From contig JAIETE010000004.1 in the NCBI GenBank assembly GCA_019745505.1, forward strand, positions 21,063 to 85,062: 64,000 nucleotides of DNA. The letters run 5' to 3'. Below the pieces are notes generated by a model, which made no database searches, was not told where the DNA came from, and worked only from the letters and a program-made list of their open reading frames with translations. Shown in pieces: positions 1 through 64,000 of the stretch (position 1 is its first letter; the number at the start of each line of letters is the position of its first letter). This DNA comes from Candidatus Obscuribacterales bacterium (GTDB lineage Bacteria; Cyanobacteriota; Vampirovibrionia; Obscuribacterales; Obscuribacteraceae). Both the position numbers and the translations under genes were made by a program.

Positions 1-1479
1 TGTTCTAGGTTTCATCGTCGGGAATGCAATCACGTCACGAATCGATGCGCTGTCCGTAAGCAACATGACCAGGCGGTCGATGCCGATGCCGATGCCCATT
101 GTAGGCGGCATTCCATATTCCATCGCCATGATGAAATCGAGGTCCAGCGGCATGGCTTCTTCATTGCCGGCAGCTTTCTTGGCGGCCTGCTCCTCCAGTC
201 GCTGTCTCTGGTCGAGCGGATCGGTCAATTCGCTGTAGCCGTTGGCCAATTCCCTGCCGTAGGCAAAGAGCTCGAAACGTTCGACCTCGCCCGGATTGCT
301 GCGGTGAGGTTTTGTCAATGGCGACATCTCGACCGGATAGTCGATGAGGAAAGTCGGCTGCATGAGCATCGATTCGGCTTTATGCTCGAATATCGCGTTG
401 ATGACATGACCGCGCGTATCGCAGTGGGTGAGGTCGATTCCGCCCAATTTGACGGCTGCTGCTTTCATCTCCTCGAATGACTTGATCGACTCTACATCAA
501 GTCCGGTAGCTTCTTTGATGGCGTCATTCATGCGCAATCTTCTGAATGGTCGCTGGAAGTCTATCTCGACGCCTTGATAAGTGAGCTTCGTTGTTCCAGC
601 CACTTTCATAGCCGTTTCGCAGAGCAATTCCTCTGTCATGTCCATGAGCTGGTTGTAGTCGCCGTAAGCCCAATAGAGCTCCAGCATAGTGAATTCGGGG
701 TTGTGTCTGGTGCTGATGCCTTCGTTCCTGAAAATGCGACCGATTTCGTAGACGCGCTCAAAGCCGCCTACAATCATTCTTTTCAGGTGCAATTCAGTGG
801 CGATGCGCAGATACAAATCAATGTCGAGCGTGTTGTGATGAGTGATAAACGGGCGAGCATCAGCTCCGCCGGCCTCCACCTGCAAGACTGGTGTCTCTAC
901 TTCGATGCAGCCGCGCGAATCGAGGAATTCGCGGATAGTGCGAATAGCGATGCTCCGCTTTCTCAGCGTGTCACGCACATTAGGATTCATGATCATGTCT
1001 ACGTAGCGGTGGCGATAGCGCGCCTCTACGTCGGTAAAACCGTCCCAGCTGTCCGGCAGCGGTTGCAGGGTCTTGCCTAGAATCTCATAGCTGGTCACTT
1101 TTACCGAAAGTTCGCCCTGCTTGGTTCTTCTGATAGTTCCTTCCGCGCCCAGGAAATCACCCTTGTCGAGCAGTCTCAAGCGCTTCAATTCATCTTCCGG
1201 AAGATTTTGCTTGTGGCAGAAAAGCTGAATTTTGCCCGAGTCGTCGAAGAGGTCGACGAACATCCAGGTGTTTCTCTCGTTGAGCACTTTGCCGCAAACG
1301 CGCACGACGTCTTCCGTCTCGGTGTCGGGCGCCAGATCTTTGTATTTCTCCTGCAGTTCCTCGGCTTTGTGAGTGCGCTTGAAGTTGTAGGGATAGGGAT
1401 TGACGCCCTGCTCCTTCAACTGCTCCAGCTTGCGCAGTCTTTCTTGTCTAAGCCTTGAATCGTCTAATTCCGACGTCAT
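1..1479 (-). CDS. lysS: lysyl-tRNA synthetase, class II (3' end cut by window)
   Basis: Charges tRNA-Lys with lysine in the cytoplasm. The reading frame gives 493 codons and is still open at base 1. The last residues read IAFPTMKPRT, where class II LysRS proteins normally end, so only a few codons or just the stop should be missing. An N-terminal OB-fold anticodon-binding region (about 55-150) is followed by the class II core: motif 2 around the FRNEGIS segment, and motif 3 in the GIGIGIDRLVML segment near the C-terminus. The ATG at 1479 has GGGAG about 10 nt upstream. The gene is divergent from gyrA across a 340-bp spacer. Family assignment is secure. Confidence 0.96.
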   Translation of the reverse strand, partial: MTSELDDSRLRQERLRKLEQLKEQGVNPYPYNFKRTHKAEELQEKYKDLAPDTETEDVVRVCGKVLNERNTWMFVDLFDDSGKIQLFCHKQNLPEDELKRLRLLDKGDFLGAEGTIRRTKQGELSVKVTSYEILGKTLQPLPDSWDGFTDVEARYRHRYVDMIMNPNVRDTLRKRSIAIRTIREFLDSRGCIEVETPVLQVEAGGADARPFITHHNTLDIDLYLRIATELHLKRMIVGGFERVYEIGRIFRNEGISTRHNPEFTMLELYWAYGDYNQLMDMTEELLCETAMKVAGTTKLTYQGVEIDFQRPFRRLRMNDAIKEATGLDVESIKSFEEMKAAAVKLGGIDLTHCDTRGHVINAIFEHKAESMLMQPTFLIDYPVEMSPLTKPHRSNPGEVERFELFAYGRELANGYSELTDPLDQRQRLEEQAAKKAAGNEEAMPLDLDFIMAMEYGMPPTMGIGIGIDRLVMLLTDSASIRDVIAFPTMKPRT

Positions 1480-1821
1480 TTTTACGAGGCTCCCTTGAGT
1501 CATGATGAGAAAACCTATGATGAAACTACATGAAGGATCGAAGATCCCGAAACATCGTAATTCATACATGTAAATATGCGGGTGCCAAGTGGGATATATA
1601 GGAAGTTTCGTTAAGAATTTCTACGCTCTAAAATTAGCGAAAGCCGCTCTGTGACTTGGATAAAGCAGCATGTTATACTTACCGGTGTTATGTTTCGGGA
1701 CAAGTGTGCGCGTTCATCAAGCGTCGTCAAACGTGCATGAAAGGCGAGTTCCAGACAGTCTTCGCAAATTGGCTGCGAGCGGAATCACATATACGACGGC
1801 GATATCAGGGAGTAATTGCAG
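1480..1821. other. divergent lysS/gyrA intergenic region
   Basis: About 340 bp separate the lysS start from the gyrA start. I see no convincing gene here. A short open frame from about 1670 runs into gyrA in a different frame and looks like chance. Apart from the candidate gyrA promoter listed separately and the lysS ribosome-binding site, I recognise nothing in it. Confidence 0.5.
1651..1679 (+). promoter_or_regulatory. candidate sigma70-type promoter for gyrA
   Basis: GTGACT at 1651-1656 (four matches to the -35 consensus) is followed after 17 bp by TATACT at 1674-1679 (five of six matches to the -10 consensus), about 140 nt upstream of gyrA. Spacing is ideal, but the -35 is weak and this was found by eye only. 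Confidence 0.4.
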
Positions 1822-4350
1822 GTGGCTGAACCGACTAACCCTTCAGGCGGCGGATCTGGAGAAAGAATCGTTCCCATTGAAGTTCGCGACGAAATGCGCA
1901 AGTCGTTTATCGACTATGCGATGTCGGTTATCGTAAGCCGCGCCATTCCTGATGTGCGCGACGGTTTGAAGCCCGTTCACAGACGCATCATCTTCGGTAT
2001 GTATGAGAGCGGTCTGGAGCCTACTGAGCGCTACCAGAAGTCCGCCAAGACGGTCGGATATGTGATGGGTAATTACCACCCGCACGGCGACTCGGCAATT
2101 TATGAATCTTTGGTCCGGATGGCACAACCGGGCTCCAGCCGTTATGTCCTTGTCGACGGACACGGCAATTTCGGCGACCTCGATAATCCGGCTGCCGCTA
2201 TGCGATATACGGAAGCCAGACTGGCTCGTATATCGATGGAGATGCTCGCCGATATCGACGCTGAAACCGTCGATATGCGTGCCAACTTCGACGACACGAG
2301 AAAAGAGCCGATTGTTCTTCCTTCTAGAGTGCCGATGTTGCTGCTCAACGGCTCTACCGGTATTGCCGTAGGTATGGCTACCAACATTCCGCCTCACAAT
2401 CTGACTGAAGTGCTGGAAGGCACGATTGCCAAAATCGACAATCCGGAGCTGACTTCCAAAGAGCTCATGCAATGGATTAAGGGACCTGACTTCCCTTCGG
2501 GCGGCGTCATCATGGGCACCGAAGGTATCGAAGAAGCTTTCGAAACCGGCAAGGGCTCTATTCCTGTGCGCGGCGAAGCGACAATCGAGCAAATTCCCGG
2601 CTCCGGCGGAAGACAGCAGCGCATGGGCATCGTTGTTACTTCATTGCCTTACACGGTCGGTCCTGAAGCTTTTGCAAAACGCGTTGCCGACATGGTGCGC
2701 GATGAGAAGCTCACAGGCATCAGCGATGTTTGCGACGAAACCAACAGGCACGGAATTCGAGTGGTCATCGAGCTGAAGCGCGACGCTCACCCGGATGTTG
2801 TTCTCAACAATCTATATAAGTTCACTCAACTTCAGCAATCTTTCCCGGTCAACACTCTTGCTCTGGTGAGAAACAAGAAAGCTGGAGCGTCTGACCAATT
2901 CAGACCGATGACTTTGTCTCTGGCGAATATTCTGCAAGAGTTCATCGACCACAGAATCGAGGTCATCACAAGACGCACCGAGTATCAACTCAAGAAGGCG
3001 CAAGCCAGAGCTCACATCCTCGAAGGCTATCTCAAAGCTCTCGAGAATATCGACAAGGTCATCAAGATTATTCGCGGTGCCGAGTCCACGGAAGAAGCTC
3101 GCCAGGCATTGATGAAGTCATTCTCCCTGGACGAAGATCAAGCCAACGCCATCCTCGAAATGCAATTGCGCAGATTGGTAGGATTGGAACGCGGCAAGAT
3201 CCAAGAAGAATACGACAAGATTCAAAAGCAAATTGCCGAATACAAGGCTATTCTCGGCAGCCGCGAGAAAGTGCTCGTCATCATCAAAGAAGAACTCAAC
3301 GAAATCAAGAACAAGTACGGCGACGAGCGCCGCACTCGCATCGAAGCTTCGGGCGCTACGGAATTGAGCAACAAAGACTTGATTCCCAACGAGCCGATGG
3401 CTGTTTTCATCACGCAACAGAACTACGTCAAGCGTATTCCGCTTGATTCGTTCAAGCGTCAAAAACGCAACACACGTGGTGTGACTGGCATGAAGACTAG
3501 GGAAGAAGACGATCTTCAACACTTCTTCACTGCCAACATGCATGATCGCTTGCTCGTATTTACATCGGGCGGACAGGTCTACTCGCTTGAGGTCATGGAT
3601 CTTCCCGAAGGTGGAAGAACGGCTCGCGGATTGGCTCTCGTCAATCTCTTGCCGATTGGTCAAGACGAGACAGTGACTGCTGTTATTCCGGTTTCGGAAT
3701 TTACGGAAGATTCATACCTGGTCATGGTGACGCGTCTGGCTTATATCAAGAAAGTCCAGATGTCCGACTTCGCCAATATTCGTCGCTCCGGCATCATTGC
3801 CATTACTCTTGGCGATGGCGACCAACTCGGTTGGGTGCGTCCGTCCAACGGCAAATCCGATGTCATCATCGGTACCGGTGACGGCATGTGCATTCGCTAC
3901 TCGGAAGACGAGTTGCGCCCCATGGGCCGCACCGCCCGCGGTGTGCGCGCCATTACGCTCAGAGAAGGCGACAAGATTGTCGGATTCGACGTCACCGAAG
4001 GTGGCGACGACTCTTACGTATTGGTCATCACTAACGATGGATTCGGCAAGCGCGTCAAATTGGACGAGTTCAGACAACAGGGTCGCGGCGGCATCGGTCT
4101 CATCGCAACCAAGTTCAAGAACGCTCAATCCAGATTGGCTGCATTGCGCGTAACAGCGGATGGTGAGCAGATCGTCATCGCTACGGCAAACGGCATAGTT
4201 GTCCGTCAGTCGGTCGATGAAATCAGCGCTCAAGGACGTATGGCGACCGGTGTTCGCATTCAGCAGCTTGGCGAAGACGATTCGGTCGTCTCGGTCAGCC
4301 CGATCGTCGAGCCGGCCGGTATCGAAGCGGAGAACGGCGAAAGCGCTTAA
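1822..4350 (+). CDS. gyrA: DNA gyrase subunit A
   Basis: Breakage-reunion subunit of type IIA topoisomerase; introduces negative supercoils together with GyrB. The N-terminal part holds the quinolone-resistance region ([18 protein letters not shown]) and the catalytic tyrosine in AMRYTEARL. The C-terminal part is a six-bladed pinwheel domain. In place of the classical GyrA-box the protein has [15 protein letters not shown], close to the STRG-type box I recall from cyanobacterial GyrA. A TTG at 1816 and a GTG at 1822 are both in frame. AGGGAG at 1807-1812 lies only 3 nt from the TTG but 9 nt from the GTG, so I chose the GTG (842 aa). A strong hairpin follows the stop. ParC is an alternative name, but the box favours GyrA. 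Confidence 0.95.
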
Positions 4351-4368
4351 GAACTACAGTTTAGCGAG

Positions 4369-4402
4369 AAGCCTTGTTGCTTAAAGCAACGAGGCTTTCT
4401 TG
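4369..4402 (+). terminator. rho-independent terminator after gyrA
   Basis: A 12-bp stem (4369-4380 with 4386-4397, one G-U pair) with a 5-nt loop begins 18 nt after the gyrA stop and is followed by the short T-rich stretch TCTTGT. Confidence 0.75.
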
Positions 4403-4563
4403 TACTAACTTTCGAGCAAAAGACCACACGCCAGACCCTGCAAAGGCAAAGCTTTGCCAGTAGAAAACTTCGTTTGTCTAAGCGTGCTACAAAGTCCTCA
4501 AATTTTCCAGAAATCATGATTCTGCACCCGTCACCAGCAGTGGAGCGGCGCAAAAAATCGAAA

Positions 4564-4848
4564 CTAGCGAATGCAATCGTCGAAGGAAAGTCCGTCCTGC
4601 CGGCACTTCGACATGCACCAATTGAGTGCAAGCTGCTGAGCAAGCGGAAGATTTTCCGGCGAGCAACGTCCCCGGAATACTTTAGTCAGCAATGATTCCA
4701 ATTCGTGTTGGTGTGCTTTCAATTGAGGTGGCAGTGACAAAGTCCACTGCGAGCCGCCTGACTGTGTCAGGATTTCTTCGAAGTAGTGCGGCTGCTGTCT
4801 TTGAGGGACAGAAGTAGTCATCGTGTGAGTTAGTGTCGTCGCTGTCAT
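4564..4848 (-). CDS. small hypothetical protein
   Basis: A 94-aa protein of unknown function from the ATG at 4848; an in-frame TTG at 4884 would add 12 residues. The middle (FEEILTQSGGSQWTLSLPPQ) and the amphipathic helix after it (HELESLLTKVFRG) look like real protein rather than random translation. Three cysteines lie in the last 30 residues. I recognise no domain. Only a weak ribosome-binding site (CAGGTAACC) precedes the ATG. It converges on gyrA and stands alone. Confidence 0.45.
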   Translation of the reverse strand: MTATTLTHTMTTSVPQRQQPHYFEEILTQSGGSQWTLSLPPQLKAHQHELESLLTKVFRGRCSPENLPLAQQLALNWCMSKCRQDGLSFDDCIR

Positions 4849-5219
4849 TCGGTTACCTGAGCAGAGATGTGGCGCAAAATCCAAGACGCTTCCGCGTTGG
4901 TTAGATGTAAATCATCCTGCGTTATCATAACTTTACACTCTTGACAATTGCAAGGTCTATAGGCGCCAGTTCTTGGCAATTTTGAGGATTTTCATGCGGT
5001 TTTGCCCACTGAAATTGCAGTTTTCCTGATAAGTGCTCTCGGGATAACCCGATTTCTGTAATAAATCACAGGAAAATCCTGACGGGAAGCGGTCCGGCTT
5101 GCTTTACAAAAGCCATTCCGGATACTGACAGCCCGGATTTGGGCATATTCAAGACAGGAGACATCTTTGCAGCAGAGCTGCCTGACAGCTCAGGTTCATA
5201 GTTTCCGGAGGTGCCGTCA
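4849..5219. other. intergenic region before the LRV-repeat gene
   Basis: About 370 bp between two divergently oriented small genes. I see no open frame worth calling and no clear promoter pair. The only identifiable element is the GGAGG ribosome-binding site at 5207-5211 for the downstream gene. Confidence 0.4.
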
Positions 5220-5747
5220 ATGGCGAAAACGAAGCGTTTGGAACCTGGAGACTCCGGTACCATCAATACTAAGAAGTCCGAGACCAATGTCAGGACGCAC
5301 CCGGTTTTTGTCACTTCCGAGCTTGATGCGCTGCATGTAAGGCGTGTGGTTGCCAGCAATCCGAATACACCTCGTCAGGTCCTGGAGCGCTTAGCCGGCG
5401 AAGAGTCCGCTGTGATCCGGCGCCATGTCGCTCTCAATCCGAAAACCCCGGTGGAAACTCTGCGCATGCTTGCCGAAGACAGGGAGACCGACGTTCGCCT
5501 GGCAGTGGCCGAAAATGTCCATACGCCTCAAGACATACTCTGCTTGCTTTCTAGCGATCAAGATATGGATGTTCGTTATGGTGTTGCCGAAAACCCCCAT
5601 ATGCCTGAGGAGATTCTGGTTGAACTCAGCCAGGACGATAATCCTTATGTCCGCTGCCGCGCATTGAAAACTCTCCAGATGCTTGCACCGGATGTTCAAA
5701 CTCGCTTGAGCCTGATCATTCGCCAGCAGCAAGATCGCCTGAGATAG
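5220..5747 (+). CDS. LRV/HEAT-like repeat protein
   Basis: A 175-aa cytoplasmic protein without signal peptide. From about residue 40 it consists of four to five units of about 24 residues with the pattern R..VA.NP.TP...L..LA.D....VR (for example VRLAVAENVHTPQDILCLLS). This matches the leucine-rich-repeat-variant (LRV) family, an alpha-helical solenoid used for protein-protein contacts. The charged N-terminus is probably disordered. The start is the ATG at 5220 with GGAGG 8 nt upstream. It converges on the response regulator gene. Its partner is unknown. Confidence 0.8.
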   Translation: MAKTKRLEPGDSGTINTKKSETNVRTHPVFVTSELDALHVRRVVASNPNTPRQVLERLAGEESAVIRRHVALNPKTPVETLRMLAEDRETDVRLAVAENVHTPQDILCLLSSDQDMDVRYGVAENPHMPEEILVELSQDDNPYVRCRALKTLQMLAPDVQTRLSLIIRQQQDRLR

Positions 5748-5800
5748 CGTTATTACCTGTCCCAGTCCTTCAGGCTGCGGGTTTTTGAATCTGGCCTTTG

Positions 5801-5832
5801 AAAAAAAATGGGGACGCATGCGATGCGCCCCC
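5801..5832 (-). terminator. rho-independent terminator after the OmpR-type regulator
   Basis: On the minus strand a GC-rich hairpin (5832-5810: four C-G pairs, one mismatch, then a 5-bp ATGCG/CGCAT stem) is followed directly by eight T residues (complement of the A run at 5801-5808). This is a textbook terminator for the regulator ending at 5855. Confidence 0.85.
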
Positions 5833-5854
5833 ACAAATCTTTGCGACCGACTGC

Positions 5855-6556
5855 CTATCTGGAAGGCTCTTCTTCGCGCAATACGTAGCCTTCGCCGCGT
5901 ACTGTTTGAATGAGGCGCTTGGTGTTGCCGTCTTCCAGTTTGGAGCGGAGATAACGGATATACACTTCGATGACGTTGGATTCGCCGATGAAGTCATATC
6001 CCCAGACTTTGTCGAAAATGAATTCTCTGGAGAGAACTTGCTCTGGGTATTGCATGAATAGTCTGAGCAGGTCGAACTCTTTGGCTCTGAGATCAAGCTG
6101 CTTCTCGCCGCGCTTGACGATACGGTTGAGCTGGTCCATCCACAAATCTGAATAAGTAAGGATGCCTTCCTGCGGCTTCCGTCTCATAACTGCTCTTATA
6201 CGAGCAAGCAATTCTTCGGTTGCAAACGGCTTGGTCAAGTAGTCGTCAGCGCCGCTGTCGAGACCTTGGACACGATCGCCGACGCCGTCTTTAGCCGTCA
6301 GCATGATGACCGGCACTTTCGACATGGCTCTCAGTCTCTTGCACACTTCGATGCCGTCAAGACCGGGGAGCATAACGTCGAGCAGTACCAGGTCCGGTTG
6401 ATCCTTCTTGAAGAGGTCAATGCCCTGATTGCCTTCGTGAGCCACGGAGACTTGATAACCTTCGTAGCCGAGCTCGAGTTCGATCAATCGAGCGATATTC
6501 ACATCATCTTCAATGATGAGGATTTTCAACGAACTTACCTCGCTGCCTACTGCCAC
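5855..6556 (-). CDS. OmpR/PhoB-family response regulator
   Basis: A 233-aa two-component transcription factor. The receiver domain (about 10-125) has the acidic pair in IIEDD, phosphoacceptor D60 in LVLLD, and the conserved Lys in YLTKPF. The C-terminal winged-helix domain (about 135-230) has the usual LDLRAKEFDLLRLF and SNVIEVYIRYLRSKL segments and ends with VRGEGYVL. It starts at a GTG (6556) with GGAGG about 10 nt upstream. No sensor kinase gene adjoins it, so the partner is encoded elsewhere. It resembles the regulators of phosphate or light/nutrient stress in cyanobacteria, but its regulon cannot be read from sequence. Confidence 0.93.
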   Translation of the reverse strand: MAVGSEVSSLKILIIEDDVNIARLIELELGYEGYQVSVAHEGNQGIDLFKKDQPDLVLLDVMLPGLDGIEVCKRLRAMSKVPVIMLTAKDGVGDRVQGLDSGADDYLTKPFATEELLARIRAVMRRKPQEGILTYSDLWMDQLNRIVKRGEKQLDLRAKEFDLLRLFMQYPEQVLSREFIFDKVWGYDFIGESNVIEVYIRYLRSKLEDGNTKRLIQTVRGEGYVLREEEPSR

Positions 6557-6892
6557 GTTTCCTTAACCTCCGTTCAATTCTGCTTTATTCTAATCTATTG
6601 GCCTGACGCTTGTGAATCGTAATAAGCCTGACAGAGCAACCTTTTTCGGGTTCAGATCAGAAAATTGCGAGTTATCTGACGCAAGTCTTTCGACCGCCTC
6701 GCCATTAATTGCTTAACGAATCTAGCAGGTGTTTAATGTTCAGGAAAGGGGTTAGTTATCAGTATGTGGGAATTTGTAATCTACGTATACTGAAGCAGGT
6801 TTTCAAGTGGCGCCGTTTGGTAACCTGCAGTCAAGACCAAACAGTTCCACGCCCCCAAATTACATTCCCCGATTTTTGAACAAATCGCTCAT
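6557..6892. other. divergent regulator/TPR intergenic region
   Basis: About 336 bp between divergent genes. No open frame or clear RNA element. It must carry both promoters, but I could not pick a convincing -35/-10 pair. Confidence 0.4.
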
Positions 6893-8683
6893 ATGGAAGC
6901 TAATCGTCACGTGAATGAAACCGGAGACGAAGAGAAAAGGGAAGTTTCGTCATCCGATAGTCGGTCTGATAATACGAATGGGCCGCACTCGAACGCCGAA
7001 AATACAAGCGTGATCGATGTCGGCGATGAGCAAAAACAGGCTCGCGAAGAAGAACTCTTCGTGATCGACTCTCAATGTCTGGCCAAACTGGCTCAAGGCA
7101 GTTCTGTGCTCATAGCCACTCTTTTGGCGATACCAGATGCGGTAGCGCTGATTCCCGGTGCCACCTCTCCTCTCGGTTGGTTATTGCGTCTTATTGGTGT
7201 TTGGATCTCGGCAGCCGTGCTCTGGTTTGTCGGTTTTTTGGGAATTCTTCAGTGTGTGCGTCTGATCGTCCGCGGCGTCTGCGTAGGACCTTACGGAATC
7301 AAGCTCTGGCGCCTGGCCAAGCCGATTGCTTGGGACAAGCTGGAAGCGATTGCTGTCGAGCCGCAGGTCGTGTTTTCCAAGCTGTTTTCTCTCGACACTA
7401 CGGCGCGCAAGTTGACGATTTATTCGAAGTTTATGTCGCAGAAGAAAATCTTCAAAAAGATTTTGGTACCACAGCCGGTGCCTTCGTTTTTCTTCAAACC
7501 TGAAGTTTTCGACAAGATGGTTCGTTGCATTATCTCTAGAAAATTTGATCTGGAGCCTGATTCTATCAATGGTATCTTTGCATTTCCGCGCACTCAGCCG
7601 CCTCTCAAAACTACCTACAAGGCTCTGCGCTATCAGCAGATTCTGGTGACAATTCTCATCGCTATAGGCTTGGTCGGTCTTCTGGGAAGAAAGGCTGCCG
7701 TTAACTACGTATATAATTCCGGCAATCATGCTCTGGCGGCGAACAATTTTACTGAAGCGGAGCGCTTGTACCGGCTTGCCACTGAGATCGACCCCTGGTT
7801 CTATGCGCCTTTCAATAATTTGGCTAATGTGGAGTTTCGCCGTGGCGAATTTCAGCAGGCTCTCACGCATTGGGAGAAGGCTTTGCGATTGAAGCCTGAT
7901 TTCGTGGAGCCGATGGTTTCGATCTCATACTTGCATTTGCAAAAGGGCGAGTATTCGAAGGCTAAGGTTTTGATCAATTCAGCGCTATTGCTGGCGCCTC
8001 TAAACTCTCATGCTCTGGTGAATCGGGCTGATTACTTTCTTAGAATGGGCAATCTCAAGTCGGCAATGTCGGATGCCACAAACGTGATTACGCATGAGGA
8101 AAAAGAGAAGCGACCCAAATACACTGCACAGTGCATTCTTGCGGAAGCTCTGATTCGCTCGGGCAAAACCAGAGACGGGTTGAAAAAACTTGACGCTTTC
8201 TCGAAGAATTTCAATGAGCCTGAATTCAACCGGACATTGTGGTTGCTCGTCAAATCGGAAGGTTTGCTCAGTGTAGGCGATTTGCAGTCGGCTAGAAGGA
8301 CGGCTCTGGAGGCTCAGAGGCGGGCCGGAGACAGCCGGGATATCTTGATTCAGCTGGCCAGGGTTAGTGTTGCCAGACAGAACGCCGACGAGGCTGGACC
8401 CTATGTAGAACGTCTTCTGGCTTTTAATGCTGATGATCCCTGGGCCAATCTTTTGCAGGCGAATTTATTTCATTTGAGAGGCGACGATAAGAAGGCGGAG
8501 AAAACCTTAGACCGGGCCATGCAATTGGCGCATGACGATGCATTCCTCTATGCTGAAGCGGGATGGCTCATGCATTCGATGAAACAGGATGATCGTGCCA
8601 GGGAAGCTACGCGCAGATCTCTGGAATTGGAGCCGCTTATGTACTCGTCTTTGTCTCTTTTGGATAGTATCGAGCATCGCTGA
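6893..8683 (+). CDS. membrane-anchored TPR protein
   Basis: A 596-aa protein of unknown role. An acidic, probably disordered N-terminus (1-55) leads into two hydrophobic segments (about 65-125). A basic region (about 135-225) follows that looks like a bacterial PH-like domain (GVCVGPYGIKLW, PIAWDKLEAIAVEP). Then come a third transmembrane helix (QILVTILIAIGLVGLLGRKA, about 250-268) and about nine TPR units to the C-terminus (for example ANNFTEAERLYRLATEIDPW). The starting ATG has no strong ribosome-binding site. The TPR part should lie on one face of the inner membrane as a docking surface. Convergent with the kinase gene. Confidence 0.85.
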   Translation: MEANRHVNETGDEEKREVSSSDSRSDNTNGPHSNAENTSVIDVGDEQKQAREEELFVIDSQCLAKLAQGSSVLIATLLAIPDAVALIPGATSPLGWLLRLIGVWISAAVLWFVGFLGILQCVRLIVRGVCVGPYGIKLWRLAKPIAWDKLEAIAVEPQVVFSKLFSLDTTARKLTIYSKFMSQKKIFKKILVPQPVPSFFFKPEVFDKMVRCIISRKFDLEPDSINGIFAFPRTQPPLKTTYKALRYQQILVTILIAIGLVGLLGRKAAVNYVYNSGNHALAANNFTEAERLYRLATEIDPWFYAPFNNLANVEFRRGEFQQALTHWEKALRLKPDFVEPMVSISYLHLQKGEYSKAKVLINSALLLAPLNSHALVNRADYFLRMGNLKSAMSDATNVITHEEKEKRPKYTAQCILAEALIRSGKTRDGLKKLDAFSKNFNEPEFNRTLWLLVKSEGLLSVGDLQSARRTALEAQRRAGDSRDILIQLARVSVARQNADEAGPYVERLLAFNADDPWANLLQANLFHLRGDDKKAEKTLDRAMQLAHDDAFLYAEAGWLMHSMKQDDRAREATRRSLELEPLMYSSLSLLDSIEHR

Positions 8684-8720
8684 GTCTGTGGGACTCGCGC
8701 TTGGAATTGATACTTGAGAG

Positions 8721-11720
8721 CTACTGTTCGGCTCGTTCTCCATAACGCATCTTCGCTGCTTTCTTTTGATAGCTTTGCCATTGGCTATTGCCGATCCTGC
8801 GAAGATACATCGCATAATTGTCGAGCGTGTCCGCTGCATACCACTTGTCGGACGGACTGAGCAACTTTGCATTGGTCTTTTCAATGGATTCTGCAGCTGT
8901 TCTGATCTGTTCTCCGGCTTGTGTCATATTGCCTGTCGAATAGTAGTAATGTCCCAAATCGTCCCTGGCTCGCCACGCCTCGACGAGGCTCGCGCTGGAT
9001 TCTGATGCTTTGACACGCGCTTTCAGTGCCGGCTCTATCGACTGCCACTGATCCTGGCTGAGCATCTGTCTGGCATTGGAGTAGAAGAATTCATCGAAGG
9101 GACATTCGTTTGCGGGAGCTTGCAGAAAGGTCTCGACCATTTTCTGCATTGCAGCTTTTGCTCCGTTTAAGTCTCCATTAGCCGCGCTTGCTTTTGTCAG
9201 GTAGTTATATGCCTTTATTAGTTCTGCGTTTCGTTCTTCAATAGGCGCTGTTTTGCTTCGCTGAATTGAGGCAATCCACTGATTGATTAGTGGGATGCTT
9301 TCTGCCTCATTCGGAGCCCTTTTACCATTCAGTCCGAGGAAATTTAGAGTGGCTGCCAAACGGGAAATGGAGGTTCGTACCTTGAGGCTGTCACAGGGTA
9401 GTATTCTTTGCCTCAGCGATAAAGACTCATCGTAGTAAGCGAGCGCTTCTTTCTGTTTGTTGCTTGCTTGTGTCTGTCGATTATAGACATCACCCAGAGC
9501 GGACAGATAATCAGCTCTAACACTCGGATCCGAGGCTGCCGTACCGTCGCTCAACACTTTTTGCAGCAGCGATTCTAAGATCTCGGGGGCGTGCATTTCG
9601 CCATTTAATCGCCAATCCAGGAGCGGCGCAACGGCTTCGGCTGTATGAGCATTGGTAATACAGCTTTCAATCAATTTCTTGCCCTGGTCGTGCTCTGGAG
9701 TGTTCAAAAGAAGACTTCCCAGTAAAAAGCTTGCTCGAGCTTTTTGGCTCTCTTTCGCTGGAAGCGATATGTTTGCCGTATCCAGCTGCGACAGAAGTTT
9801 TTCAACGCTGTCAATCGCCTCTTGGTTTTGTCCAGTTGAGGCCAGACAAATCGAAAGCAGCAGCTGATTTTCAAACTTTGACTCGGCTGTGCCAGTGCGA
9901 AAGTCCTTGTTGATGCGTTGCGCATCTTTAAGTGCTTGGCTGTAGTCTCGCTCGGAAATATAAGCGCGGCAACGAGACGCCAATAAAGAAGACATTGTCT
10001 GCTGTTGCTTGATTGCGTTGTTTTCTAGCTTCTCGATTGAAAGGTTCAGTATTTGTAGATCTCGGTGAGCGTGACCGGCTCTTATATCGGAGTCAACAAG
10101 TGAGTTTATTTGCTTTGCCAATAGAGTTAGATTCTTGGATTGCTTGTCATCCAGAGTGTTCGGCAGCAGCATCAATGCTTGCTTTAGGGCAAGGCGCGCA
10201 CTGATATTGCTTGAACTGCTTGCCTCCTCCATGCGGTTGGCCCTTTCATCGAATTGAATTTCCTTCTTGCTTTCTTTTTTCATGTGCGAAATCAGAGCAA
10301 GTTTTCTCAGCGACCTTGACCGTTCGCTCGCTGAGGCGGAAGAGGCTGCCTCTGCTTCTTTCAACCATTTTTCAGCCTGAGCGAGGTCGCCCTTGTTCAG
10401 CGCCTTTTGACCTTCATTGTCGAGTGCTTGCCATGAATTGGAAATAGATATTGCAGAATTACCAGTTTCGGGTGTTGTCGATGTCTTTAAACCGTTGAAA
10501 ATCTGCGTGGCCAACAAAACTGCAAATATTCCTAAGATTATCGGCTTAATTAGAGCCCGTTTCTTGCTCGAAGCGATGTGCCCTTTAACAAGTTTGCCGG
10601 CTTCTATCTTCTTTAAGTCGCAGAGTAGTTTGTCACAATTTTCATAGCGGTCTTGTTTGCGCTTCTCGAGGCAACGATCAATAACCGTCATTACTGAGCC
10701 CGGCACATTCAGCTCTTTTTTCACTGTTGGGCGGGGATCGTTCAGGTGTTTCAGAATTGTTTTAACGGCATTCTCATCGCTGAAGGCAATTTGACCTGTA
10801 ATCATCTCGAAGAAGATGCAGCCGATCGCGTAAATGTCTGCTCGCTGATCCAGCTTTTCTCCTCTGCACTGCTCTGGACTCATGTATTGAGGACTGCCGA
10901 ACAAATCGCCCGTTTGGGTAAGCTTGCTGCTGTCGCCGTCGGGCTCTATCAATTTTGCTATTCCGAAATCGACCAGCCTCACCTTGGGCATCCCTTGGTT
11001 ATCCATACTGATGATGATGTTGCTGGGTTTGAGGTCTCTGTGAATTACTCCGTTTGCGTGTGCGTGTTCGACGGACTCAACTACCTGAGTGACGATATCC
11101 AACGCTTCCTTTACCGGCAGGTGATGCCTCTCTTTCAGTAAAGCATCAAGGCTCCTGCCTTCCACCATGTCCATGACCATGAACTGGCTGCCGTCTTGCG
11201 ATACTCCCAGGTCATGTACTTTAACAATGCCTGGATGAGAGAGTTTTGCAATTGCTTCCACTTCCTTCTGGAAACGCTGAATGATTATGGGCTTGCTGGC
11301 AAACTCCCTGTGCAGCATCTTCAGCGCCACGTTTCTTTTGATATACAGGTCATGCGCTTGATAAACCGACCCCATACCGCCGCGACCTATAACCTTGATG
11401 ATCTTGTATCTGCCAGCCACAAGTTGGCCCGGGGCGAGGGCGGACTCTCCGGCAATGCCTGAAGGGGCATGCGGATTTTGGAGCAGTTTTGTCTCACCCG
11501 AATCGATCTGGCTAGTAAATTCTCGACTGTCGAAATTCAGAGTGCTCTCTCTTGAATGCACCAAGGTTTGAGAGTCTTTTTCTATTTCGCAAGCGCAAAA
11601 TTCAGAGTTATCCTCTATCTCAGCCGAGTTGCTGGAGTTTTTCGTCTTGCCGCAGTCAGGACAGGTCGTTTTAAGTTTGAATATTTCTTGTTGCTTCTCT
11701 TCGAAATTCAAAGGCGGCAA
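8721..11720 (-). CDS. Ser/Thr protein kinase with N-terminal Cys motif, one TM helix and large TPR-like sensor part
   Basis: A 999-aa PknB-type (Hanks) kinase. Residues 20-45 carry CPDC and CAC, a possible small zinc-binding knuckle. The kinase domain (about 104-370) has the glycine loop IGRGGMGSVY, catalytic K134, HRDLKPSN with D229, DFG at 251-253 and SPQYMSPEQ, so it should be active. A transmembrane helix (about 391-409) precedes nearly 600 residues of TPR-like helical repeats, which would be periplasmic. The start is a TTG at 11720 with only a weak AGAGA upstream and is therefore uncertain. The hybrid sensor gene lies 104 nt upstream on the same strand. Likely an envelope-sensing signalling kinase; substrate unknown. 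Confidence 0.92.
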   Translation of the reverse strand: MPPLNFEEKQQEIFKLKTTCPDCGKTKNSSNSAEIEDNSEFCACEIEKDSQTLVHSRESTLNFDSREFTSQIDSGETKLLQNPHAPSGIAGESALAPGQLVAGRYKIIKVIGRGGMGSVYQAHDLYIKRNVALKMLHREFASKPIIIQRFQKEVEAIAKLSHPGIVKVHDLGVSQDGSQFMVMDMVEGRSLDALLKERHHLPVKEALDIVTQVVESVEHAHANGVIHRDLKPSNIIISMDNQGMPKVRLVDFGIAKLIEPDGDSSKLTQTGDLFGSPQYMSPEQCRGEKLDQRADIYAIGCIFFEMITGQIAFSDENAVKTILKHLNDPRPTVKKELNVPGSVMTVIDRCLEKRKQDRYENCDKLLCDLKKIEAGKLVKGHIASSKKRALIKPIILGIFAVLLATQIFNGLKTSTTPETGNSAISISNSWQALDNEGQKALNKGDLAQAEKWLKEAEAASSASASERSRSLRKLALISHMKKESKKEIQFDERANRMEEASSSSNISARLALKQALMLLPNTLDDKQSKNLTLLAKQINSLVDSDIRAGHAHRDLQILNLSIEKLENNAIKQQQTMSSLLASRCRAYISERDYSQALKDAQRINKDFRTGTAESKFENQLLLSICLASTGQNQEAIDSVEKLLSQLDTANISLPAKESQKARASFLLGSLLLNTPEHDQGKKLIESCITNAHTAEAVAPLLDWRLNGEMHAPEILESLLQKVLSDGTAASDPSVRADYLSALGDVYNRQTQASNKQKEALAYYDESLSLRQRILPCDSLKVRTSISRLAATLNFLGLNGKRAPNEAESIPLINQWIASIQRSKTAPIEERNAELIKAYNYLTKASAANGDLNGAKAAMQKMVETFLQAPANECPFDEFFYSNARQMLSQDQWQSIEPALKARVKASESSASLVEAWRARDDLGHYYYSTGNMTQAGEQIRTAAESIEKTNAKLLSPSDKWYAADTLDNYAMYLRRIGNSQWQSYQKKAAKMRYGERAEQ

Positions 11721-11824
11721 TCTCTGTGTATGTAAAATTAAGCTGCATTTTCAACATGCCCCTTCATCGAGAACTCCAACCAGGCTCAGGCTAGGCTCAC
11801 ACTTTCGCAACTTGATCTTCAGTC

Positions 11825-12979
11825 TTATTTCGTTGCGTGTCCGGCTTTCAACATGCGAATCGTTATGATCGTGCCTTTTCCGTACTCACTTGTGCAGCTG
11901 ATCTCCCCGCCATGCGCTTCTACGATCTGCCTGCAAACATACAATCCGACCCCACTTCCATTTGAATGTCGCATGGTGTCGTTTTCGTTCCAAAAACGCT
12001 GAAATAGTTTCTCTTGCTCCGGCTTGTTAATGCCTCTGCCGTTATCCAGCACTTGCAGGTAAAGCCAATTACCTTCGCACTTGCATGTTAGAGTGACAAC
12101 TCCATCTGCAAACGAGAATTTGATAGCGTTGTGAATGAGATTGCTGATGGCTTTCTTGAACATTCCACTATCGAGCCAAATCGGCTCTTTCAACTCCGAC
12201 TCCAGTTTTACCTGAACATTATTTTGACTGGCGTAGTAGGACCAATCATCAATCGATTGCTTGATTAGATTATTCAGGTCGGTTGCTACCGCCAATATCT
12301 TCTGCCCGTGCTGCTCAATGCGGTAAAGGTGGACAAGGTTCTGCAGCATATGCAAAATCTCGTGATTGCTCTGTTTGACTTTCAGCAGCAATTGCTTTTG
12401 TTCTTCGTTGAGCGGCCCCAACGTTTCTGCAACCAGCAAATCAAAGGCTCTCATCGCACCGATGTGAGGAACTCTCAAATCGTTGGCCAGAGTAAAAATC
12501 AGGTCTTCTCTTTCTTCCGCCGCTTGGACTCGGGCTCTCCGCTCTGCCCGGCGCCGCTCGACTGCGTATCGAATTGCCCTTATCAAAAGGTCTCCAGAGA
12601 CGTTGTCTTTGATCAAATAGTCTTGAGCGCCCTTTTGCAGTGCTTCCAGGGCAGTATCTTTATCATCTAATCCTGTCAGAACGATAATGGGCGCCTGGGG
12701 TGAATGAGAGAGCACGCGCGTGACGCTGTCGGTCGATGATGCGTCCGGCAGGCTTAAGTCCAGCAGAACAACATCGAAGCTCTCTTGCCCCAGGAAAGCC
12801 AGACCGTCTCTGAGTTTCGTTGCGAACGAAATATCTATTGCCGAGTAAGTATCCTGAAGTTTCAAAACTTCTTCGATGAAAATCGCATCGTCCGGATTGT
12901 CTTCGATTAGGAGTAATCGAATTCTCTGGGTATTTCTGGACATATTGGTGGTCTGCGATGGCAAGGGAAATTCCTCCAT
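11825..12979 (-). CDS. receiver-histidine kinase hybrid with degenerate H-box
   Basis: A 384-aa soluble protein. The N-terminal receiver domain (about 20-140) is intact, with acidic residues in LLIEDN, phosphoacceptor D74 and K124. A short coiled linker (138-158) leads to a HisKA-like dimerisation region and a HATPase domain (about 230-380) with N-box NLIHNAIKFS, G1 DNGRGI and G2 GSGVGLYVC. The H-box that normally reads SHELRTPL is ANDLRVPH here, with Asn166 in the phosphoacceptor position. Known REC-HK proteins of this layout receive phosphate and pass it on. With the His missing this one may be a pseudokinase or use H172. Start chosen at the first ATG; one at 12943 is also possible. Confidence 0.88.
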   Translation of the reverse strand: MEEFPLPSQTTNMSRNTQRIRLLLIEDNPDDAIFIEEVLKLQDTYSAIDISFATKLRDGLAFLGQESFDVVLLDLSLPDASSTDSVTRVLSHSPQAPIIVLTGLDDKDTALEALQKGAQDYLIKDNVSGDLLIRAIRYAVERRRAERRARVQAAEEREDLIFTLANDLRVPHIGAMRAFDLLVAETLGPLNEEQKQLLLKVKQSNHEILHMLQNLVHLYRIEQHGQKILAVATDLNNLIKQSIDDWSYYASQNNVQVKLESELKEPIWLDSGMFKKAISNLIHNAIKFSFADGVVTLTCKCEGNWLYLQVLDNGRGINKPEQEKLFQRFWNENDTMRHSNGSGVGLYVCRQIVEAHGGEISCTSEYGKGTIITIRMLKAGHATK

Positions 12980-13159
12980 CTCGATCTTAGATGGAATACC
13001 CGCCTACGGTAATTGTCCCTAAGTGTGGTTTATTCACTCACCTGTATTGGTGATTCACTCTCACACCAGACTTGAGCAATCACCCAATAGTTCCGCTCAG
13101 CAAACGAAAACAGCTTTCATTTCGCTTGCCGAGCAGCAACCGATTGCCGTCAGCCTAGC

Positions 13160-13624
13160 TCAACGCCCGAGATATTTTCTCTTCTTATCAGCGGGCATCT
13201 TCTTGCCGAAGATACCGCAAGAATAAGTGTATTTAGCGTCCGCGTCCTTCAGGTCCTCTTCGAATTCACGCCAAAGGGAAGCCTTGCGATCTTCGTATTG
13301 CATGTAACTCTCAAAAGTGATCATCTCGAGTTCAAAATAAGCCTTGTGCCATTCGGTCACTTGCTGCAGATACAGATTGACCTCCATTACGACTTCCAGC
13401 TCTTTGCTCGTCCATGCTGCAGTGAGCTTGGTCTCGAGGTGTTTGGGATTCATTGAGAAGAATGTATTGAAGAAAGCCCCTCTTCTTGCAAGATGCATTT
13501 TCTCGTCTGTGAGAATGAAGTTGAAGCCGCGCTCCTGCCAGTATCGTTTGTATTGCTGGCGCCTTGCTTCATCAAAGGAAGGAAGATTCAAGTTTGTTCC
13601 GACCAAGAATTTCGTGTTATTCAT
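13160..13624 (-). CDS. hypothetical protein coupled to the purine permease
   Basis: A 154-aa protein with no domain I recognise and no signal peptide or transmembrane helix. It is rich in aromatic and charged residues (YWQERGFNFILTDEK; WHKAYFELEMITFESYMQYE), suggesting a mostly helical soluble fold. The ATG at 13624 lies one base after the TGA of the permease gene (TGAGATG), so the two are translationally coupled. An upstream in-frame TTG at 13642 is less likely. The coupling hints at a role tied to purine uptake, but that is only context. Confidence 0.75.
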   Translation of the reverse strand: MNNTKFLVGTNLNLPSFDEARRQQYKRYWQERGFNFILTDEKMHLARRGAFFNTFFSMNPKHLETKLTAAWTSKELEVVMEVNLYLQQVTEWHKAYFELEMITFESYMQYEDRKASLWREFEEDLKDADAKYTYSCGIFGKKMPADKKRKYLGR

Positions 13625-13625
13625 C

Positions 13626-15020
13626 TCAGTGCGGTAAACCAAATATGAAGTAAGTGAGGCACATCAGGCTCAGTATCACCGAGCCAGAGTTGATGTCTTT
13701 CCAGCGACCCGTGCCAATTTTTATAACGGTGTAGAGCACCAGTCCTGCCGTCAATCCATTGGCGATGTTGTACGAAAAAATCATCATGGCAATTGTTGCC
13801 ATCGCCGGGGTCGACTCTGTCAAATCGTCCATGTCGATTTGCCTGATTGAGCCCAGCATGAGCAAACCGACTGCCATCAGAGCAGGGGCGTAGGCATATT
13901 TGAGATTCTGCAGCGGAGCCAGCAGCGGAATGAAAAATAGGCAACAGGCAAAAAGAATTCCAGTAATGATCGTGGCGAAGCCGGTTCTAGCTCCTTCTCT
14001 TACTCCTGCTGCCGATTCTATATATGCGCCACTGGTCGATGAGCCGATTAGCGAACTGAAAATGCAGGAGATGGCATCCACAACCATCGGTTTTTCTATG
14101 TCGATGAAATTGCCTTCCTTGTCCAGCATTTTGCCGGCTGCGCCTACGCCTACCAGTGTTCCTAGAGTGTCGAGGAAGCCCATGAGAAATAAAGTCAGCA
14201 GAATCGGCAGGTGTTTTAGTGTTAAAACACCAAGAATGTCGAGTTTGAAGGCTATTGGTGAAAGATCGTACGGAGGAACGAACGGCAAGCCGAAAATGGC
14301 TTTTGGAGCTTGCCCGAAGCCGCATATAAAGCCGACTACGGCGGTGACTATCATGCCGATTAGAATCGCCCCTTTGACGCGGCGGTACAGAAGGCAGACG
14401 ATGATGAGAAATCCAAGCATCGAAAGAATAACTTGCGGATCGTGCAAATTGCCCAGTTTGAGCGGTACATCAGGATTGCGAAGAATGCCTGTGCCGGTGA
14501 TCGTCATCACTGACGCGGGCATGCCTTTTACGGAACTGGTGATGATACCTGTCTCGTAGAGTCCGATGAGCGTGAGAAATAGACCGATGCCGCAGGCAAA
14601 ACTGTGTTTCATGCTGGGCGAAATCGAGTTTGCCAACCAGGGGCGGATTTTTGCCAGCGACAAGAGCAAAAATGCAATCCCGCTGACGAAAACGGCGCCC
14701 AATCTCGTTTCCCACCCAAGCGCCATGGCCGCCAGTCCAAAGGCAATGAATGCGTTTTCGCCCATATACGGTGCAACTGCAAGTGGCCGGTTCGCATAGA
14801 GACCCATGAGAAAACAGCCGAAAACAGCCGTGACAATTGTTGCCACGGTGGATGGCTCGACTGGAAAACCCGCGAAAGCCAGGATGGCTGGGTTGACGAC
14901 GATGATGTATGCCATCGTCATGAATGTAGTCGCGCCGCCCAGAAATTCCGTGCGAATAGACGAGCCGCGCTCGGTGATTCCGAAGTGCTTGTCCAGTCGC
15001 TCAGTCAGCTGTGCCGCCAT
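13626..15020 (-). CDS. NCS2-family adenine/guanine/hypoxanthine permease
   Basis: A 464-aa inner-membrane proton-coupled purine base importer of the AzgA/PbuG branch. The N-terminus has the family signature TTFMTMAYIIVVNP, then NRPLAVAPYMGENAF in transmembrane segment 3 and the GTLVGVG stretch in the middle. About 13 hydrophobic segments fit the family, and the length is typical. The start is the ATG at 15020, 3 nt after the end of the SDR gene, so it sits in a tight minus-strand operon. Specificity among purines cannot be decided from sequence. Confidence 0.92.
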   Translation of the reverse strand: MAAQLTERLDKHFGITERGSSIRTEFLGGATTFMTMAYIIVVNPAILAFAGFPVEPSTVATIVTAVFGCFLMGLYANRPLAVAPYMGENAFIAFGLAAMALGWETRLGAVFVSGIAFLLLSLAKIRPWLANSISPSMKHSFACGIGLFLTLIGLYETGIITSSVKGMPASVMTITGTGILRNPDVPLKLGNLHDPQVILSMLGFLIIVCLLYRRVKGAILIGMIVTAVVGFICGFGQAPKAIFGLPFVPPYDLSPIAFKLDILGVLTLKHLPILLTLFLMGFLDTLGTLVGVGAAGKMLDKEGNFIDIEKPMVVDAISCIFSSLIGSSTSGAYIESAAGVREGARTGFATIITGILFACCLFFIPLLAPLQNLKYAYAPALMAVGLLMLGSIRQIDMDDLTESTPAMATIAMMIFSYNIANGLTAGLVLYTVIKIGTGRWKDINSGSVILSLMCLTYFIFGLPH

Positions 15021-15023
15021 CTA

Positions 15024-16034
15024 CTAAAGCAGATTCTTGGCGTTTGCCCAGGCTATTTCCGCACGAATTCCTTCACGCAAGCCGGTTCGCTGTTGGAAGC
15101 CCGTTGCTTGCACTAATCTGTTGACGGAACAAGTTGTCGTCGTCGTCAATTTGTTCACTTGTTCGGAAGTGACCGGAGCTTTCTCCTTCATCAGCAATTC
15201 GGCAGCTTTGACGCCGAATCTGAGCAGTGGCTCGGGCATGGAGGAAACTTTCTTGGGAGCTCCCAGGCAGTCTTGTATCGTGTCGACCAGCTCTTTTACC
15301 GTCGTCGGTTTTGGATTGGCGACATTGAAGCAATGATAGCCTTCCGGAAGTCCCATCACAAGCGTGATTGCTTCGGCTAAATCTCGAGAGTAGATTAGGC
15401 TCTTCTCTGTTGTGCCGCCGCCGATTTGAACAAATCTGCCGGCTTTGATTTCTTTGATCATGTTCAAAAGATTGCCGCGGTCACCTTCTCCGTATACCAG
15501 AGATGGGCGCAGCGTGACAGTGCGAGGGATGTTGCGGAACATCTCCAGGAATTTCTCGCTGGTCACCTTTGATACTGCATATGGTGTCTTGGCTTGGAGG
15601 GCGCCGTTCTCTTCAATTTGATTGAAGGGACCTGTTCCATAAATTGCCGATGTACTCAAGAAAACAAAAGTGGTGACGCCGTTGGACGCTGCCGCTTCGG
15701 CCAGACCTTGCGTCGCTCGCACGTTCATTACTTCATACTCTTGGTATGGTGCCTCTGGCCTGTGCACCAGACCGGCGCAATGAATGATCGTATGACAATC
15801 TTTCGTCAACATGCGCATCTCGCGTTCGCCGGTGCGCGTGAAGTCCGCTTCTCTAATCAGCACCTGGGTGACGTCGCAGACCTCGCCGAGAATCGCTCTG
15901 GTCTCTTGAGGATTGCGCGCTTGCGCCCGAATATCCCATTCAGGTGAAGCAGACAGGGCCTGGACGACCGTCCTGCCAATCATGCCCGATGCGCCCGTTA
16001 CCAGTACCGTTTTCCGTTGACCAGTGAAACCCAT
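15024..16034 (-). CDS. NAD-dependent epimerase/dehydratase (extended SDR)
   Basis: A 336-aa extended short-chain dehydrogenase. Rossmann motif GASGMIG at 14-20, catalytic tyrosine pair YAVSK (Y152, K156) with an upstream FLSTSAIYG strand, and RPSLVYGEGD in the substrate-side region. Such enzymes act on nucleotide sugars, but related ones act on sterols and flavonoids, so the substrate is open. It lies between a GT2 glycosyltransferase (87 nt upstream) and the permease (3 nt downstream). This favours nucleotide-sugar chemistry for a surface glycan. Confidence 0.88.
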   Translation of the reverse strand: MGFTGQRKTVLVTGASGMIGRTVVQALSASPEWDIRAQARNPQETRAILGEVCDVTQVLIREADFTRTGEREMRMLTKDCHTIIHCAGLVHRPEAPYQEYEVMNVRATQGLAEAAASNGVTTFVFLSTSAIYGTGPFNQIEENGALQAKTPYAVSKVTSEKFLEMFRNIPRTVTLRPSLVYGEGDRGNLLNMIKEIKAGRFVQIGGGTTEKSLIYSRDLAEAITLVMGLPEGYHCFNVANPKPTTVKELVDTIQDCLGAPKKVSSMPEPLLRFGVKAAELLMKEKAPVTSEQVNKLTTTTTCSVNRLVQATGFQQRTGLREGIRAEIAWANAKNLL

Positions 16035-16121
16035 TTCAATTAGTTGCCTGAATAAATGAGAGGTTGCCTTTTTCGAATTCGCTTTGCAGGTTGGTTTTCA
16101 ATATGCTTACAGCTATATGCC

Positions 16122-17012
16122 TCAATGCACTCGCCTTGGCACCAGCCCGCGCACGAGATTTACAAGTATAAACAGCAAAGCCCGTGCCCAGATTGCAGCA
16201 TACACGAAGGCATTAAAGATTGGCGAGTGGTTTGCCGCCAAGTGCTTCCTGTAGAAGACTTCCATGCCTTTGTGAAGGTTTATTGTAGCGCCCACCGGGC
16301 GCAGTCGACTCGATGCCCCGTGCACGTGATAAATCACCGAAGAAGGCAGGTAAAAGACAGACCAGCCCGCCTGTTTGATGCGCCAGCACCAGTCGATGTC
16401 CTCGCCGAACATGAATATGTCCTCATCGAGAAGTCCGATTTTGTCTATCGCTTGACGACGGACCATCATGCAGGAGCCGGAGAGAGCGTCGACCTCGACT
16501 GTTTTGTCCGGGTCTTGGAAAGTGAGGTTGTACTCCGACATGGTTTTGCTCTTCGGAAAGAGCCTGCTCAGATAGGTAATGCGGAAAAAAGCCGCCTTTA
16601 CGGAAGGAAAAGAGCGGCGGCAGGCCAGCTGCAAGGTACCATCGGTGTTGAGAACTTTGGGACCGACCGCCCCGCATTCCGGATGCTCGACAAGAAAGTC
16701 GGACAATTTACCGATGGCGCCGTCTTTGACTTCTGTGTCCGGATTGAGCAGCAGCACAAAGTCGCCCTTGCTCTCCGGAATGGCTTGATTGCAGGCTTTG
16801 GAAAAACCCAGATTGTCCTTGTTTTCGATCAGGCGGACGTAAGAATAGCGATTCTTCAGCATTTCCACTGATTCGTCGCCGGAATCGTTGTCGACTACCC
16901 AGATCTCAAAATTGTCGGCTTGAGGCTCGAGCTTTATCGAATCAAGGCAGCGCGCCAGAAGCGCCGGGGTTTTCCAATTAACGATAACTACAGATACGCG
17001 CGGATTTGGCAT
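16122..17012 (-). CDS. GT2 glycosyltransferase, rhamnosyltransferase-like
   Basis: A 296-aa GT-A fold enzyme of the WbbL type. It starts with VSVVIVNWKTP, has VVDNDSGD and the metal/sugar-binding LLNPDTEV, the acceptor segment SGSCMMVRR and the catalytic-base region FMFGEDIDWCWR. A hydrophobic helix near the C-terminus (about 266-284) and a basic tail suggest peripheral membrane attachment. It probably adds a sugar (often rhamnose in this family) to a lipid-linked cell-surface glycan. First gene of the minus-strand run with the SDR gene. Confidence 0.9.
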   Translation of the reverse strand: MPNPRVSVVIVNWKTPALLARCLDSIKLEPQADNFEIWVVDNDSGDESVEMLKNRYSYVRLIENKDNLGFSKACNQAIPESKGDFVLLLNPDTEVKDGAIGKLSDFLVEHPECGAVGPKVLNTDGTLQLACRRSFPSVKAAFFRITYLSRLFPKSKTMSEYNLTFQDPDKTVEVDALSGSCMMVRRQAIDKIGLLDEDIFMFGEDIDWCWRIKQAGWSVFYLPSSVIYHVHGASSRLRPVGATINLHKGMEVFYRKHLAANHSPIFNAFVYAAIWARALLFILVNLVRGLVPRRVH

Positions 17013-17258
17013 TGCGTAATTATATTACCTGCACGCAAGTTCTATCCGAATGCATTGTTACGGCAACGGTGCCACCGTTCTGACACACCGGCATCATACT
17101 TTGATAAAGCCGAAGGAGGAGCGTTTATACCTTGGTTACAAGTTGTCGATACTATCGCCTTTGAGTCAGCTCCCCTTCCCCAAACCCTAGTCCCAAGACA
17201 CACATTTCTGCAACTGGTCAAAAGCCCAGTTGTGCAAGCCTGCTCCGGATGGTGAATC
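17013..17258. other. divergent intergenic region
   Basis: About 245 bp between the glycosyltransferase and the LysM-like gene. No open frame, tRNA or strong hairpin recognised. Confidence 0.35.
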
Positions 17259-18275
17259 ATGTCAATAAACAGAGAAGTCGTTCATTCAGAGAGATCAAAT
17301 GAATCAGTTGGTTGCGCAAGCGCTGCTTTCTTCAGTTGTACGATGGAGGAGGTAAATGCCGTGAGAGCGACAGGACTGACCTCTTACCGTCATAGGAGCC
17401 CGAACTTTCCTGAGCTTGAGATTGGCGACAGCAGAGAGAAAGTCGGCGTTGGTTCTGGCAATATGGACCAATACATGCAGGAGCATGCCAGCCTCGAGCG
17501 AGTGCCTCGCGGCGCTTCCCTCTGGAAAATCGCCAGTCAGGAATTGTGCAACCGCGGTGAAGACAGCAAGGACCCATCGTGTGTGTGGAAAGAAGTGAAG
17601 CGTCTGGCCGCCTTAAATGGCATCGATCAGTCCAGTTATCAGATAAAGGAAAATCAAAGTTTACGGCTCTATGACAGACAATCCACTGATACGGTCAATT
17701 CTTCACAATTAATTGACCGGGCGGAAGGCTTATCTCTTCACAAGGCTAAGACTTTTGCAGACGCAGGCGCAATTGCGGCCCCGACCCACTCTGAAAGACC
17801 GCGAGCTATGGATGTGATCGCGCAGAATTACTCGCGCCAACTGCCTGACTTGAGCATCGATGCTAAGCCGGCGTCTGCCGCTGCGGAGAAGGAAAAGGCG
17901 GCTGCCATGCCGAAGCCTCAAGACACAGTCAGCAATCAGGCTAAGCAAGCTGCTGAGGATATAGGTGCGCTGGTTGCGTCAGGCAAGCAAGCTGATGTAC
18001 AGAAATATCTCGCGGCGGCCAGAGAATTGGCTCACGGTAAGCACCCTGGCTCAACGGTTGGCGACAGAGCCTTCATTAATGAATTGAAGAGCTATCTCGA
18101 AGAAAATCCAAACACTGCCGGCCGGTTTTCGCTGGAAGAGCGAGCCAGTGAAAATGCGTATGTTTTAAAAATTCGCAATGGAGAGCGCATGGATGCTCGT
18201 TTTCCCGACGAACTCGGCGGAGCAGTGATTGCCAAAATACCCGATCCTTTCAAACCCGCTAAACCCAAGCGGTGA
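17259..18275 (+). CDS. LysM-like domain protein of unknown function
   Basis: At most 338 aa. Residues about 81-138 (RVPRGASLWKIASQEL ... IKENQSLRL) follow the LysM pattern of a G-x-SLW-IA start and a final KENQSLRL turn, but with a longer insert than usual. The rest is charged and Ala/Lys-rich with helices. There is no signal peptide on either candidate start, so it may be cytoplasmic or non-classically exported. The ATG at 17259 has a poor ribosome-binding site, whereas a perfect GGAGGAGGT precedes an in-frame GTG at 17361 by 8 nt. The true protein may therefore begin 34 codons later. An 18-codon frame (17299-17355) ends just at that site. Confidence 0.75.
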   Translation: MSINREVVHSERSNESVGCASAAFFSCTMEEVNAVRATGLTSYRHRSPNFPELEIGDSREKVGVGSGNMDQYMQEHASLERVPRGASLWKIASQELCNRGEDSKDPSCVWKEVKRLAALNGIDQSSYQIKENQSLRLYDRQSTDTVNSSQLIDRAEGLSLHKAKTFADAGAIAAPTHSERPRAMDVIAQNYSRQLPDLSIDAKPASAAAEKEKAAAMPKPQDTVSNQAKQAAEDIGALVASGKQADVQKYLAAARELAHGKHPGSTVGDRAFINELKSYLEENPNTAGRFSLEERASENAYVLKIRNGERMDARFPDELGGAVIAKIPDPFKPAKPKR

Positions 18276-18426
18276 ATTCGCCTCTAACGACTGTACGGAG
18301 TTCACAATTTAGGGCCGATTGGCGCGAGCGAAACGCCCTCGTTGAAAATTAACTGCCACCATATACGATGATAGAGGGCAGCCTGTAATCTGCGAATTGA
18401 ACTGCGAAGCTATAGACAGACTGACT

Positions 18427-20004
18427 CTACAAAGTTTGGGTCGGGCGATATTTGCCGAAGGCAGTCCTGAGAGTGTTGCTGATTTCGCCTACCGTGGCGT
18501 AGCTTTCCACTGCTTCACAGATATATGGCAGAAGGTTATCCGACTTGACTTCGCCCTCTTTGGACCTTGCCGCCTCTGCCAGTTTTTCCAGGGTCTCTGC
18601 AACCTTCTTCTGGTCGCGCTTGGCTTTCATGGCAGCCAGCGCCTTTCTCTGCTCGACTTCAAGACTTGGATCTACTTTATGCAGTTTGTCTTGTTCGGTC
18701 TTTTCGTCGATGAATTTATTGACACCAACAACCGTGCGGCGTCCGCTCTCGACATCCTTGTGGAATTCGTAAGCAGAATCTTGAATTTCCTTTTGGATGA
18801 AACCGCTTTCAACCGCGCGCATGGCGCCGCCCATCTTCTCGATTTTTTCCAGGTAGTCGATTACTTCTTGCTCGAGCTTGTTGGTCAATTCCTCGACGTA
18901 ATATGAGCCGGCGAAAGGATCTACGACGTGCGTGAGTCCGGTTTCGAAGGCGATGATTTGCTGTGTGCGCAAGGCTGTAAGCGCGGATGCTTCAGTCGGC
19001 AATGACAGCGCTTCGTCCTTCGAATTGGTATGAAGCGATTGCGCGCCCCCCAGCACAGCGGCCATCGCTTCGATGGTGGTGCGGACTATGTTGTTGTCGG
19101 GTTGCTGCGGAGTAAGGCTGGAACCGGCTGTCTGCACGTGGAAACGCAGCATCATCGACTTGGGATTTTTGGCGCCGAACCTTTCTTTCATGATGCGAGC
19201 CCAGAGCCTGCGTGCCGCCCGGAATTTCGCCACTTCTTCGAAAAGGTCCATTTGAGCGACAAAAAAGAAGCTCAGCTGCGGCGCGAATACATCTACGTCC
19301 AGACCGCGTGAGCGGGCTTGCTCCACATAGGCTATGCCGTTGGCGAAGGTGAAGGCCAGCTCCTGGACGGCCGTGGCTCCTGCTTCTCGGATGTGATAGC
19401 CGCTGATGGAGATGGTGTTCCATTTAGGCATTTCCTGGGCGCAGAACTCAAAAATGTCCGTAATCAGGCGCATTGACTGCACCGGTGGATAAATATAGGT
19501 GTTGCGCGCTTCGTACTCTTTGAGAATGTCGTTTTGTATGGTCCCTTGCAAGAGCTTCGAGTCAACGCCCTGCTTCTTGCCCACGGCGCGATACATCGCC
19601 AGCAAGATGGCGCTGGTTGCGTTGATGGTCATCGAGGTCGAGACTTTGCCCAGGTCAATCTGGTCGAAAAGCACTTCCATATCCGCCAGGCTGTCTATGG
19701 CTACGCCGGTCTTGCCTACTTCGCCCAGGGCCAGCGGATCGTCCGAGTCGTAGCCCATTTGCGTCGGCAGGTCGAATGCCGTGGAGAGGCCTGTCTGACC
19801 GTTGGATAAAAGATAACGAAATCTTTTGTTTGTCTCGCGCGCGTTGCCGAAACCTGCGTATTGCCTCATCGTCCAGCCGCGACTTCTGTACATGTCGCGA
19901 TAGATGCCGCGGGTGAACGGATATTCACCCGGCTGCCCGAGGGCTGATTCTTCATCGAAGGATGCCAGATCTGCTGGCCCGTAGACGTGTTTTTCGCTTG
20001 TCAT
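18427..20004 (-). CDS. methylmalonyl-CoA mutase, large (substrate-binding) subunit
   Basis: A 525-aa adenosylcobalamin-dependent acyl-CoA mutase interconverting methylmalonyl-CoA and succinyl-CoA. It has the TIM-barrel half only; the B12-binding domain is missing, as in the two-subunit form. Y35 (in GIYRDMY), R179 (PPVQSMR) and H204 (SGYHIREAG) match the positions usually numbered Y89, R207 and H244. Y plus R at the first two positions distinguishes methylmalonyl- from isobutyryl-CoA mutase, which has F and Q. The signature around residue 290 ([16 protein letters not shown]) is intact. No small-subunit or meaB gene is in the window. Confidence 0.92.
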
Positions 20005-20080
20005 CGCTCTTTGCTGTTTGTTCGTAAATCCTAAATACGGCGTCTAATCTTAATATCAAAGCAATTCTAGCTTGCTCCCA

Positions 20081-20123
20081 TATAATTAGTATCTGTTTTT
20101 TAAAGGGCGCTTAAGAAGCGCTC
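20081..20123 (+). promoter_or_regulatory. candidate -10 box and leader hairpin before cystathionine beta-synthase
   Basis: A perfect TATAAT at 20081-20086 (no good -35 seen) is followed by a stable 8-bp hairpin at 20105-20123 with a 3-nt loop, in the presumed leader of the CBS gene. No T run follows the hairpin, so it is not an obvious terminator. It could stabilise the mRNA. Confidence 0.35.
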
Positions 20124-20155
20124 TTACTCTCGACTCAAAGAGGAGGCTGCTTCAC

Positions 20156-21592
20156 GTGAAGTACTACGAGAACATCCTGGAGACGGTGGGAGCTACGCCT
20201 TTGGTCAAGCTGAACAAGCTTACGAAGGGCTTAAAGCCGCTTATTCTCGCAAAAATGGAGTGTTTCAATCCTGGTGGATCCGTGAAGGACAGACCGGCTC
20301 TCAAGATGATTGAAGAGGCTGAGAAGGCTGGATTGCTCAAGCCCGGCGGCACAATCATCGAGCCCACCTCCGGCAACACAGGCACAGGACTGGCTCAGAT
20401 TGCCGCTGTCAAAGGTTATCGCTGCATCTTGATCTGTCCGGACAAAGTCGCTCAAGAAAAAATCAACCTTCTGAGAGCTTACGGGGCTGAAGTTGTGATG
20501 GTTCCGACCTCAGTATCGGCCAGCTCTCACGAAAGCTATTATTCGGTTGCCAACAGAATGACCGCCGAAATTCCCGGCGCCTTCCAACCCAATCAGTTCG
20601 CCAATCCCAACAATCCGGGAGCCCACATGATCACTACCGGCCCTGAAATCTGGGAACAAACCGGCGGAAAGATCACCCACTTCGTTGCCGGCGTCGGCAC
20701 TGGTGGCACCATATCCGGTATCGGCAGATATTTGAAAGAGAAGAATCCGAAAATCAAAGTAATCGGCGTCGACCCGGAAGGTTCAATCTACTCGGGCGAC
20801 ATGGCCCAACCGTATAAAGTCGAAGGTATAGGCGAAGACTTCTTGCCGCGCAATGCAGACTTGAAACTAATCGATGAATTCGTTCGAGTCAGCGATAAAG
20901 ATTCATTTGTAACCGCGCGCCGACTTGCTCGAGAAGAAGGTCTCCTGGTAGGTGGTTCTTGCGGTACTGCAACAGCCGCAGCCCTGCGCATTGCAGAAAA
21001 CCTATCCGAAAACGATGTTGTCGTAATACTCATGCCCGATGGCGGGCGAGGATACCTCAGCAAGCAATTCTCAGACGAGTGGATGATGGAAAACGGCTTC
21101 TTGCCGGCTCCTGGACATACCTATTACGCCAGCGATTTGATCGAGCGCAAACGCAAGCGCGGCAAATTGCCTGACATGATTGTTGTCAGCCCCGGTGAAA
21201 ATGTTCAACACGCGATCGAGCTCATGGAATTGCATCAAGTCGACCAGATTCCAGTCGTAACCGAAGACGGGCAGAACGTCGGGCACATCAATGATCTCGT
21301 CGCTATGCAGGTGGTTTTCGAGCGCAAAGATCCGGCCAAGGTTTCGGTCAGCTCAATTATGGGAAGACCATTCCCGCAGCTCGATGTTCGCACCGAGATC
21401 GATCAACTCTACAAAATCTTCCGTCTCGGCAATTCACTTGTCGTCTTGACCAAAGAAGGAAAAGCCGTAGGTGTCGTCACTAAATTCGATATCATGACGC
21501 ACTTGCGCGAAGCCGTGGGCAGTCATGATGATGTTGAAAAAGAAATCGTAAAGCATAAAAAAGAAGAAACCAAAATGGGGGCGAAGAAGTAA
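20156..21592 (+). CDS. cystathionine beta-synthase (PLP core plus CBS pair)
   Basis: A 478-aa fold-type II PLP enzyme condensing serine (or O-acetylserine) with homocysteine to cystathionine, the first step of reverse transsulfuration. The PLP lysine is K44 in GGSVKDRP. SGNTG near 75 binds the substrate carboxylate and VGTGGTISG cradles the phosphate. MPDGGRGYLSKQFSDEWM marks the CBS rather than the plain CysK branch. Two CBS motifs (about 340-460) form a C-terminal regulatory pair. The heme domain of animal CBS is absent. The start is a GTG at 20156 with AGGAGG upstream. The stop abuts the next start (TAAATG), so it is co-translated with the gamma-lyase. Confidence 0.94.
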   Translation: MKYYENILETVGATPLVKLNKLTKGLKPLILAKMECFNPGGSVKDRPALKMIEEAEKAGLLKPGGTIIEPTSGNTGTGLAQIAAVKGYRCILICPDKVAQEKINLLRAYGAEVVMVPTSVSASSHESYYSVANRMTAEIPGAFQPNQFANPNNPGAHMITTGPEIWEQTGGKITHFVAGVGTGGTISGIGRYLKEKNPKIKVIGVDPEGSIYSGDMAQPYKVEGIGEDFLPRNADLKLIDEFVRVSDKDSFVTARRLAREEGLLVGGSCGTATAAALRIAENLSENDVVVILMPDGGRGYLSKQFSDEWMMENGFLPAPGHTYYASDLIERKRKRGKLPDMIVVSPGENVQHAIELMELHQVDQIPVVTEDGQNVGHINDLVAMQVVFERKDPAKVSVSSIMGRPFPQLDVRTEIDQLYKIFRLGNSLVVLTKEGKAVGVVTKFDIMTHLREAVGSHDDVEKEIVKHKKEETKMGAKK

Positions 21593-22795
21593 ATGTCCGG
21601 TACCGACAAAATGAAATTCTCGACTCGTGCAATTCACGCCGGACAAGACCCGGAGCCGACTTCAGGTGCAGTCAATGTGCCGGTGTTTTTCACGTCGACC
21701 TATGTGCATGAAGAACTCGATCAATATAAAGCGAAAGGTTACTGGTACGGACGCAGCAACAACCCGACCAGAACCGCATTGGAAACCTGCCTTGCTTCCC
21801 TGGAAAATGGCAAATACGGTTTGTGCTTCGCTTCCGGCATGGCGGCAACTTCCGCAACCATGAATCTTCTGCAATCAGGCGACCATGTTGTCTGCGAAGA
21901 AGATGTTTACGGCGGCACCTATCGCTTGTTCGAAAAAGTGCTTACCCGCTATGGTTTGACTTTCACGTATGTTGATGGCTCCAAGCCGGAAAATATCGAG
22001 AAGGCAATCAAGCCGAACACCAAGATGCTCTGGTTTGAAACCCCGACCAATCCGCTTCTTCGCCTAGTCGACTTGAAGGCGCTTGTCGATATCGCCAAAA
22101 AGCACAGCACCAAAGAGCGCAAATTGTTGACTGTGATCGACAACACCTTCGCCAGCCCCTACCTGCAAAATCCGCTGGATTTCGGCATTGACGTTGTTGT
22201 TCACTCCACTACCAAATTCATCGGCGGACACAGTGATGTGGTCGGCGGCGCTGTCATCACCAGCGACGAGAGCGTATACGAGCAGGTCAAATTCCACCAG
22301 AATGCAATCGGCGGAACGCCTGGTCCGATGGATTGCTATCTCACGATGCGCGGACTCAAAACGCTGGCGATAAGAATGCAAGCGCATGAGAAGAACGCTG
22401 CCGAGATTGCCAAATTCCTCGAAAGCCATCCGGCTGTAGAACGCGTTCTCTACCCTGGTCTCAAGTCTCACCCTCAGCACGAGCTTGCCAAAAAGCAGAT
22501 GCGCGGATTCGGCGGCATGGTCACATTTGTCGTCAAAGGCGGGCTGGACAACGCCAAGAAAGTCATGGGTGCAACGAAGCTCTTCGTTCTTGCCGAGAGC
22601 CTGGGCGGTGTCGAATCGCTGATGACTCACCCGGCCGTCATGACTCACGGCGCGGTGCCAAGAGAAGAGCGTGAAGCACGCGGCTTCGTCGATGGACTGG
22701 TCCGCCTCTCGGTCGGTATCGAGGACCTCGAAGATCTGATGGCAGACCTGAAGAACGCTCTAGCCACCGTTAAAGAACTGACACCGGCGAAATAG
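21593..22795 (+). CDS. cystathionine gamma-lyase/gamma-synthase family enzyme
   Basis: A 400-aa fold-type I PLP enzyme of the Cys/Met metabolism family. PLP lysine K208 lies in HSTTKFIGGHSD; Y52 and R54 (YWYGRSNNPT) reach PLP from the neighbouring subunit; LAESLGGVESL is the substrate-specificity loop. Coupled directly to CBS, it most likely splits cystathionine to cysteine, 2-oxobutyrate and ammonia. Gamma-synthase activity cannot be excluded by sequence. The family length is normal. Confidence 0.93.
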   Translation: MSGTDKMKFSTRAIHAGQDPEPTSGAVNVPVFFTSTYVHEELDQYKAKGYWYGRSNNPTRTALETCLASLENGKYGLCFASGMAATSATMNLLQSGDHVVCEEDVYGGTYRLFEKVLTRYGLTFTYVDGSKPENIEKAIKPNTKMLWFETPTNPLLRLVDLKALVDIAKKHSTKERKLLTVIDNTFASPYLQNPLDFGIDVVVHSTTKFIGGHSDVVGGAVITSDESVYEQVKFHQNAIGGTPGPMDCYLTMRGLKTLAIRMQAHEKNAAEIAKFLESHPAVERVLYPGLKSHPQHELAKKQMRGFGGMVTFVVKGGLDNAKKVMGATKLFVLAESLGGVESLMTHPAVMTHGAVPREEREARGFVDGLVRLSVGIEDLEDLMADLKNALATVKELTPAK

Positions 22796-22800
22796 GAAGC

Positions 22801-23658
22801 CTAGAACTTCCGGTTGTACCTTTTGCTGGACAGCTTGGCGGATACACCGCTGCGCGTCGTCTGATAGCCGCTGGAGAAAACCACGGTATCATCAAAGCCG
22901 CCGGCCGGTCCGCGGTAGTCGAACTCGTAACGGCGCTCTACTGGCGTGACCAGATCGGCGGAGACGGTTTTTGTCGCGATGGTTCCGGTAACATTCTGAG
23001 AAATCAGGCGTCCATCTGCATTGCGGGCCGCCAGTTGACCTGCGACTGCTTTATTTGCAAGCTGTCCGTTGAGGTCGTGTGAGGCTAATTTGATATCTGT
23101 CTTCTTAGCCGCGAGGTAGCCGGCTGCTTCATGCTTCGCCAATCTGTACTGTCCGCGCACGACAGGCACTGAGATAGCGGCGTCGACATCGCGCATCGCC
23201 AATTGCGGCTGAGTGCGTTGCATGCGCAGTTTTGCCTCTACGTCGCGTGCCCTGAGCGAGCCGTTCACATCGTGAGTGACAAGCGGATTGGTGACGCGCG
23301 GATTGCGGCGCATGCTGCCGTCGTTGTTGCGCGCTGTCGGAAGCGAGGCGTGATTCATGTGAATGTAATGCGGATTTTTCGCGATACGATCGACCGGCGC
23401 TTTGCGCAACAGGCGCTGTACCTTCCAGGGTTTCTTGGAAGGAGCTACTGGCTTCATGTGATTGTAGCTTGCCGTTATCGGCATCCAGTGCCAACGCTTG
23501 AGGTTGGGATTTTTCTTGATGATGCCTTTTTCCCAGCCGCGAATCTCAACCGTGCCTTGAGTCTCACGCACATAGTAGCTGCGTGCTTGCGCCGGAATGG
23601 CAAATACTGCCAAAACGGCGAAAGAAAATATGAGATAGGCGATGCGGGTGATATTCAT
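22801..23658 (-). CDS. secreted protein with short degenerate repeats
   Basis: A 285-aa protein with a signal peptide (MNITRIAYLIFSFAVLAVFA, cleavage after PAQA). Residues about 135-255 are degenerate units of 9-11 residues of the type ..DVNGSLRA, ..DLNGQLAN, ..AVAGQLAA, ..NADGRLIS, ..NVTGTIAT, with alternating hydrophobics, suggesting a beta-solenoid or fibrous fold. The pI should be high. I chose the ATG at 23658 because it starts the signal peptide. Longer in-frame starts exist at 23730 (with GGAGAG upstream) and 23829. I recognise no family. Confidence 0.7.
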   Translation of the reverse strand: MNITRIAYLIFSFAVLAVFAIPAQARSYYVRETQGTVEIRGWEKGIIKKNPNLKRWHWMPITASYNHMKPVAPSKKPWKVQRLLRKAPVDRIAKNPHYIHMNHASLPTARNNDGSMRRNPRVTNPLVTHDVNGSLRARDVEAKLRMQRTQPQLAMRDVDAAISVPVVRGQYRLAKHEAAGYLAAKKTDIKLASHDLNGQLANKAVAGQLAARNADGRLISQNVTGTIATKTVSADLVTPVERRYEFDYRGPAGGFDDTVVFSSGYQTTRSGVSAKLSSKRYNRKF

Positions 23659-24223
23659 TTTGCGGGAGCAAGAGGGACTGAGCCATTTATAACAGCGCCC
23701 GTGAGGCATAAGCAAATTAATCCCACTCATTTTCGGCTCTCCGGATCGGCTGGATTTCGGATGCTGCAAAGTTTCTTTTCTCTTGCTGGATTTAGTGTTT
23801 GGGCTTTTCTCTTTCTGAATTTTGGGCAATTGTTGGGTTTTTACTACGTATTACCCGCACCCTCTTTCGTATAAAACCCCCACCATTTGGGGCATTGCGG
23901 TCATGTTACCGGTGACTTTTGGCAGATAAAGGACATCGCTTCTCCGGCTGGAAAATATCGATTCCACGACACTTTTGATGCGTTGAGGGTGTTTAAACCC
24001 TAAGCCTCAATTGTGTTGGAGTCGTTAAACGCCTGCCGGCGCTTGAAACATGGATATTAGTGAAGGGTAGCTGACTGAAGAGATCTACACCAAAAAGAGC
24101 TGTTTCTGGACAGAGTTATTATGACGAGTACTTTATTCAAGTATTGGGAAGTTTTGCGGGAGCTTAGTCAAATGAGGCTAACTCGCAAATACGGAGGTAC
24201 TGAATATGGTGCTGCATCCTCGG
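23659..24223. other. intergenic region between two secreted-protein genes
   Basis: About 565 bp, or about 395 bp if the upstream gene uses its longest start at 23829. Apart from that possible coding extension and a short palindrome GGGTGTTTAAACCC near 23988, I see no gene or recognised RNA element. Confidence 0.4.
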
Positions 24224-24814
24224 TTATTTCAAAGAACTGCCCTGATTGGCCGGCGGCGAATTGACGTTTGCATAGGGAGCTTTTACCGATGTTCCGGCGG
24301 CGTTGTTGTATTGCACGAACGGTGCTTTGACCTGCGCGCCTTCTGCGCTGTTGTATTTCACGAAGGGAGCCTTGACTCTGACGCCTTCCGGTCCGCCGAC
24401 ATTGACGTCCACGAACGGGGCTTTGACGTGAGTGCCGTTGGCATCAGAGTTTGAAACATTCACCGCATTCATTGCGCCTTCGATGATGCGCTGCAGAATC
24501 GGCTTTTGTGGAGGGCTCTGATACGGACCTTGCGCATAATTGCCGATCAGACCTGTTTGGGGAGTCCCACCGAGCGGTTTGCCTGTTTGTGGCGCTGCCG
24601 AAGGCTGGTTTTGCGGCGACCAGGTTGGCGTCGGCGCCGGATTACCGGTGCCGGAAAACTGAGGACCAGCAGGTGCAGTCAGTGTTTTGCCGACATCGAA
24701 GTCTTTCAGCAAATCATCTTTGCTCTGATTCAGGATCGTTTGTGCAAAGGCATTCGAGCCGCATAGCGAAAAGCACAGGGCCGCCAGAACGGATGCCTTC
24801 GACTTGCTCTTCAT
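24224..24814 (-). CDS. secreted protein with four VKAPF repeats
   Basis: A 196-aa exported protein: signal peptide at 1-25 (MKSKSKASVLAALCFSLCGS, cleavage near AFAQ), a Pro/Gln/Thr-rich linker (about 45-110) and four near-identical repeats of about 17-21 residues with the core VKAP[FY][VA]..N (THVKAPFVDVN, VRVKAPFVKYN, AQVKAPFVQYN, TSVKAPYANVN). The repeat spacing suggests stacked beta-strands. Function unknown. AGAGAGG precedes the ATG at 24814 with good spacing. Same strand as, and 102 nt after, the START-like protein gene, so probably one operon. Confidence 0.8.
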   Translation of the reverse strand: MKSKSKASVLAALCFSLCGSNAFAQTILNQSKDDLLKDFDVGKTLTAPAGPQFSGTGNPAPTPTWSPQNQPSAAPQTGKPLGGTPQTGLIGNYAQGPYQSPPQKPILQRIIEGAMNAVNVSNSDANGTHVKAPFVDVNVGGPEGVRVKAPFVKYNSAEGAQVKAPFVQYNNAAGTSVKAPYANVNSPPANQGSSLK

Positions 24815-24916
24815 AAAAAGCCTCTCTTTCTGAACGCTGATCTGACTATCGAGCACGACACGGCTCTTGATCTTACCAAAGGTGCCCGGGCTCGTCGCGT
24901 TATGAGTTTGCACCTT

Positions 24917-25432
24917 CTATTGCGGCTTTGGCGCGATTTTCTCTGCTGCTGCTTTGACTCGATTGAGACGTGCGTCGATTTTTCCTTTGAGAAATTGATT
25001 GGTCACGCTCTGTGCGTACGGCAGACCGGTATCCAGTACTGAGTGCAAGGAGAGGCTGACGCCGTTGGGATTCTCCTCGATCACCCAACTGCCCCACATC
25101 TCTTTGAATTTGTCCGAGCGCACCATCTTGTAATCAATGCGCTTTAGAGGGGTTTCTTCCTGCACCAGAAGGCAGGTCGCTTCTCCCACTATGGGAATAG
25201 CATTGAACTTTTGTTCTAGCAGAATTCGATTGCCTTTCTGCTCGACAATCTTGCTGTAAGTAAGATCGGGGTCGCTTTGACGCTCATGGTGCACGGCATC
25301 CCAAACGGCTTGAGCAGGGGCGGTGATTTCGACTTTGCCGGTAACGCCGTCTGAGGGCGCCTGACAGAAAGCCGCATTCGCATTGACGGAGCAGATAGCC
25401 AACGCAGCCAATAGACCGAGACTTTTCTTCAT
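24917..25432 (-). CDS. secreted SRPBCC/START-like protein
   Basis: A 171-aa protein with a signal peptide (MKKSLGLLAALAICSVNANA). The mature part follows the SRPBCC (polyketide cyclase/START) pattern: VTGKVEITAPAQAVWDAVHH at the start, central beta-strands, and a long C-terminal helix (VTNQFLKGKIDARLNRVKAAAE). Such helix-grip folds bind hydrophobic ligands. An exported version may bind lipids in the periplasm, but that is inference. GGAAG precedes the ATG. Confidence 0.82.
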   Translation of the reverse strand: MKKSLGLLAALAICSVNANAAFCQAPSDGVTGKVEITAPAQAVWDAVHHERQSDPDLTYSKIVEQKGNRILLEQKFNAIPIVGEATCLLVQEETPLKRIDYKMVRSDKFKEMWGSWVIEENPNGVSLSLHSVLDTGLPYAQSVTNQFLKGKIDARLNRVKAAAEKIAPKPQ

Positions 25433-25589
25433 TGAGACACTTCCGTTTCAATAAGAGCGTGTACTAACCTGAAGATGCGCTGGGAAAAATTTGGTTCCCT
25501 GTGCATATCCTGTAAATTGTACGTTTTCCGATGGTCCGGCTATTAGTTAATCTGGCAAAATTGAACTTTTATATGTAGGGACAAGCAAA

Positions 25590-26474
25590 ATGAAAATTGC
25601 CTATCTGGGTTTAGGGCTGATGGGGCAGGCGATGGCGGTCAACCTCGCCAGGGCAGGGCTTGACGTTGTCGGTTGGAATCGCACACCGGGCAAGTCTGGC
25701 GAAAAAGCCCTTCTAGAAGCGGGCGGAAAAGTCGAGAAATCTCTGGAAACTGCTGTTACGGGTGCCGCGGTAATTTTCACTTGCCTGGGTGATATCGGCG
25801 ACGTCGAGCAGGTATTGCTGGGCAAAGGCGGTGTCGCGGAATTCGCTCCTGCAGGAGCCGTGATCGCGGATTTTTCGACAATCGGACCGGAAGCGGCGAA
25901 GCGCATTTACGGCGCCTTGGGAGCCAAGGGCATGCGTTTTCTAGATGCGCCGGTGACAGGAGGAGACGTGGGGGCGCGCAATGCCACTTTGACTATCATG
26001 GTCGGTGGTGATGAAAAGCCCTTTCAGACTGCTCTTTTCGCTTTTGAAAAGATGGGAAAAAATATCAAGCATTGCGGCCCGTCCGGTTCCGGCCAGGCAC
26101 TAAAGCTTTGCAATCAAATTCTTTGCGCCGTCAATATGATTTCGGTGTGCGAAGCATTGCATCTGGCCGAGCGCTTGGGTGTTGATGAAAATCTGGTGGT
26201 TGACGTGCTTTCAGCCGGTGCAGGAGGTTCTTGGGCGCTGACAAATCTGGGACCTAGAATTATCAAAGAAGATTTTGAACCGGGTTTTGCGTTGAAGCAT
26301 ATGCTGAAGGACTTGCGCCTTGTTTTTGAAAACGTTGATGGGCAGGCTGATTTGTTGCCAGGTACGAAACTCGCGCAAGATCTTTTTCGAAAAGTTGGAG
26401 AAACGGACATCTCGAATGGTGGTAGCGCCAATGGTGCGCGCGGCACTCAGGCTATGCGTTTGGCGTATGAATGA
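25590..26474 (+). CDS. 3-hydroxyisobutyrate dehydrogenase-family NAD(P) oxidoreductase
   Basis: A 294-aa beta-hydroxyacid dehydrogenase. Rossmann motif GLGLMG at 7-12 with N30R31T32, the substrate motif DAPVTGGDVGARN at 119-131 and catalytic K172 in GQALKLCNQ. N30/R31 after the second strand suggests NADP(H). The close family includes glyoxylate/succinic semialdehyde reductases and 3-hydroxyisobutyrate dehydrogenase, which cannot be separated here. Single gene with AGGGA upstream of the ATG. Confidence 0.9.
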   Translation: MKIAYLGLGLMGQAMAVNLARAGLDVVGWNRTPGKSGEKALLEAGGKVEKSLETAVTGAAVIFTCLGDIGDVEQVLLGKGGVAEFAPAGAVIADFSTIGPEAAKRIYGALGAKGMRFLDAPVTGGDVGARNATLTIMVGGDEKPFQTALFAFEKMGKNIKHCGPSGSGQALKLCNQILCAVNMISVCEALHLAERLGVDENLVVDVLSAGAGGSWALTNLGPRIIKEDFEPGFALKHMLKDLRLVFENVDGQADLLPGTKLAQDLFRKVGETDISNGGSANGARGTQAMRLAYE

Positions 26475-26581
26475 GAAGTGCAAGCTGAGTTTATACTGCT
26501 TGGAATTAAGGAGCGCCTCCGGACCAAAAATGTGCTGGTAGAATACGACTACCGATAAGTGTGGGCAAAGGTTGCAACAGT

Positions 26582-27175
26582 ATGGATACACAGACGAGAA
26601 TATTTTTCGTCGATGACGATCGAGTCGTTCGCACTTGCTTGCGTCATTTTTTGAAGAAGTTTGAAGACTTCCAATTGGTTGGAGAAGCAGAAGACGGAAG
26701 CTCCGCGATTGAATCAATCCTGGACCTGACGCCCTCTGTAGCACTTGTCGACATAGGCCTTCCACGCATCAACGGCATCGAAGTCACTCGCAAAGTGAAG
26801 ACGCAATTGCCTAATTGCAAGATCTTGATGCTCACTTCCAGTGATGACGCCCGCGACATCTTTGCTTCTCTGGACGCCGGCGCCGACGGGTACGTTCTTA
26901 AGGGGGATCTGGCTGCCAATCTGGAGGTGGCTATCCGGTCGGTAAGGGTTGGCTCGGTATGGCTGGACCCCGGCATCGCTCGGATAGTGCTGGACGCCTC
27001 CAACCAGAGGCAGTCTCAAGGAAATGTCTCGCAGTCCGGCATGCTTTCTACAGATGAAGCGGAATTGCTTGGCAGCATCGCCGGAAGCAGCTGTCAGGAC
27101 GGCGTTTGTCTGGTTGACCCGGCATTTTTGAGAAGGCTTAAGCGCCTTTCGCAAACAGACTCCAAACGCTCCTAG
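26582..27175 (+). CDS. NarL-like response regulator without an intact HTH
   Basis: A 197-aa protein. The receiver domain (about 4-120) is complete: DDD near 11-13, phosphoacceptor D57, LTSSDD and K107. The NarL/LuxR family normally continues with a 60-residue HTH beginning LTxREREVL. Here only MLSTDEAELLGSIAGSS is left of that pattern, followed by QDGVCLVDPAFLRRLKRL without the recognition helix. It may act through protein contacts instead of DNA, or be a decayed regulator. Start at the ATG 26582, preceded by AAAGG; an in-frame GTG at 26561 is less likely. Confidence 0.85.
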   Translation: MDTQTRIFFVDDDRVVRTCLRHFLKKFEDFQLVGEAEDGSSAIESILDLTPSVALVDIGLPRINGIEVTRKVKTQLPNCKILMLTSSDDARDIFASLDAGADGYVLKGDLAANLEVAIRSVRVGSVWLDPGIARIVLDASNQRQSQGNVSQSGMLSTDEAELLGSIAGSSCQDGVCLVDPAFLRRLKRLSQTDSKRS

Positions 27176-27306
27176 CTCGCCTGGCTGCGTACATCAGGAC
27201 CTGTACTACTGCAAGCCGCAAGATGAATTAAATGCTTGGCCTATAAATTCTCAGCCAAGGTGGCTAGGATCTGCCAACTTGTCGCAGCACAACGGAGATA
27301 TTTGGC

Positions 27307-27504
27307 ATGCCAACCGCTGAAACTGAAACTTCTGTGGATACTTCCATCTTGGATGAAATGGTTCACTGGATTAAAACCTTGAAAGATGTCGGCGTTTCGC
27401 CCGACACTGCCGCCAAATGCACAAGCGATTTCTTTATCGCTGCTGGTGTGGCTACAACCGAAGAAGTCTGGGAAGACGAAGGCGACGAAGAAGAAGACTT
27501 CTAA
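27307..27504 (+). CDS. small acidic hypothetical protein
   Basis: A 65-aa protein with an amphipathic helix (SILDEMVHWIKTLKDVG) and a strongly acidic tail (WEDEGDEEEDF). GGAG lies 9 nt before the ATG and a clean terminator follows 32 nt after the stop, so it is a self-contained gene despite its size. No family recognised. Confidence 0.75.
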   Translation: MPTAETETSVDTSILDEMVHWIKTLKDVGVSPDTAAKCTSDFFIAAGVATTEEVWEDEGDEEEDF

Positions 27505-27535
27505 ATCCCTTTCGACCCAATCGAAATTGAATGAG

Positions 27536-27568
27536 CGGCTTCCCGAATCGAGGGGGGCCGTTTTCTTT
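27536..27568 (+). terminator. rho-independent terminator
   Basis: A 9-bp stem (27536-27544 with 27552-27560, two G-U pairs) and a 7-nt loop are followed by TTTTCTTT. Ends the transcript of the small acidic gene. Confidence 0.85.
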
Positions 27569-27699
27569 CAGTGAATATTTGTTCTACTCTGGCTCGATAA
27601 ATGCGCCATGAAAGGTTTTTGGGATTACAGTCTTCTTGGCTGTCTAATAGCTAATGTAGGAATCCCGTTAACGTTGCCGAATTTGAACATGGGGACCCT

Positions 27700-28635
27700 A
27701 TGAAATTCGGACATAATCCTCCACTCGTCTCGATAGGCTGTATGCGAGCAAAACGCTCTCTCAAATCTCTGCGTTTGAGCGCTCTTTTGTTTGCCGCTAT
27801 CGCTGCCCTGCCCTTTCTTACCAGCTGCCAACAGCCGCAGCCGCCTGATCCACGCAAGTTGACGCCGATGGTTTCGGTGGAAGGCTCGGACACGATGGGT
27901 GATTTGCTCAAAGTCTGGGCGCAAGAATTCATGAAAGCCAACCCCGATGTTCCGGTCTCCATCAATGTTGGCGATACTTCTCAGGGCATAGCGGCTCTGA
28001 TCGGGCGAACGACGGACCTTGCGTCTGCCTCCCGCGATCTGACCGACCAGGAAGTCGTATTGGCGCACAAGAACAAAGTACGCTTGAAGAAGGTGCCTGT
28101 TGCTCGTGATTCGGTCGCAATCATTGTGAATGCGGAGAATCCTGTAAACGACCTGACTATGGCAGAGTTGAAATCAGTATTTACGGGTGAAACGTCGAAT
28201 TGGTCGAAAGTGGGCGGCAACGACGCGCACATTGATGTCTTGGCGCGCGAAGAGGGCTCTGGGACGAGCAAGTTTTTCATATCTCACGTGCTTAAGCGTT
28301 CAAAGATAACCAAGTCAGCAACTTCAATGCCTTCGATTGAGGCGATGATGGAAACGATAGCGAACAACAAGAACGCTATCGGATACGCAGGAATGGAGGC
28401 ACTTGGTGAATCCGGTAAAGTGAAATCGCTGAAATTGCAGCTGATCGACGGTGGTACTGCAGTTGGTGCTACTGCCGCATCCGCAATCGGGGGCTATCCG
28501 CTGAGCCGTCCTTTATTCATGTTTATGGACCATGACCCCAAGCCGTCCGCTCAGAAGTTCATCGATTTTTGTTTGAGCCAAGACGGACAAAAGTTAGTCG
28601 AGTCCGCAGGTTACGCCAGTATCGACCGCAAGTGA
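27700..28635 (+). CDS. PstS-like phosphate-binding lipoprotein
   Basis: A 311-aa exported lipoprotein: hydrophobic signal segment and lipobox LTSC with C43. The mature part is the PstS/PBP-like domain: SVEGSDTMGDLLKVWAQEF, DTSQGIAALIGRTTDLASAS, the LAREEGSGTSKFF phosphate loop and NNKNAIGYAG. Known members deliver phosphate to PstCAB. No pstC, pstA or pstB gene is nearby, so this is an orphan that may scavenge phosphate, act in sensing, or supply a remote transporter. GGGGA precedes the ATG at 27700; a second ATG at 27742 starts a more typical signal peptide. Confidence 0.9.
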   Translation: MKFGHNPPLVSIGCMRAKRSLKSLRLSALLFAAIAALPFLTSCQQPQPPDPRKLTPMVSVEGSDTMGDLLKVWAQEFMKANPDVPVSINVGDTSQGIAALIGRTTDLASASRDLTDQEVVLAHKNKVRLKKVPVARDSVAIIVNAENPVNDLTMAELKSVFTGETSNWSKVGGNDAHIDVLAREEGSGTSKFFISHVLKRSKITKSATSMPSIEAMMETIANNKNAIGYAGMEALGESGKVKSLKLQLIDGGTAVGATAASAIGGYPLSRPLFMFMDHDPKPSAQKFIDFCLSQDGQKLVESAGYASIDRK

Positions 28636-28658
28636 CTTGAGCTCTTTGACGAGCGTCT

Positions 28659-28943
28659 TCATTCGAATGAGATTACGCTTCCCGATTCAATTGCCTGTCT
28701 GAGTTTTTCTGCAGCTAGCGGGTTCATTTTGCTCAAGATTTTGCTGGTTGCGTCGTAGTGTTCGCCGCTCTGCCCGGCGCGACTGGCATAGTGTTGCAGC
28801 TCTGCTGCAGCCTTGACGTCGCCATTGCAAGCTTTTAGCCAGTTGCTGCTGAAGAAAGATGCCAGCATCGATGTGACTTGGTCGTCGTCAATTTCACCCA
28901 TCGGCGCCGCTGAAAGTACCGGTGCAGTTAAAGTCTGGGACAT
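28659..28943 (-). CDS. small hypothetical protein
   Basis: A 94-aa soluble protein, mostly helical by composition (DDDQVTSMLASFFSSNWLKA; NPLAAEKLRQAIES). GGAGG lies 8 nt before the ATG at 28943, supporting a real gene. No domain recognised. It converges on the PstS-like gene with only 23 nt between stops. Confidence 0.75.
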   Translation of the reverse strand: MSQTLTAPVLSAAPMGEIDDDQVTSMLASFFSSNWLKACNGDVKAAAELQHYASRAGQSGEHYDATSKILSKMNPLAAEKLRQAIESGSVISFE

Positions 28944-29053
28944 GGAAAAACCTCCGCCTGAGAGATTTATTTAGAGTCCCGTGAACTGTGTGAGCTTTGC
29001 GTGAATGCGCAGTGGTAGTTCTCCCACTGGGCGCGGTCATTCATAAGTGGAAC

Positions 29054-30271
29054 TCAATCTTCTTGCTTTCCGTTGGGATAAAAGATGGATAGCAGACAGA
29101 TCAGTACGAAAACCCCACACATCATTTTTTCGGTTTCAATTAAGTTATCGAAGTCTCTTCCGCCCATTCCTGTGGAAACCAAAATCCATACTCCCAGGAT
29201 GGCTGTACAGGCTGTAATCGCTGTGATGATGTCGCGGCGAATGCCGGGAATAACATCGAAAATCCTCATCAGAGGAACGAGCAATAGAACTTGCAAGACT
29301 ATCGCTAGTGGTGCCACCACCGCTATCGGTTTGATACAGATAAATGCGACGATTGAGCTGAGCAGCGTTGCCAGCCATATGCCGAAACATGCCGTCGATG
29401 CCTTCTCGTCTTCTGTGAGAATGCGCTTTCCAAATGGATCGAGCAAGAGCACGAGATTGAAGAATTTGCGAGCAGCCAGCGCCAAAATCAAAAGCAGGAA
29501 GGTCAAAGAACGCAACGGCGGGACGAATATCAATATGAGGGCAAAGACAAACGACGCACGCCTGTCCATGTCTGAAATCTTGGCGGTAATGTAGGCGAAA
29601 GGATAATAAATAGGATTGCGCGCTTTCATCGCTTCGAGAATTCCTTCTCGCGCCCACCTTGAGGTCGGGTTGAGGCGCAATGCTTCTCGATAGTGTTCGG
29701 CTGATTCCGTGGGTTTTCCTTGGCGAAAAAGTATCGATGCTTTGTTGGCGTGCGAAATGTCATTATCGGGATCGTGCGAGAGCGCCTGATCTATGGATAT
29801 CTCCGCATCTTTGTGCTTGCCGAGTTTAGACAGTGCGATTGCTCTGCAATTTAAACAATCAACGTTGTGAGGGGAAACTTCAAGGCCTAATTCAGCCATT
29901 CCGAGTGCTTTCTGCCATTGGTCTTGCATCAAGTGAATCTCAGCAGCCATGCCGAAATACGTGGCATGGTGCGGATTCAGTCGAAGAGCCTCTTCAATCG
30001 CGCTCAGCGCTTCTTTCGTCCTGCCCCAGTGGTAATAAACGAAAGAAATAGCATAATGATTCCAGGAATTGTCGGGCTCCAGATGGATGCATTCTTTCGC
30101 CTCCTTAACCGCTTCGTCAAAACGTCGCAGCGCCGCCAGCGCCAGGGCAAGCATGCCGTGCGCATGAGAGTCTGTGGGATTCTCGGCGATAGCAAGGCGA
30201 AATTCATCCTCCGCCATTTTGAAGCGGCGCGTATCGTAGAGAATGGAGCCTCGTTCTAGGTGGTCGGTCAC
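29054..30271 (-). CDS. TPR protein with C-terminal membrane domain
   Basis: A 405-aa protein. The N-terminal 210 residues hold about six TPR units (RRFKMAEDEFRLAIAENPTD; GRTKEALSAIEEALRLNPHH). The rest has about six transmembrane helices in three hydrophobic blocks. The layout (cytosolic TPR, then membrane domain) suggests a docking or assembly factor. It starts at a GTG (30271) 12 nt after the stop of the AAA ATPase gene, so the two are coupled and probably work together. Confidence 0.85.
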   Translation of the reverse strand: MTDHLERGSILYDTRRFKMAEDEFRLAIAENPTDSHAHGMLALALAALRRFDEAVKEAKECIHLEPDNSWNHYAISFVYYHWGRTKEALSAIEEALRLNPHHATYFGMAAEIHLMQDQWQKALGMAELGLEVSPHNVDCLNCRAIALSKLGKHKDAEISIDQALSHDPDNDISHANKASILFRQGKPTESAEHYREALRLNPTSRWAREGILEAMKARNPIYYPFAYITAKISDMDRRASFVFALILIFVPPLRSLTFLLLILALAARKFFNLVLLLDPFGKRILTEDEKASTACFGIWLATLLSSIVAFICIKPIAVVAPLAIVLQVLLLVPLMRIFDVIPGIRRDIITAITACTAILGVWILVSTGMGGRDFDNLIETEKMMCGVFVLICLLSIFYPNGKQED

Positions 30272-30283
30272 GCTGCAGCAGCT

Positions 30284-31660
30284 CTACAATTTCATGTATT
30301 TGACTATGTCATCGTAGGTGCCACCCTGGTTCGAATAGAGCGCATAGTTGCGCGCTGTGGCGAACCATTCAGCAGTCGATGGCTTCACATTTTTGACCGC
30401 ATTTTCCAGATCTTTGGTTGATATCGGCTTGGGCACGCCGTCTTTCATCGCCTGCGAGAGCTTTGCTTCTACTGCATGATCGACCACTGAGAAGAGGTCT
30501 GCGCCGGAGAATTTGTCTGTTTTCTTGGCGAGAAAATCGTAATCGATGTTTTCTACGGGCTTGCCTTTCAGAGTCAAACGCAGGATATCAGCGCGCGCTT
30601 TCTGATCGGGAGGGGGCACGAATATGATTCGGTCGAATCGGCCCGGACGCCGAAAAGCGCTATCCAGGTGCCAGGGAGCATTGGTAGCTGCAAGAATGAG
30701 AACCCCTTCGTTGGACGTGTCAACTCCATCCAGTTCTTGAAGAAACTGGTTGATCGTCTGACGGGTTCCACTTTTTCGTGAGTCATGGCGACTTGCTGCC
30801 AGGGCATCCACCTCGTCAAAGAAGACAACACAAGGAGTGTTTCGCCGGGCGCTCTCGAAAATTTCGTGGAGATGTCGCTCGCTTTCTCCGATAAACATGT
30901 CGAGAACATCATTGATGCCAACGCTCATGAAATTTGCCTTGATCTCACCGGCAGTGGCACGAGCCAGAAAAGTCTTTCCGCAGCCTGGAGGACCGTACAT
31001 GAGGATACCGCCGCCTACCTTCTTGCCGTATTGCTTGAACATCTCCTGGTTTTCCAAGGGATAGATGATCTTCATGCGTACTTGCTCTTTTACATCATCC
31101 ATTCCGCCGACATTGGCAAAGTTGATGTCCGACTTTTCGATGTCGACAAAGGTGGAGTGGTCGTCGGCGTCTTCATTGGTAACGAAGTTTTTCAACCGGC
31201 CGTCGAAGGTTACTGCGGATCTGTCGTGGTCGCTGGAATTGACAATCGGTTTTTCAGTCAAGCCCAGGCGCTCATGCAATCCTGAGTCTTTGACGGAAGG
31301 GTCTATTTCTGTTCCTCGCGCGTATGCCTGGCGTGCTTTTTCGACTTCGCCGTCATTGAGCAACAGTCTCGAATGGATTATCAATGCTTTGGCCGGCGGC
31401 TTTGCTTGCTTGACGAGATCCTCGACAATCACCAAGGCCTGCGAATATTTGCCGAGCTGATAGCAGCTGTAGGCCAATCCGACTTTTGCCGTCTCATTGC
31501 CGGGCGACAGAGTAAGTGCCGTGGCGAACTCGCGTTCTGCCTCGTCGTATTGGGCGCTGGCATTGAGCAGGTCTGCCAGATGTATGCGCAACGGTGCATT
31601 GTCCGGTGAAATTTTCAGCGCTTCGCGCAGTGCTCTGATTGATTCTTCGTTTGCAGTCAT
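30284..31660 (-). CDS. TPR-AAA ATPase (Vps4/spastin-like AAA)
   Basis: A 458-aa fusion of an N-terminal TPR region (about 1-125) with one classical AAA module (about 180-450). Walker A GPPGCGKT at 223-230, Walker B VVFFDE, sensor-1 N327 and the SRH arginines in FRRPGRFDR are all present, so it should be an active hexameric unfoldase or remodeller. After the AAA core come a VDHAVEAKL helix and a KPSTAEWFATARNYA segment, as in the meiotic clade (Vps4, spastin). TPR replaces the MIT domain of those proteins as substrate adaptor. I chose the ATG at 31660; a longer in-frame start at 31741 has no support. Confidence 0.9.
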   Translation of the reverse strand: MTANEESIRALREALKISPDNAPLRIHLADLLNASAQYDEAEREFATALTLSPGNETAKVGLAYSCYQLGKYSQALVIVEDLVKQAKPPAKALIIHSRLLLNDGEVEKARQAYARGTEIDPSVKDSGLHERLGLTEKPIVNSSDHDRSAVTFDGRLKNFVTNEDADDHSTFVDIEKSDINFANVGGMDDVKEQVRMKIIYPLENQEMFKQYGKKVGGGILMYGPPGCGKTFLARATAGEIKANFMSVGINDVLDMFIGESERHLHEIFESARRNTPCVVFFDEVDALAASRHDSRKSGTRQTINQFLQELDGVDTSNEGVLILAATNAPWHLDSAFRRPGRFDRIIFVPPPDQKARADILRLTLKGKPVENIDYDFLAKKTDKFSGADLFSVVDHAVEAKLSQAMKDGVPKPISTKDLENAVKNVKPSTAEWFATARNYALYSNQGGTYDDIVKYMKL

Positions 31661-31956
31661 ACGCCCTTTCAGGTTGGAAGAACAAAGTGTAAGACGGTGA
31701 AGCCGCCGCAAATAGGACCCGTAAAACAATTCTAGGGGCAAACTCCTGATTCGACTGCCGAATACCCGAAATAGTCATCCATTCTTGATTTAGCTTGATT
31801 TTTCCAACTCTTGGAAGGTTGCTGGATGCGAGGGTCAGTCCGATATTTAATCTAGTCCGATTCACAGTTAACCACTTGACGCGTTGTAAAGGGCGGTTTT
31901 GCGAGGAACAACACTGCTGCAGGGCCTTTGCCTGTAGGATTCCGGGGGACACTGAG

Positions 31957-32151
31957 ATGAGAAAGCAAAATAGGCTGACGGTTGAGAACAATCTCGATTG
32001 GACTACCTTTGAAAGCTACGGACGCGGCGTTTACGCCCCTCAGAGCCCCAATATCGAACATTCAGAAAAAGAGTCTCAAGAGCCCCAGCCCGTCTGTAAG
32101 AGCGGCGTTTGCGAGCTGTCCTGGAAACCCGGTCGCAGCTCTGTAGCTTGA
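31957..32151 (+). CDS. small hypothetical protein with CxxxxC tail
   Basis: A 64-aa soluble protein beginning MRKQNRLTVENNLDWTTFES, with two cysteines near the C-terminus (CKSGVCELSWKPG). GGGGGA precedes the ATG with good spacing and a hairpin with a short T run lies 60 nt after the stop. Longer in-frame starts exist but lack a ribosome-binding site. Function unknown. Confidence 0.6.
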   Translation: MRKQNRLTVENNLDWTTFESYGRGVYAPQSPNIEHSEKESQEPQPVCKSGVCELSWKPGRSSVA

Positions 32152-32211
32152 AGCGCGAGATTCACATTCTCCGGTCTGTATAGGTTCTAAAGCGAATAAT
32201 AGGCAATAATT

Positions 32212-32233
32212 AGGCTGAGGTTCAGCCTGTTTT
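32212..32233 (+). terminator. possible terminator hairpin upstream of metH
   Basis: AGGCTG at 32212-32217 pairs perfectly with CAGCCT at 32223-32228 and is followed by GTTTT. It lies 60 nt after the small gene and 85 nt before metH. It could end the small transcript or act in the metH leader. I could not fit it to a cobalamin or SAM riboswitch. Confidence 0.45.
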
Positions 32234-32312
32234 ACCAGTTACAGGCTGGCTCGAATTCTAGCGAAGCCGATCTGGCTTTTATGGCTTCCCGGCATCCAGG
32301 TAAGCGCCAGCA

Positions 32313-35300
32313 ATGAAATTTCTCGATGCGCTCAAAGAAAAGGTCCTCATCTTCGATGGGGCTATGGGCACATCTATTCATACATATGATTTGAGTCTGG
32401 ATGATTACCAGGGCGCGGAAAATTGCCCGGAAATCTTGGTAACCAGCCGCCCTGAAGTGATTAAGGAAATTCACGAGTCCTTCTTCAAGGTCGGTTGCGA
32501 TGTTGTAGAAACCGACACCTTTGGCGGCTCTCCGATTGTTTTAGCCGAGTTCGGTTTGCAAGACAGGGCTTATGAACTCAACAAGAAAGCTGCCGAGTTG
32601 GCTCGAGAAGTCGCCGATGCCTATTCGAAAAATGGTCAGCAGCGCTATGTTTCGGGGTCCATAGGACCGACAACAAAACTTCCTTCGCTTGGTCACATTA
32701 GTTTTGACGAGATGTGCGCTGCCTATTATGTGCAGGTCTCCGGTCTTGTCGACGGTGGTGCAGACTGTCTTCAGTTCGAAACCGGACAGGATTTGTTGCA
32801 GGCAAAAGCCGCTGTTGTGGCGATGGTCGATTACTTCGAGAAGATTGGCCGTCGTGTGCCGATTATCACGCAAGTGACCATTGAGGCACCGCCACTCGGA
32901 ACGATGCTAGTCGGCACCGATATCTCTGCCGCGCTGGCCACTCTGTGCGCGTTTCCAATCGACGTGATTGGCATCAACTGCGCTACCGGACCGAGTGAAA
33001 TGATCGATCCGGTCCATTATCTGACCATGAACACGACCAAATATGTTTCCTGCTTGCCCAATGCCGGACTGCCTGAAAACGTTAACGGGCAAACGGTTTA
33101 CAAGCTTACTCCTGATGACCTCGCCAATTCTCTCAAGTATTTTGTCAATGAGCTGGGCGTCAATATCATCGGCGGATGCTGTGGAACCACACCAGCCCAC
33201 CTAAAACGCGTAGTCGAAGTAGTCGGTCATGTGGCGCCGAAAGTCAGGCATCCTGAATATACTCCTGCGGCCGCCAGCATCTACACGTCTGTGGCACTGC
33301 ACGTCGATCCGGCGCCATTAATCATCGGTGAGCGCACCAACACGAATGGCAGCCGCAAATTCAAGCAGCTGCTCAACAAGGAAGATTGGGACGGCATGGT
33401 GGCTATGGCGCGCGACCAGGAGAAGGAAGGCGCGCATGTGCTCGATGTCTGCACCGCCTATGTCGGTCGCGACGAAGTCAAAGACATGTCCACTTTCATC
33501 AAGCGGTTGAACACCGAATTGCAGATTCCACAGGTTGTGGACTCAACTGAATATCCGGTTTTGGAAACAGCACTCAAGCTCATTGCCGGACGTCCGATTA
33601 TCAATTCCATCAATCTCGAAGACGGCGTCGATAAGATGCTCAAGAAAGTCCGTTTGATAAAACGCTTTGGCGCCGCGACTATTGCTCTGACCATCGACGA
33701 AAACGGCATGGCGAAAGAAGCCGAGAAGAAGCTCGAGATTGCCAGACGCATTTATGATCTTTCGCTTGCCGAAGGTTTACGCCCGGAAGACTTGATCTTC
33801 GATGCTCTCACCTTCACCTTGTCGACCGGCAACGAAGACGATCGCAAGCTCGGTCTGGCCACCCTCGACGGCATCCGCATGATCAAGGAAGCCTTGCCTG
33901 GTGTGAAGACGGTTCTCGGCGTCAGCAATATTTCATTTGGTTTTGACCCGCATATCCGTCAGATTTTGAACTCGGTCTTTCTGCATTATGCAGTGGAAGC
34001 CGGTCTTGATATGGCAATCGTAAATGCGCAGAAGATTCTGCCGCTCTACAAAATTGACGAAGCCGAACGTGAGCTCCATAGAAAGCTGGTCTTCGATGAG
34101 CGTACACCGGACTATGATCCGCTCTTCAAGCTGCTCGAATACTATCAAAACACCGACACCAAGGCGGCTAAGTCGGTCAAAAACAAGGGACCACAAGAGA
34201 TTGAAGATGTTCTCAAAGAGAGAATTATTGATGGAAATCGAGTCTCACTGGAAAAAGATCTCGATATCGCTCTGAAGAAATATGCGCCGCTGGAAATCAT
34301 CAATTCTATTTTGCTCGAGGGTATGAAGGTCGTTGGAGAATTGTTCGGCGCCGGCAAAATGCAGCTGCCTTTCGTTCTTCAGTCGGCAGAAACTATGAAA
34401 GCATCGGTTGCTTATCTCGAGCAGTTTATGGAAAAGGTCGAGGGATCGCACCGCGGCACCATGGTGCTGGCGACCGTGAAAGGTGATGTCCACGATATCG
34501 GCAAGAATCTTGTCGACATCATTTTGAGCAACAATGGATACAAGGTCATTAACCTGGGCATCAAGCAGCCGATTGAGAACATTATTGCCTCAGCGATTGA
34601 GAATAATGCAGATTGTGTCGGGATGAGCGGTTTGCTGGTCAAATCGACAGTCATCATGAAAGAGAATCTGGAAATTCTCAATCAGCGCGGCATTGGCATA
34701 CCGGTAATTCTTGGCGGTGCCGCACTGACCCGCAGATACGTAGAAGAAGACTGCCGCCGTGTCTACAAAGGAACGCTATTCTACGGGCAGGATGCCTTTG
34801 ATGATTTGAAGATCATGGAAGCTCTGGCAAACAAAGATCAAGCGATGCTCGCTAAGATGATGGGCGCGCAGCCCGGGCAGCATGACCCCGATGCGGATGA
34901 TGACGAAACCGGAGCAATTCAGGTTTTGGAAAAGAGGACACAGCCCCAGACACTGGACTTCAGCCCCGGTGATGAGACCGTCTCTGCTGCATCATCGAAG
35001 GCGCCCAAGAACGGTTCTAAGCCGGATCAAATGTCGGATGTCAAACGAGACCAAGACACTTTCGCGCCGCCGTTTTGGGGCAGCCGGGTCGTTGAAGATG
35101 TTCCGCTTTCGGAAGTTTTTGAATACATCAATGAAACTGCGCTGATCCGGGGACAATGGCGAGTGCGTCAGGGTGATACTTCCGATGCCGAATACGAAGA
35201 GCTGCTTGACACAAAAGTGCGACCGGTTCTGCGCTCTCTTGAAAAAGAGTGTATAGAGAAAAAACTGCTGGTGCCGAAAGCTGTCTATGGATATTTCCCC

Positions 35301-35951
35301 GTTCAGGCAGACGGAAATGATCTGATCGTCTACAAGGTCAATGATTCTTTCCTCAAAAGAGTCGAGGAATTAGGTCTCGATGCGGGCCATGTGTTGAAGC
35401 TGAAATCCGCTGATATACCCAATCTCGAAGAGTGGACGCGCTTCTCATTCCCTCGCCAAGATCATGCACGGCATCTTTGTATTTCCGACTTCTTCCATTC
35501 GCGCTCAGAAGGTTTGATTGACGTTCTGCCCGCTCAAATTGTCACTATGGGGGCAGGCGCTTCGGTTTATTCGGAGCAATTATTCAAAGGCGACAAGTAC
35601 ACTGACTATCTCTATTTCCACGGGCTTTCCGTAGAGTCGGCGGAAGGACTGGCAGAGGTAATACACAAACGCGTTCGTGAGGAGCTGGGACTTGTAAAAT
35701 TCGACGCGGAAGATCGCAGCAAGTTCTTCCAGCAAGGATACCGTGGTACCAGATATAGTTTTGGCTATCCGGCTTGCCCGAATCTCGAAGATCAGGTTCA
35801 ACTCTTCCAGCTCCTCGAGCCGGAACGGATTGCTGTATCTTTGAGCGAAGAGTTCATGCTCGTACCGGAACAATCAACCTCTGCCATCGTTGTTGTTCAT
35901 CCGGAAGCGAAATACTTCAATGTGAAGCGTCAAGAATCTGCACGAGTTTAG
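32313..35951 (+). CDS. metH: cobalamin-dependent methionine synthase
   Basis: A 1212-aa four-module enzyme that moves a methyl group from 5-methyl-THF through cobalamin to homocysteine. The homocysteine domain (1-320) has zinc ligands C223 (GINCATG), C289 and C290 (GGCCGTTP). The pterin domain (about 335-600) begins IIGERTNTNGSR. The cap and B12 domain (about 635-865) has DVHDIGKN, where H727 is the lower cobalt ligand. After a disordered linker (about 870-935) comes the reactivation domain (about 940-1205) with the SAM-binding YRGTRYSFGYPACP. All modules are intact and the length is typical. It shares its zinc methyltransferase fold with the MTHFR fusion 3.3 kb downstream. Confidence 0.97.
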   Translation: MKFLDALKEKVLIFDGAMGTSIHTYDLSLDDYQGAENCPEILVTSRPEVIKEIHESFFKVGCDVVETDTFGGSPIVLAEFGLQDRAYELNKKAAELAREVADAYSKNGQQRYVSGSIGPTTKLPSLGHISFDEMCAAYYVQVSGLVDGGADCLQFETGQDLLQAKAAVVAMVDYFEKIGRRVPIITQVTIEAPPLGTMLVGTDISAALATLCAFPIDVIGINCATGPSEMIDPVHYLTMNTTKYVSCLPNAGLPENVNGQTVYKLTPDDLANSLKYFVNELGVNIIGGCCGTTPAHLKRVVEVVGHVAPKVRHPEYTPAAASIYTSVALHVDPAPLIIGERTNTNGSRKFKQLLNKEDWDGMVAMARDQEKEGAHVLDVCTAYVGRDEVKDMSTFIKRLNTELQIPQVVDSTEYPVLETALKLIAGRPIINSINLEDGVDKMLKKVRLIKRFGAATIALTIDENGMAKEAEKKLEIARRIYDLSLAEGLRPEDLIFDALTFTLSTGNEDDRKLGLATLDGIRMIKEALPGVKTVLGVSNISFGFDPHIRQILNSVFLHYAVEAGLDMAIVNAQKILPLYKIDEAERELHRKLVFDERTPDYDPLFKLLEYYQNTDTKAAKSVKNKGPQEIEDVLKERIIDGNRVSLEKDLDIALKKYAPLEIINSILLEGMKVVGELFGAGKMQLPFVLQSAETMKASVAYLEQFMEKVEGSHRGTMVLATVKGDVHDIGKNLVDIILSNNGYKVINLGIKQPIENIIASAIENNADCVGMSGLLVKSTVIMKENLEILNQRGIGIPVILGGAALTRRYVEEDCRRVYKGTLFYGQDAFDDLKIMEALANKDQAMLAKMMGAQPGQHDPDADDDETGAIQVLEKRTQPQTLDFSPGDETVSAASSKAPKNGSKPDQMSDVKRDQDTFAPPFWGSRVVEDVPLSEVFEYINETALIRGQWRVRQGDTSDAEYEELLDTKVRPVLRSLEKECIEKKLLVPKAVYGYFPVQADGNDLIVYKVNDSFLKRVEELGLDAGHVLKLKSADIPNLEEWTRFSFPRQDHARHLCISDFFHSRSEGLIDVLPAQIVTMGAGASVYSEQLFKGDKYTDYLYFHGLSVESAEGLAEVIHKRVREELGLVKFDAEDRSKFFQQGYRGTRYSFGYPACPNLEDQVQLFQLLEPERIAVSLSEEFMLVPEQSTSAIVVVHPEAKYFNVKRQESARV

Positions 35952-36401
35952 ATTGGTCGGTAAAAATCCCGCTATTGAGGCGCCCTTTATTACGCCAGGC
36001 TCCATTTCCAGGGACTGAAGCGGCATTTTCCATGGGCGGGGGCCGATTCGGCGCCCCATACACGAAAAGCAGGCCGCACCGGCCGTCAAAACTGTCGGCT
36101 TTTTGGCTGAAACTCCAGCTGGGCGGCACTCTTACTTTTTAATCTTGCCGGTTTTGTATCCTCTACCCCGTACAAGTTTATAAGTATGGGGGACTTCTTC
36201 CTTGGAAAAATCGGGGGAGAATGATAACGGGTCCTTCTGCGGATAGGATTTTCTCCTCCCAGCGACCCGGAAAGAGAAATAGAGTTTGTCTTGCTTGCAG
36301 CCCAGTTGCGAGTGCACCGTGCGTGGTGCTCTCACTCCTCTCACCTTTTGAGTGAGTGTGCAATTCAGAAGATAGAGTGTGGATTCAAAGCCGGTGCCAA
36401 T
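35952..36401. other. intergenic region after metH
   Basis: About 450 bp. A GC-rich imperfect hairpin at 36038-36056 (palindrome GCCGATTCGGC flanked by G/C runs) has no T run and is a doubtful terminator. A 107-codon frame on the minus strand has no ribosome-binding site or protein-like composition, so I do not call it. Nothing else recognised. Confidence 0.4.
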
Positions 36402-37385
36402 ATGAAAGTAAACAGTATCGAAGATGTCGAAAGATTCTTGGCGATTCAGGAGCAAGCGTTAGGCTCCAACAGTCCGGAAGTGGCGATAACGCTTCAACGC
36501 TTGGCCGCCTTGTATCTCGAACAGGACGATCTGCAGAAAGCGGAATCGATATACGAGCGAGCTCTCAGTATTCTCGAAGTGGCGGCAGCTCCCCACCGTG
36601 CCGGTGCTGCAGCAGTCGGTAAGAAATTGTACGAAATCAGCTTGAAGAAAAGGGAGAAAGAAGCTGCGTCCGCTCGCCGAGGTGGAACTATTCCGCCTCA
36701 TGCTCGGCGCACATTGCAGGATACTCCATTGACTCTCTCAATGGGTGGGATCCCGACCGTTGATGCTTATTTTGCCAAAATGAAGTCGACTCAGGAGAGC
36801 CAGAAGCCGGCTTCGTCAACGAGCGAGCACGAAGAACTCGGTCTGTCGCACACAGATTTGAGCGGCAAAACGGACAAGCCGAAGAAGGTTACCGAGTCCA
36901 TGATTGCGGAGGCGAAGTCGGAAGTGACATTGCTTCGCCAAATGGTTGGCAATCAAAACGTGTCGGTTGCGGACGCATTAACCAAGCTGGCAGACTTGTA
37001 TTGCCGCAAAAAAATGTACAAAGAGATGGAGCCTCTGCTCATAGAAGCTCTGCAAATTCGAGAGAACACATTCGGTGAGGAGCATCATACGGTCTCAACC
37101 GAGTTGAAGAATTTGGCACGTGTGTACATGGCTCAGGAGCGCTACTCAGTAGCCGAACCCTTGCTCAAGCGAGCCATCAGTATTCGTACGAAAGCTTATG
37201 GGCGGCAACATCGCAGAACCATTGATGCTCTGGAACTGTACGTCAGTCTTTTGAAGAAGACAAACCGCTTCGAGAAAGCGGACGAAATTCAAAGCCGCAT
37301 CAATGACCCCAACGACAAAGACGCCATCAGCACGGATACATCCACAGAGCATGACGTCTACAAATTCGATAAGGTCGGCAGATAA
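36402..37385 (+). CDS. kinesin-light-chain-type TPR protein
   Basis: A 327-aa soluble protein. One TPR near the N-terminus (NSPEVAITLQRLAALYLEQD) is separated by a Ser/Lys-rich linker from three 42-residue repeats of the kinesin light chain type (VSVADALTKLADLYCRKKMY; HTVSTELKNLARVYMAQERY; RTIDALELYVSLLKKTNRF). Such repeats mediate protein contacts. The ATG at 36402 follows a weak ribosome-binding site; frames starting further upstream look non-coding. Role unknown. Confidence 0.82.
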   Translation: MKVNSIEDVERFLAIQEQALGSNSPEVAITLQRLAALYLEQDDLQKAESIYERALSILEVAAAPHRAGAAAVGKKLYEISLKKREKEAASARRGGTIPPHARRTLQDTPLTLSMGGIPTVDAYFAKMKSTQESQKPASSTSEHEELGLSHTDLSGKTDKPKKVTESMIAEAKSEVTLLRQMVGNQNVSVADALTKLADLYCRKKMYKEMEPLLIEALQIRENTFGEEHHTVSTELKNLARVYMAQERYSVAEPLLKRAISIRTKAYGRQHRRTIDALELYVSLLKKTNRFEKADEIQSRINDPNDKDAISTDTSTEHDVYKFDKVGR

Positions 37386-37522
37386 ATGCATTCAAATTTC
37401 GGTGCAGAAGCCTAGCTCGGTCTGAACAACCGGGCTAGAAGCTTAATTACAGTCGTCTGTTCTCCCGTAAAATTTCCAAATTCATTCCTACAATCCAGGC
37501 AATCGAGTTTGGAGTTTTCACA

Positions 37523-37792
37523 TTGCACGATTGCCTCGGATTTCCCCTGGGAGAGTTTTTCCCGGTTAAGATACAACGCCGCTCTCTTTCTTCGTTTGAG
37601 CCTGAAGGTGTTGCTCCCTGTATCACCCCCGACGGGAGCAAATTCTACACAGACCAAAACGGAGAGATGGTCTACGCTCAGTATTCATCAGGCGCGATTA
37701 TCTCTATCCAGCCTACGCACGTCACTACCCGCACGTCCAATGGAGATTACTGGGTCGTCAGTTCCTCCGGACTCTCGTTTCGCTTGGACTAA
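37523..37792 (+). CDS. small hypothetical protein, probably real
   Basis: An 89-aa frame starting at a TTG with GGAG 9 nt upstream. The C-terminal 60 residues alternate polar and hydrophobic residues with turn-forming pairs (CITPDGSKFYTDQNGEMVYA; TRTSNGDYWVVSSSGLSFR), suggesting a small beta-rich fold. A perfect hairpin lies 33 nt after the stop. No family recognised; the unusual start lowers confidence. Confidence 0.55.
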   Translation: MHDCLGFPLGEFFPVKIQRRSLSSFEPEGVAPCITPDGSKFYTDQNGEMVYAQYSSGAIISIQPTHVTTRTSNGDYWVVSSSGLSFRLD

Positions 37793-37825
37793 GCAGTCAA
37801 ATCGGATTTTTCCGCGCTGACAAAC

Positions 37826-37851
37826 AAGCCTGCTCAGAGATGAGCAGGCTT
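37826..37851 (+). terminator. strong hairpin, probable terminator
   Basis: A perfect 11-bp stem (37826-37836 with 37841-37851) closed by a GAGA tetraloop, 33 nt after the small gene. The 3' side is only mildly T-rich (ATGTCATTT), so termination may be weak; the hairpin could also protect the transcript end. Confidence 0.55.
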
Positions 37852-37982
37852 ATGTCATTTCGGTCGCTTCGGCTTATCCGTTCGACGAATTTACAACTTG
37901 TAGAACCGATTGCGTCAAACTACAGTAACATTTAGAACCTACAGGTAAATAAGCCATTTCTAGCCGAGCAGGAATCGAGAGT

Positions 37983-38753
37983 ATGTTTAAGAAGAAAGAA
38001 CCTAAGGTTGCTGTTGAGAAAGTCTACACATATGCTCCAACCGGCAAATTAGCCAAGATTCTGAAGTATCTGCTCACAGCTTCAATCGTTTTGTCGGTTC
38101 TAAGCATTGCAGCAAACCTCTGGGGTATTTCGTTTATCAATCAGATTTCCTCAGGGGCTTCAATTACTCAAGAGCAGGGCGATATTATCGATGGTTTTGC
38201 TGCTCTAGTTGCGATAATTGCGCTTGTGGTTCACATCGTCACGGGGATCTGTTTTCTGCGTTGGTTCTATCTTCTTCGTCGCAATATGTCAGCGATGAAA
38301 GTGCAGTTTTTCGAAGGGCATCCGCTGGATGTAGTTGGTGCATTCATAATTCCGATAGTCAATTTGTATCAACCGCTTGTTCATGCTCAGGACATTTGGC
38401 GTGCGACGGATTCAAACTTCCCTAGCGATCGGCACTGGGCCGGCGCTCCTAGTTCACCGGTGATAAAGTTCTGGTGGTTTTTCTTCGTGTGCCAAAACAT
38501 CGCTCACCAGGTTTCCGGCTTTTATGCAAGTATTTCGATGAAGAAGAATGTTCGCCTTGTAGAACTTCTGAATGTCTACACTTATTCCGCCATTGCGGAA
38601 GTTCTCTCGATTGTCGCTGCAGTTCTGGCTATCAAAGTGGTTGTTGCTATGACTGAGCGTCAGGAAAAGTTTCACAGTTTGCGCTTCGAGCATACGGGGC
38701 AGACTTCAACCGAGCAACAATCGGTATTAGAGCCAAAAGCTGACGCTTCTTAA
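37983..38753 (+). CDS. DUF4328-like multi-pass membrane protein
   Basis: A 256-aa inner-membrane protein with about five hydrophobic segments. The middle holds a CFLRWFYLLRRN loop, NLYQPLVHAQDIWRATDS, and a WWFFFVCQNI segment near residue 165. This matches my recollection of the DUF4328 pattern (P.....MxEIWRAS, then W.W). AGGA precedes the ATG at 37983. Function of the family is unknown. Confidence 0.8.
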   Translation: MFKKKEPKVAVEKVYTYAPTGKLAKILKYLLTASIVLSVLSIAANLWGISFINQISSGASITQEQGDIIDGFAALVAIIALVVHIVTGICFLRWFYLLRRNMSAMKVQFFEGHPLDVVGAFIIPIVNLYQPLVHAQDIWRATDSNFPSDRHWAGAPSSPVIKFWWFFFVCQNIAHQVSGFYASISMKKNVRLVELLNVYTYSAIAEVLSIVAAVLAIKVVVAMTERQEKFHSLRFEHTGQTSTEQQSVLEPKADAS

Positions 38754-38773
38754 TCGGTTCGGCTTATCATCTA

Positions 38774-39073
38774 CTACCAGTGACGTGTGCCACGCCGTCT
38801 GATCCCCGTGTAGTACTCTTCTTTATTGCGAAAGTAGCATTCGCACTTTTCACGGCATCCGCAGGTGCATTCACACTTTCCCGGTCCGCAGTAGCAACTG
38901 CAGGTTTGCAATATCACGTTCAAATAGACTTTGCGACCCAGGTACAGGGCAGCGCCACCGATAACGGTGATTATCAGCGACATTTCTTGGCTGATTGGAA
39001 ATGATGGGTTGAAGTATCTGAAGCAATTAAGAGCAAGATGGGTTAGAAGTGCACCAAAGATACATACATACAT
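38774..39073 (-). CDS. mini membrane protein with Cys-rich tail
   Basis: A 99-aa protein with two hydrophobic segments (about 1-18 and 31-47) and a tail packed with cysteines: ten within 24 residues around CSCYCGPGKCECTCGCREKCE, mainly as CxC pairs. After this comes a basic end. The density of CxC pairs suggests binding of soft metals or several disulfides. AGAGG lies 7 nt before the ATG at 39073; an internal ATG at 38983 would give a 69-aa one-helix version. It converges on the DUF4328 gene. I recognise no family. Confidence 0.6.
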   Translation of the reverse strand: MYVCIFGALLTHLALNCFRYFNPSFPISQEMSLIITVIGGAALYLGRKVYLNVILQTCSCYCGPGKCECTCGCREKCECYFRNKEEYYTGIRRRGTRHW

Positions 39074-39243
39074 TGACGGGCCTCTGCTCTATGAGCGTGA
39101 GTCACAAACCATTCGGTGATTTGTGGATTTAGAAACGGGAAAACTGAAGCCATTCTAGCCTTCCCGGTCCTGCAACCCAGGAACAGTACTAATTTTTTAA
39201 GCTTGTCAAGGGCTTTGGGCTGGCGTCCGTTTTAGGGCGAATT

Positions 39244-41226
39244 CTATTTCTTAGCGCCGGCTTTTGCCTGGGATTTGCTCTTGATGCGTTTTACGAACTG
39301 GCACATGTCGTCATAGCGACCGAAAGATGGTACGACATATGTTCCCTGGCAGAGAGGACGAAGTTGTTCCAATAATTCTTCAGCCAGTTCCAAACCGACG
39401 GCAGCGCCCTGGTCGCCGGCCTTTTCCATGGCTTTGCGAACATTGTCGGGAATGGTGATGCCGGGCACTTCGTTGTGCAGGTACTCGGCGTGTTTGAAAC
39501 TGTGCAGTGGCATAATGCCGACGAGAATTGGAATTTTGCACTCGCCGAATTCGTCAAGGAAATTCGTGAGGTCACTCAACTGATAGAGCGGCTGTGTCAT
39601 TGCAAAATGAGCTCCAGCCTCAATTTTCTTGCCGAAACGCTCAAGCTCTTGGGCTCGATTTTCGTGGGTCGGATTGAGTGCGCAGGCGATGGATAGTGAT
39701 GTTGGCGTTCCGATTGAGTTGCCTGCAATGTCTAAGCCTTGATTGAGTTGGCTGATGATTTTAATAAGACCAACTGAGTCGACATCGTACACTGCCGTAG
39801 CGTGAACGTAGTTGCCCAGTGCGGGCGGGTCGCCCGTGAGCGCGATAACGTTGTGTATGCCCAGCGCCTGGCATCCGAGCAAGTCTGCTTGAATGCCCAT
39901 CAAGTTGCGGTCGCGTGTGGTGAAATGAATGATTGTTTCGATGCCGACCTTTGTAGAAATCAATTGGCAGGTGGCCAGCGATGACATTCGCACGCGAGCC
40001 ATCGGGCTGTCGCCGACATTGATGGCATCGGCGCCTGCGTCTTTCAATGTTTCTGCCGCCTGCAAAATCTTTCTGGCAATGGCACCTTTCGGCGGATCGA
40101 GCTCCACGCTCACATAGAAGTCACCATTTTTCGGGTTGGCTTTTGCTGCGGCTAAACGAGCGGCCAATGCGGGAAGTTCGTTGCCTGCTTTGGGCGTTTC
40201 TTTGCTCTTAACTTCGGCCGGTCGAGTTTTTTCCTTGGGTGTAATCAGAGCTTCAGGCTTCATGGCCGGCAGATCTTGCGCTGTAGCCGCCGATGTGGAT
40301 TTCTGAGATTCGATGTATTTATCCAGCTCGGCGCGCATTGCTTTTATGTGATGCGGGGTTGTGCCGCAGCAGCCGCCAATCAGACGAGCGCCGGCACGAA
40401 CATACGGTTCTACATAAGATGCGCAGTAATCCGGTCCGGACATGAATTGATATCGGCCGCCGCTCAAGCTGGGCTGACCGGCGTTAGGCAAGCATGAGTA
40501 GTTGAGCTTAGCCGGGTCGACGCCGCGTTCTTTCAGGGCGTGCGACATACGCAGCAACGAGTCGAAAACCGGACCGGGACCGGCACCGCAGTTGATACCA
40601 ATCACGTCGGGAGCATCTTCACCGAGCTCAACGTATAGCTTGACCACATCTTCCGGTGTGACTCCGAGAAGTGTATGCCCGTCGGGAGAGAAACTCATCT
40701 GGGCAATGACCGGCAGTTTGGATAACGAACGTGCTGCCCGCACCGCGATAGCTGTTTCTTCCAGTGACGACATTGTTTCTACAATAAACAAATCTACGCC
40801 GCCCGCTAGGAGCGCTTCCATCTGTTCTGTAAAAGCGTCTTTCAAATCCTGGGCAGTAACATCGCCGATAGGAGCCAGCAATTTTCCTGTCGGACCGACA
40901 GAGCCCGCGACGAATACAGGTTGACCACCCACTTCGCGAGCGTTTCTTGCCACCTTGGCCGCCCACAAATTGATTTTGTGCGTTTCCTCCTCGAGACCGA
41001 ATGTTGCCAGTCGATATTTGTTGGCTGAGAAAGAATTCGTCTCTATTACATCAGCACCGGCATTGATGTAGTCGATGTGGACCTTTTGTATCTCGTCCGG
41101 CTTGGTCAGATTAAGGTGCTCGAAGCTCGCTTCCGGGGATGCTCCCCGCGCATAGAGCAAGGTGCCTATGCCTCCATCTGCAAGTAGAGGTCTTTTCGCG
41201 AGCTCTTTGAGGAAGGGATGCGTCAT
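39244..41226 (-). CDS. bifunctional homocysteine S-methyltransferase / methylenetetrahydrofolate reductase
   Basis: A 660-aa fusion. The N-terminal half (about 1-300) is a zinc-dependent homocysteine methyltransferase (ADGGIGTLL start, GINCGAG and GGCCGTTP for the three zinc cysteines). A Lys/Pro/Ala-rich linker (about 310-370) leads to an MTHFR TIM barrel (about 375-650: FYVSVELDPPKG, HFTTRDRNLMGIQ, ALTGDPPALG). The second half would make 5-methyl-THF for methionine synthesis. The N-terminal half could use another methyl donor such as S-methylmethionine or SAM. GGAG 4-5 nt before the ATG at 41226 favours this start over upstream ones. Confidence 0.92.
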   Translation of the reverse strand: MTHPFLKELAKRPLLADGGIGTLLYARGASPEASFEHLNLTKPDEIQKVHIDYINAGADVIETNSFSANKYRLATFGLEEETHKINLWAAKVARNAREVGGQPVFVAGSVGPTGKLLAPIGDVTAQDLKDAFTEQMEALLAGGVDLFIVETMSSLEETAIAVRAARSLSKLPVIAQMSFSPDGHTLLGVTPEDVVKLYVELGEDAPDVIGINCGAGPGPVFDSLLRMSHALKERGVDPAKLNYSCLPNAGQPSLSGGRYQFMSGPDYCASYVEPYVRAGARLIGGCCGTTPHHIKAMRAELDKYIESQKSTSAATAQDLPAMKPEALITPKEKTRPAEVKSKETPKAGNELPALAARLAAAKANPKNGDFYVSVELDPPKGAIARKILQAAETLKDAGADAINVGDSPMARVRMSSLATCQLISTKVGIETIIHFTTRDRNLMGIQADLLGCQALGIHNVIALTGDPPALGNYVHATAVYDVDSVGLIKIISQLNQGLDIAGNSIGTPTSLSIACALNPTHENRAQELERFGKKIEAGAHFAMTQPLYQLSDLTNFLDEFGECKIPILVGIMPLHSFKHAEYLHNEVPGITIPDNVRKAMEKAGDQGAAVGLELAEELLEQLRPLCQGTYVVPSFGRYDDMCQFVKRIKSKSQAKAGAKK

Positions 41227-41296
41227 GTGTCTCCGGGTTAGTACTTTTCTTGGCATAAAACGAGGTTGTCGGGTGAAAGTTCTGGAACGTCGAGTG

Positions 41297-41323
41297 GTCG
41301 CCAAAAGTCGCCAATGGTCGCCA
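41297..41323. repeat. three GTCGCCA copies with 10-bp period
   Basis: GTCGCCA occurs at 41297, 41307 and 41317, one helical turn apart, 71-97 nt upstream of the MTHFR fusion start. The helical phasing is what a regulator-binding site would show; chance is possible. Confidence 0.5.
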
Positions 41324-41511
41324 GAGCGGAAATCGTGCTCCGGGCGTCCGTGAACGCCAAGCCCAACTACACCCTAAAACCGAATTTTAACACCTCATTT
41401 AATCCCATGACCCAAAAGTGCCATTTCCTTGACCTGCCCCAGTCCCTGGTCCTGCGTACGATGCATTCACACCAACGGCAAGCCGGTCTCCCAGACCGAT
41501 AGGAGCACAAA

Positions 41512-41982
41512 ATGGATAACGTTCAACAAGCAGTAAACGACGCAGTATCGCATGCACACCTCAAGGCCGGAGACCAGGTTGACGTGAAAGCAGTCGCCAG
41601 CATGATGGAAGAGGTCCGTCAGACGTTGAACAATGAGAAGCGATATTTTGGTGGAGCCTCAGCCGCTGATATGAAAGTGGCGGCCATCGATATGGAGAAG
41701 GCGCTTAAGGGTTTTGGCCTCGGGGACATCGAGTTTTACGATAGCAACAAAGATGGTAAGGCCGGCAAGGGCGACACTATGAAGATAACCTTGAATGACG
41801 GAATCTTCATCGATACAACCGAAACCGTCAAAGTCGGCCAGAAGTTTGAAACGGTCAACAAGTCCAGCTCTCCGGAAGGAATCCTTGAACACCGGAGCCC
41901 TGCAAAAGGTTCGGATATTCAAGAAAGATTCCGCCAGGAGCAGGAAGTAGGGATTAGGCGCGGACCGGGAGCCAATCGATAG
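41512..41982 (+). CDS. hypothetical protein with EF-hand-like loop
   Basis: A 156-aa soluble protein. Residues 77-88 (DSNKDGKAGKGD) follow the calcium-binding loop pattern DxNxDGxxxxxD, with a helix before it (MEKALKGFGLGDIEFY) and a hydrophobic stretch after it. Only one loop is present; EF-hands usually pair, so it may be dockerin-like or dimerise. AGGAG is ideally placed before the ATG. It stands alone between two intergenic regions of about 260-290 bp. Confidence 0.75.
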   Translation: MDNVQQAVNDAVSHAHLKAGDQVDVKAVASMMEEVRQTLNNEKRYFGGASAADMKVAAIDMEKALKGFGLGDIEFYDSNKDGKAGKGDTMKITLNDGIFIDTTETVKVGQKFETVNKSSSPEGILEHRSPAKGSDIQERFRQEQEVGIRRGPGANR

Positions 41983-42030
41983 AGCGATTTCCTCTAATCC
42001 TTGGCTGTCAACAGTATGCGGGGTTGTGGA

Positions 42031-42061
42031 GAAGAGGGGGGCTGGCGTTAGTCCTCCTCTT
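42031..42061 (+). terminator. possible terminator hairpin
   Basis: GAAGAGGGGG at 42031-42040 pairs (one mismatch) with CCTCCTCTTC at 42053-42062, about 50 nt after the EF-hand-like gene. No clear T run follows, so this is tentative. Confidence 0.4.
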
Positions 42062-42244
42062 CCAGTACATCTTTACTTGACCTTTTATTGCTGATTAGGT
42101 GTCAAAACCTTCAGGTGGGCACCAGGTGGGCTTTTCCCTGATATCATACGGTTCGTGTAGACCACATGGGCGCGCTCTGGACTTTCTGAGCCCGCGCTAA
42201 TGAGATCTCACGCGTTTATGTCTCGAAGTTGAACGTGGAAGCCA

Positions 42245-44050
42245 GTGACAGTCGACCCGAATCTAATCCGCAATTTCTCGATCATCGCCCACATCGACCA
42301 TGGTAAGTCGACTCTGGCAGATCGCTTATTGGAATACACCAAAACCATTGCCAAGCGCGACATGCAAGCGCAGATCCTCGATACCATGGATATCGAGCGG
42401 GAGCGTGGCATTACCATCAAAGCCCAGCCGGCTAGGATGGAATACACGGCTCAGGACGGCAAACATTACATTCTGAACCTGATCGACACTCCCGGTCACG
42501 TGGACTTCGGTTATGAAGTTTCACGCAGTCTTGCCGCCTGCGAAGGGGCTCTGCTGGTCGTTGATGCGAGCCAGGGTGTCGAGGCTCAGACACTGGCGAA
42601 TGTCCACCTGGCAGTGGAAAACAATCTGGAAATCGTTCCTATCATCAATAAAATCGACTTGCCCAGTGCCGATCCTGAAAGGATTCGCGCTGAAATCGAA
42701 GAAGTAATCGGTCTTGATGCCAGCCATGCTGTTTTAGCTTCAGCCAAAAATCACATCGGCATTGAAGAAACGCTGGAAGCAATCGTCAACTTCATCAATC
42801 CCCCTGAGAATACTGCCAGCAAGCCGCTTCGCGCGCTTGTTTTTGACAGCTATTTCGAAAGCTACCGAGGAATTATTGTTTATTTCCGGGTCAAAGACGG
42901 CGAAATCAAAATGGGCGACAAGATTCGCTTCATGGAGAATAAGTCAGATTTCGAAGTCACGGAGTTGGGTGTTTTGCGACCTCAGCAATTCAAAGTCGAT
43001 CGCCTCGGTCCCGGGGAAGTAGGCTATCTGGCGGCTTCAATCAAAGACGTAGCGACACTCGTCGGCGATACGATTACGCTGCAGGAAAGACCAGCTCCGG
43101 AGCCGTTGCCGGGATATCGACCAGCGAAGCCTATGGTTTATGCCGGACTGTATCCCGTCGACAACGAGCAGTATCCAGACCTTCGAGAAGCCCTCGAAAA
43201 GTTGATTCTCAACGATTCTTCTTTGCAGTACGAACCGGAAACATCAGAAGCGCTCGGCTTTGGATTCCGTTGCGGCTTCCTCGGTTTGCTGCACATGGAA
43301 ATCATTCAGGAGCGTCTCGAGCGCGAGTATGACTTGCGCCTGATCACTACCGCTCCATCCGTTGTCTATCGTGTAACGAAGACGGACGGCAGTATTCTCA
43401 TGATCGAGAACCCTGCTTTCCTGCCGGATCCAAACTACCGCACGATGATTGAGGAGCCTTATGTCTCTGCGTCGATTATGGTGCCAAACGACTTTGTCGG
43501 CCAGATTATGGAGCTTTGCCAGGGCCGTCGCGGTATCTTCCAGGATATGAAATACCTGGATCCTCGGCGTGCAATGCTGCATTACGAATTGCCACTGGCT
43601 GAAATCATCACCGACTTCTTCGATCAGTTGAAGTCGCGTTCTCGCGGATATGCAAGTCTCGACTATCACTTCAATGAGTACAGAGAGTCCAATCTCGTCA
43701 AGCTGGACATCTTGATCAGCGGCGAGCCATGCGATGCGCTTTCTGCGATCGTTCACCGTGAGCGTGCCGCCGGGTATGGACGACTTCTGGCTGAGAAGCT
43801 GAAAAAACTGATCCCTCGCCAGATGTTCGAAGTTCCTATCCAAGCTGCGATCGGCGGCAAGATTATCGCGCGTGAAACTGTTTCCGCCCAACGCAAAGAC
43901 GTTTTGTCTAAGTGCTATGGCGGTGACATTTCTCGTAAGCGCAAACTCTTGGAGAAACAAAAAGAAGGTAAGAAGCGGATGAAGTCCGTCGGACGTGTCG
44001 AAATTCCGCAGGAAGCATTTATGGCTGTGCTCAAGCTTGAGGAAGACTAA
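42245..44050 (+). CDS. lepA: elongation factor 4 (LepA)
   Basis: A 601-aa translational GTPase acting on ribosomes (back-translocation and initiation roles are reported). G1 AHIDHGKST, the [10 protein letters not shown] switch, G3 DTPGH, G4 NKID and G5 SAKN are complete. EF-G-like domains II, III and V follow, and the LepA-specific C-terminal domain ends in the basic segment [20 protein letters not shown]. The start is a GTG at 42245. The TAA stop is immediately followed by the ATG of the SUFU-domain gene. Confidence 0.97.
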
Positions 44051-45148
44051 ATGCCGAAGGGCAAAAACGGCGATGAGAAGCCGAAGAAGTCAGCACCAAA
44101 GAATAAAGCCGTAGAGAAAGCAGACAAGACAGAAGCGGCGATGTCTGAAACTCCAAATTCGGCCGGCGAACCTAAGTCCGTTGCTAAAGCGAAAGCGGAG
44201 CCCGGTTGTGATCGCGAGCAATTAGACGCGCAGAAACTGATTGCTGCCGGCGGTGTCAGCGATGCGGATAATGAAGACGATAACGGTCCCTTTGAAGATT
44301 CGCGCATTTTCCGAATGCTGCAGGGGCTGAAACTCTCACCGGAAGAAGCACGAGAGGCGGCTGTAAATCAGCGCAATCTCTTGATTGAATCATGGAACAG
44401 CCGCGATGAACTCTATCGCGAACTGTTTGGAGAACCAAGATATGTAACACCGGGACCTTACGCACCGCCGCCGGTGTTAAAACCTGAAGATGTGGTTTTG
44501 CCGGAAGATGAGAAAGAACCGGGCGAAACCGGTGACCCCGGCAATCCGAATTTAGAAGAGCAGCATCTCAACATTCTGGTCTACGCGCCGGACCCAACCC
44601 GCCCGTATTGGACCTATGTGACGGCCGGATTGAGCAGTCCGTGGCTGCAGGAAGCACCTGCGGAAGTGACAGGTTTCGGCTGCGAAATTATGATCAAGGC
44701 TAAAGAAGACATGCCTTGGGCGGCTCAGATTCTGCGCACGTTGGCCTTCTACATTCTCAATCATGCAGGCACACTTTCTCCCGGTGTCCGTATTGATTTG
44801 AATGGACCGATAATTCCTGGTTCCGATTCGAAGCTCTCCAATATCTTTATCTGGTATCCGGATGACGCTCCTGATTGTTGGTATTACCTGCCATCCGGCG
44901 GATTCGGTTTGTTCATCGCCATCGGCATTACTCCTGACGAAAGACAATTTGCAGAGTCGATCGAAGAGTACGGCACCTGGTGCATTCAGCAAGTCTTGCG
45001 CCAGATGGGGCACGATCAGGTCACCGATCCCTATCGCGGCACCGTAATGGATCAAGAAGGAATCGGTCTGGCTCTGCTCAAGACGAAATCCTTCGCCGAT
45101 AATTTCAGAGCGAACGTAGCCTACGGCAGTGAATCGTTCGAGGGCTAA
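44051..45148 (+). CDS. suppressor-of-fused (SUFU) domain protein
   Basis: A 365-aa soluble protein. The first 75 residues are Lys/Glu/Ala-rich and probably disordered. A helical stretch (about 80-125) precedes the SUFU-type domain (about 165-360), with the family hallmark RPYWTYVTAGLSS, then GFGCEIMIKAKEDMPWAAQI and PSGGFGLFIAIGITPDE. Bacterial SUFU proteins are widespread but uncharacterised; some are linked to immunity or toxin systems. Here it is coupled to lepA (TAAATG junction), which suggests a housekeeping or ribosome-linked role, by context only. Confidence 0.85.
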   Translation: MPKGKNGDEKPKKSAPKNKAVEKADKTEAAMSETPNSAGEPKSVAKAKAEPGCDREQLDAQKLIAAGGVSDADNEDDNGPFEDSRIFRMLQGLKLSPEEAREAAVNQRNLLIESWNSRDELYRELFGEPRYVTPGPYAPPPVLKPEDVVLPEDEKEPGETGDPGNPNLEEQHLNILVYAPDPTRPYWTYVTAGLSSPWLQEAPAEVTGFGCEIMIKAKEDMPWAAQILRTLAFYILNHAGTLSPGVRIDLNGPIIPGSDSKLSNIFIWYPDDAPDCWYYLPSGGFGLFIAIGITPDERQFAESIEEYGTWCIQQVLRQMGHDQVTDPYRGTVMDQEGIGLALLKTKSFADNFRANVAYGSESFEG

Positions 45149-45246
45149 AACTCATGCCCGACAATACTGACGACACACCTGTATGTCGGAAGATGAATTG
45201 CGGCAGGTCTGTGATGGGCTGAACGACAGAAGAGTGTAATTGCGCC

Positions 45247-46341
45247 CTATTTCATGATCCGCCCTAAGGCTTCAGTCGCGCCTCTCAGCATCACAGCATC
45301 CAGGTTGTTGTCGGCTCTTAGAGTACCTGCTGTGTTGACACCCACTATTACGGAGGCATCCGAACCCGACGGTCCTATGCTTCCGTTGGTCGCACCTTGT
45401 AGCGAAGGCGCGGAGGCGTCTGCAGCAATAATGCTTGCGGCACCCCTGGAAGATAGTTCCTCTGCGCCTTTCTTCCATGCGTCCTTGTCGTCGGATTTAA
45501 CGGCATAGACGCTTCCGCCTGAGGTAATTAGTGTTTCGCTCGTACCATCTTTGCGGACTATTTCGGTGTGATACGAGAGTGGCTCGAAGTTGCCGTTTGT
45601 CAATCTAGCGATGTGTTTGAAGACCTTGACTCCGTTCTCATCTTCTACGCCGTCCGGATAGGATTCTAGTCCATCACATCCGATGGTGTTTACGTGTATA
45701 CCCTTTGCGATAGCAGCTTTTGACTCTGAAGTCCAATTGTAGGTGGCTCCGACTTTGTGAGGAGGCGCGTCGCCGATGAGAAAGAGCAACTTCGCAGTCT
45801 TTTCACGATCGGTCCAATGCAAATCATTGACTGCTGAATGCAGTCCGCAATCCACTGCTTCGGGACCGTCGCCGCCTCCCTCCGCGTTCAATTCAGAGAT
45901 ATTGTGCACAACCTGATCTATGTTTTCCGAAAAGTCAAAAACCTTCGTAACATAGTCGTCTCCTTTGTCTCTGTATGCCACCAGCCCAACCCTCACTATG
46001 GGCTTCTCTTTGCTGTCCCTGATTTGATTGACCATTGATTTCACTTTCGCTTTGACCGTGTCGATTTCTCCTTGCATGGATGAGGTTGTATCAATGCAAA
46101 AAGCAACGTCAAGGCGGGGGCGCTGCCCGTCTTTAGACTTAAGAGCCGGACCTACCAACTTCGAGTATGTGTCTTTTGGCTGTTTTGCACTCGTGTCTAT
46201 TGGTGTTGGTGCAATAGCTATTGTTGCAGCAGTGGGGGCGGCAGACGCGCTTTTCATTCCTTGCGCGTAGAGGTGTGAAATTAGACCGTGAACGACAAAG
46301 GCTGTCGCTACCGTGAGCAGAATTGTTTTAGGCGCGCGCAT
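45247..46341 (-). CDS. secreted VWA-domain protein
   Basis: A 364-aa protein with a signal peptide (about 1-26, ending SHLYA) and a von Willebrand factor A domain (about 75-270). The metal-adhesion site is DTTSS at 84-88, with the later FLIGDAPPHK segment for the other ligands. The region resembles VWA domains of alpha-kinase/vWKA proteins (VGLVAYRDKGDDYVTKVFDF; NAEGGGDGPEAVDCGL). The C-terminal 90 residues are Ala/Ser-rich and unrecognised. GAGG precedes the ATG. Likely an extracytoplasmic metal-dependent binding protein. Confidence 0.88.
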   Translation of the reverse strand: MRAPKTILLTVATAFVVHGLISHLYAQGMKSASAAPTAATIAIAPTPIDTSAKQPKDTYSKLVGPALKSKDGQRPRLDVAFCIDTTSSMQGEIDTVKAKVKSMVNQIRDSKEKPIVRVGLVAYRDKGDDYVTKVFDFSENIDQVVHNISELNAEGGGDGPEAVDCGLHSAVNDLHWTDREKTAKLLFLIGDAPPHKVGATYNWTSESKAAIAKGIHVNTIGCDGLESYPDGVEDENGVKVFKHIARLTNGNFEPLSYHTEIVRKDGTSETLITSGGSVYAVKSDDKDAWKKGAEELSSRGAASIIAADASAPSLQGATNGSIGPSGSDASVIVGVNTAGTLRADNNLDAVMLRGATEALGRIMK

Positions 46342-46545
46342 AAATTATCCTCGTGTGGCAGAGAGGTGGCGTATCGATAATGTGAGCCTGCGGCGCGGCA
46401 GGGGTTTGAGCAGTCCCAAGCCGCGCGCGGATGTCGAATTTGCTTAGTAAGTGATTCCAAAGCCGGAAAAAGCTCCGACTTTGGCAGTTTATTCTACAGC
46501 CGAGGCTGTGTACACCGGGTAAACCCCAGAGGTGATTGACTTGCG

Positions 46546-46761
46546 CTATTCATCGTTTTCGTCCTTGAATTTCGCCCACTTTCCCATGAGCTCGCATGCG
46601 ACAGCGACCATGTCTGGATCGAAGTCCTTTATATAATCCTTGTACTTGTCGAAGCGCACGTCCGTTCTTAGAGTTTCAAGAATTGCAAGTTCTGGCTGTC
46701 CACTGGAAAGCAGTTCAAGAAGTGCGTCCTGGAAGTCTAATAGTGTCTCCTCTTCAGGCAT
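46546..46761 (-). CDS. small partner protein of the MNIO enzyme
   Basis: A 71-aa acidic helical protein (LLDFQDALLELLSSGQPELA; FDKYKDYIKDFDPDMVAVAC). Its ATG lies inside the last codons of the MNIO gene (8-nt overlap), with GGAG 7 nt upstream, so the two are translationally coupled and expected at similar levels. The start (FQDALLELL ... RFDKYKDYI) faintly recalls the N-terminus of DUF2063/BufC-type MNIO partners (LQ.AL...L ... R...Y...V), but it is much shorter. I infer a substrate-recognition or stabilising subunit; the resemblance is weak and should be treated as a guess. Confidence 0.8.
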   Translation of the reverse strand: MPEEETLLDFQDALLELLSSGQPELAILETLRTDVRFDKYKDYIKDFDPDMVAVACELMGKWAKFKDENDE

Positions 46762-47632
46762 AACAATACTCCAGTATCTCTTCCATGGTTTCGAAATCCT
46801 CGCGAAATTCCTCCTGTGATTTTGAGTCCATCATGGTGTATCCCAGTCTTTCCAAAATCACAAATTCAACATCTGGGCAAAGTTTCAGTGCCAATGTCGC
46901 CAGGTTGAATACTTCTTGAGGAACGGCGTCGTCATGCGTATCGCGCCGTACTGCGGCGCGTTTGCCCGAGATTGAACTGCTCCAACTGCCGCCGGACAAA
47001 TGAATCTCTCGAACCTTTGAAAGTGGATAAGAATTCAGCAACTCCAATTCCGAAACGCCAAAGTTTGCGAGCTGACAATAAATATTGTGTACATCCAACA
47101 GAAGAAAACCATCAACAGAAGAAATCAATTGATCGATGAAGTCGCCTTGACGTTTTACATCTTCGAGCCCGAATGCGAATGCGAGATTCTCCAGACCTAC
47201 TGGGCATTGTGTCGCATCTGCATAGCGCTTCAACATCTCTTTGCCAATGCGCAGGGACTCCGAATTCATTGGTACTGCTAATGGTGCGCCTTGTGCAATC
47301 GGACCAGCTTCAGAGAATCCAAAATGCTCCGATGCGTGCACATACTTTCTGCTTCGAAACTCTTCTTTTGCAAACTCAAGCCACGCTTCCTGACGTTTGG
47401 AGAAGCGTGCCGATAAAGGCGATAAGTTGACGCCATGTCCGGTCAGTGCGCCTTTGTCGCTAAACTCGTCAAGAATGCCTTCGCACCATTCGCTGATGAC
47501 CGCACCATTCCACGCAAAGTCAAAGCTCCACTCTATCGCATGAACCTGATTGTTTTGAAACAGCGAAACTGTTGCCTGCTCGAAATCTTCCGTCGGCATC
47601 AGCGAAAGTCCAAGTTTAGGCTTCGTAGGCAT
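46754..47632 (-). CDS. DUF692/MNIO multinuclear non-heme iron oxidase
   Basis: A 292-aa TIM-barrel enzyme of the DUF692 family. The expected metal-binding residues are all present: H66 (LTGHGVN), H99, E102 and H103 (VHASEHFGF), E148 (GLENLAF), D180 and N183 (LLLDVHNIY), H211 (EIHLSGG), D231 and H233 (RRDTHDDAV), E261 (VILERLG). Characterised members (MbnB, TglH, ApyH, bufferin enzymes) oxidatively modify Cys or Asp/Asn side chains of ribosomally made peptides with iron and oxygen. It lies 30 nt after six genes for exported proteins that all end in Cys-Gly-x-Gly, so those tails are the likely substrate. ATG 47632 follows AGGT; an in-frame TTG lies 3 nt before it. Confidence 0.9.
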   Translation of the reverse strand: MPTKPKLGLSLMPTEDFEQATVSLFQNNQVHAIEWSFDFAWNGAVISEWCEGILDEFSDKGALTGHGVNLSPLSARFSKRQEAWLEFAKEEFRSRKYVHASEHFGFSEAGPIAQGAPLAVPMNSESLRIGKEMLKRYADATQCPVGLENLAFAFGLEDVKRQGDFIDQLISSVDGFLLLDVHNIYCQLANFGVSELELLNSYPLSKVREIHLSGGSWSSSISGKRAAVRRDTHDDAVPQEVFNLATLALKLCPDVEFVILERLGYTMMDSKSQEEFREDFETMEEILEYCYA

Positions 47633-47662
47633 CAATTCTACCTGTCATCGTTAACTCGTATT

Positions 47663-48670
47663 TTATCCCATCCCGCAGAAGCCGCTCACCCTGACCGGCG
47701 TCGCACTCCACCAAACTAGGTGTCCGCACATTCCACTCTGTGGATATAGGATGCTGTCATCCTTGATTCCAACCAGTTCAAATAGAATCTGTTTTTCAAT
47801 TTCTGCTGTTTCTGTTTTTCCCAGTAGGTAATACCATAGGACTAGGTCTCGGTGCGCTTTTCTTCGTATGTCGTTTTGTGGGGCTAGACGGTCCGTCATT
47901 TCTACAGCCCTTCTGCGGAGCATTTCACTTTCCTTGAAGTCTCTGTCACTGAACGGTGATATCTCTTTCTGTCTAAGCGAGAATTCTGCCGGGTTAGACT
48001 TTGGTATAGTGACTGGAATCAGGCTGTTGGAGAGTAAATTCAGAATGTATGTAGTTGCCTTAATCTCGGCTTCGTCAAAGGTTTCATTCTCTTTATAGTT
48101 CTCGAAGTCTGCCTCTAAAGCGGTGTTGCATCTCTTCAGTCCGACAAAATTTCCTGTTTCGCGATACATTCGCCATGCGATGAAGTGCAGTCCAAGTTTT
48201 GCGAACACGTCCGTTGATTTATTTAGTTGTTCCATCGCCATATCTATTGATGCGTTGGCAAGGAGCATATTTGCTTCCGTCGGGCGCAAAGCACTTGTAG
48301 AGTTTTGGTAAATGCTGCTTGCTTGAGTTGAACTTCCCCTTGAAGGTATTTGGTTTGTCCACGAAGAGATGATTACTTCCCAAGTTTCACGAGTCCAACC
48401 CTTGCTGGACTCATTTGCGAGATAAAGATTTCTCGTTTCGATCTCAGACTTCTCGATGTTACTCAGGTACTCTCTGGCCAACTGTAATAAGTACAGTGCG
48501 CGTATCTCCGGGGTGACCTTTGTGTTTTTGACGATCTTTTGTTCTATTGAATTGGAGGCTTCCAGAGTGAATTCAGGAAATGCGGGCAGTGGTGAACTGA
48601 GAATGCCACTGGCAAAAGCTATTGCTAGCAATGCCTTCCTCCGCTTCCGTTCGCTGTTCCGAGCTTTCAT
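47663..48670 (-). CDS. exported CGxG-tail paralogue 1 (class A)
   Basis: 335 aa. Signal peptide with a very basic start (KRRKALLAIAFASGILS, cleavage near PAFP). The body is alpha-helical repeat-like; its last third holds the block shared by all six paralogues (RRRAVEMTDRLAPQND; RKAHRDLVLWYYLLGK). The tail has CGHLVWW from C315 and ends with C332-G-M-G, the two cysteines being separated by 16 residues. GGAAG is 7 nt before the ATG at 48670; an upstream in-frame start at 48715 would bury the signal peptide. Last paralogue before the MNIO gene. No known domain assigned beyond TPR-like helices. Confidence 0.85.
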   Translation of the reverse strand: MKARNSERKRRKALLAIAFASGILSSPLPAFPEFTLEASNSIEQKIVKNTKVTPEIRALYLLQLAREYLSNIEKSEIETRNLYLANESSKGWTRETWEVIISSWTNQIPSRGSSTQASSIYQNSTSALRPTEANMLLANASIDMAMEQLNKSTDVFAKLGLHFIAWRMYRETGNFVGLKRCNTALEADFENYKENETFDEAEIKATTYILNLLSNSLIPVTIPKSNPAEFSLRQKEISPFSDRDFKESEMLRRRAVEMTDRLAPQNDIRRKAHRDLVLWYYLLGKTETAEIEKQILFELVGIKDDSILYPQSGMCGHLVWWSATPVRVSGFCGMG

Positions 48671-48695
48671 AGCTGAGCTTCCTTGATAGAAATCC

Positions 48696-49736
48696 CTAAC
48701 CCATTCCACATCCAATCTCCGCTACAGTTCCAGCCTTTCGCCACCAAACATCATGCCCACACATACCTGGTTGTGGATATAGAATGCTCTCGTCCCTAAT
48801 TCCTACGAGATCGAATAAAACGTTTTTCTCACTTTCAGCCTTTTCGCACTTGCCTAACCTTCGATACCAAAGTACTAAATCTCGATGTGCCCGCCTTCTT
48901 AAGTGATGTTCCGGCGGCAATCTGTCTGCGATTGCAAGAGCCCTAAGGCGTAGCTCTTCGCTTTCGCCGAAATCCTTTTCGGTAAACGACATCTCTTTAG
49001 GAAGAGTGTTTTCCAAGGAGGCGGTTGCATATGGACTATACTTGAGGTCTTCTGCGGAGATAAATGTTGGAATCAGATTGTGCGCCATCTGATTCAGAAC
49101 GGAGATTGTCTCATCTATCTCAATTTCGTCAATTGATGTTGCTCTCTCGCACTGCTGGAAGGCTCTTTCCAGTATCTCGTCGCAGTTTCGCATCCCCTCG
49201 ATATTTCCGGTTTCCTGAAATAACTGCGACGCGATCAAGTAAAGACGTAGTCTCGCCTCTCTATTAGTGCAGTTAGCGATCTGACGCAACGACTGATAGA
49301 TTGCTTGGTTGGCTAGGGTTTTCTCTCCTTCATTTAGAGTCTTCCTGGTTGCCGCACCCTCATTTGTTTTGGAGCTATAATGTCGTCTGACATCAATTTC
49401 TGAAAGTAGCACCCAGTCTCCAAGGCCTAATACATCCCATTGACGGATTTTCTTGTACCTCGATCTGCGGATTTCAGCATCATGCAAGCGAAGCAGTTGC
49501 ACTTCCACTTGGGCCTGTGCGCCTTCGGAAAGGTGCTTGCTCGCGTATTTGAGCAGTGATATTGCTCGCGATAATGAATCTGTTTTCTTTTCTTTCAATA
49601 TTGCGCGTACTTCAGGGTTCAAGGTTTCTTGCTTGCTTTCCGGAAAGCTGGGCAATGTCGAACTAAGTGCACCACTGGCAAATGCAATAGCTAACAATGC
49701 CTTCTTTCTCTTCAATTTCATGTTCCGAACTTTCAT
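48696..49736 (-). CDS. exported CGxG-tail paralogue 2 (class A)
   Basis: 346 aa. Signal peptide KLKRKKALLAIAFASGALSS, nearly identical to that of paralogue 1, pointing to a recent duplication. The shared C-terminal block reads LRLRALAIADRLPPEHHLRR and RAHRDLVLWYRRLGKCEKAE. The tail has C326 in GMCGHDVWW and ends C343-G-M-G with the same 16-residue gap. Extra internal cysteines exist in this copy (for example NCTNRE, MRNCDEI). The gene starts 24 nt after the stop of paralogue 3. Confidence 0.85.
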   Translation of the reverse strand: MKVRNMKLKRKKALLAIAFASGALSSTLPSFPESKQETLNPEVRAILKEKKTDSLSRAISLLKYASKHLSEGAQAQVEVQLLRLHDAEIRRSRYKKIRQWDVLGLGDWVLLSEIDVRRHYSSKTNEGAATRKTLNEGEKTLANQAIYQSLRQIANCTNREARLRLYLIASQLFQETGNIEGMRNCDEILERAFQQCERATSIDEIEIDETISVLNQMAHNLIPTFISAEDLKYSPYATASLENTLPKEMSFTEKDFGESEELRLRALAIADRLPPEHHLRRRAHRDLVLWYRRLGKCEKAESEKNVLFDLVGIRDESILYPQPGMCGHDVWWRKAGTVAEIGCGMG

Positions 49737-49760
49737 ACAGTTCTATCCCCGGCAGCAAAA

Positions 49761-50765
49761 CTAGCCCATACCGCAAGCGCCGGCAGATGTTCTTCTACTC
49801 GTTTCCCACCAGACGAGGTGACCACAACGTCCTTTTTGGGGGTATAGAATATTGTCGTCTTTTGCTCCCACTAACTTGAACAAGATTTGCTTCTGCTGTT
49901 CTGCCTTATCTTTCTTGCCAAGCTCCTTGTACCAGAGTGCTAAATCTCGGTGAGCTTTTCTTTTCACATGTTCGGTGTTTGGTAACCTATCCAGAATATT
50001 CGCGGCTTTCAGTTTTAGTCTTTCGCTATCTTCGAAATCCTTTTGGGTAAAGGGCTTTTGCTTTACCGGACTGTACCAAGGGTATGTGGGATCTTGAATT
50101 CGAATGGATACCAATTCATTTGCCCGTAAATTCAGCACTGAGGCTGCTGCCCTTATTTGTTCGAAATCAATTTCTTTATTTCTCTCGCATGAAAGCACGG
50201 CGCTTTCCAGTACTTTGTTGCATTTTTTCATGCCTTCGAGGTTTCCGATTTTTTTAAATAACTTCGATGCGATGAAGTACATGTTCAACTTCGCAAAGTC
50301 ACCAGAAGCAATATCCAGTTGTGTCACTGCTTGTTGGACTGCGGTGTTGGCAAGATTCAATCTCTGCTTTGAGTCAGATTTCGAATCCTGCGATTGATTT
50401 GTTTTGGTTTGAACGACACTGGCAATCTGGGGTGATTCTGTAGAAAAAAGGTCGGCCCATCCTTGAGCGCTGCTTTCCCATTTTTCTGGATTGCTGAGGA
50501 ACCAAGCATCAGCAGGTAAATTGTAGAACTGCATTTCAACCTTGATGATCGGTGTTTCTGTGAGATAGAGCCATGCTAGACGGAGTAAATTCGCTGCGCG
50601 AACTTCGGGTTTCATCGCCGCATTATGTACCAGGTGCTGAATCACGTCGTCTGTTTGTGCCACTTTGTTCTCGGCAGATGCAGGAAGTGGTGGCTCGGCA
50701 GCAATGATTCCACCCGCAAAAAGCAGTGCCAAAAAAGCCTTTTTCCTTTTCTCGTTGATTACCAT
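49761..50765 (-). CDS. exported CGxG-tail paralogue 3 (class A)
   Basis: 334 aa from the ATG at 50765, which begins the signal peptide (MVINEKRKKAFLALLFAGGI, cleavage near PASA). A 19-codon longer start at 50822 cannot be excluded because neither has a clear ribosome-binding site. The C-terminal block reads LKLKAANILDRLPNTEHVKR and KAHRDLALWYKELGKKDKAE. The tail has C314 in RCGHLVWWE and C331-G-M-G, again with 16 residues between. Together with paralogues 1 and 2 it forms the class with the conserved VWW insert. Confidence 0.84.
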   Translation of the reverse strand: MVINEKRKKAFLALLFAGGIIAAEPPLPASAENKVAQTDDVIQHLVHNAAMKPEVRAANLLRLAWLYLTETPIIKVEMQFYNLPADAWFLSNPEKWESSAQGWADLFSTESPQIASVVQTKTNQSQDSKSDSKQRLNLANTAVQQAVTQLDIASGDFAKLNMYFIASKLFKKIGNLEGMKKCNKVLESAVLSCERNKEIDFEQIRAAASVLNLRANELVSIRIQDPTYPWYSPVKQKPFTQKDFEDSERLKLKAANILDRLPNTEHVKRKAHRDLALWYKELGKKDKAEQQKQILFKLVGAKDDNILYPQKGRCGHLVWWETSRRTSAGACGMG

Positions 50766-50855
50766 GGCAAGTTCAATCGCCTCCGCTTCATGTTCGGACG
50801 CATCCGCTTTGTGTGAAGACATTCTACACGCATGTGCGCGTTTGAAGCGTGGTGA

Positions 50856-51845
50856 TTACCCCCTCCCGCATCCGGGGCATGGAGCGGGTGGCGGAAACAG
50901 CACATTGGGGTCATTTGACCCTAGCAGCGCTCCGAGTTTGCACAATTGTCGATTGTACTTATCTGTTTGTCCGTGCAGTTTGTACCAGGCGAGAAGATTT
51001 CTCTGCGCGAAGATGCGGTCGGAGTCTTTGGTCGGCAGTCTGTCGTAGAGCGCCATCGCGCGTAACCTGTACTTCTCTGCTGCGCTAAAATTCTGCTGGC
51101 TGACTGAGTATGAATGGTCCGATAGCTGATTGGAGACCATGCGCACGGGCGCTTGATTCATCGCATGGCGCCAGAATGGCATCGGCGCAAACAACTCAGC
51201 AAGCGAGTTCAGGTGGGCTGCAACTTCTTTGAGTTGTTTTGCCGTCAAGCTAGGGTTTTGTTCCTGGGTTGCAAGAGTTTTGTCTAATTCCGAGATCAGT
51301 CGCTGTTTCTTAGCCTTATTACCGGTAGATTCGTAGACTGGAATAGCGCTGAAAATCACATTGATTTTTTCGTTGCTTGTTGGTGCCATTCTGCTTGCCA
51401 TAGCCAGCGCGTCATCGGCAATTTTTGCTGCTTTCACCAGATCTTGCTGATGCTCGGCGTGGTCCCGTGCCTGGTCGCGCTCCATCTCCTCTTGCGACGT
51501 TCCATTCGGATAGCTGAACACGTGACGCTCGACCGTCATCGAGCTTGCCCATCCAAGCATCAGGCTGGGTTCGCTTTCCGCTTGAGGTTTCTTTCGCCAT
51601 AGTGTCAGAAACTTTTGAAAAGTGTCGTCTGCTTTCGACCGCATGCCGTTTTCACGGTATAGCCCGGCTAAATAGTAAAGCTGGTTGGCATAGCGAACGC
51701 TGAGATCTCTGTCCCGAGAATACTGGCGAAGTTCTCCCTCTGCCCGTGCGATATCTGCCTGATCCGCATGGGCTGGCAGGTTACCGGTTGCAACGCCGAG
51801 CAGCAAGGCGGACGATAGAGCTGATATGGATTTTGCTCGACGCAT
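50856..51845 (-). CDS. exported CGxG-tail paralogue 4 (class B)
   Basis: 329 aa. Signal peptide MRRAKSISALSSALLLGVAT, cleavage near PAHA. TPR-like region after it (YYLAGLYRENGMRSKADDTF), then the shared block (YRLRAMALYDRLPTKDSDR; FAQRNLLAWYKLHGQTDKY). The tail is compact: PCPGCGRG, with C323 and C326 as a CxxC pair before the final Gly-Arg-Gly. An upstream in-frame start at 51962 overlaps paralogue 5 and lacks a signal peptide, so I prefer 51845. Confidence 0.85.
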   Translation of the reverse strand: MRRAKSISALSSALLLGVATGNLPAHADQADIARAEGELRQYSRDRDLSVRYANQLYYLAGLYRENGMRSKADDTFQKFLTLWRKKPQAESEPSLMLGWASSMTVERHVFSYPNGTSQEEMERDQARDHAEHQQDLVKAAKIADDALAMASRMAPTSNEKINVIFSAIPVYESTGNKAKKQRLISELDKTLATQEQNPSLTAKQLKEVAAHLNSLAELFAPMPFWRHAMNQAPVRMVSNQLSDHSYSVSQQNFSAAEKYRLRAMALYDRLPTKDSDRIFAQRNLLAWYKLHGQTDKYNRQLCKLGALLGSNDPNVLFPPPAPCPGCGRG

Positions 51846-51937
51846 CGAAGAATGATCCCACGGATTCGGATTGAACCAATCTATCACGGGGTTCAATTCG
51901 TAGTCTGTGGGTAAAACCCTGAATTTGAGAGGGGCTT

Positions 51938-52888
51938 CTACCCCATTCCGCAGGCTGGGCAAGGTGGGGCTGGTGGGAACAATTTGTCTCGCTCTGTCGT
52001 ATGAAGCAATTTGCTCAATTGCTTTGTTTGATAATCGGCTTGCTGCTTTTGCCCATAGAGTTGGAACCAGAATGCGAGATTTCGCTGGGCGTCGATTCTG
52101 GTCGGATCGCCATCCGGAAGTCTGTTGTATTGGGCCATGGCTCGCAAGTGATAAGTTTCTGCCGCCTTGTAGTCTTTTTGTTTGACCGTGCCAGGTTTTG
52201 TCGGGGAATTGTCCGGGATTATTTTCATTTCTCCCATCATTCGTGCAGCGCGAAACGCAGGAGAAGGGGCGTACATTTGTCCCATTCGCAGAAGCATCAT
52301 GGCTACAGTTAGAATGCCGTCGCGTCCAAGCTTATCGTTGTCTTCGAGGACCTTTAATTCTTTGTCGTAAGCGGCGGTTCTCGACACCTCTTCAGGCTTC
52401 ATTCCGGCCATTCTGTAGCCTTGGATGGCGCGCAGACCATAATTCAATTTCTCGATTGAGTCGGCTGCACATTTATCGGCATACGGCTGCCCTTCTTGCA
52501 AAAGTTTTTCAGCGTGCTCCCGGAAATTTTTACGCGTTTTTTCCGGGAAGCTTGTTTCTGTGCTCAAGCTGAGTAAGGTCGTAGCATAAGCCGCGTACAT
52601 TGCCGGGAGTTTGCTGTTTGTCGGAGTGTCTTTTGTCTTTTGTGATTCGACCGCTTTCTTGAATGTATCGTCGGCTTCGCTTTGCATGCCGTTGCGAATG
52701 TAGGTGTCGGCTAGATTTGCAAGAAAAACCGGATATTGCGGGTTGGACTTTCCGACTTGCTTGACGAAATCGTTAAATCGCTTTTCTGCCTGCTCGACAG
52801 CTGCTTTATCAGCGAAAGCCGGTAAATTGCCCACGCTTACGCTCAGAGCGACAAGGGAAGTAAAAACTCTCATCGATTTGCTTTTCAT
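51938..52888 (-). CDS. exported CGxG-tail paralogue 5 (class B)
   Basis: 316 aa. Signal peptide MKSKSMRVFTSLVALSVSVG, cleavage near PAFA. A TPR-like unit (LANLADTYIRNGMQSEADDT) closely matches the one in paralogue 4. The shared block reads YHLRAMAQYNRLPDGDPTR and DAQRNLAFWFQLYGQKQQA. The protein ends PPCPACGMG with C310 and C313. A GGGG ribosome-binding stretch precedes the ATG at 52888. It starts 34 nt after the stop of paralogue 6. Confidence 0.86.
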   Translation of the reverse strand: MKSKSMRVFTSLVALSVSVGNLPAFADKAAVEQAEKRFNDFVKQVGKSNPQYPVFLANLADTYIRNGMQSEADDTFKKAVESQKTKDTPTNSKLPAMYAAYATTLLSLSTETSFPEKTRKNFREHAEKLLQEGQPYADKCAADSIEKLNYGLRAIQGYRMAGMKPEEVSRTAAYDKELKVLEDNDKLGRDGILTVAMMLLRMGQMYAPSPAFRAARMMGEMKIIPDNSPTKPGTVKQKDYKAAETYHLRAMAQYNRLPDGDPTRIDAQRNLAFWFQLYGQKQQADYQTKQLSKLLHTTERDKLFPPAPPCPACGMG

Positions 52889-52922
52889 AATGCCCCGCTC
52901 ACCGAACCGATAGCTCTTAATT

Positions 52923-53897
52923 TTACCCTCGACCACATCCATAGCACGGGTCGAATTTCGGAAAAAGAATTGTCTGGTCTGTTGTGTGCAATAGCTTGCT
53001 CAAGACCTGAATTTGGAAGTTTTCTTCTTTTGTTTGATTGAAGTAGCGATACCACTTTGCCAGTCGGCGATGAGCTTCTATCCTGCTGTAATCAGTCTCC
53101 GGCAGTCTGTCGAAAAGTTTGATGGCACGCAGTTCGTAACCTTCTGAGATTTTGAAGTCTGATTGACGCGCCAGCAAAGGATTCGGTGGCTCGGCGTCTG
53201 TGGCAAGAGTTTTGGGAAACATAGCCGCAAATCCTAAATTTGCGGGAGACTCGCAAAACGTCCTCGAGATTTCCATAAACTTTTCGGCGATGCGTGGGAT
53301 ATCGGCATTTTGCAATTTTGGGTCGTGTTCCAGAGATTGCAAAATTGTGTCGACAGCCTTCAGGCGTGCTTCTACCTGTTGAGTTCGTCCTAGAGATTTA
53401 TAGAACTTGATTGTTCCTATCATGTAATTGAGCCGACGATCTGAGTTGACTGGGAGTTTGCTGACCATCTCCAGTCCTTCCAGTACGATTTTTTCGGCAT
53501 TGGGCAAATCCGCTTCGTATGCAGCCTCCAGAACTGCATGCTCGTTCAATTGAGCGGCGGTCATTCCTTGTGTAAGCATGGGCTTGTAAGTAAGGCTCAG
53601 CGCCCAGCTCAACATCGAGCCTGGTACATCAAAGTTGTTTAAATGCGATCCAATTGCAATCGCTTTTCTGAAAGTGGTGTTTGCTTCACTTCTACGACCA
53701 TTTGCGACGTATGCGTTGGCCAATCCGATCAGTTGGAAAACGTAGGAAGCATTGTCGGTTTGCTTTTTGGCTTCGAACATCTTCACGCTAGCTTCAGCAG
53801 CTCTAAGCGCAGCAGGATTGTTTGCGCCCGCAGGAGTTGCCGCTGCCAGACCACAGATGAGTATTGAATTGAGAGCGATGCGAGATTTGAGTTTCAT
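52923..53897 (-). CDS. exported CGxG-tail paralogue 6 (class B), first gene of the MNIO operon
   Basis: 324 aa. Signal peptide MKLKSRIALNSILICGLAAA, cleavage near AGAN. TPR-like unit LIGLANAYVANGRRSEANTT, then the shared block YELRAIKLFDRLPETDYSR and EAHRRLAKWYRYFNQTKEEN. The tail is DPCYGCGRG with C318 and C321. As the 5'-most gene of the run its upstream region should hold the operon promoter. That region carries a (TTGGC)5 repeat 32-56 nt before the ATG and no clear ribosome-binding site. Confidence 0.86.
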   Translation of the reverse strand: MKLKSRIALNSILICGLAAATPAGANNPAALRAAEASVKMFEAKKQTDNASYVFQLIGLANAYVANGRRSEANTTFRKAIAIGSHLNNFDVPGSMLSWALSLTYKPMLTQGMTAAQLNEHAVLEAAYEADLPNAEKIVLEGLEMVSKLPVNSDRRLNYMIGTIKFYKSLGRTQQVEARLKAVDTILQSLEHDPKLQNADIPRIAEKFMEISRTFCESPANLGFAAMFPKTLATDAEPPNPLLARQSDFKISEGYELRAIKLFDRLPETDYSRIEAHRRLAKWYRYFNQTKEENFQIQVLSKLLHTTDQTILFPKFDPCYGCGRG

Positions 53898-53928
53898 GCG
53901 AATATTCTATTGCTTTGCTTAGTTTAGT

Positions 53929-53953
53929 TTGGCTTGGCTTGGCTTGGCTTGGC
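53929..53953. repeat. (TTGGC)5 pentanucleotide repeat
   Basis: Five perfect tandem copies of TTGGC (GCCAA on the minus strand) 32-56 nt upstream of the first gene of the MNIO operon. Perfect short repeats at this distance from a start are classic sites of slipped-strand length variation, which can change promoter spacing or mRNA leaders. Confidence 0.9.
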
Positions 53954-54080
53954 GTAGCGTTTTGGCCAGCATAGTAAAAACCTCAATGCTCATTCTTCAC
54001 GCAAGCGTGTGAAATTGCACTAGGGTTAACCCTCGAGCGGGCTTGTTATTCGGACTGAAGGTGTTTCCTTTGAGCCCGGG

Positions 54081-54288
54081 CAAGTCTCGCTGACAAGTTT
54101 CGTTAGGAAGTCTCGCTGACAAGTCTCGTTAGCAAGTCTCGCTGACAAGTTTTGTTAGCAAGTCTTGCTAGGAAGTCTCGCTAGCAAGTTTCGTTTGAAA
54201 GTTATGGGGGCGAGCTTTGTTGGCAAGCTTTGTTGGCAAGCTTCGTTGGAAAGCTTCTCCGACAAAATTTGTCTGCCAGTTTTTCCTG
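54081..54288. repeat. 16-unit degenerate 13-bp tandem repeat
   Basis: Sixteen consecutive 13-bp units in unbroken register, with consensus CAAGTCTCGCTAG. Units 1-9 are close to consensus, units 11-13 form a variant (CAAGCTTTGTTGG), and units 10 and 14-16 are decayed. The last unit ends one base before the epimerase stop codon. Since 13 is not a multiple of 3 the array does not encode a regular peptide repeat. There are no unique spacers, so it is not a CRISPR array. Confidence 0.92.
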
Positions 54289-54289
54289 A

Positions 54290-55330
54290 CTAACGCTTGG
54301 TGGCTGTGACCTTTTCTTTGTCAGCCGGCAAAGTTTTTTCCGGCTTTGTCCAATAGTGGTCGCGGTGCTTCGCGTAGTATTCGATGGTTTTCGCGATGCC
54401 GTCTTCCAGCGTGGTGTGTGGGCGCCAGCCTGTAAAGCGCTCTATCTTGGAGATATCCGAGTAGAAATCGCCTGGCTCTTGAGCTTTTCTTTCCGGCGAA
54501 AACTCTGCGAACTGCCAGCGGCCGCTCTTCGCCACTTTGACGATAGCGTCGCACAATTCTCTGAAGCTGACTGGAATGTCGGAGCCGACGTTGAAAATTT
54601 CGCCGTAGCATTCCGGTGTGGTGGCGACGCGCAAAATTGCATCGACGCAATCGTCTACGTAGCAGAAGTCGCGCAGAATGCTGCCGTCTCCGAAGAGCTG
54701 CATGGTGTCGTCGTCCATTGCCAGTCGGATGAACCAGTTGGCGACGCCGAAGCGCGAGTGCATCATTTGCGAACGCGGTCCATAGATGTTGCTTAAGCGC
54801 AGCGAGCACGAACGAATGCCGTGGACGTCGTTATATACCTTGATGATTTTTTCGGCGGTGAGATTGGAAATCTCGTAAATGCCTTTGGGATTGGTCGGCG
54901 CTTCTTCATTAACCGGCATCGAAACGACCGAGCCATACTGGCCGCGTGTACCTGTGTAAACAACAATCGCGTTTGGATTATGTTTGCGCAGCGCTTCCAT
55001 AACGATGGCTGTGCCGGTGATATTCATTTCGATATCAGGAAATGGATTGGAAAGGCTCATCAGGTGGCATACCTGCCCTGCCAGATGAAAAACGTAGTCC
55101 TGACCGCGTACCAGCCAATCAACAGCTGAAGGGTCTCTTATGTCGCAAAAGTTGATGCGGATCTTTTCAGATTCTGTGACATTGAAGACGTTGCCGCCGT
55201 AGTCCGGAATCATGGCGTCCAGGATGGTGACCTTGGCGCCCAGCTCTGCCAGCTTTATAGCCAGGTTAGACCCGATGAAGCCCATGCCACCGGTTATGAG
55301 AGCTGTCTTACCTTTGAATTTTTCGATCAT
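54290..55330 (-). CDS. NAD-dependent nucleotide-sugar epimerase/dehydratase (SDR) with YxxxN
   Basis: A 346-aa extended SDR. Rossmann motif GGMGFIG (about 14-20), active-site strand VVYTGTRGQYG, and the downstream RLSNIYGPRSQMM and FCYVDDCVDAI segments typical of UDP-glucose epimerase-like enzymes. The catalytic pair normally YxxxK is Y152-E-I-S-N156, so the Lys is replaced by Asn. Another Lys (K161 in LTAEKI) is five residues on. This could alter the reaction or point to a binding role. The ATG at 55330 is preferred to the GTG at 55336. It diverges from the aminotransferase gene, with which it likely shares a glycan pathway. Confidence 0.88.
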   Translation of the reverse strand: MIEKFKGKTALITGGMGFIGSNLAIKLAELGAKVTILDAMIPDYGGNVFNVTESEKIRINFCDIRDPSAVDWLVRGQDYVFHLAGQVCHLMSLSNPFPDIEMNITGTAIVMEALRKHNPNAIVVYTGTRGQYGSVVSMPVNEEAPTNPKGIYEISNLTAEKIIKVYNDVHGIRSCSLRLSNIYGPRSQMMHSRFGVANWFIRLAMDDDTMQLFGDGSILRDFCYVDDCVDAILRVATTPECYGEIFNVGSDIPVSFRELCDAIVKVAKSGRWQFAEFSPERKAQEPGDFYSDISKIERFTGWRPHTTLEDGIAKTIEYYAKHRDHYWTKPEKTLPADKEKVTATKR

Positions 55331-55396
55331 GATCACCGTCTAACTCTAAATTCGCGCTAACTTTTCTTCCCGCTGGACTCAGGCGCAAACCCAGAA

Positions 55397-55432
55397 TCTA
55401 TCAAGGTTTCTATCAAGGTTTCTGTCGAGGTT
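55397..55432. repeat. three 12-bp tandem repeats
   Basis: TCTATCAAGGTT occurs twice in tandem followed by the variant TCTGTCGAGGTT, 67-102 nt upstream of the epimerase start. With the 13-bp array, the epimerase gene is flanked by tandem repeats on both sides. Confidence 0.8.
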
Positions 55433-55627
55433 CCTGTGCGCGTTTCGGAAAACGCCGCCGTCTGAATCCAAGCCAATGATTTTACCACGCAAACCGGCGA
55501 CAATTGGCGGAAATCCCAAGCCCATGTCACTTCTCGTCAGATGTCAATTAAGTTGCTCTTAATTCGCTTCTTGACCATTTCTTCTAGTATGTGTGGGCCC
55601 GATTCTACTGACCAAAGGAGCTAACCG

Positions 55628-56776
55628 GTGAAAGTCCCATTCGGCGACATGAAGCTGCACTATCAAACGTATAAGAGCCAGATTGACCAGGCGGTCCATC
55701 GTGTTCTCGAAAGCGGTCACTATATTTTGGGCAGCGAGCTCGAAAAATTCGAAGCCAGCTTTGCCAAGGCGCTGGGCGCCGGATATGTTGCTGGTTGCGC
55801 CTCCGGTACTGAAGCTATATACCTGGCTCTGGCGGCTGCCGGAGTGACTAATGGCGACGAAGTCATCGTGGTGGCGCATACTGCTGTGCCCACTATTTCA
55901 GCGATTTCGATGACTGGCGCTACTCCTGTTTTCGTCGATATCGACCCGAAAACCTACGTCATGGACGTAAATCTGGTCGAAGCGAAGATCACCGAAAAGA
56001 CCAAAGCCATCGTTCCTGTTCACCTTTACGGTCAGATGGTGGACATGGAGCCTCTGCTCAAGATTGCTGCCAAACATAAGGTCATGCTTTTAGAGGATTG
56101 CGCGCAATCGACCCTGGCTACCTATAGAGGTGCGATTGCCGGAACTTTGGGCGACTACGGTGCCTTTAGTTTCTATCCAAGCAAGAACCTGGGCGCATTT
56201 GGCGACGGCGGTGCCGTATCGACAAATTGCAGCGAAAATTTCGACAAGCTCGTGAAATTGCGCAATTATGGGCAGTCTAAGCGCTACTTCCACGATATCA
56301 TCGGCATCAACAGCCGTCTTGATGAAATGCAAGCGGCAATTCTCGATGCCCAGCTTCCATTCGTTGAGCAGTGGAATGAGCGCCGCCGCGAAATTGCGAA
56401 GCGATACAACGAAGGCCTTCAGGGCATAGTTGTCACCCCACATGAGGAAGAAGGACGCAAACACGTCTATCACCTATATGTAATCCAGAGCGACGACCGC
56501 GATGGTCTGCAAGAGTATTTGCTGGAAAAGGGCATCCAGACCCTGATCCACTACCCGAACCCGGCGCATCTACAGAACGCCTACAGCTATCTTGGATACA
56601 AGCCCGGTTCGCTCCCTGAAACAGAGAAGCTCGTCAAACGAATTCAATCTCTGCCGATGCATCCCGGCTTGACCAACGAACAGATCGATCTCGTCATCGA
56701 AGCAATCACAGACTTCACACGCGAGCAAAAGTCTTCCAAGGCAAGTCCAAAAGTAACAGCCAACTCGATTTCATAA
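55628..56776 (+). CDS. DegT/DnrJ/EryC1-family sugar aminotransferase
   Basis: A 382-aa fold-type I PLP enzyme that transaminates keto-sugars bound to nucleotides. PLP lysine K186 in SFYPSKNLGAFGDGG, D157 in LLEDCAQS for the pyridine nitrogen, ASGTEAIYLAL near the N-terminus for the phosphate, and VHLYGQMVDM in between. Relatives such as FdtB and DesV make 3-amino-deoxy sugars for surface glycans. The start is a GTG at 55628 with AAGGAG at 6-7 nt. The GT2 gene follows 21 nt later, so both form an operon. The exact sugar is unknown. Confidence 0.92.
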   Translation: MKVPFGDMKLHYQTYKSQIDQAVHRVLESGHYILGSELEKFEASFAKALGAGYVAGCASGTEAIYLALAAAGVTNGDEVIVVAHTAVPTISAISMTGATPVFVDIDPKTYVMDVNLVEAKITEKTKAIVPVHLYGQMVDMEPLLKIAAKHKVMLLEDCAQSTLATYRGAIAGTLGDYGAFSFYPSKNLGAFGDGGAVSTNCSENFDKLVKLRNYGQSKRYFHDIIGINSRLDEMQAAILDAQLPFVEQWNERRREIAKRYNEGLQGIVVTPHEEEGRKHVYHLYVIQSDDRDGLQEYLLEKGIQTLIHYPNPAHLQNAYSYLGYKPGSLPETEKLVKRIQSLPMHPGLTNEQIDLVIEAITDFTREQKSSKASPKVTANSIS

Positions 56777-56797
56777 ACCGACTCGGAGCCAAATCAA

Positions 56798-57547
56798 ATG
56801 AGTGACATCAGCGTAAAGCAAAGCTCAAATACAGCAACACTTCCGAGGCGGATGCAAGCCATTCCGGGCTCGGTATCGCTAGTGATTCCGGCCTACAATG
56901 ACGAAACCACCATCGGCAAATTGATTACCGACGCGGACGCGCTTCTCAAAGAAGCATGCTCCGATTATGAAATCGTTGTTTGCAACGACGGAAGCCGCGA
57001 CAACACACTGGCTGTAGTTCAACAGTGCGCAAAGTGGTTTCCCAATTTGGTCGTGATAAACCATCCAGAGAACAAGGGCTTTGGTTACACCATCAGAGAA
57101 CTGTATCTGGCAGGCAAGAAAGACTTGGTCTTCTCCTTGCCTGGCGACTATCAGTATGCTCCCAAAGAAATCTTCGCGATGGCTAAGGGCCTGAGAACCC
57201 ATGATTTTGTCATCGGTCACAGAGTAAACCGCAACGACCCGGCACGCAGGAAGATTCAGTCGCAAGTTTATAACTTGATGCTGCGCGTGATGTACGGTCA
57301 CAAGCATAAAGACGTCAATTCCATCAAGCTTTTCCGACGCGAGATCGTTGACCGCATCACTTTGCTGTCCCACACACCATTTGTGGATGCAGAGCTCTGC
57401 ATTCGCGCTGAAAGAGCCGGATATAGAGTCGTTGAGATTCCAATCGAACACCTGCCGCGTTTGTCTGTCGGTGCTTCGGGCGGCAAACTCTCAGTAATCT
57501 GGGAAACTTTCTCGGATTTGTTCAGCATGCGCAGAACATTCCGCTAA
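56798..57547 (+). CDS. GT2 glycosyltransferase, dolichol/polyprenyl-phosphate type
   Basis: A 249-aa GT-A enzyme: VIPAYNDETTIGKL start, VCNDGSRDNT, then PGDYQYAPKE in the DxD position (DYQ) and VNSIKLFRREI toward the acceptor side. This resembles DPM1-like enzymes, which move a sugar from a nucleotide donor to a polyprenyl phosphate, but the C-terminal membrane helices of longer versions are absent. Together with the aminotransferase and the epimerase it suggests assembly of an amino-sugar containing surface polymer. A strong hairpin follows. Confidence 0.9.
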   Translation: MSDISVKQSSNTATLPRRMQAIPGSVSLVIPAYNDETTIGKLITDADALLKEACSDYEIVVCNDGSRDNTLAVVQQCAKWFPNLVVINHPENKGFGYTIRELYLAGKKDLVFSLPGDYQYAPKEIFAMAKGLRTHDFVIGHRVNRNDPARRKIQSQVYNLMLRVMYGHKHKDVNSIKLFRREIVDRITLLSHTPFVDAELCIRAERAGYRVVEIPIEHLPRLSVGASGGKLSVIWETFSDLFSMRRTFR

Positions 57548-57570
57548 GGTTCCATCGATTCAAATCTTAA

Positions 57571-57596
57571 GAGGGCGGCGCGCGGCGTCGCCCTTT
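57571..57596 (+). terminator. terminator after the aminotransferase-glycosyltransferase operon
   Basis: AGGGCG at 57571-57576 pairs with CGCCCT at 57588-57593, with a GC-rich inner stem; TTTC follows. It lies 24 nt after the GT2 stop. Confidence 0.65.
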
Positions 57597-57847
57597 CACT
57601 ATGTGGGCAAAAAAAATCTTCGCTGCAGCCGACTGAAAATGGACTTCCTCCATGAGTCCGAAAAACCGCGTAATTTCGTACTGATGGCGTGGCTGAAAAC
57701 GCTCAACTGGTGGCTTTTTTGTTTTCTTTTGTCTTGGGGGCTAAGCGACAGTATTTTCAATACGGTCACAGGCTCAGCCTTTTGGCTTCTGCCTTCATTA
57801 CGAAAAAGCACGAGTTTTCGGACTGAAGCAACGAGTCTATTCTGGGA

Positions 57848-59155
57848 TCAGGCGCGGGCAAAAACCTTCTTCAGTGCGGCTATCACCTTCTCAATCGTTT
57901 CTTCTATATCGCGCCTGCTGTGCGCGGCCGATATGCAGGCTGCATCCACTGATGATGGCGGCAAATAAATGCCGTTAGCCAGAAGATCATGGAAGAAGAT
58001 TGCGAAACGCTGCGCGTCAATTCGTTTGGAATCAGTGAAATTCTTTACCGGGATGTCGCAAAAGATTATCGCGAACATCGAGCCGGCGCGTTGCAACTGT
58101 ATGGGCAAGGATTTTGCCTCTACGAACCCGGCGATGCCGGCGAAAAGCTCTGCTGCGCGCCCTTCCAGTGTTTCATATATGGCATCATCGTCCAGGAGCC
58201 GCAAAACTTCGATGCCACCGGCCATAGTGACTGGATTACCGGAGAAAGTTCCCGCCTGATACACATCGCCAATCGGCATGAGTGCATCCATAATGTCTCG
58301 CCGTCCGCCGAAGGCACCGATGGGCATGCCTCCACCCAGAGCTTTGCCAAAAGTCGTAAGGTCCGGTTTCACCTTGAATAGCGCCTGAGCGCCACCTTTT
58401 GCGACACGCAGACCAGTCAGTACTTCATCGAATATCAGGACGACTTGGTGCTTGTCGCATAGTGCTCTTACTCCCTGGAGAAAACCAGGCTCCGGCAGCA
58501 CAACTCCCATCGAACCGCAAACAGGTTCGATTATCACGGCCGCCACCTCACCGGAATGTTCTTTCAGCGTCAGTTCCAGTTTTTCCAGATCGTTAAAGGG
58601 GGTGAGTACTGTCCTGTTCTTGGTTCCTGCAAGAACCCCGGAACTTGATTGGTGGGTCGTTGATCCAAGCACCGAGTCGCTGTGTCCGTGATACGCGCCT
58701 TCGAACATCACGACCACATCTCGATGTGTAAAGCCCCTCGCCAGGCGGATTGCGCTCATAACCGCTTCGGTGCCGCTGCTTACAAAGCGAATTTGCTCAA
58801 TGCTTGGAAAATGTCGAATGACGCTCTTTGCCATTTCCAGCTCGAGTAAAGTTGGTGCACCGAATACGGCACCATTATTGACAGCTTCCTGGCATGCTTT
58901 CACTACCAGCGGATGCGAATGTCCTAAAATGGCTGGACCCCATGCGCCCAGATAATCAATGTATTCATTTCCGTCAATATCGGTAACTTTTGAACCGAGC
59001 GCTTCTTTAAGAAAAATAGTGTGCCCGCCCACTTCGTGAAACGAGCGAAAAGGACTGTTTACGCCACCAGGAATCAGTGTGGCGATTTCATTCGAAGCTG
59101 TCTTTGAATTCTCTGTTTTGGCTGCTTGTTCTTGCAGATTTTGGCTTTTGCCCAT
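57848..59155 (-). CDS. hemL: glutamate-1-semialdehyde 2,1-aminomutase
   Basis: A 435-aa PLP enzyme making 5-aminolevulinate from glutamate-1-semialdehyde, the last step of the C5 route to heme and corrins. K271 in TTFGKALGGGMP binds PLP; IFDEVLTGLR holds the aspartate contacting the ring; GGVNSPFRSF at the N-terminus and the gating loop AYHGHSDSVLG are hallmarks of HemL against other class III aminotransferases. Typical length. Corrin synthesis would fit the several B12-dependent enzymes of this window. The secreted 178-aa protein gene lies 22 nt upstream. Confidence 0.95.
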   Translation of the reverse strand: MGKSQNLQEQAAKTENSKTASNEIATLIPGGVNSPFRSFHEVGGHTIFLKEALGSKVTDIDGNEYIDYLGAWGPAILGHSHPLVVKACQEAVNNGAVFGAPTLLELEMAKSVIRHFPSIEQIRFVSSGTEAVMSAIRLARGFTHRDVVVMFEGAYHGHSDSVLGSTTHQSSSGVLAGTKNRTVLTPFNDLEKLELTLKEHSGEVAAVIIEPVCGSMGVVLPEPGFLQGVRALCDKHQVVLIFDEVLTGLRVAKGGAQALFKVKPDLTTFGKALGGGMPIGAFGGRRDIMDALMPIGDVYQAGTFSGNPVTMAGGIEVLRLLDDDAIYETLEGRAAELFAGIAGFVEAKSLPIQLQRAGSMFAIIFCDIPVKNFTDSKRIDAQRFAIFFHDLLANGIYLPPSSVDAACISAAHSRRDIEETIEKVIAALKKVFARA

Positions 59156-59177
59156 TTCTATTTAGTTCTTTAGTTTT

Positions 59178-59714
59178 TTAGTTCTTCTTCCAGAACTGCC
59201 AGAAATGTTTACCTTTCGCTTTAGGCTCTTCTTGAGCTTCCTTTCTATCCAAATCGCTCGGCAGTTCTACCTGCACTTTCGTCTTGGCGTGGAAGGCCAC
59301 ATTTGTATCTGCATGTTGAGCGCCGAGATTGTCGGCGTTTATCACCAGATGATAATTGCCCGGCATGAGCTGGAATTTCGGTGTATGGAAGGTTGCTTCC
59401 GAACCTTTGTTGTCGAAAACTTTTACTGTGATGGAGTCATAAGGGCGACTGGTCTGAACCTCCACATCGCCGACATAGAAATTGGCAGCAGTCCAGCAGA
59501 AGCATGTCCCGATGGCGCCGATTATCGGCAACCCGGTTACCAAAATAGACATGACGTCCTTTGTGCGCGCCGTGTTGCTCGAAGCGGGGTGGGTCGGCTG
59601 CGCCTGCGTCGGCTGCGCCTGCGTCGGCTTCGCCGGGGATGACTTAGCCTGAGTCGGCTGTGCCTGAGTCGGCATTGCTTGGGAAGGCTTGGGTTCTGTC
59701 GTCTGTGGGCTCAT
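59178..59714 (-). CDS. membrane-anchored protein with Pro-Thr-Gln-Ala repeats
   Basis: A 178-aa protein. Residues about 10-45 are low-complexity pentapeptides (PTQAQ, PTQAK, SPAKP), encoded by 15-bp DNA repeats. One transmembrane helix follows (MSILVTGLPIIGAIGTCFCW, about 55-74). A small beta-rich domain (about 80-155: VQTSRPYDSITVKVFDNKG; FQLMPGNYHLVINAD) recalls PEGA/carboxypeptidase-regulatory-like folds, and a basic tail ends HFWQFWKKN. Probably an inner-membrane protein with the beta domain in the periplasm. Role unknown. Confidence 0.75.
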   Translation of the reverse strand: MSPQTTEPKPSQAMPTQAQPTQAKSSPAKPTQAQPTQAQPTHPASSNTARTKDVMSILVTGLPIIGAIGTCFCWTAANFYVGDVEVQTSRPYDSITVKVFDNKGSEATFHTPKFQLMPGNYHLVINADNLGAQHADTNVAFHAKTKVQVELPSDLDRKEAQEEPKAKGKHFWQFWKKN

Positions 59715-59927
59715 AAACTAGCCATGTTGGTGGGGACGTCTCTGTGGACAGAGTGTTGTCAATAGCGCCTGTGGCTGCCAAGCATAATAACAACATCGAG
59801 CCTTGCGATCCTGAAGCTTCGTATTTTCTAAGACCCGTCTTTACATGAAAAGGCTTGGTTGAGCAGAATTTAAAAAATGCAGCGAAGCTCATTTTGAGGA
59901 AAATCGGGGCTGTGGTTGAATTGCGCG

Positions 59928-61598
59928 TTAATCAAAATCTTTCGGCAGGATTAACTTGGTCATCTGCTCGTACTTCTTCTGGTCAGCTTCCGCGGCTGTT
60001 TTATTTCCTAGCTTTCTGTATACCGCTGCTCTAAATTTATACGCATCGCGAAAACGCGGACCGAGCTTAATTGCAAAGTTTGCATCGGCCAGAGCTTCTT
60101 TGGTTTTACTCAAAGCCAGGTACGCACGCCCGCGCCCTACATAGTTTTTGATCGATCTTGGCTCTGTTTTGATCAATGTGTTGTAATCAACAATTGCTTC
60201 TTTGAACTTTCCGAGTTTCTCAAAGGACTTTGCTCTGGTCTGATAGAACTTTGGCTCAGGTAAAAGAGGAATTACTTTGTCAAAGTCTGCAATTGCTTCT
60301 TTATACTTGCCCAGTTCATAGTATGAGAGGCTGCGAGGCCAGAGGATGCTGAAAGAAACACCAAACACCTTTTCTGCTTTCAATCCATATTCGACAGCCT
60401 TGGCGAATTGCCCCAGATTGAAGTATGAATTGCAGATTTGAGTGTAAACGCTCCCGTCACCCGGTCCGATCGCCAAAACTCTCTCCAATTCAGGCAAAGC
60501 AAAGACGTGCTGGTCTGCTCTGTCGTGAGCCGCTGCGCGCGACAGAAGCATTTCTCTGCTTAAGCACTCCACGTGCTTTGCTTTGTCCAGTCGCTCTTTC
60601 ATTGAACTGATGAGAGTATCGGCACCGGCTCGCTCATCGCTTACTCTGAGTGCATGCGTTGCTCGTTTGAATGATATTCCGAGCGCGCCCGTACTGTGTA
60701 TCAGATATGACAAGCGAAGCTCCGCGAGCGCATCTTCCGGAAAGCGGTCCACTTCGCCTTGAAGAGTTTCGATTGAAGCTTTGATGTCGTAATAAGATTG
60801 AACGCGTGCCAGAAAAAAATGTGTCTCAGGAATTCTTGTTGTCCTGATTATCCTTTTGTACATCTCTGTTGCTTTGACTTTGTCGGTCGCAGCCATATTC
60901 TCTGCCAGGTGCACGGCGTCCCACTCTTGTTGCGTGGAAAGTCCAGCCGCCTTGTAGACGCACATCACGTGATCGGCGGTGGAAACTATCGCCTCCACCG
61001 TATCGCTCGTTGCGGTTGCTCCATGTTTTTCTTTGGCTGTACTGGCAACACTTTTACTGTAATAGTCGAGCCACTTCTTTTCACTTTCCGGATCAACCAC
61101 AGATTTGCGCAGCAGTGTTTTGTACATCAATGCTATTTGGTCTTTCGGAGTCAGACCGAAATAACGCTTCTGGTACTCTGGCAAACGCGTCAAGCCGTCA
61201 TATAGATCGCTGACGGCAAATGGGGACAGCGTTTTGAGGCGGTAATGCCAATACTGCTGCTCGGCCGGATTCGGCTTTCTGTTGAGAAGCAGTGTGTATG
61301 CATCATTGACGATCTCGGCTGGCGATTTCGGTTTTGCCTGCTGGGCGAAGACCTGCTGCGCGGAAGTCTGCTGTGCGGAAGCCGGCTGTGCGAAAGCTTT
61401 CTGTGCAAGCGCTGGCTGCGTAACCGCTAGCTGCGTAACCGCTAGCTGCGCGACAGCTAGCTGCGCTGCTATAAAACAAGCAGTCCCTGTTAACGGCTTT
61501 GCCGCATAACCGCCCGCCTGCAATGCTCTAAGAATTGCGCGAGCGAAAACCTTCTTTCTCCCGTATCTTGCTCTGCTATTGCTCGATAACTGCTTCAA
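59928..61598 (-). CDS. secreted DUF4214/TPR protein with AQxAx repeats
   Basis: A 556-aa protein. After a hydrophobic N-terminus (about 19-50) come nine pentapeptides of the type AQLAV, TQPAL, AQKAF, AQQTS, encoded by 15-bp repeats. Then a DUF4214-like region (about 93-150: AYTLLLNRKPNPAEQQYW; LPEYQKRYFGL) and about seven TPR units to the C-terminus (GKYKEAIADFDKVIPLLPEP; GKFKEAIVDYNTLIKTEPRS). DUF4214 is common in secreted S-layer or matrix proteins. It starts at a TTG (61598) that overlaps the preceding gene by 23 nt, so the pair is coupled. The ribosome-binding site AAGGG lies in the upstream gene. Confidence 0.82.
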   Translation of the reverse strand: MKQLSSNSRARYGRKKVFARAILRALQAGGYAAKPLTGTACFIAAQLAVAQLAVTQLAVTQPALAQKAFAQPASAQQTSAQQVFAQQAKPKSPAEIVNDAYTLLLNRKPNPAEQQYWHYRLKTLSPFAVSDLYDGLTRLPEYQKRYFGLTPKDQIALMYKTLLRKSVVDPESEKKWLDYYSKSVASTAKEKHGATATSDTVEAIVSTADHVMCVYKAAGLSTQQEWDAVHLAENMAATDKVKATEMYKRIIRTTRIPETHFFLARVQSYYDIKASIETLQGEVDRFPEDALAELRLSYLIHSTGALGISFKRATHALRVSDERAGADTLISSMKERLDKAKHVECLSREMLLSRAAAHDRADQHVFALPELERVLAIGPGDGSVYTQICNSYFNLGQFAKAVEYGLKAEKVFGVSFSILWPRSLSYYELGKYKEAIADFDKVIPLLPEPKFYQTRAKSFEKLGKFKEAIVDYNTLIKTEPRSIKNYVGRGRAYLALSKTKEALADANFAIKLGPRFRDAYKFRAAVYRKLGNKTAAEADQKKYEQMTKLILPKDFD

Positions 61599-64000
61599 CG
61601 TTGTAAGCGCCCTTTTTCAATCTTTGAACACCTACGACGACCGAATTGTTTGCGCCACCAGGGGTAGTGACAAGCATTTCATTGCCGCGCGGGATACGCA
61701 GCACGTCTGGAGTGTTGTTTGTTACCCTGACGTTTACGCGATTGCTTGTCCCCAGTACCTTAACTACTAGTTTGGAGAGATTGTCTCGACCAAGTTCTTT
61801 TGGATCTTGCTGCACTTCTGCAGCAATTACATCCACGGTCGCGGAATTGCTGCGCATGCCAGCTGTTCCGACGCAGAAGGAATGATTGCCTGGTTTGATG
61901 CCGGCCGGCAGGATTGCCTTTAATTGCACCGGAGATGCAGCAATAATTCGTGCTTCTTGTAGTCCGTCGATGAGAATGCGATTGTGGTCTGCGTGCCCAT
62001 CGAAATTATGACCTTCGACGACAAGCATCGACTTTGGCGCCACCATCGAGCTGATTCTCTCGATCTTCGGTGCTTGAGCCTCGTAGGATGTCGTGAGAGG
62101 CTGAAGAATGTCGATGAGATTGTTTGCCAGCTCCGGTCTGGAAGCCAGGCATACGTTCAATGAGCGCCCTGGTGTGGCGTCTTCGGGGACCATATAGAGA
62201 GCTTGCCCGCGAGCGTCCGTGGCTAGAGCGGCACCGTTGAAACTCAATTCGACAGTCGGTTCTCCATTCTTGTCCCTGTCGATAATGGAGGTGGTCAAAA
62301 ACTGACCTGCAATTGCCTTGTCCGGTGCCACAATCGTTGCTGCCAGGCTGGCTTGTCGCGATTGCGGCGTGTTGGCCGGGCTTTCCCACACCGATTGATT
62401 GGACGAAGGCACTGTTCCGGTTTGTCCGGCAAGACGGTTGGTGTCTGGCCGACTGCTTGTCGAGGATGAACCCGTGCTGGAAGCCATTGCCACTTTGTCC
62501 GCCGGAGAACTCCAAGCTCTGCTGTCGATTTCCGGTGCTTCCGGCTTGGTGCGCGTTGCCGATGCCGGGTTAATGGCACCTTTGTCGACATATTCTTTTA
62601 CAGCCGATTCTGTTTTTGCAATGCTCGGCTTTGCTTCGTTTGCTTTGCCGTCAGATGATTTTGTGTCAGGCGCTTTGCCTTCGCCGGTTTTTGAGCCCGC
62701 GGATTTATCGCTCACCTTGCTATTGCCGGTTTTTGCATCGGCAGTTTTTGCATCGGATGATTTCGCCTCGCCGGCCTTTGAATCATTTGCGGTGTCTACT
62801 GCATCGTCTGAGCTGTCGGCGTCGCCTTTCAAGGTTTCGTCTTTAGTCAGAGACCTGTTGGTCGACTCTTTGAGTACTTTCGCTGTCGCCTCGGCGATTG
62901 CTTGCGCAGTCAATTGCGCGCGCTCATCACTGGCCTTTTTGTCTTCTTCGGCCTTCTGCGCGAGCAGCTGTTTTTGACGTTTTTCGTAAGCGGTAAGTTC
63001 TCTTTTGTAAGCGACGACGCGATCAGTTACTAGAATCGGCAGCGCCGCTAGAGACTTTTTTTTTACGTTCTCCTCACCGCTGGGAGCAGTTTCGGCGCTT
63101 GCCTCGGTCAGGCAATCCGAATCAATCGTTGCTGAAGCCAATTGACCCAACCAGAAATTGACATTCGACTGTGTCTGAATGTCAAAACCCGCTTCAATCG
63201 GAGAGCGACCGGTGATGACCACTACGAAGTTGCCGATCTTTTTGCCGTTCGGCGCCGTCTTGTCCTTGCACTTTCCTGCAATCGTCAAATTGAGAAGACC
63301 GTTGACTCGCTTCGCCCAAACTGCCGAGAGCGACCCGGTTCCGTCGCCGAAGTTGACTTCACCTGAAGCCCAGGACTCAGGCGAGAGGGTTTTGGCAAAC
63401 TGGCGCTCTTCATCCGCCGAGATGATGCGATTAAAAGTGAGGTCTGAATTCTCCAGAGCCCGCGAAAGGATGATTTGCGCTTGGGCCATAACGGCTTGCT
63501 GATTGGCGTCTTCGGTGAGCTTCTGGACTTGCTCCTGATCTCTCAAGGCTTTGGAGAGATCTTTGAGAACACTGATGAGTGACGAGTCGGGTGCGAAAAC
63601 CGGGGCTTTCTCTTCGGCTGCGTCTCCCTTTACATCGGGCTTTTCAGCCGCCGCTTCGGCCTTTTCCGGAGATTCGGTTTTGACTTCTGAGGCTGGCTTT
63701 TCGGCTTTCTTCGATGCTGCCGCATCCTTCGACTCAGCCGTTTCTTTGCCTTTTTTCTTGTCGGCTTTCGTCTCTTTTACTGCATGTGCCGGAGCCGCAG
63801 CCTTTTCGGTTTTGCTGTCGGCGGGGGCAGCCTTGTCGGCAGGTTTTTTCTTCGCATCGGCGCCCTTGTCTGCGTCCTTTTTGAAGAAGGGCAGAGCCGC
63901 TATCTGAACATTCGCGGAGTGCGAGCGTGACGCCCTTGATTTCGCTTCTGCAGGCTCATATGCCGCAAGCAGCGATACCGACATTGCCAAACAGAGAGAA
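61576..64000 (-). CDS. large envelope protein with Lys/Ala-rich linkers and IPT/TIG-like domain (5' end cut by window)
   Basis: At least 807 codons; the frame is still open at base 64000. The first residues in the window (SLCLAMSVSLLAAYEPAEAK) look like the end of a signal peptide, so the true start is a few codons outside. Two long Lys/Ala/Asp/Ser-rich disordered stretches (about 45-130 and 385-475) flank a folded part (about 135-320). Near the C-terminus (about 655-735) an IPT/TIG-like domain reads PKIERISSMVAPKSMLVVEG and then NRILIDG and HSFCVGTAGMRSNSATVDVI. Probably an exported, cell-surface or periplasmic protein. Coupled to the DUF4214 gene by overlap. Confidence 0.82.
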   Translation of the reverse strand, partial: SLCLAMSVSLLAAYEPAEAKSRASRSHSANVQIAALPFFKKDADKGADAKKKPADKAAPADSKTEKAAAPAHAVKETKADKKKGKETAESKDAAASKKAEKPASEVKTESPEKAEAAAEKPDVKGDAAEEKAPVFAPDSSLISVLKDLSKALRDQEQVQKLTEDANQQAVMAQAQIILSRALENSDLTFNRIISADEERQFAKTLSPESWASGEVNFGDGTGSLSAVWAKRVNGLLNLTIAGKCKDKTAPNGKKIGNFVVVITGRSPIEAGFDIQTQSNVNFWLGQLASATIDSDCLTEASAETAPSGEENVKKKSLAALPILVTDRVVAYKRELTAYEKRQKQLLAQKAEEDKKASDERAQLTAQAIAEATAKVLKESTNRSLTKDETLKGDADSSDDAVDTANDSKAGEAKSSDAKTADAKTGNSKVSDKSAGSKTGEGKAPDTKSSDGKANEAKPSIAKTESAVKEYVDKGAINPASATRTKPEAPEIDSRAWSSPADKVAMASSTGSSSTSSRPDTNRLAGQTGTVPSSNQSVWESPANTPQSRQASLAATIVAPDKAIAGQFLTTSIIDRDKNGEPTVELSFNGAALATDARGQALYMVPEDATPGRSLNVCLASRPELANNLIDILQPLTTSYEAQAPKIERISSMVAPKSMLVVEGHNFDGHADHNRILIDGLQEARIIAASPVQLKAILPAGIKPGNHSFCVGTAGMRSNSATVDVIAAEVQQDPKELGRDNLSKLVVKVLGTSNRVNVRVTNNTPDVLRIPRGNEMLVTTPGGANNSVVVGVQRLKKGAYNVEAVIEQ

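Follow-up and report, generated by a model that had tools for sequence, protein, structure and literature searches.

A set of eight minus-strand genes in the 64,000-nucleotide stretch of DNA analyzed here (the window), from a Candidatus Obscuribacterales bacterium, encodes six proteins ending in Cys-Gly-x-Gly (CGxG), an MNIO enzyme (MelH), and a small helper (MelHc). Judged by its sequences, the gene set is a mel-type cluster of the ChrH subfamily, a kind of cluster that has already been published. MelH and MelHc probably convert the six tails, which come in a narrow and a wide form, into a thioether macrocycle with a hydantoin. The chances are roughly balanced that this single MNIO makes two ring sizes within one gene set: a 4-residue ring on three proteins and an approximately 18-residue loop containing Trp-Trp on the other three.

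Table 1. Genes of the cluster and C-terminal tails of their products (positions in the window; codon positions of the tails in brackets).
Gene	Positions	Strand	Product	Length	Tail
A1	52923..53897	-	TPR-like predicted exported protein	324 aa	narrow, CYGCGRG (52926-52946)
A2	51938..52888	-	TPR-like predicted exported protein (TPR_12 over cut-off)	316 aa	narrow, CPACGMG (51941-51961)
A3	50856..51845	-	TPR-like predicted exported protein	329 aa	narrow, CPGCGRG (50859-50879)
A4	49761..50822	-	TPR-like predicted exported protein	353 aa (334 from ATG at 50765)	wide, CGHLVWWETSRRTSAGACGMG (49764-49826)
A5	48696..49736	-	TPR-like predicted exported protein	346 aa	wide, CGHDVWWRKAGTVAEIGCGMG (48699-48761)
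A6	47663..48670	-	TPR-like predicted exported protein	335 aa	wide, CGHLVWWSATPVRVSGFCGMG (47666-47728)
MelH	46754..47632	-	MNIO assigned to the ChrH branch	292 aa from ATG (TTG one codon upstream)	
MelHc	46546..46761	-	helper; ChrH C-terminal domain as a separate protein	71 aa	

All eight reading frames lie where the initial annotation had placed them, head to tail with gaps of 24-92 nt and an overlap of 8 nt between MelH and MelHc. The starts were picked by eye as likely, and both protein lengths and gaps depend on them; the frames of A2, A3, and A6 stay open to 52942, 51962, and 48715, respectively. The signal peptides of A1-A6 were also judged by eye. The six large products are paralogous, as first described; the TPR match of A6 is very weak (E 0.065). 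A predicted model of A2 (pLDDT 88) returned only general TPR matches with low TM-scores in Foldseek, so the bodies of A1-A6 say little about function; the tail regions of the predicted models are of low confidence. A phage family was considered and rejected, as neither A5 nor A2, the two proteins queried, has a PHROGs match.

The contrast noted earlier between diverged bodies and a conserved end is borne out by mean pairwise identity, 24% for the body but 87% across the last four columns, which read CGRG in A1 and A3 and CGMG in A2, A4, A5, and A6. Of the 112 window ORFs with 100 aa or more, six have such an end, and all of them belong to this gene set. Window composition predicts 7e-5 per protein, and chance was thereby ruled out, with the reservation that the paralogues are not independent events and that the 112 ORFs include overlapping spurious ones. 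The LysC C-terminal peptide of A2 is LFPPAPPCPACGMG, with a calculated [M+H]+ of 1357.610. In A4, A5, and A6, trypsin sites fall between the two tail cysteines; if these were linked, the joined tryptic pieces would have calculated [M+H]+ values of 2122.889, 3349.453, and 3470.542, respectively, where those of A4 and A5 omit the single R or K that separates the pieces.

The seventh gene had been read as a DUF692/MNIO oxidase with all expected ligands, and this identification stands: MelH passes PF05114 with 97.6 bits (cut-off 25), and all nine iron ligands of TglH have counterparts in it, seven by alignment to 8hci and two histidines through the GHG and SEHFG motifs. The ChrH model NF050165 gives 334.7 bits (E 6.5e-100), whereas the next MNIO model, BufB, gives 82.8 bits and another bufferin/oxazolin-type model 64.2 bits. 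On these profile scores MelH belongs to the ChrH branch; it does not reach the equivalog cut-off of NF050165 (600 bits) and by this measure is not a chryseobasin maturase proper. An MNIO tree of 39 rows unites the published MelH of Candidatus Melainabacteria SJ512 (L053/L167) and the window MelH in one clade with support 100; it holds ChrH-branch loci only and thus places MelH within the branch, with no outgroup test. Neighbor labels in this tree were set by hand, one locus (L183) was left out, and the label "short" includes three neighbors of 199-240 aa. The 71-aa product of the eighth gene itself matches nothing in Pfam or NCBIfam, and is recognized as MelHc by comparison with the helical domain at the C-terminus of P0128, a naturally fused MNIO (40% over 60 aa).

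The initial annotation saw one shared C-terminal motif. The CGxG end is indeed common to all six proteins, but the tails fall into two classes. The narrow tails of A1-A3 have the form C-x2-CGxG, which corresponds to the ChrH-type substrate end (CPxCGxG or C-x2-CGxG) and is absent from A4-A6. The wide tails of A4-A6 follow the pattern C-G-x3-W-W-x10-CGMG (CGHxVWW...CGMG), in which 16 residues separate the cysteines. The same division runs through 160 distinct CGxG tails, which show that the end is kept in relatives: the cysteine gap is 2-3 in 112 and 15-19 in 48, with none in between, and gap-3 tails occur naturally. This survey drew on 150 loci (L047-L196, with some overlap), 35 proteins, and the window itself. 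It counted distinct last-60-residue ends of ORFs of at least 60 aa (at least 100 aa in the window), demanded a second cysteine within 40 residues, and included fragments; 67 of the 160 reach 200 aa. Trp-Trp stands at one fixed place in 48/48 wide tails. In 63 of the 67 long proteins, including 41/41 wide ones, the first cysteine lies exactly four residues past the same turn. In a tree of 62 tail proteins of at least 300 aa (quick search without bootstrap), three branches are long and a join in the gap-3 group may be false. One search for relatives (7996 candidates scored) gave 20 matches, all 20 with a wide tail; another gave 15, 14 with a CPACGMG end and one truncated. The wide form was not found in the papers cited here.

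In the proposed scheme, MelH, an iron-dependent oxidase, and MelHc would modify the C-termini of the six TPR-like proteins before export. The two tail cysteines would be linked as a thioether macrocycle and the Cys-Gly-x backbone turned into a hydantoin, for a total loss of four hydrogens. The scheme draws on a near relative: in E. coli, a 34-kDa secreted TPR protein ending in CPACGMG loses 4 Da from this tail through MelH with its small MelHc (Chen et al. 2025 preprint, PMC12636315), and for DybA, a short relative, the structure behind the same shift was determined to be a macrocycle with a hydantoin (PMC12636315). Taken with placement in the ChrH branch, the loss of 4 Da from such a tail predicts a ring here, rather than a thiooxazole or carbon excision. 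The earlier proposal that the tails of full-size exported proteins are likely MNIO substrates is supported, and the tails are retained in relatives. The narrow tails would close into a 4-residue ring. The wide tails would undergo the same chemistry and most likely be tied into a ring of approximately 18 residues holding the invariant Trp-Trp, about four times larger than the narrow ring. The fixed place of the first cysteine suggests that what separates the classes is how many residues lie between the reacting cysteines, with the CGxG end presumably still read by the enzyme in both. An extra residue between the cysteines (CPAACGMG) is accepted by DybH (PMC12636315).

It is unlikely that in the wide tails only the CGMG end is changed while the upstream Cys-Gly-x3-Trp-Trp serves in docking or folding, its cysteine free or in a disulfide after export. 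Such a role would suit the fixed Trp-Trp segment followed by 9-13 variable residues, the short low-confidence strand pair that the predicted model gives this segment, and the recognition of a C-terminal substrate motif by a ChrH-branch enzyme (PMC12636315); the jump in cysteine gap, with nothing between the two ranges, may also mean that the upstream cysteine has another role. However, in the solved reaction the upstream cysteine thiol is the ring partner (PMC10214503, PMC12636315), and every one of the 48 wide tails has the first cysteine, as far from the body as it is in narrow tails, in a survey whose pattern itself required an upstream cysteine within 40 residues. The glycine that follows the first cysteine in 47/48 wide tails, as opposed to 4/112 narrow tails, counts against the ring model, as a simple ring scheme leaves it without explanation. 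It would fit the oxidation of both Cys-Gly sites as separate cores with a double mass loss, but this is very unlikely: the first core is not C-terminal, has no x-G after it, and varies at its third residue.

The CPxCG motif resembles zinc-ribbon knuckles. Together with a weak match of A3 to zf-ChsH2 (E 0.071, below cut-off) and the dimeric state of MelA1 (PMC12636315), this resemblance could point to metal-binding cysteine pairs, perhaps across a dimer, with MelH acting on something else. That reading is highly improbable: the MelA1 tail is modified by MelH and MelHc (PMC12636315), and a zinc site needs neither the terminal glycine nor the strict C-terminal place. The thiooxazole-like or carbon-excised cysteines of the initial annotation are chemistry known from other MNIO branches (MbnB, BufB, TglH), yet they are scarcely credible here and were discarded. 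The profile scores favor the ChrH branch by far; Pfam and NCBIfam recognized no DUF2063, MbnC, or RRE-type partner in the gene set, and in Pfam, with E up to 1, DUF2063 matched neither the eight genes nor the one that follows; and relatives with the same tail show -4 Da without thiooxazole UV absorbance, or +10 Da with methylation (PMC12636315, PMC10214503).

Genomes of the order were compared, 27 with a ChrH-like MNIO of at least 200 bits and 26 lacking one. Full-length wide-tail proteins (matches with E no higher than 1e-15 that extend to the final profile position) are present in 11 of the 27 and in 0 of the 26. These counts support the earlier proposal; against it, three of the 26 hold cut-off or fragmentary relatives, all at contig ends (wide-type in G434, narrow-type in G429 and G431). 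Some tail proteins sit away from any MNIO gene. Phylum-wide, among 386 genomes, wide-tail proteins were found only in the genome of the window itself. The 13 MelH-clade clusters, window included, all have the helper; their CGxG neighbors are wide only in eight, both in three, and narrow only in two. An additional conserved cluster gene was ruled out: beyond tail proteins and MNIO, none is common to more than 5/13 loci (ORFs of at least 80 aa, a limit that leaves MelHc out), and those five comprise the window plus four closely related, syntenic loci. The counts draw on 80 of 323 confirmed MNIO relatives and on 120 listed of 1205 MNIO homologues.

One kind of tail kept on TPR-like bodies that have drifted so far apart poses the question of function. 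Tentatively, and with low confidence, the six may be TPR adaptors that have diversified yet all present the same hardened, thiol-bearing head to a shared partner outside the cytoplasm. Closure of the wide tails, if it occurs, would make MelH-type enzymes protein staplers: with a short end tag as their guide, they would join C-terminal cysteines of exported proteins across 15-19 intervening residues. This would widen MNIO chemistry and offer a tool for looped protein ends; the loop would be far larger than any ring shown for this enzyme branch, and would be a fixed trait of an entire protein lineage (48 distinct tails). Ring size is directly testable, because spacings of 2, 3, and 15-19 occur naturally in one enzyme clade.

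Literature searches on RiPPs in Obscuribacter, and on TPR with MNIO, found nothing on the subject. The initial view that no large-substrate system had been described is out of date, because substrates of >30 kDa are reported in the preprint on the mel cluster (PMC12636315). Bufferins and oxazolins (BufABC, HvfABC) also involve an MNIO acting on exported cysteine-bearing products, but with a DUF2063 partner, other motifs, and an enzyme of a different branch (PMC12452194). Chryseobasin (ChrA/ChrH, Chryseobacterium) shares with the window a CPACGMG C-terminus and a ChrH-branch MNIO, and its product is a Cys-to-Cys ring with a hydantoin; in contrast to the window, the substrate is a short peptide, the product is S-methylated (+10 Da), and the C-terminal domain is fused in ChrH (PMC10214503). 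The unmethylated -4 Da product of DybA/DybH (Dyadobacter) is the one expected in the window, although the substrate is a lipoprotein peptide, the ring has four (engineered, five) residues, and the helper domain is fused (PMC12636315). The mel cluster of SJ512 (PMC12636315), from the same genus as the window, has a MelH of 75% identity, a separate helper, and an exported TPR protein, MelA1, that ends in CPACGMG as does A2. The main text of that preprint describes only the narrow tail of MelA1, and the term MelA2 is absent there (PMC12636315); one wide-tail protein is encoded on the SJ512 contig as well (L053 5380-6366). The sequence features of a mel-type cluster are present in the window (a large TPR protein with a predicted signal peptide, MelH, and a separate MelHc), with six tail proteins compared with two at the SJ512 locus.

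Besides six paralogous, predicted exported proteins (A1 to A6), the cluster encodes a 292-aa MNIO enzyme and a small protein (71 aa), the start of which overlaps the MNIO gene by 8 nt. The intergenic gaps, with start codons picked by eye, are 34, 92, 33, 24, 25 and 30 nt. Also judged by eye, each N-terminus of A1 to A6 has a basic stretch followed by a hydrophobic stretch, and AxA-like cleavage sites are clear in A1 to A4 and less clear in A5 and A6. Weak TPR_12 matches in a Pfam search exceed the Pfam cut-off in A2 only (the A6 match is marginal, E 0.065). AlphaFold folds A5 and A2 into helical repeats (mean pLDDT 73 and 88) whose end is modelled with low confidence, and TPR proteins are the best PDB matches of the A2 model, at low TM-scores. 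Pairwise identity among the six averages 24% for the body, against 87% across the four final columns. The initial annotation of an eight-gene set that includes six paralogues with shared CGxG ends is right. Imperfect tandem repeats of 13/26 bases lie between an epimerase gene and A1. A SUFU-domain protein (PF05076, 70.5 bits) adjoins the cluster here and in four near relatives; the downstream VWA-domain gene is kept in only three near relatives and was therefore left out of the cluster.

Coordinates of the cluster and of other features discussed
Feature	Location	Strand	Remark
A1-A6, MNIO, 71-aa protein (eight genes)	window 53897 to 46546	minus	
Imperfect tandem repeats	window 54080-54256		
SUFU-domain protein	window 44051-45148		
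VWA-domain protein	window 45247-46341	same as cluster	
Seventh tail protein of own genome, end CHGCGMG	G000:C9:31560-32441 (L036, L184)		contig without MNIO
816-aa MNIO fusion of own genome	G000:C18, L185 9318-11768		
348-aa ORF	L185 8241-9287		before the 816-aa fusion
38-aa ORF, end VPACGMG	L047 5725-5841		between tail genes
TPR-like relative without Cys tail	G425:C1:77429-77893 (L199 5262-5951)		
Tail protein of the published contig	L053/L167 3277-4260		

The tails of A1 to A3 read C-x2-CGxG (narrow), and those of A4 to A6 read C-G-H-x-V-W-W-x10-C-G-M-G (wide). The wide-tail class is a real, sharply bounded variant. Among 160 distinct tails, the last two cysteines are separated by 2 (108 tails), 3 (4), 15 (2), 16 (34), 17 (9), 18 (2) or 19 residues (1), and by 4 to 14 residues in none. 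WW occupies the same position in all 48 wide tails, and a glycine directly follows the first cysteine in 47 of these 48 versus 4 of 112 narrow tails. In proteins of at least 200 aa, the first cysteine lies four residues past a common L-x-P-like turn in 63 of 67 (wide 41/41, gap-3 3/3, gap-2 19/23). Because this distance is fixed, the first cysteine keeps its anchor, and it is the CGxG end that has moved away. A tree of 62 bodies, built after removal of the tails, places the 41 wide rows on one side of a single branch (support 99). No description of the class was found in the literature searched, including the main text of PMC12636315. In one locus (L047), a short ORF between tail genes is likely a relic of a decayed tail protein.

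The window MNIO matches PF05114 at 97.6 bits, and among NCBI models ChrH is far in front (334.7 bits, below the equivalog cut-off of 600; BufB 82.8, HvfB 64.2). All nine iron ligands listed for TglH in the text of PMC10880893 are matched, seven via the 8hci alignment and two histidines via GHG/SEHFG motifs. The 71-aa protein has no match in Pfam or NCBIfam at E up to 1; it is 40% identical over 60 residues (E 1e-13) to the C-terminal region of the naturally fused MNIO P0128, and 41% over 58 to a 70-aa protein 3' of the MNIO in the cyanobacterial genome G197. The protein fits the separate helper named MelHc by Chen et al. (PMC12636315).

Comparison of 29 ChrH-like loci (28 from the order plus G197) separates 12 with MNIO identities of 69.9-89.0% to the window enzyme from 17 at or below 50.5%; the 12 and the window lie on one side of a branch with support 100. 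These 13 MelH-clade clusters have wide-tail neighbours in 11 cases and narrow-tail TPR-like neighbours in 5 (both 3, wide only 8), all with the helper (fused in L166); the highest tail-protein count is six, in the window and L164. The 17 loci outside the clade include 12 with gap-2 tails only and 5 without tails, and 10 have a helper match.

Of 53 genomes of the order, 27 have a ChrH-like MNIO (at least 200 bits); 11 of these encode full-length wide-tail proteins, versus 0 of the other 26 (Fisher p 0.0003, or 0.002 when a cut-off relative in G434 is counted; the genomes share kinship, so p serves only as a guide). However, narrow-type relatives lie at contig ends in 2 of those 26 genomes, G429 (a 51-aa end, CEGCGKG) and G431 (cut off ahead of the tail), both fragmented and in the window's genus. 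Tail proteins distant from an MNIO also occur in the window's own genome and in G389, G393, G401, G417, G425, G426 and G428, so enzyme action at a distance has to be allowed. A tail-less TPR-like relative of narrow-tail proteins in G425 indicates that this fold does not always carry the tail. The own genome encodes a second MNIO, joined to a methyltransferase domain (DUF2063 match weak, under cut-off); the ORF before it lacks a Pfam match and contains a Phe-Ala-Cys motif three times.

The proposal that the MNIO acts on the predicted exported tail proteins is likely right; the suggested thiooxazole-like or excised-carbon product is very probably wrong, given the ChrH assignment and the chemistry of relatives in the main text of PMC12636315. 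There, the CPACGMG end of MelA1, a secreted, dimeric 34-kDa TPR protein, loses 4 Da when MelH acts with MelHc, but not with MelH alone. DybH effects the same loss on a short peptide, DybA, with an NMR product of macrocycle plus hydantoin and one free thiol; GFP carrying the 7-residue tag is also modified, and cysteine spacing longer by one residue is still accepted. The tails of A1 to A3 would receive the same ring. For A4 to A6, the chances are roughly balanced that the same bond spans the 16 intervening residues, closing a loop of about 18 residues that holds two Trp; alternatively, only the CGMG end may react, or both Cys-Gly sites may. As a guess, A1 to A6 could be adaptors that all show the same hardened head to a shared partner beyond the cytoplasm; varied TPR-like bodies on a constant tail would be in keeping with this.

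Large substrates are less new than initially supposed, because TPR substrates of the same branch were reported in 2025 (main text of PMC12636315). Several substrates per enzyme also occur outside Obscuribacterales, since three Bacteroidia/Bacteroidetes MAGs (L072, L104, L122) have 3-4 tandem short tail peptides ahead of one ChrH-like MNIO (ends include CGKCGKG, CEACGRG, CPGCGMG and CPPCGMG). The closest published system lies within the window's genus: L053/L167 is the SJ512 contig of Chen et al. (genome G430), and the computed LysC end peptide of its tail protein (1388.616) agrees with the published value of 1388.62 (PMC12636315).
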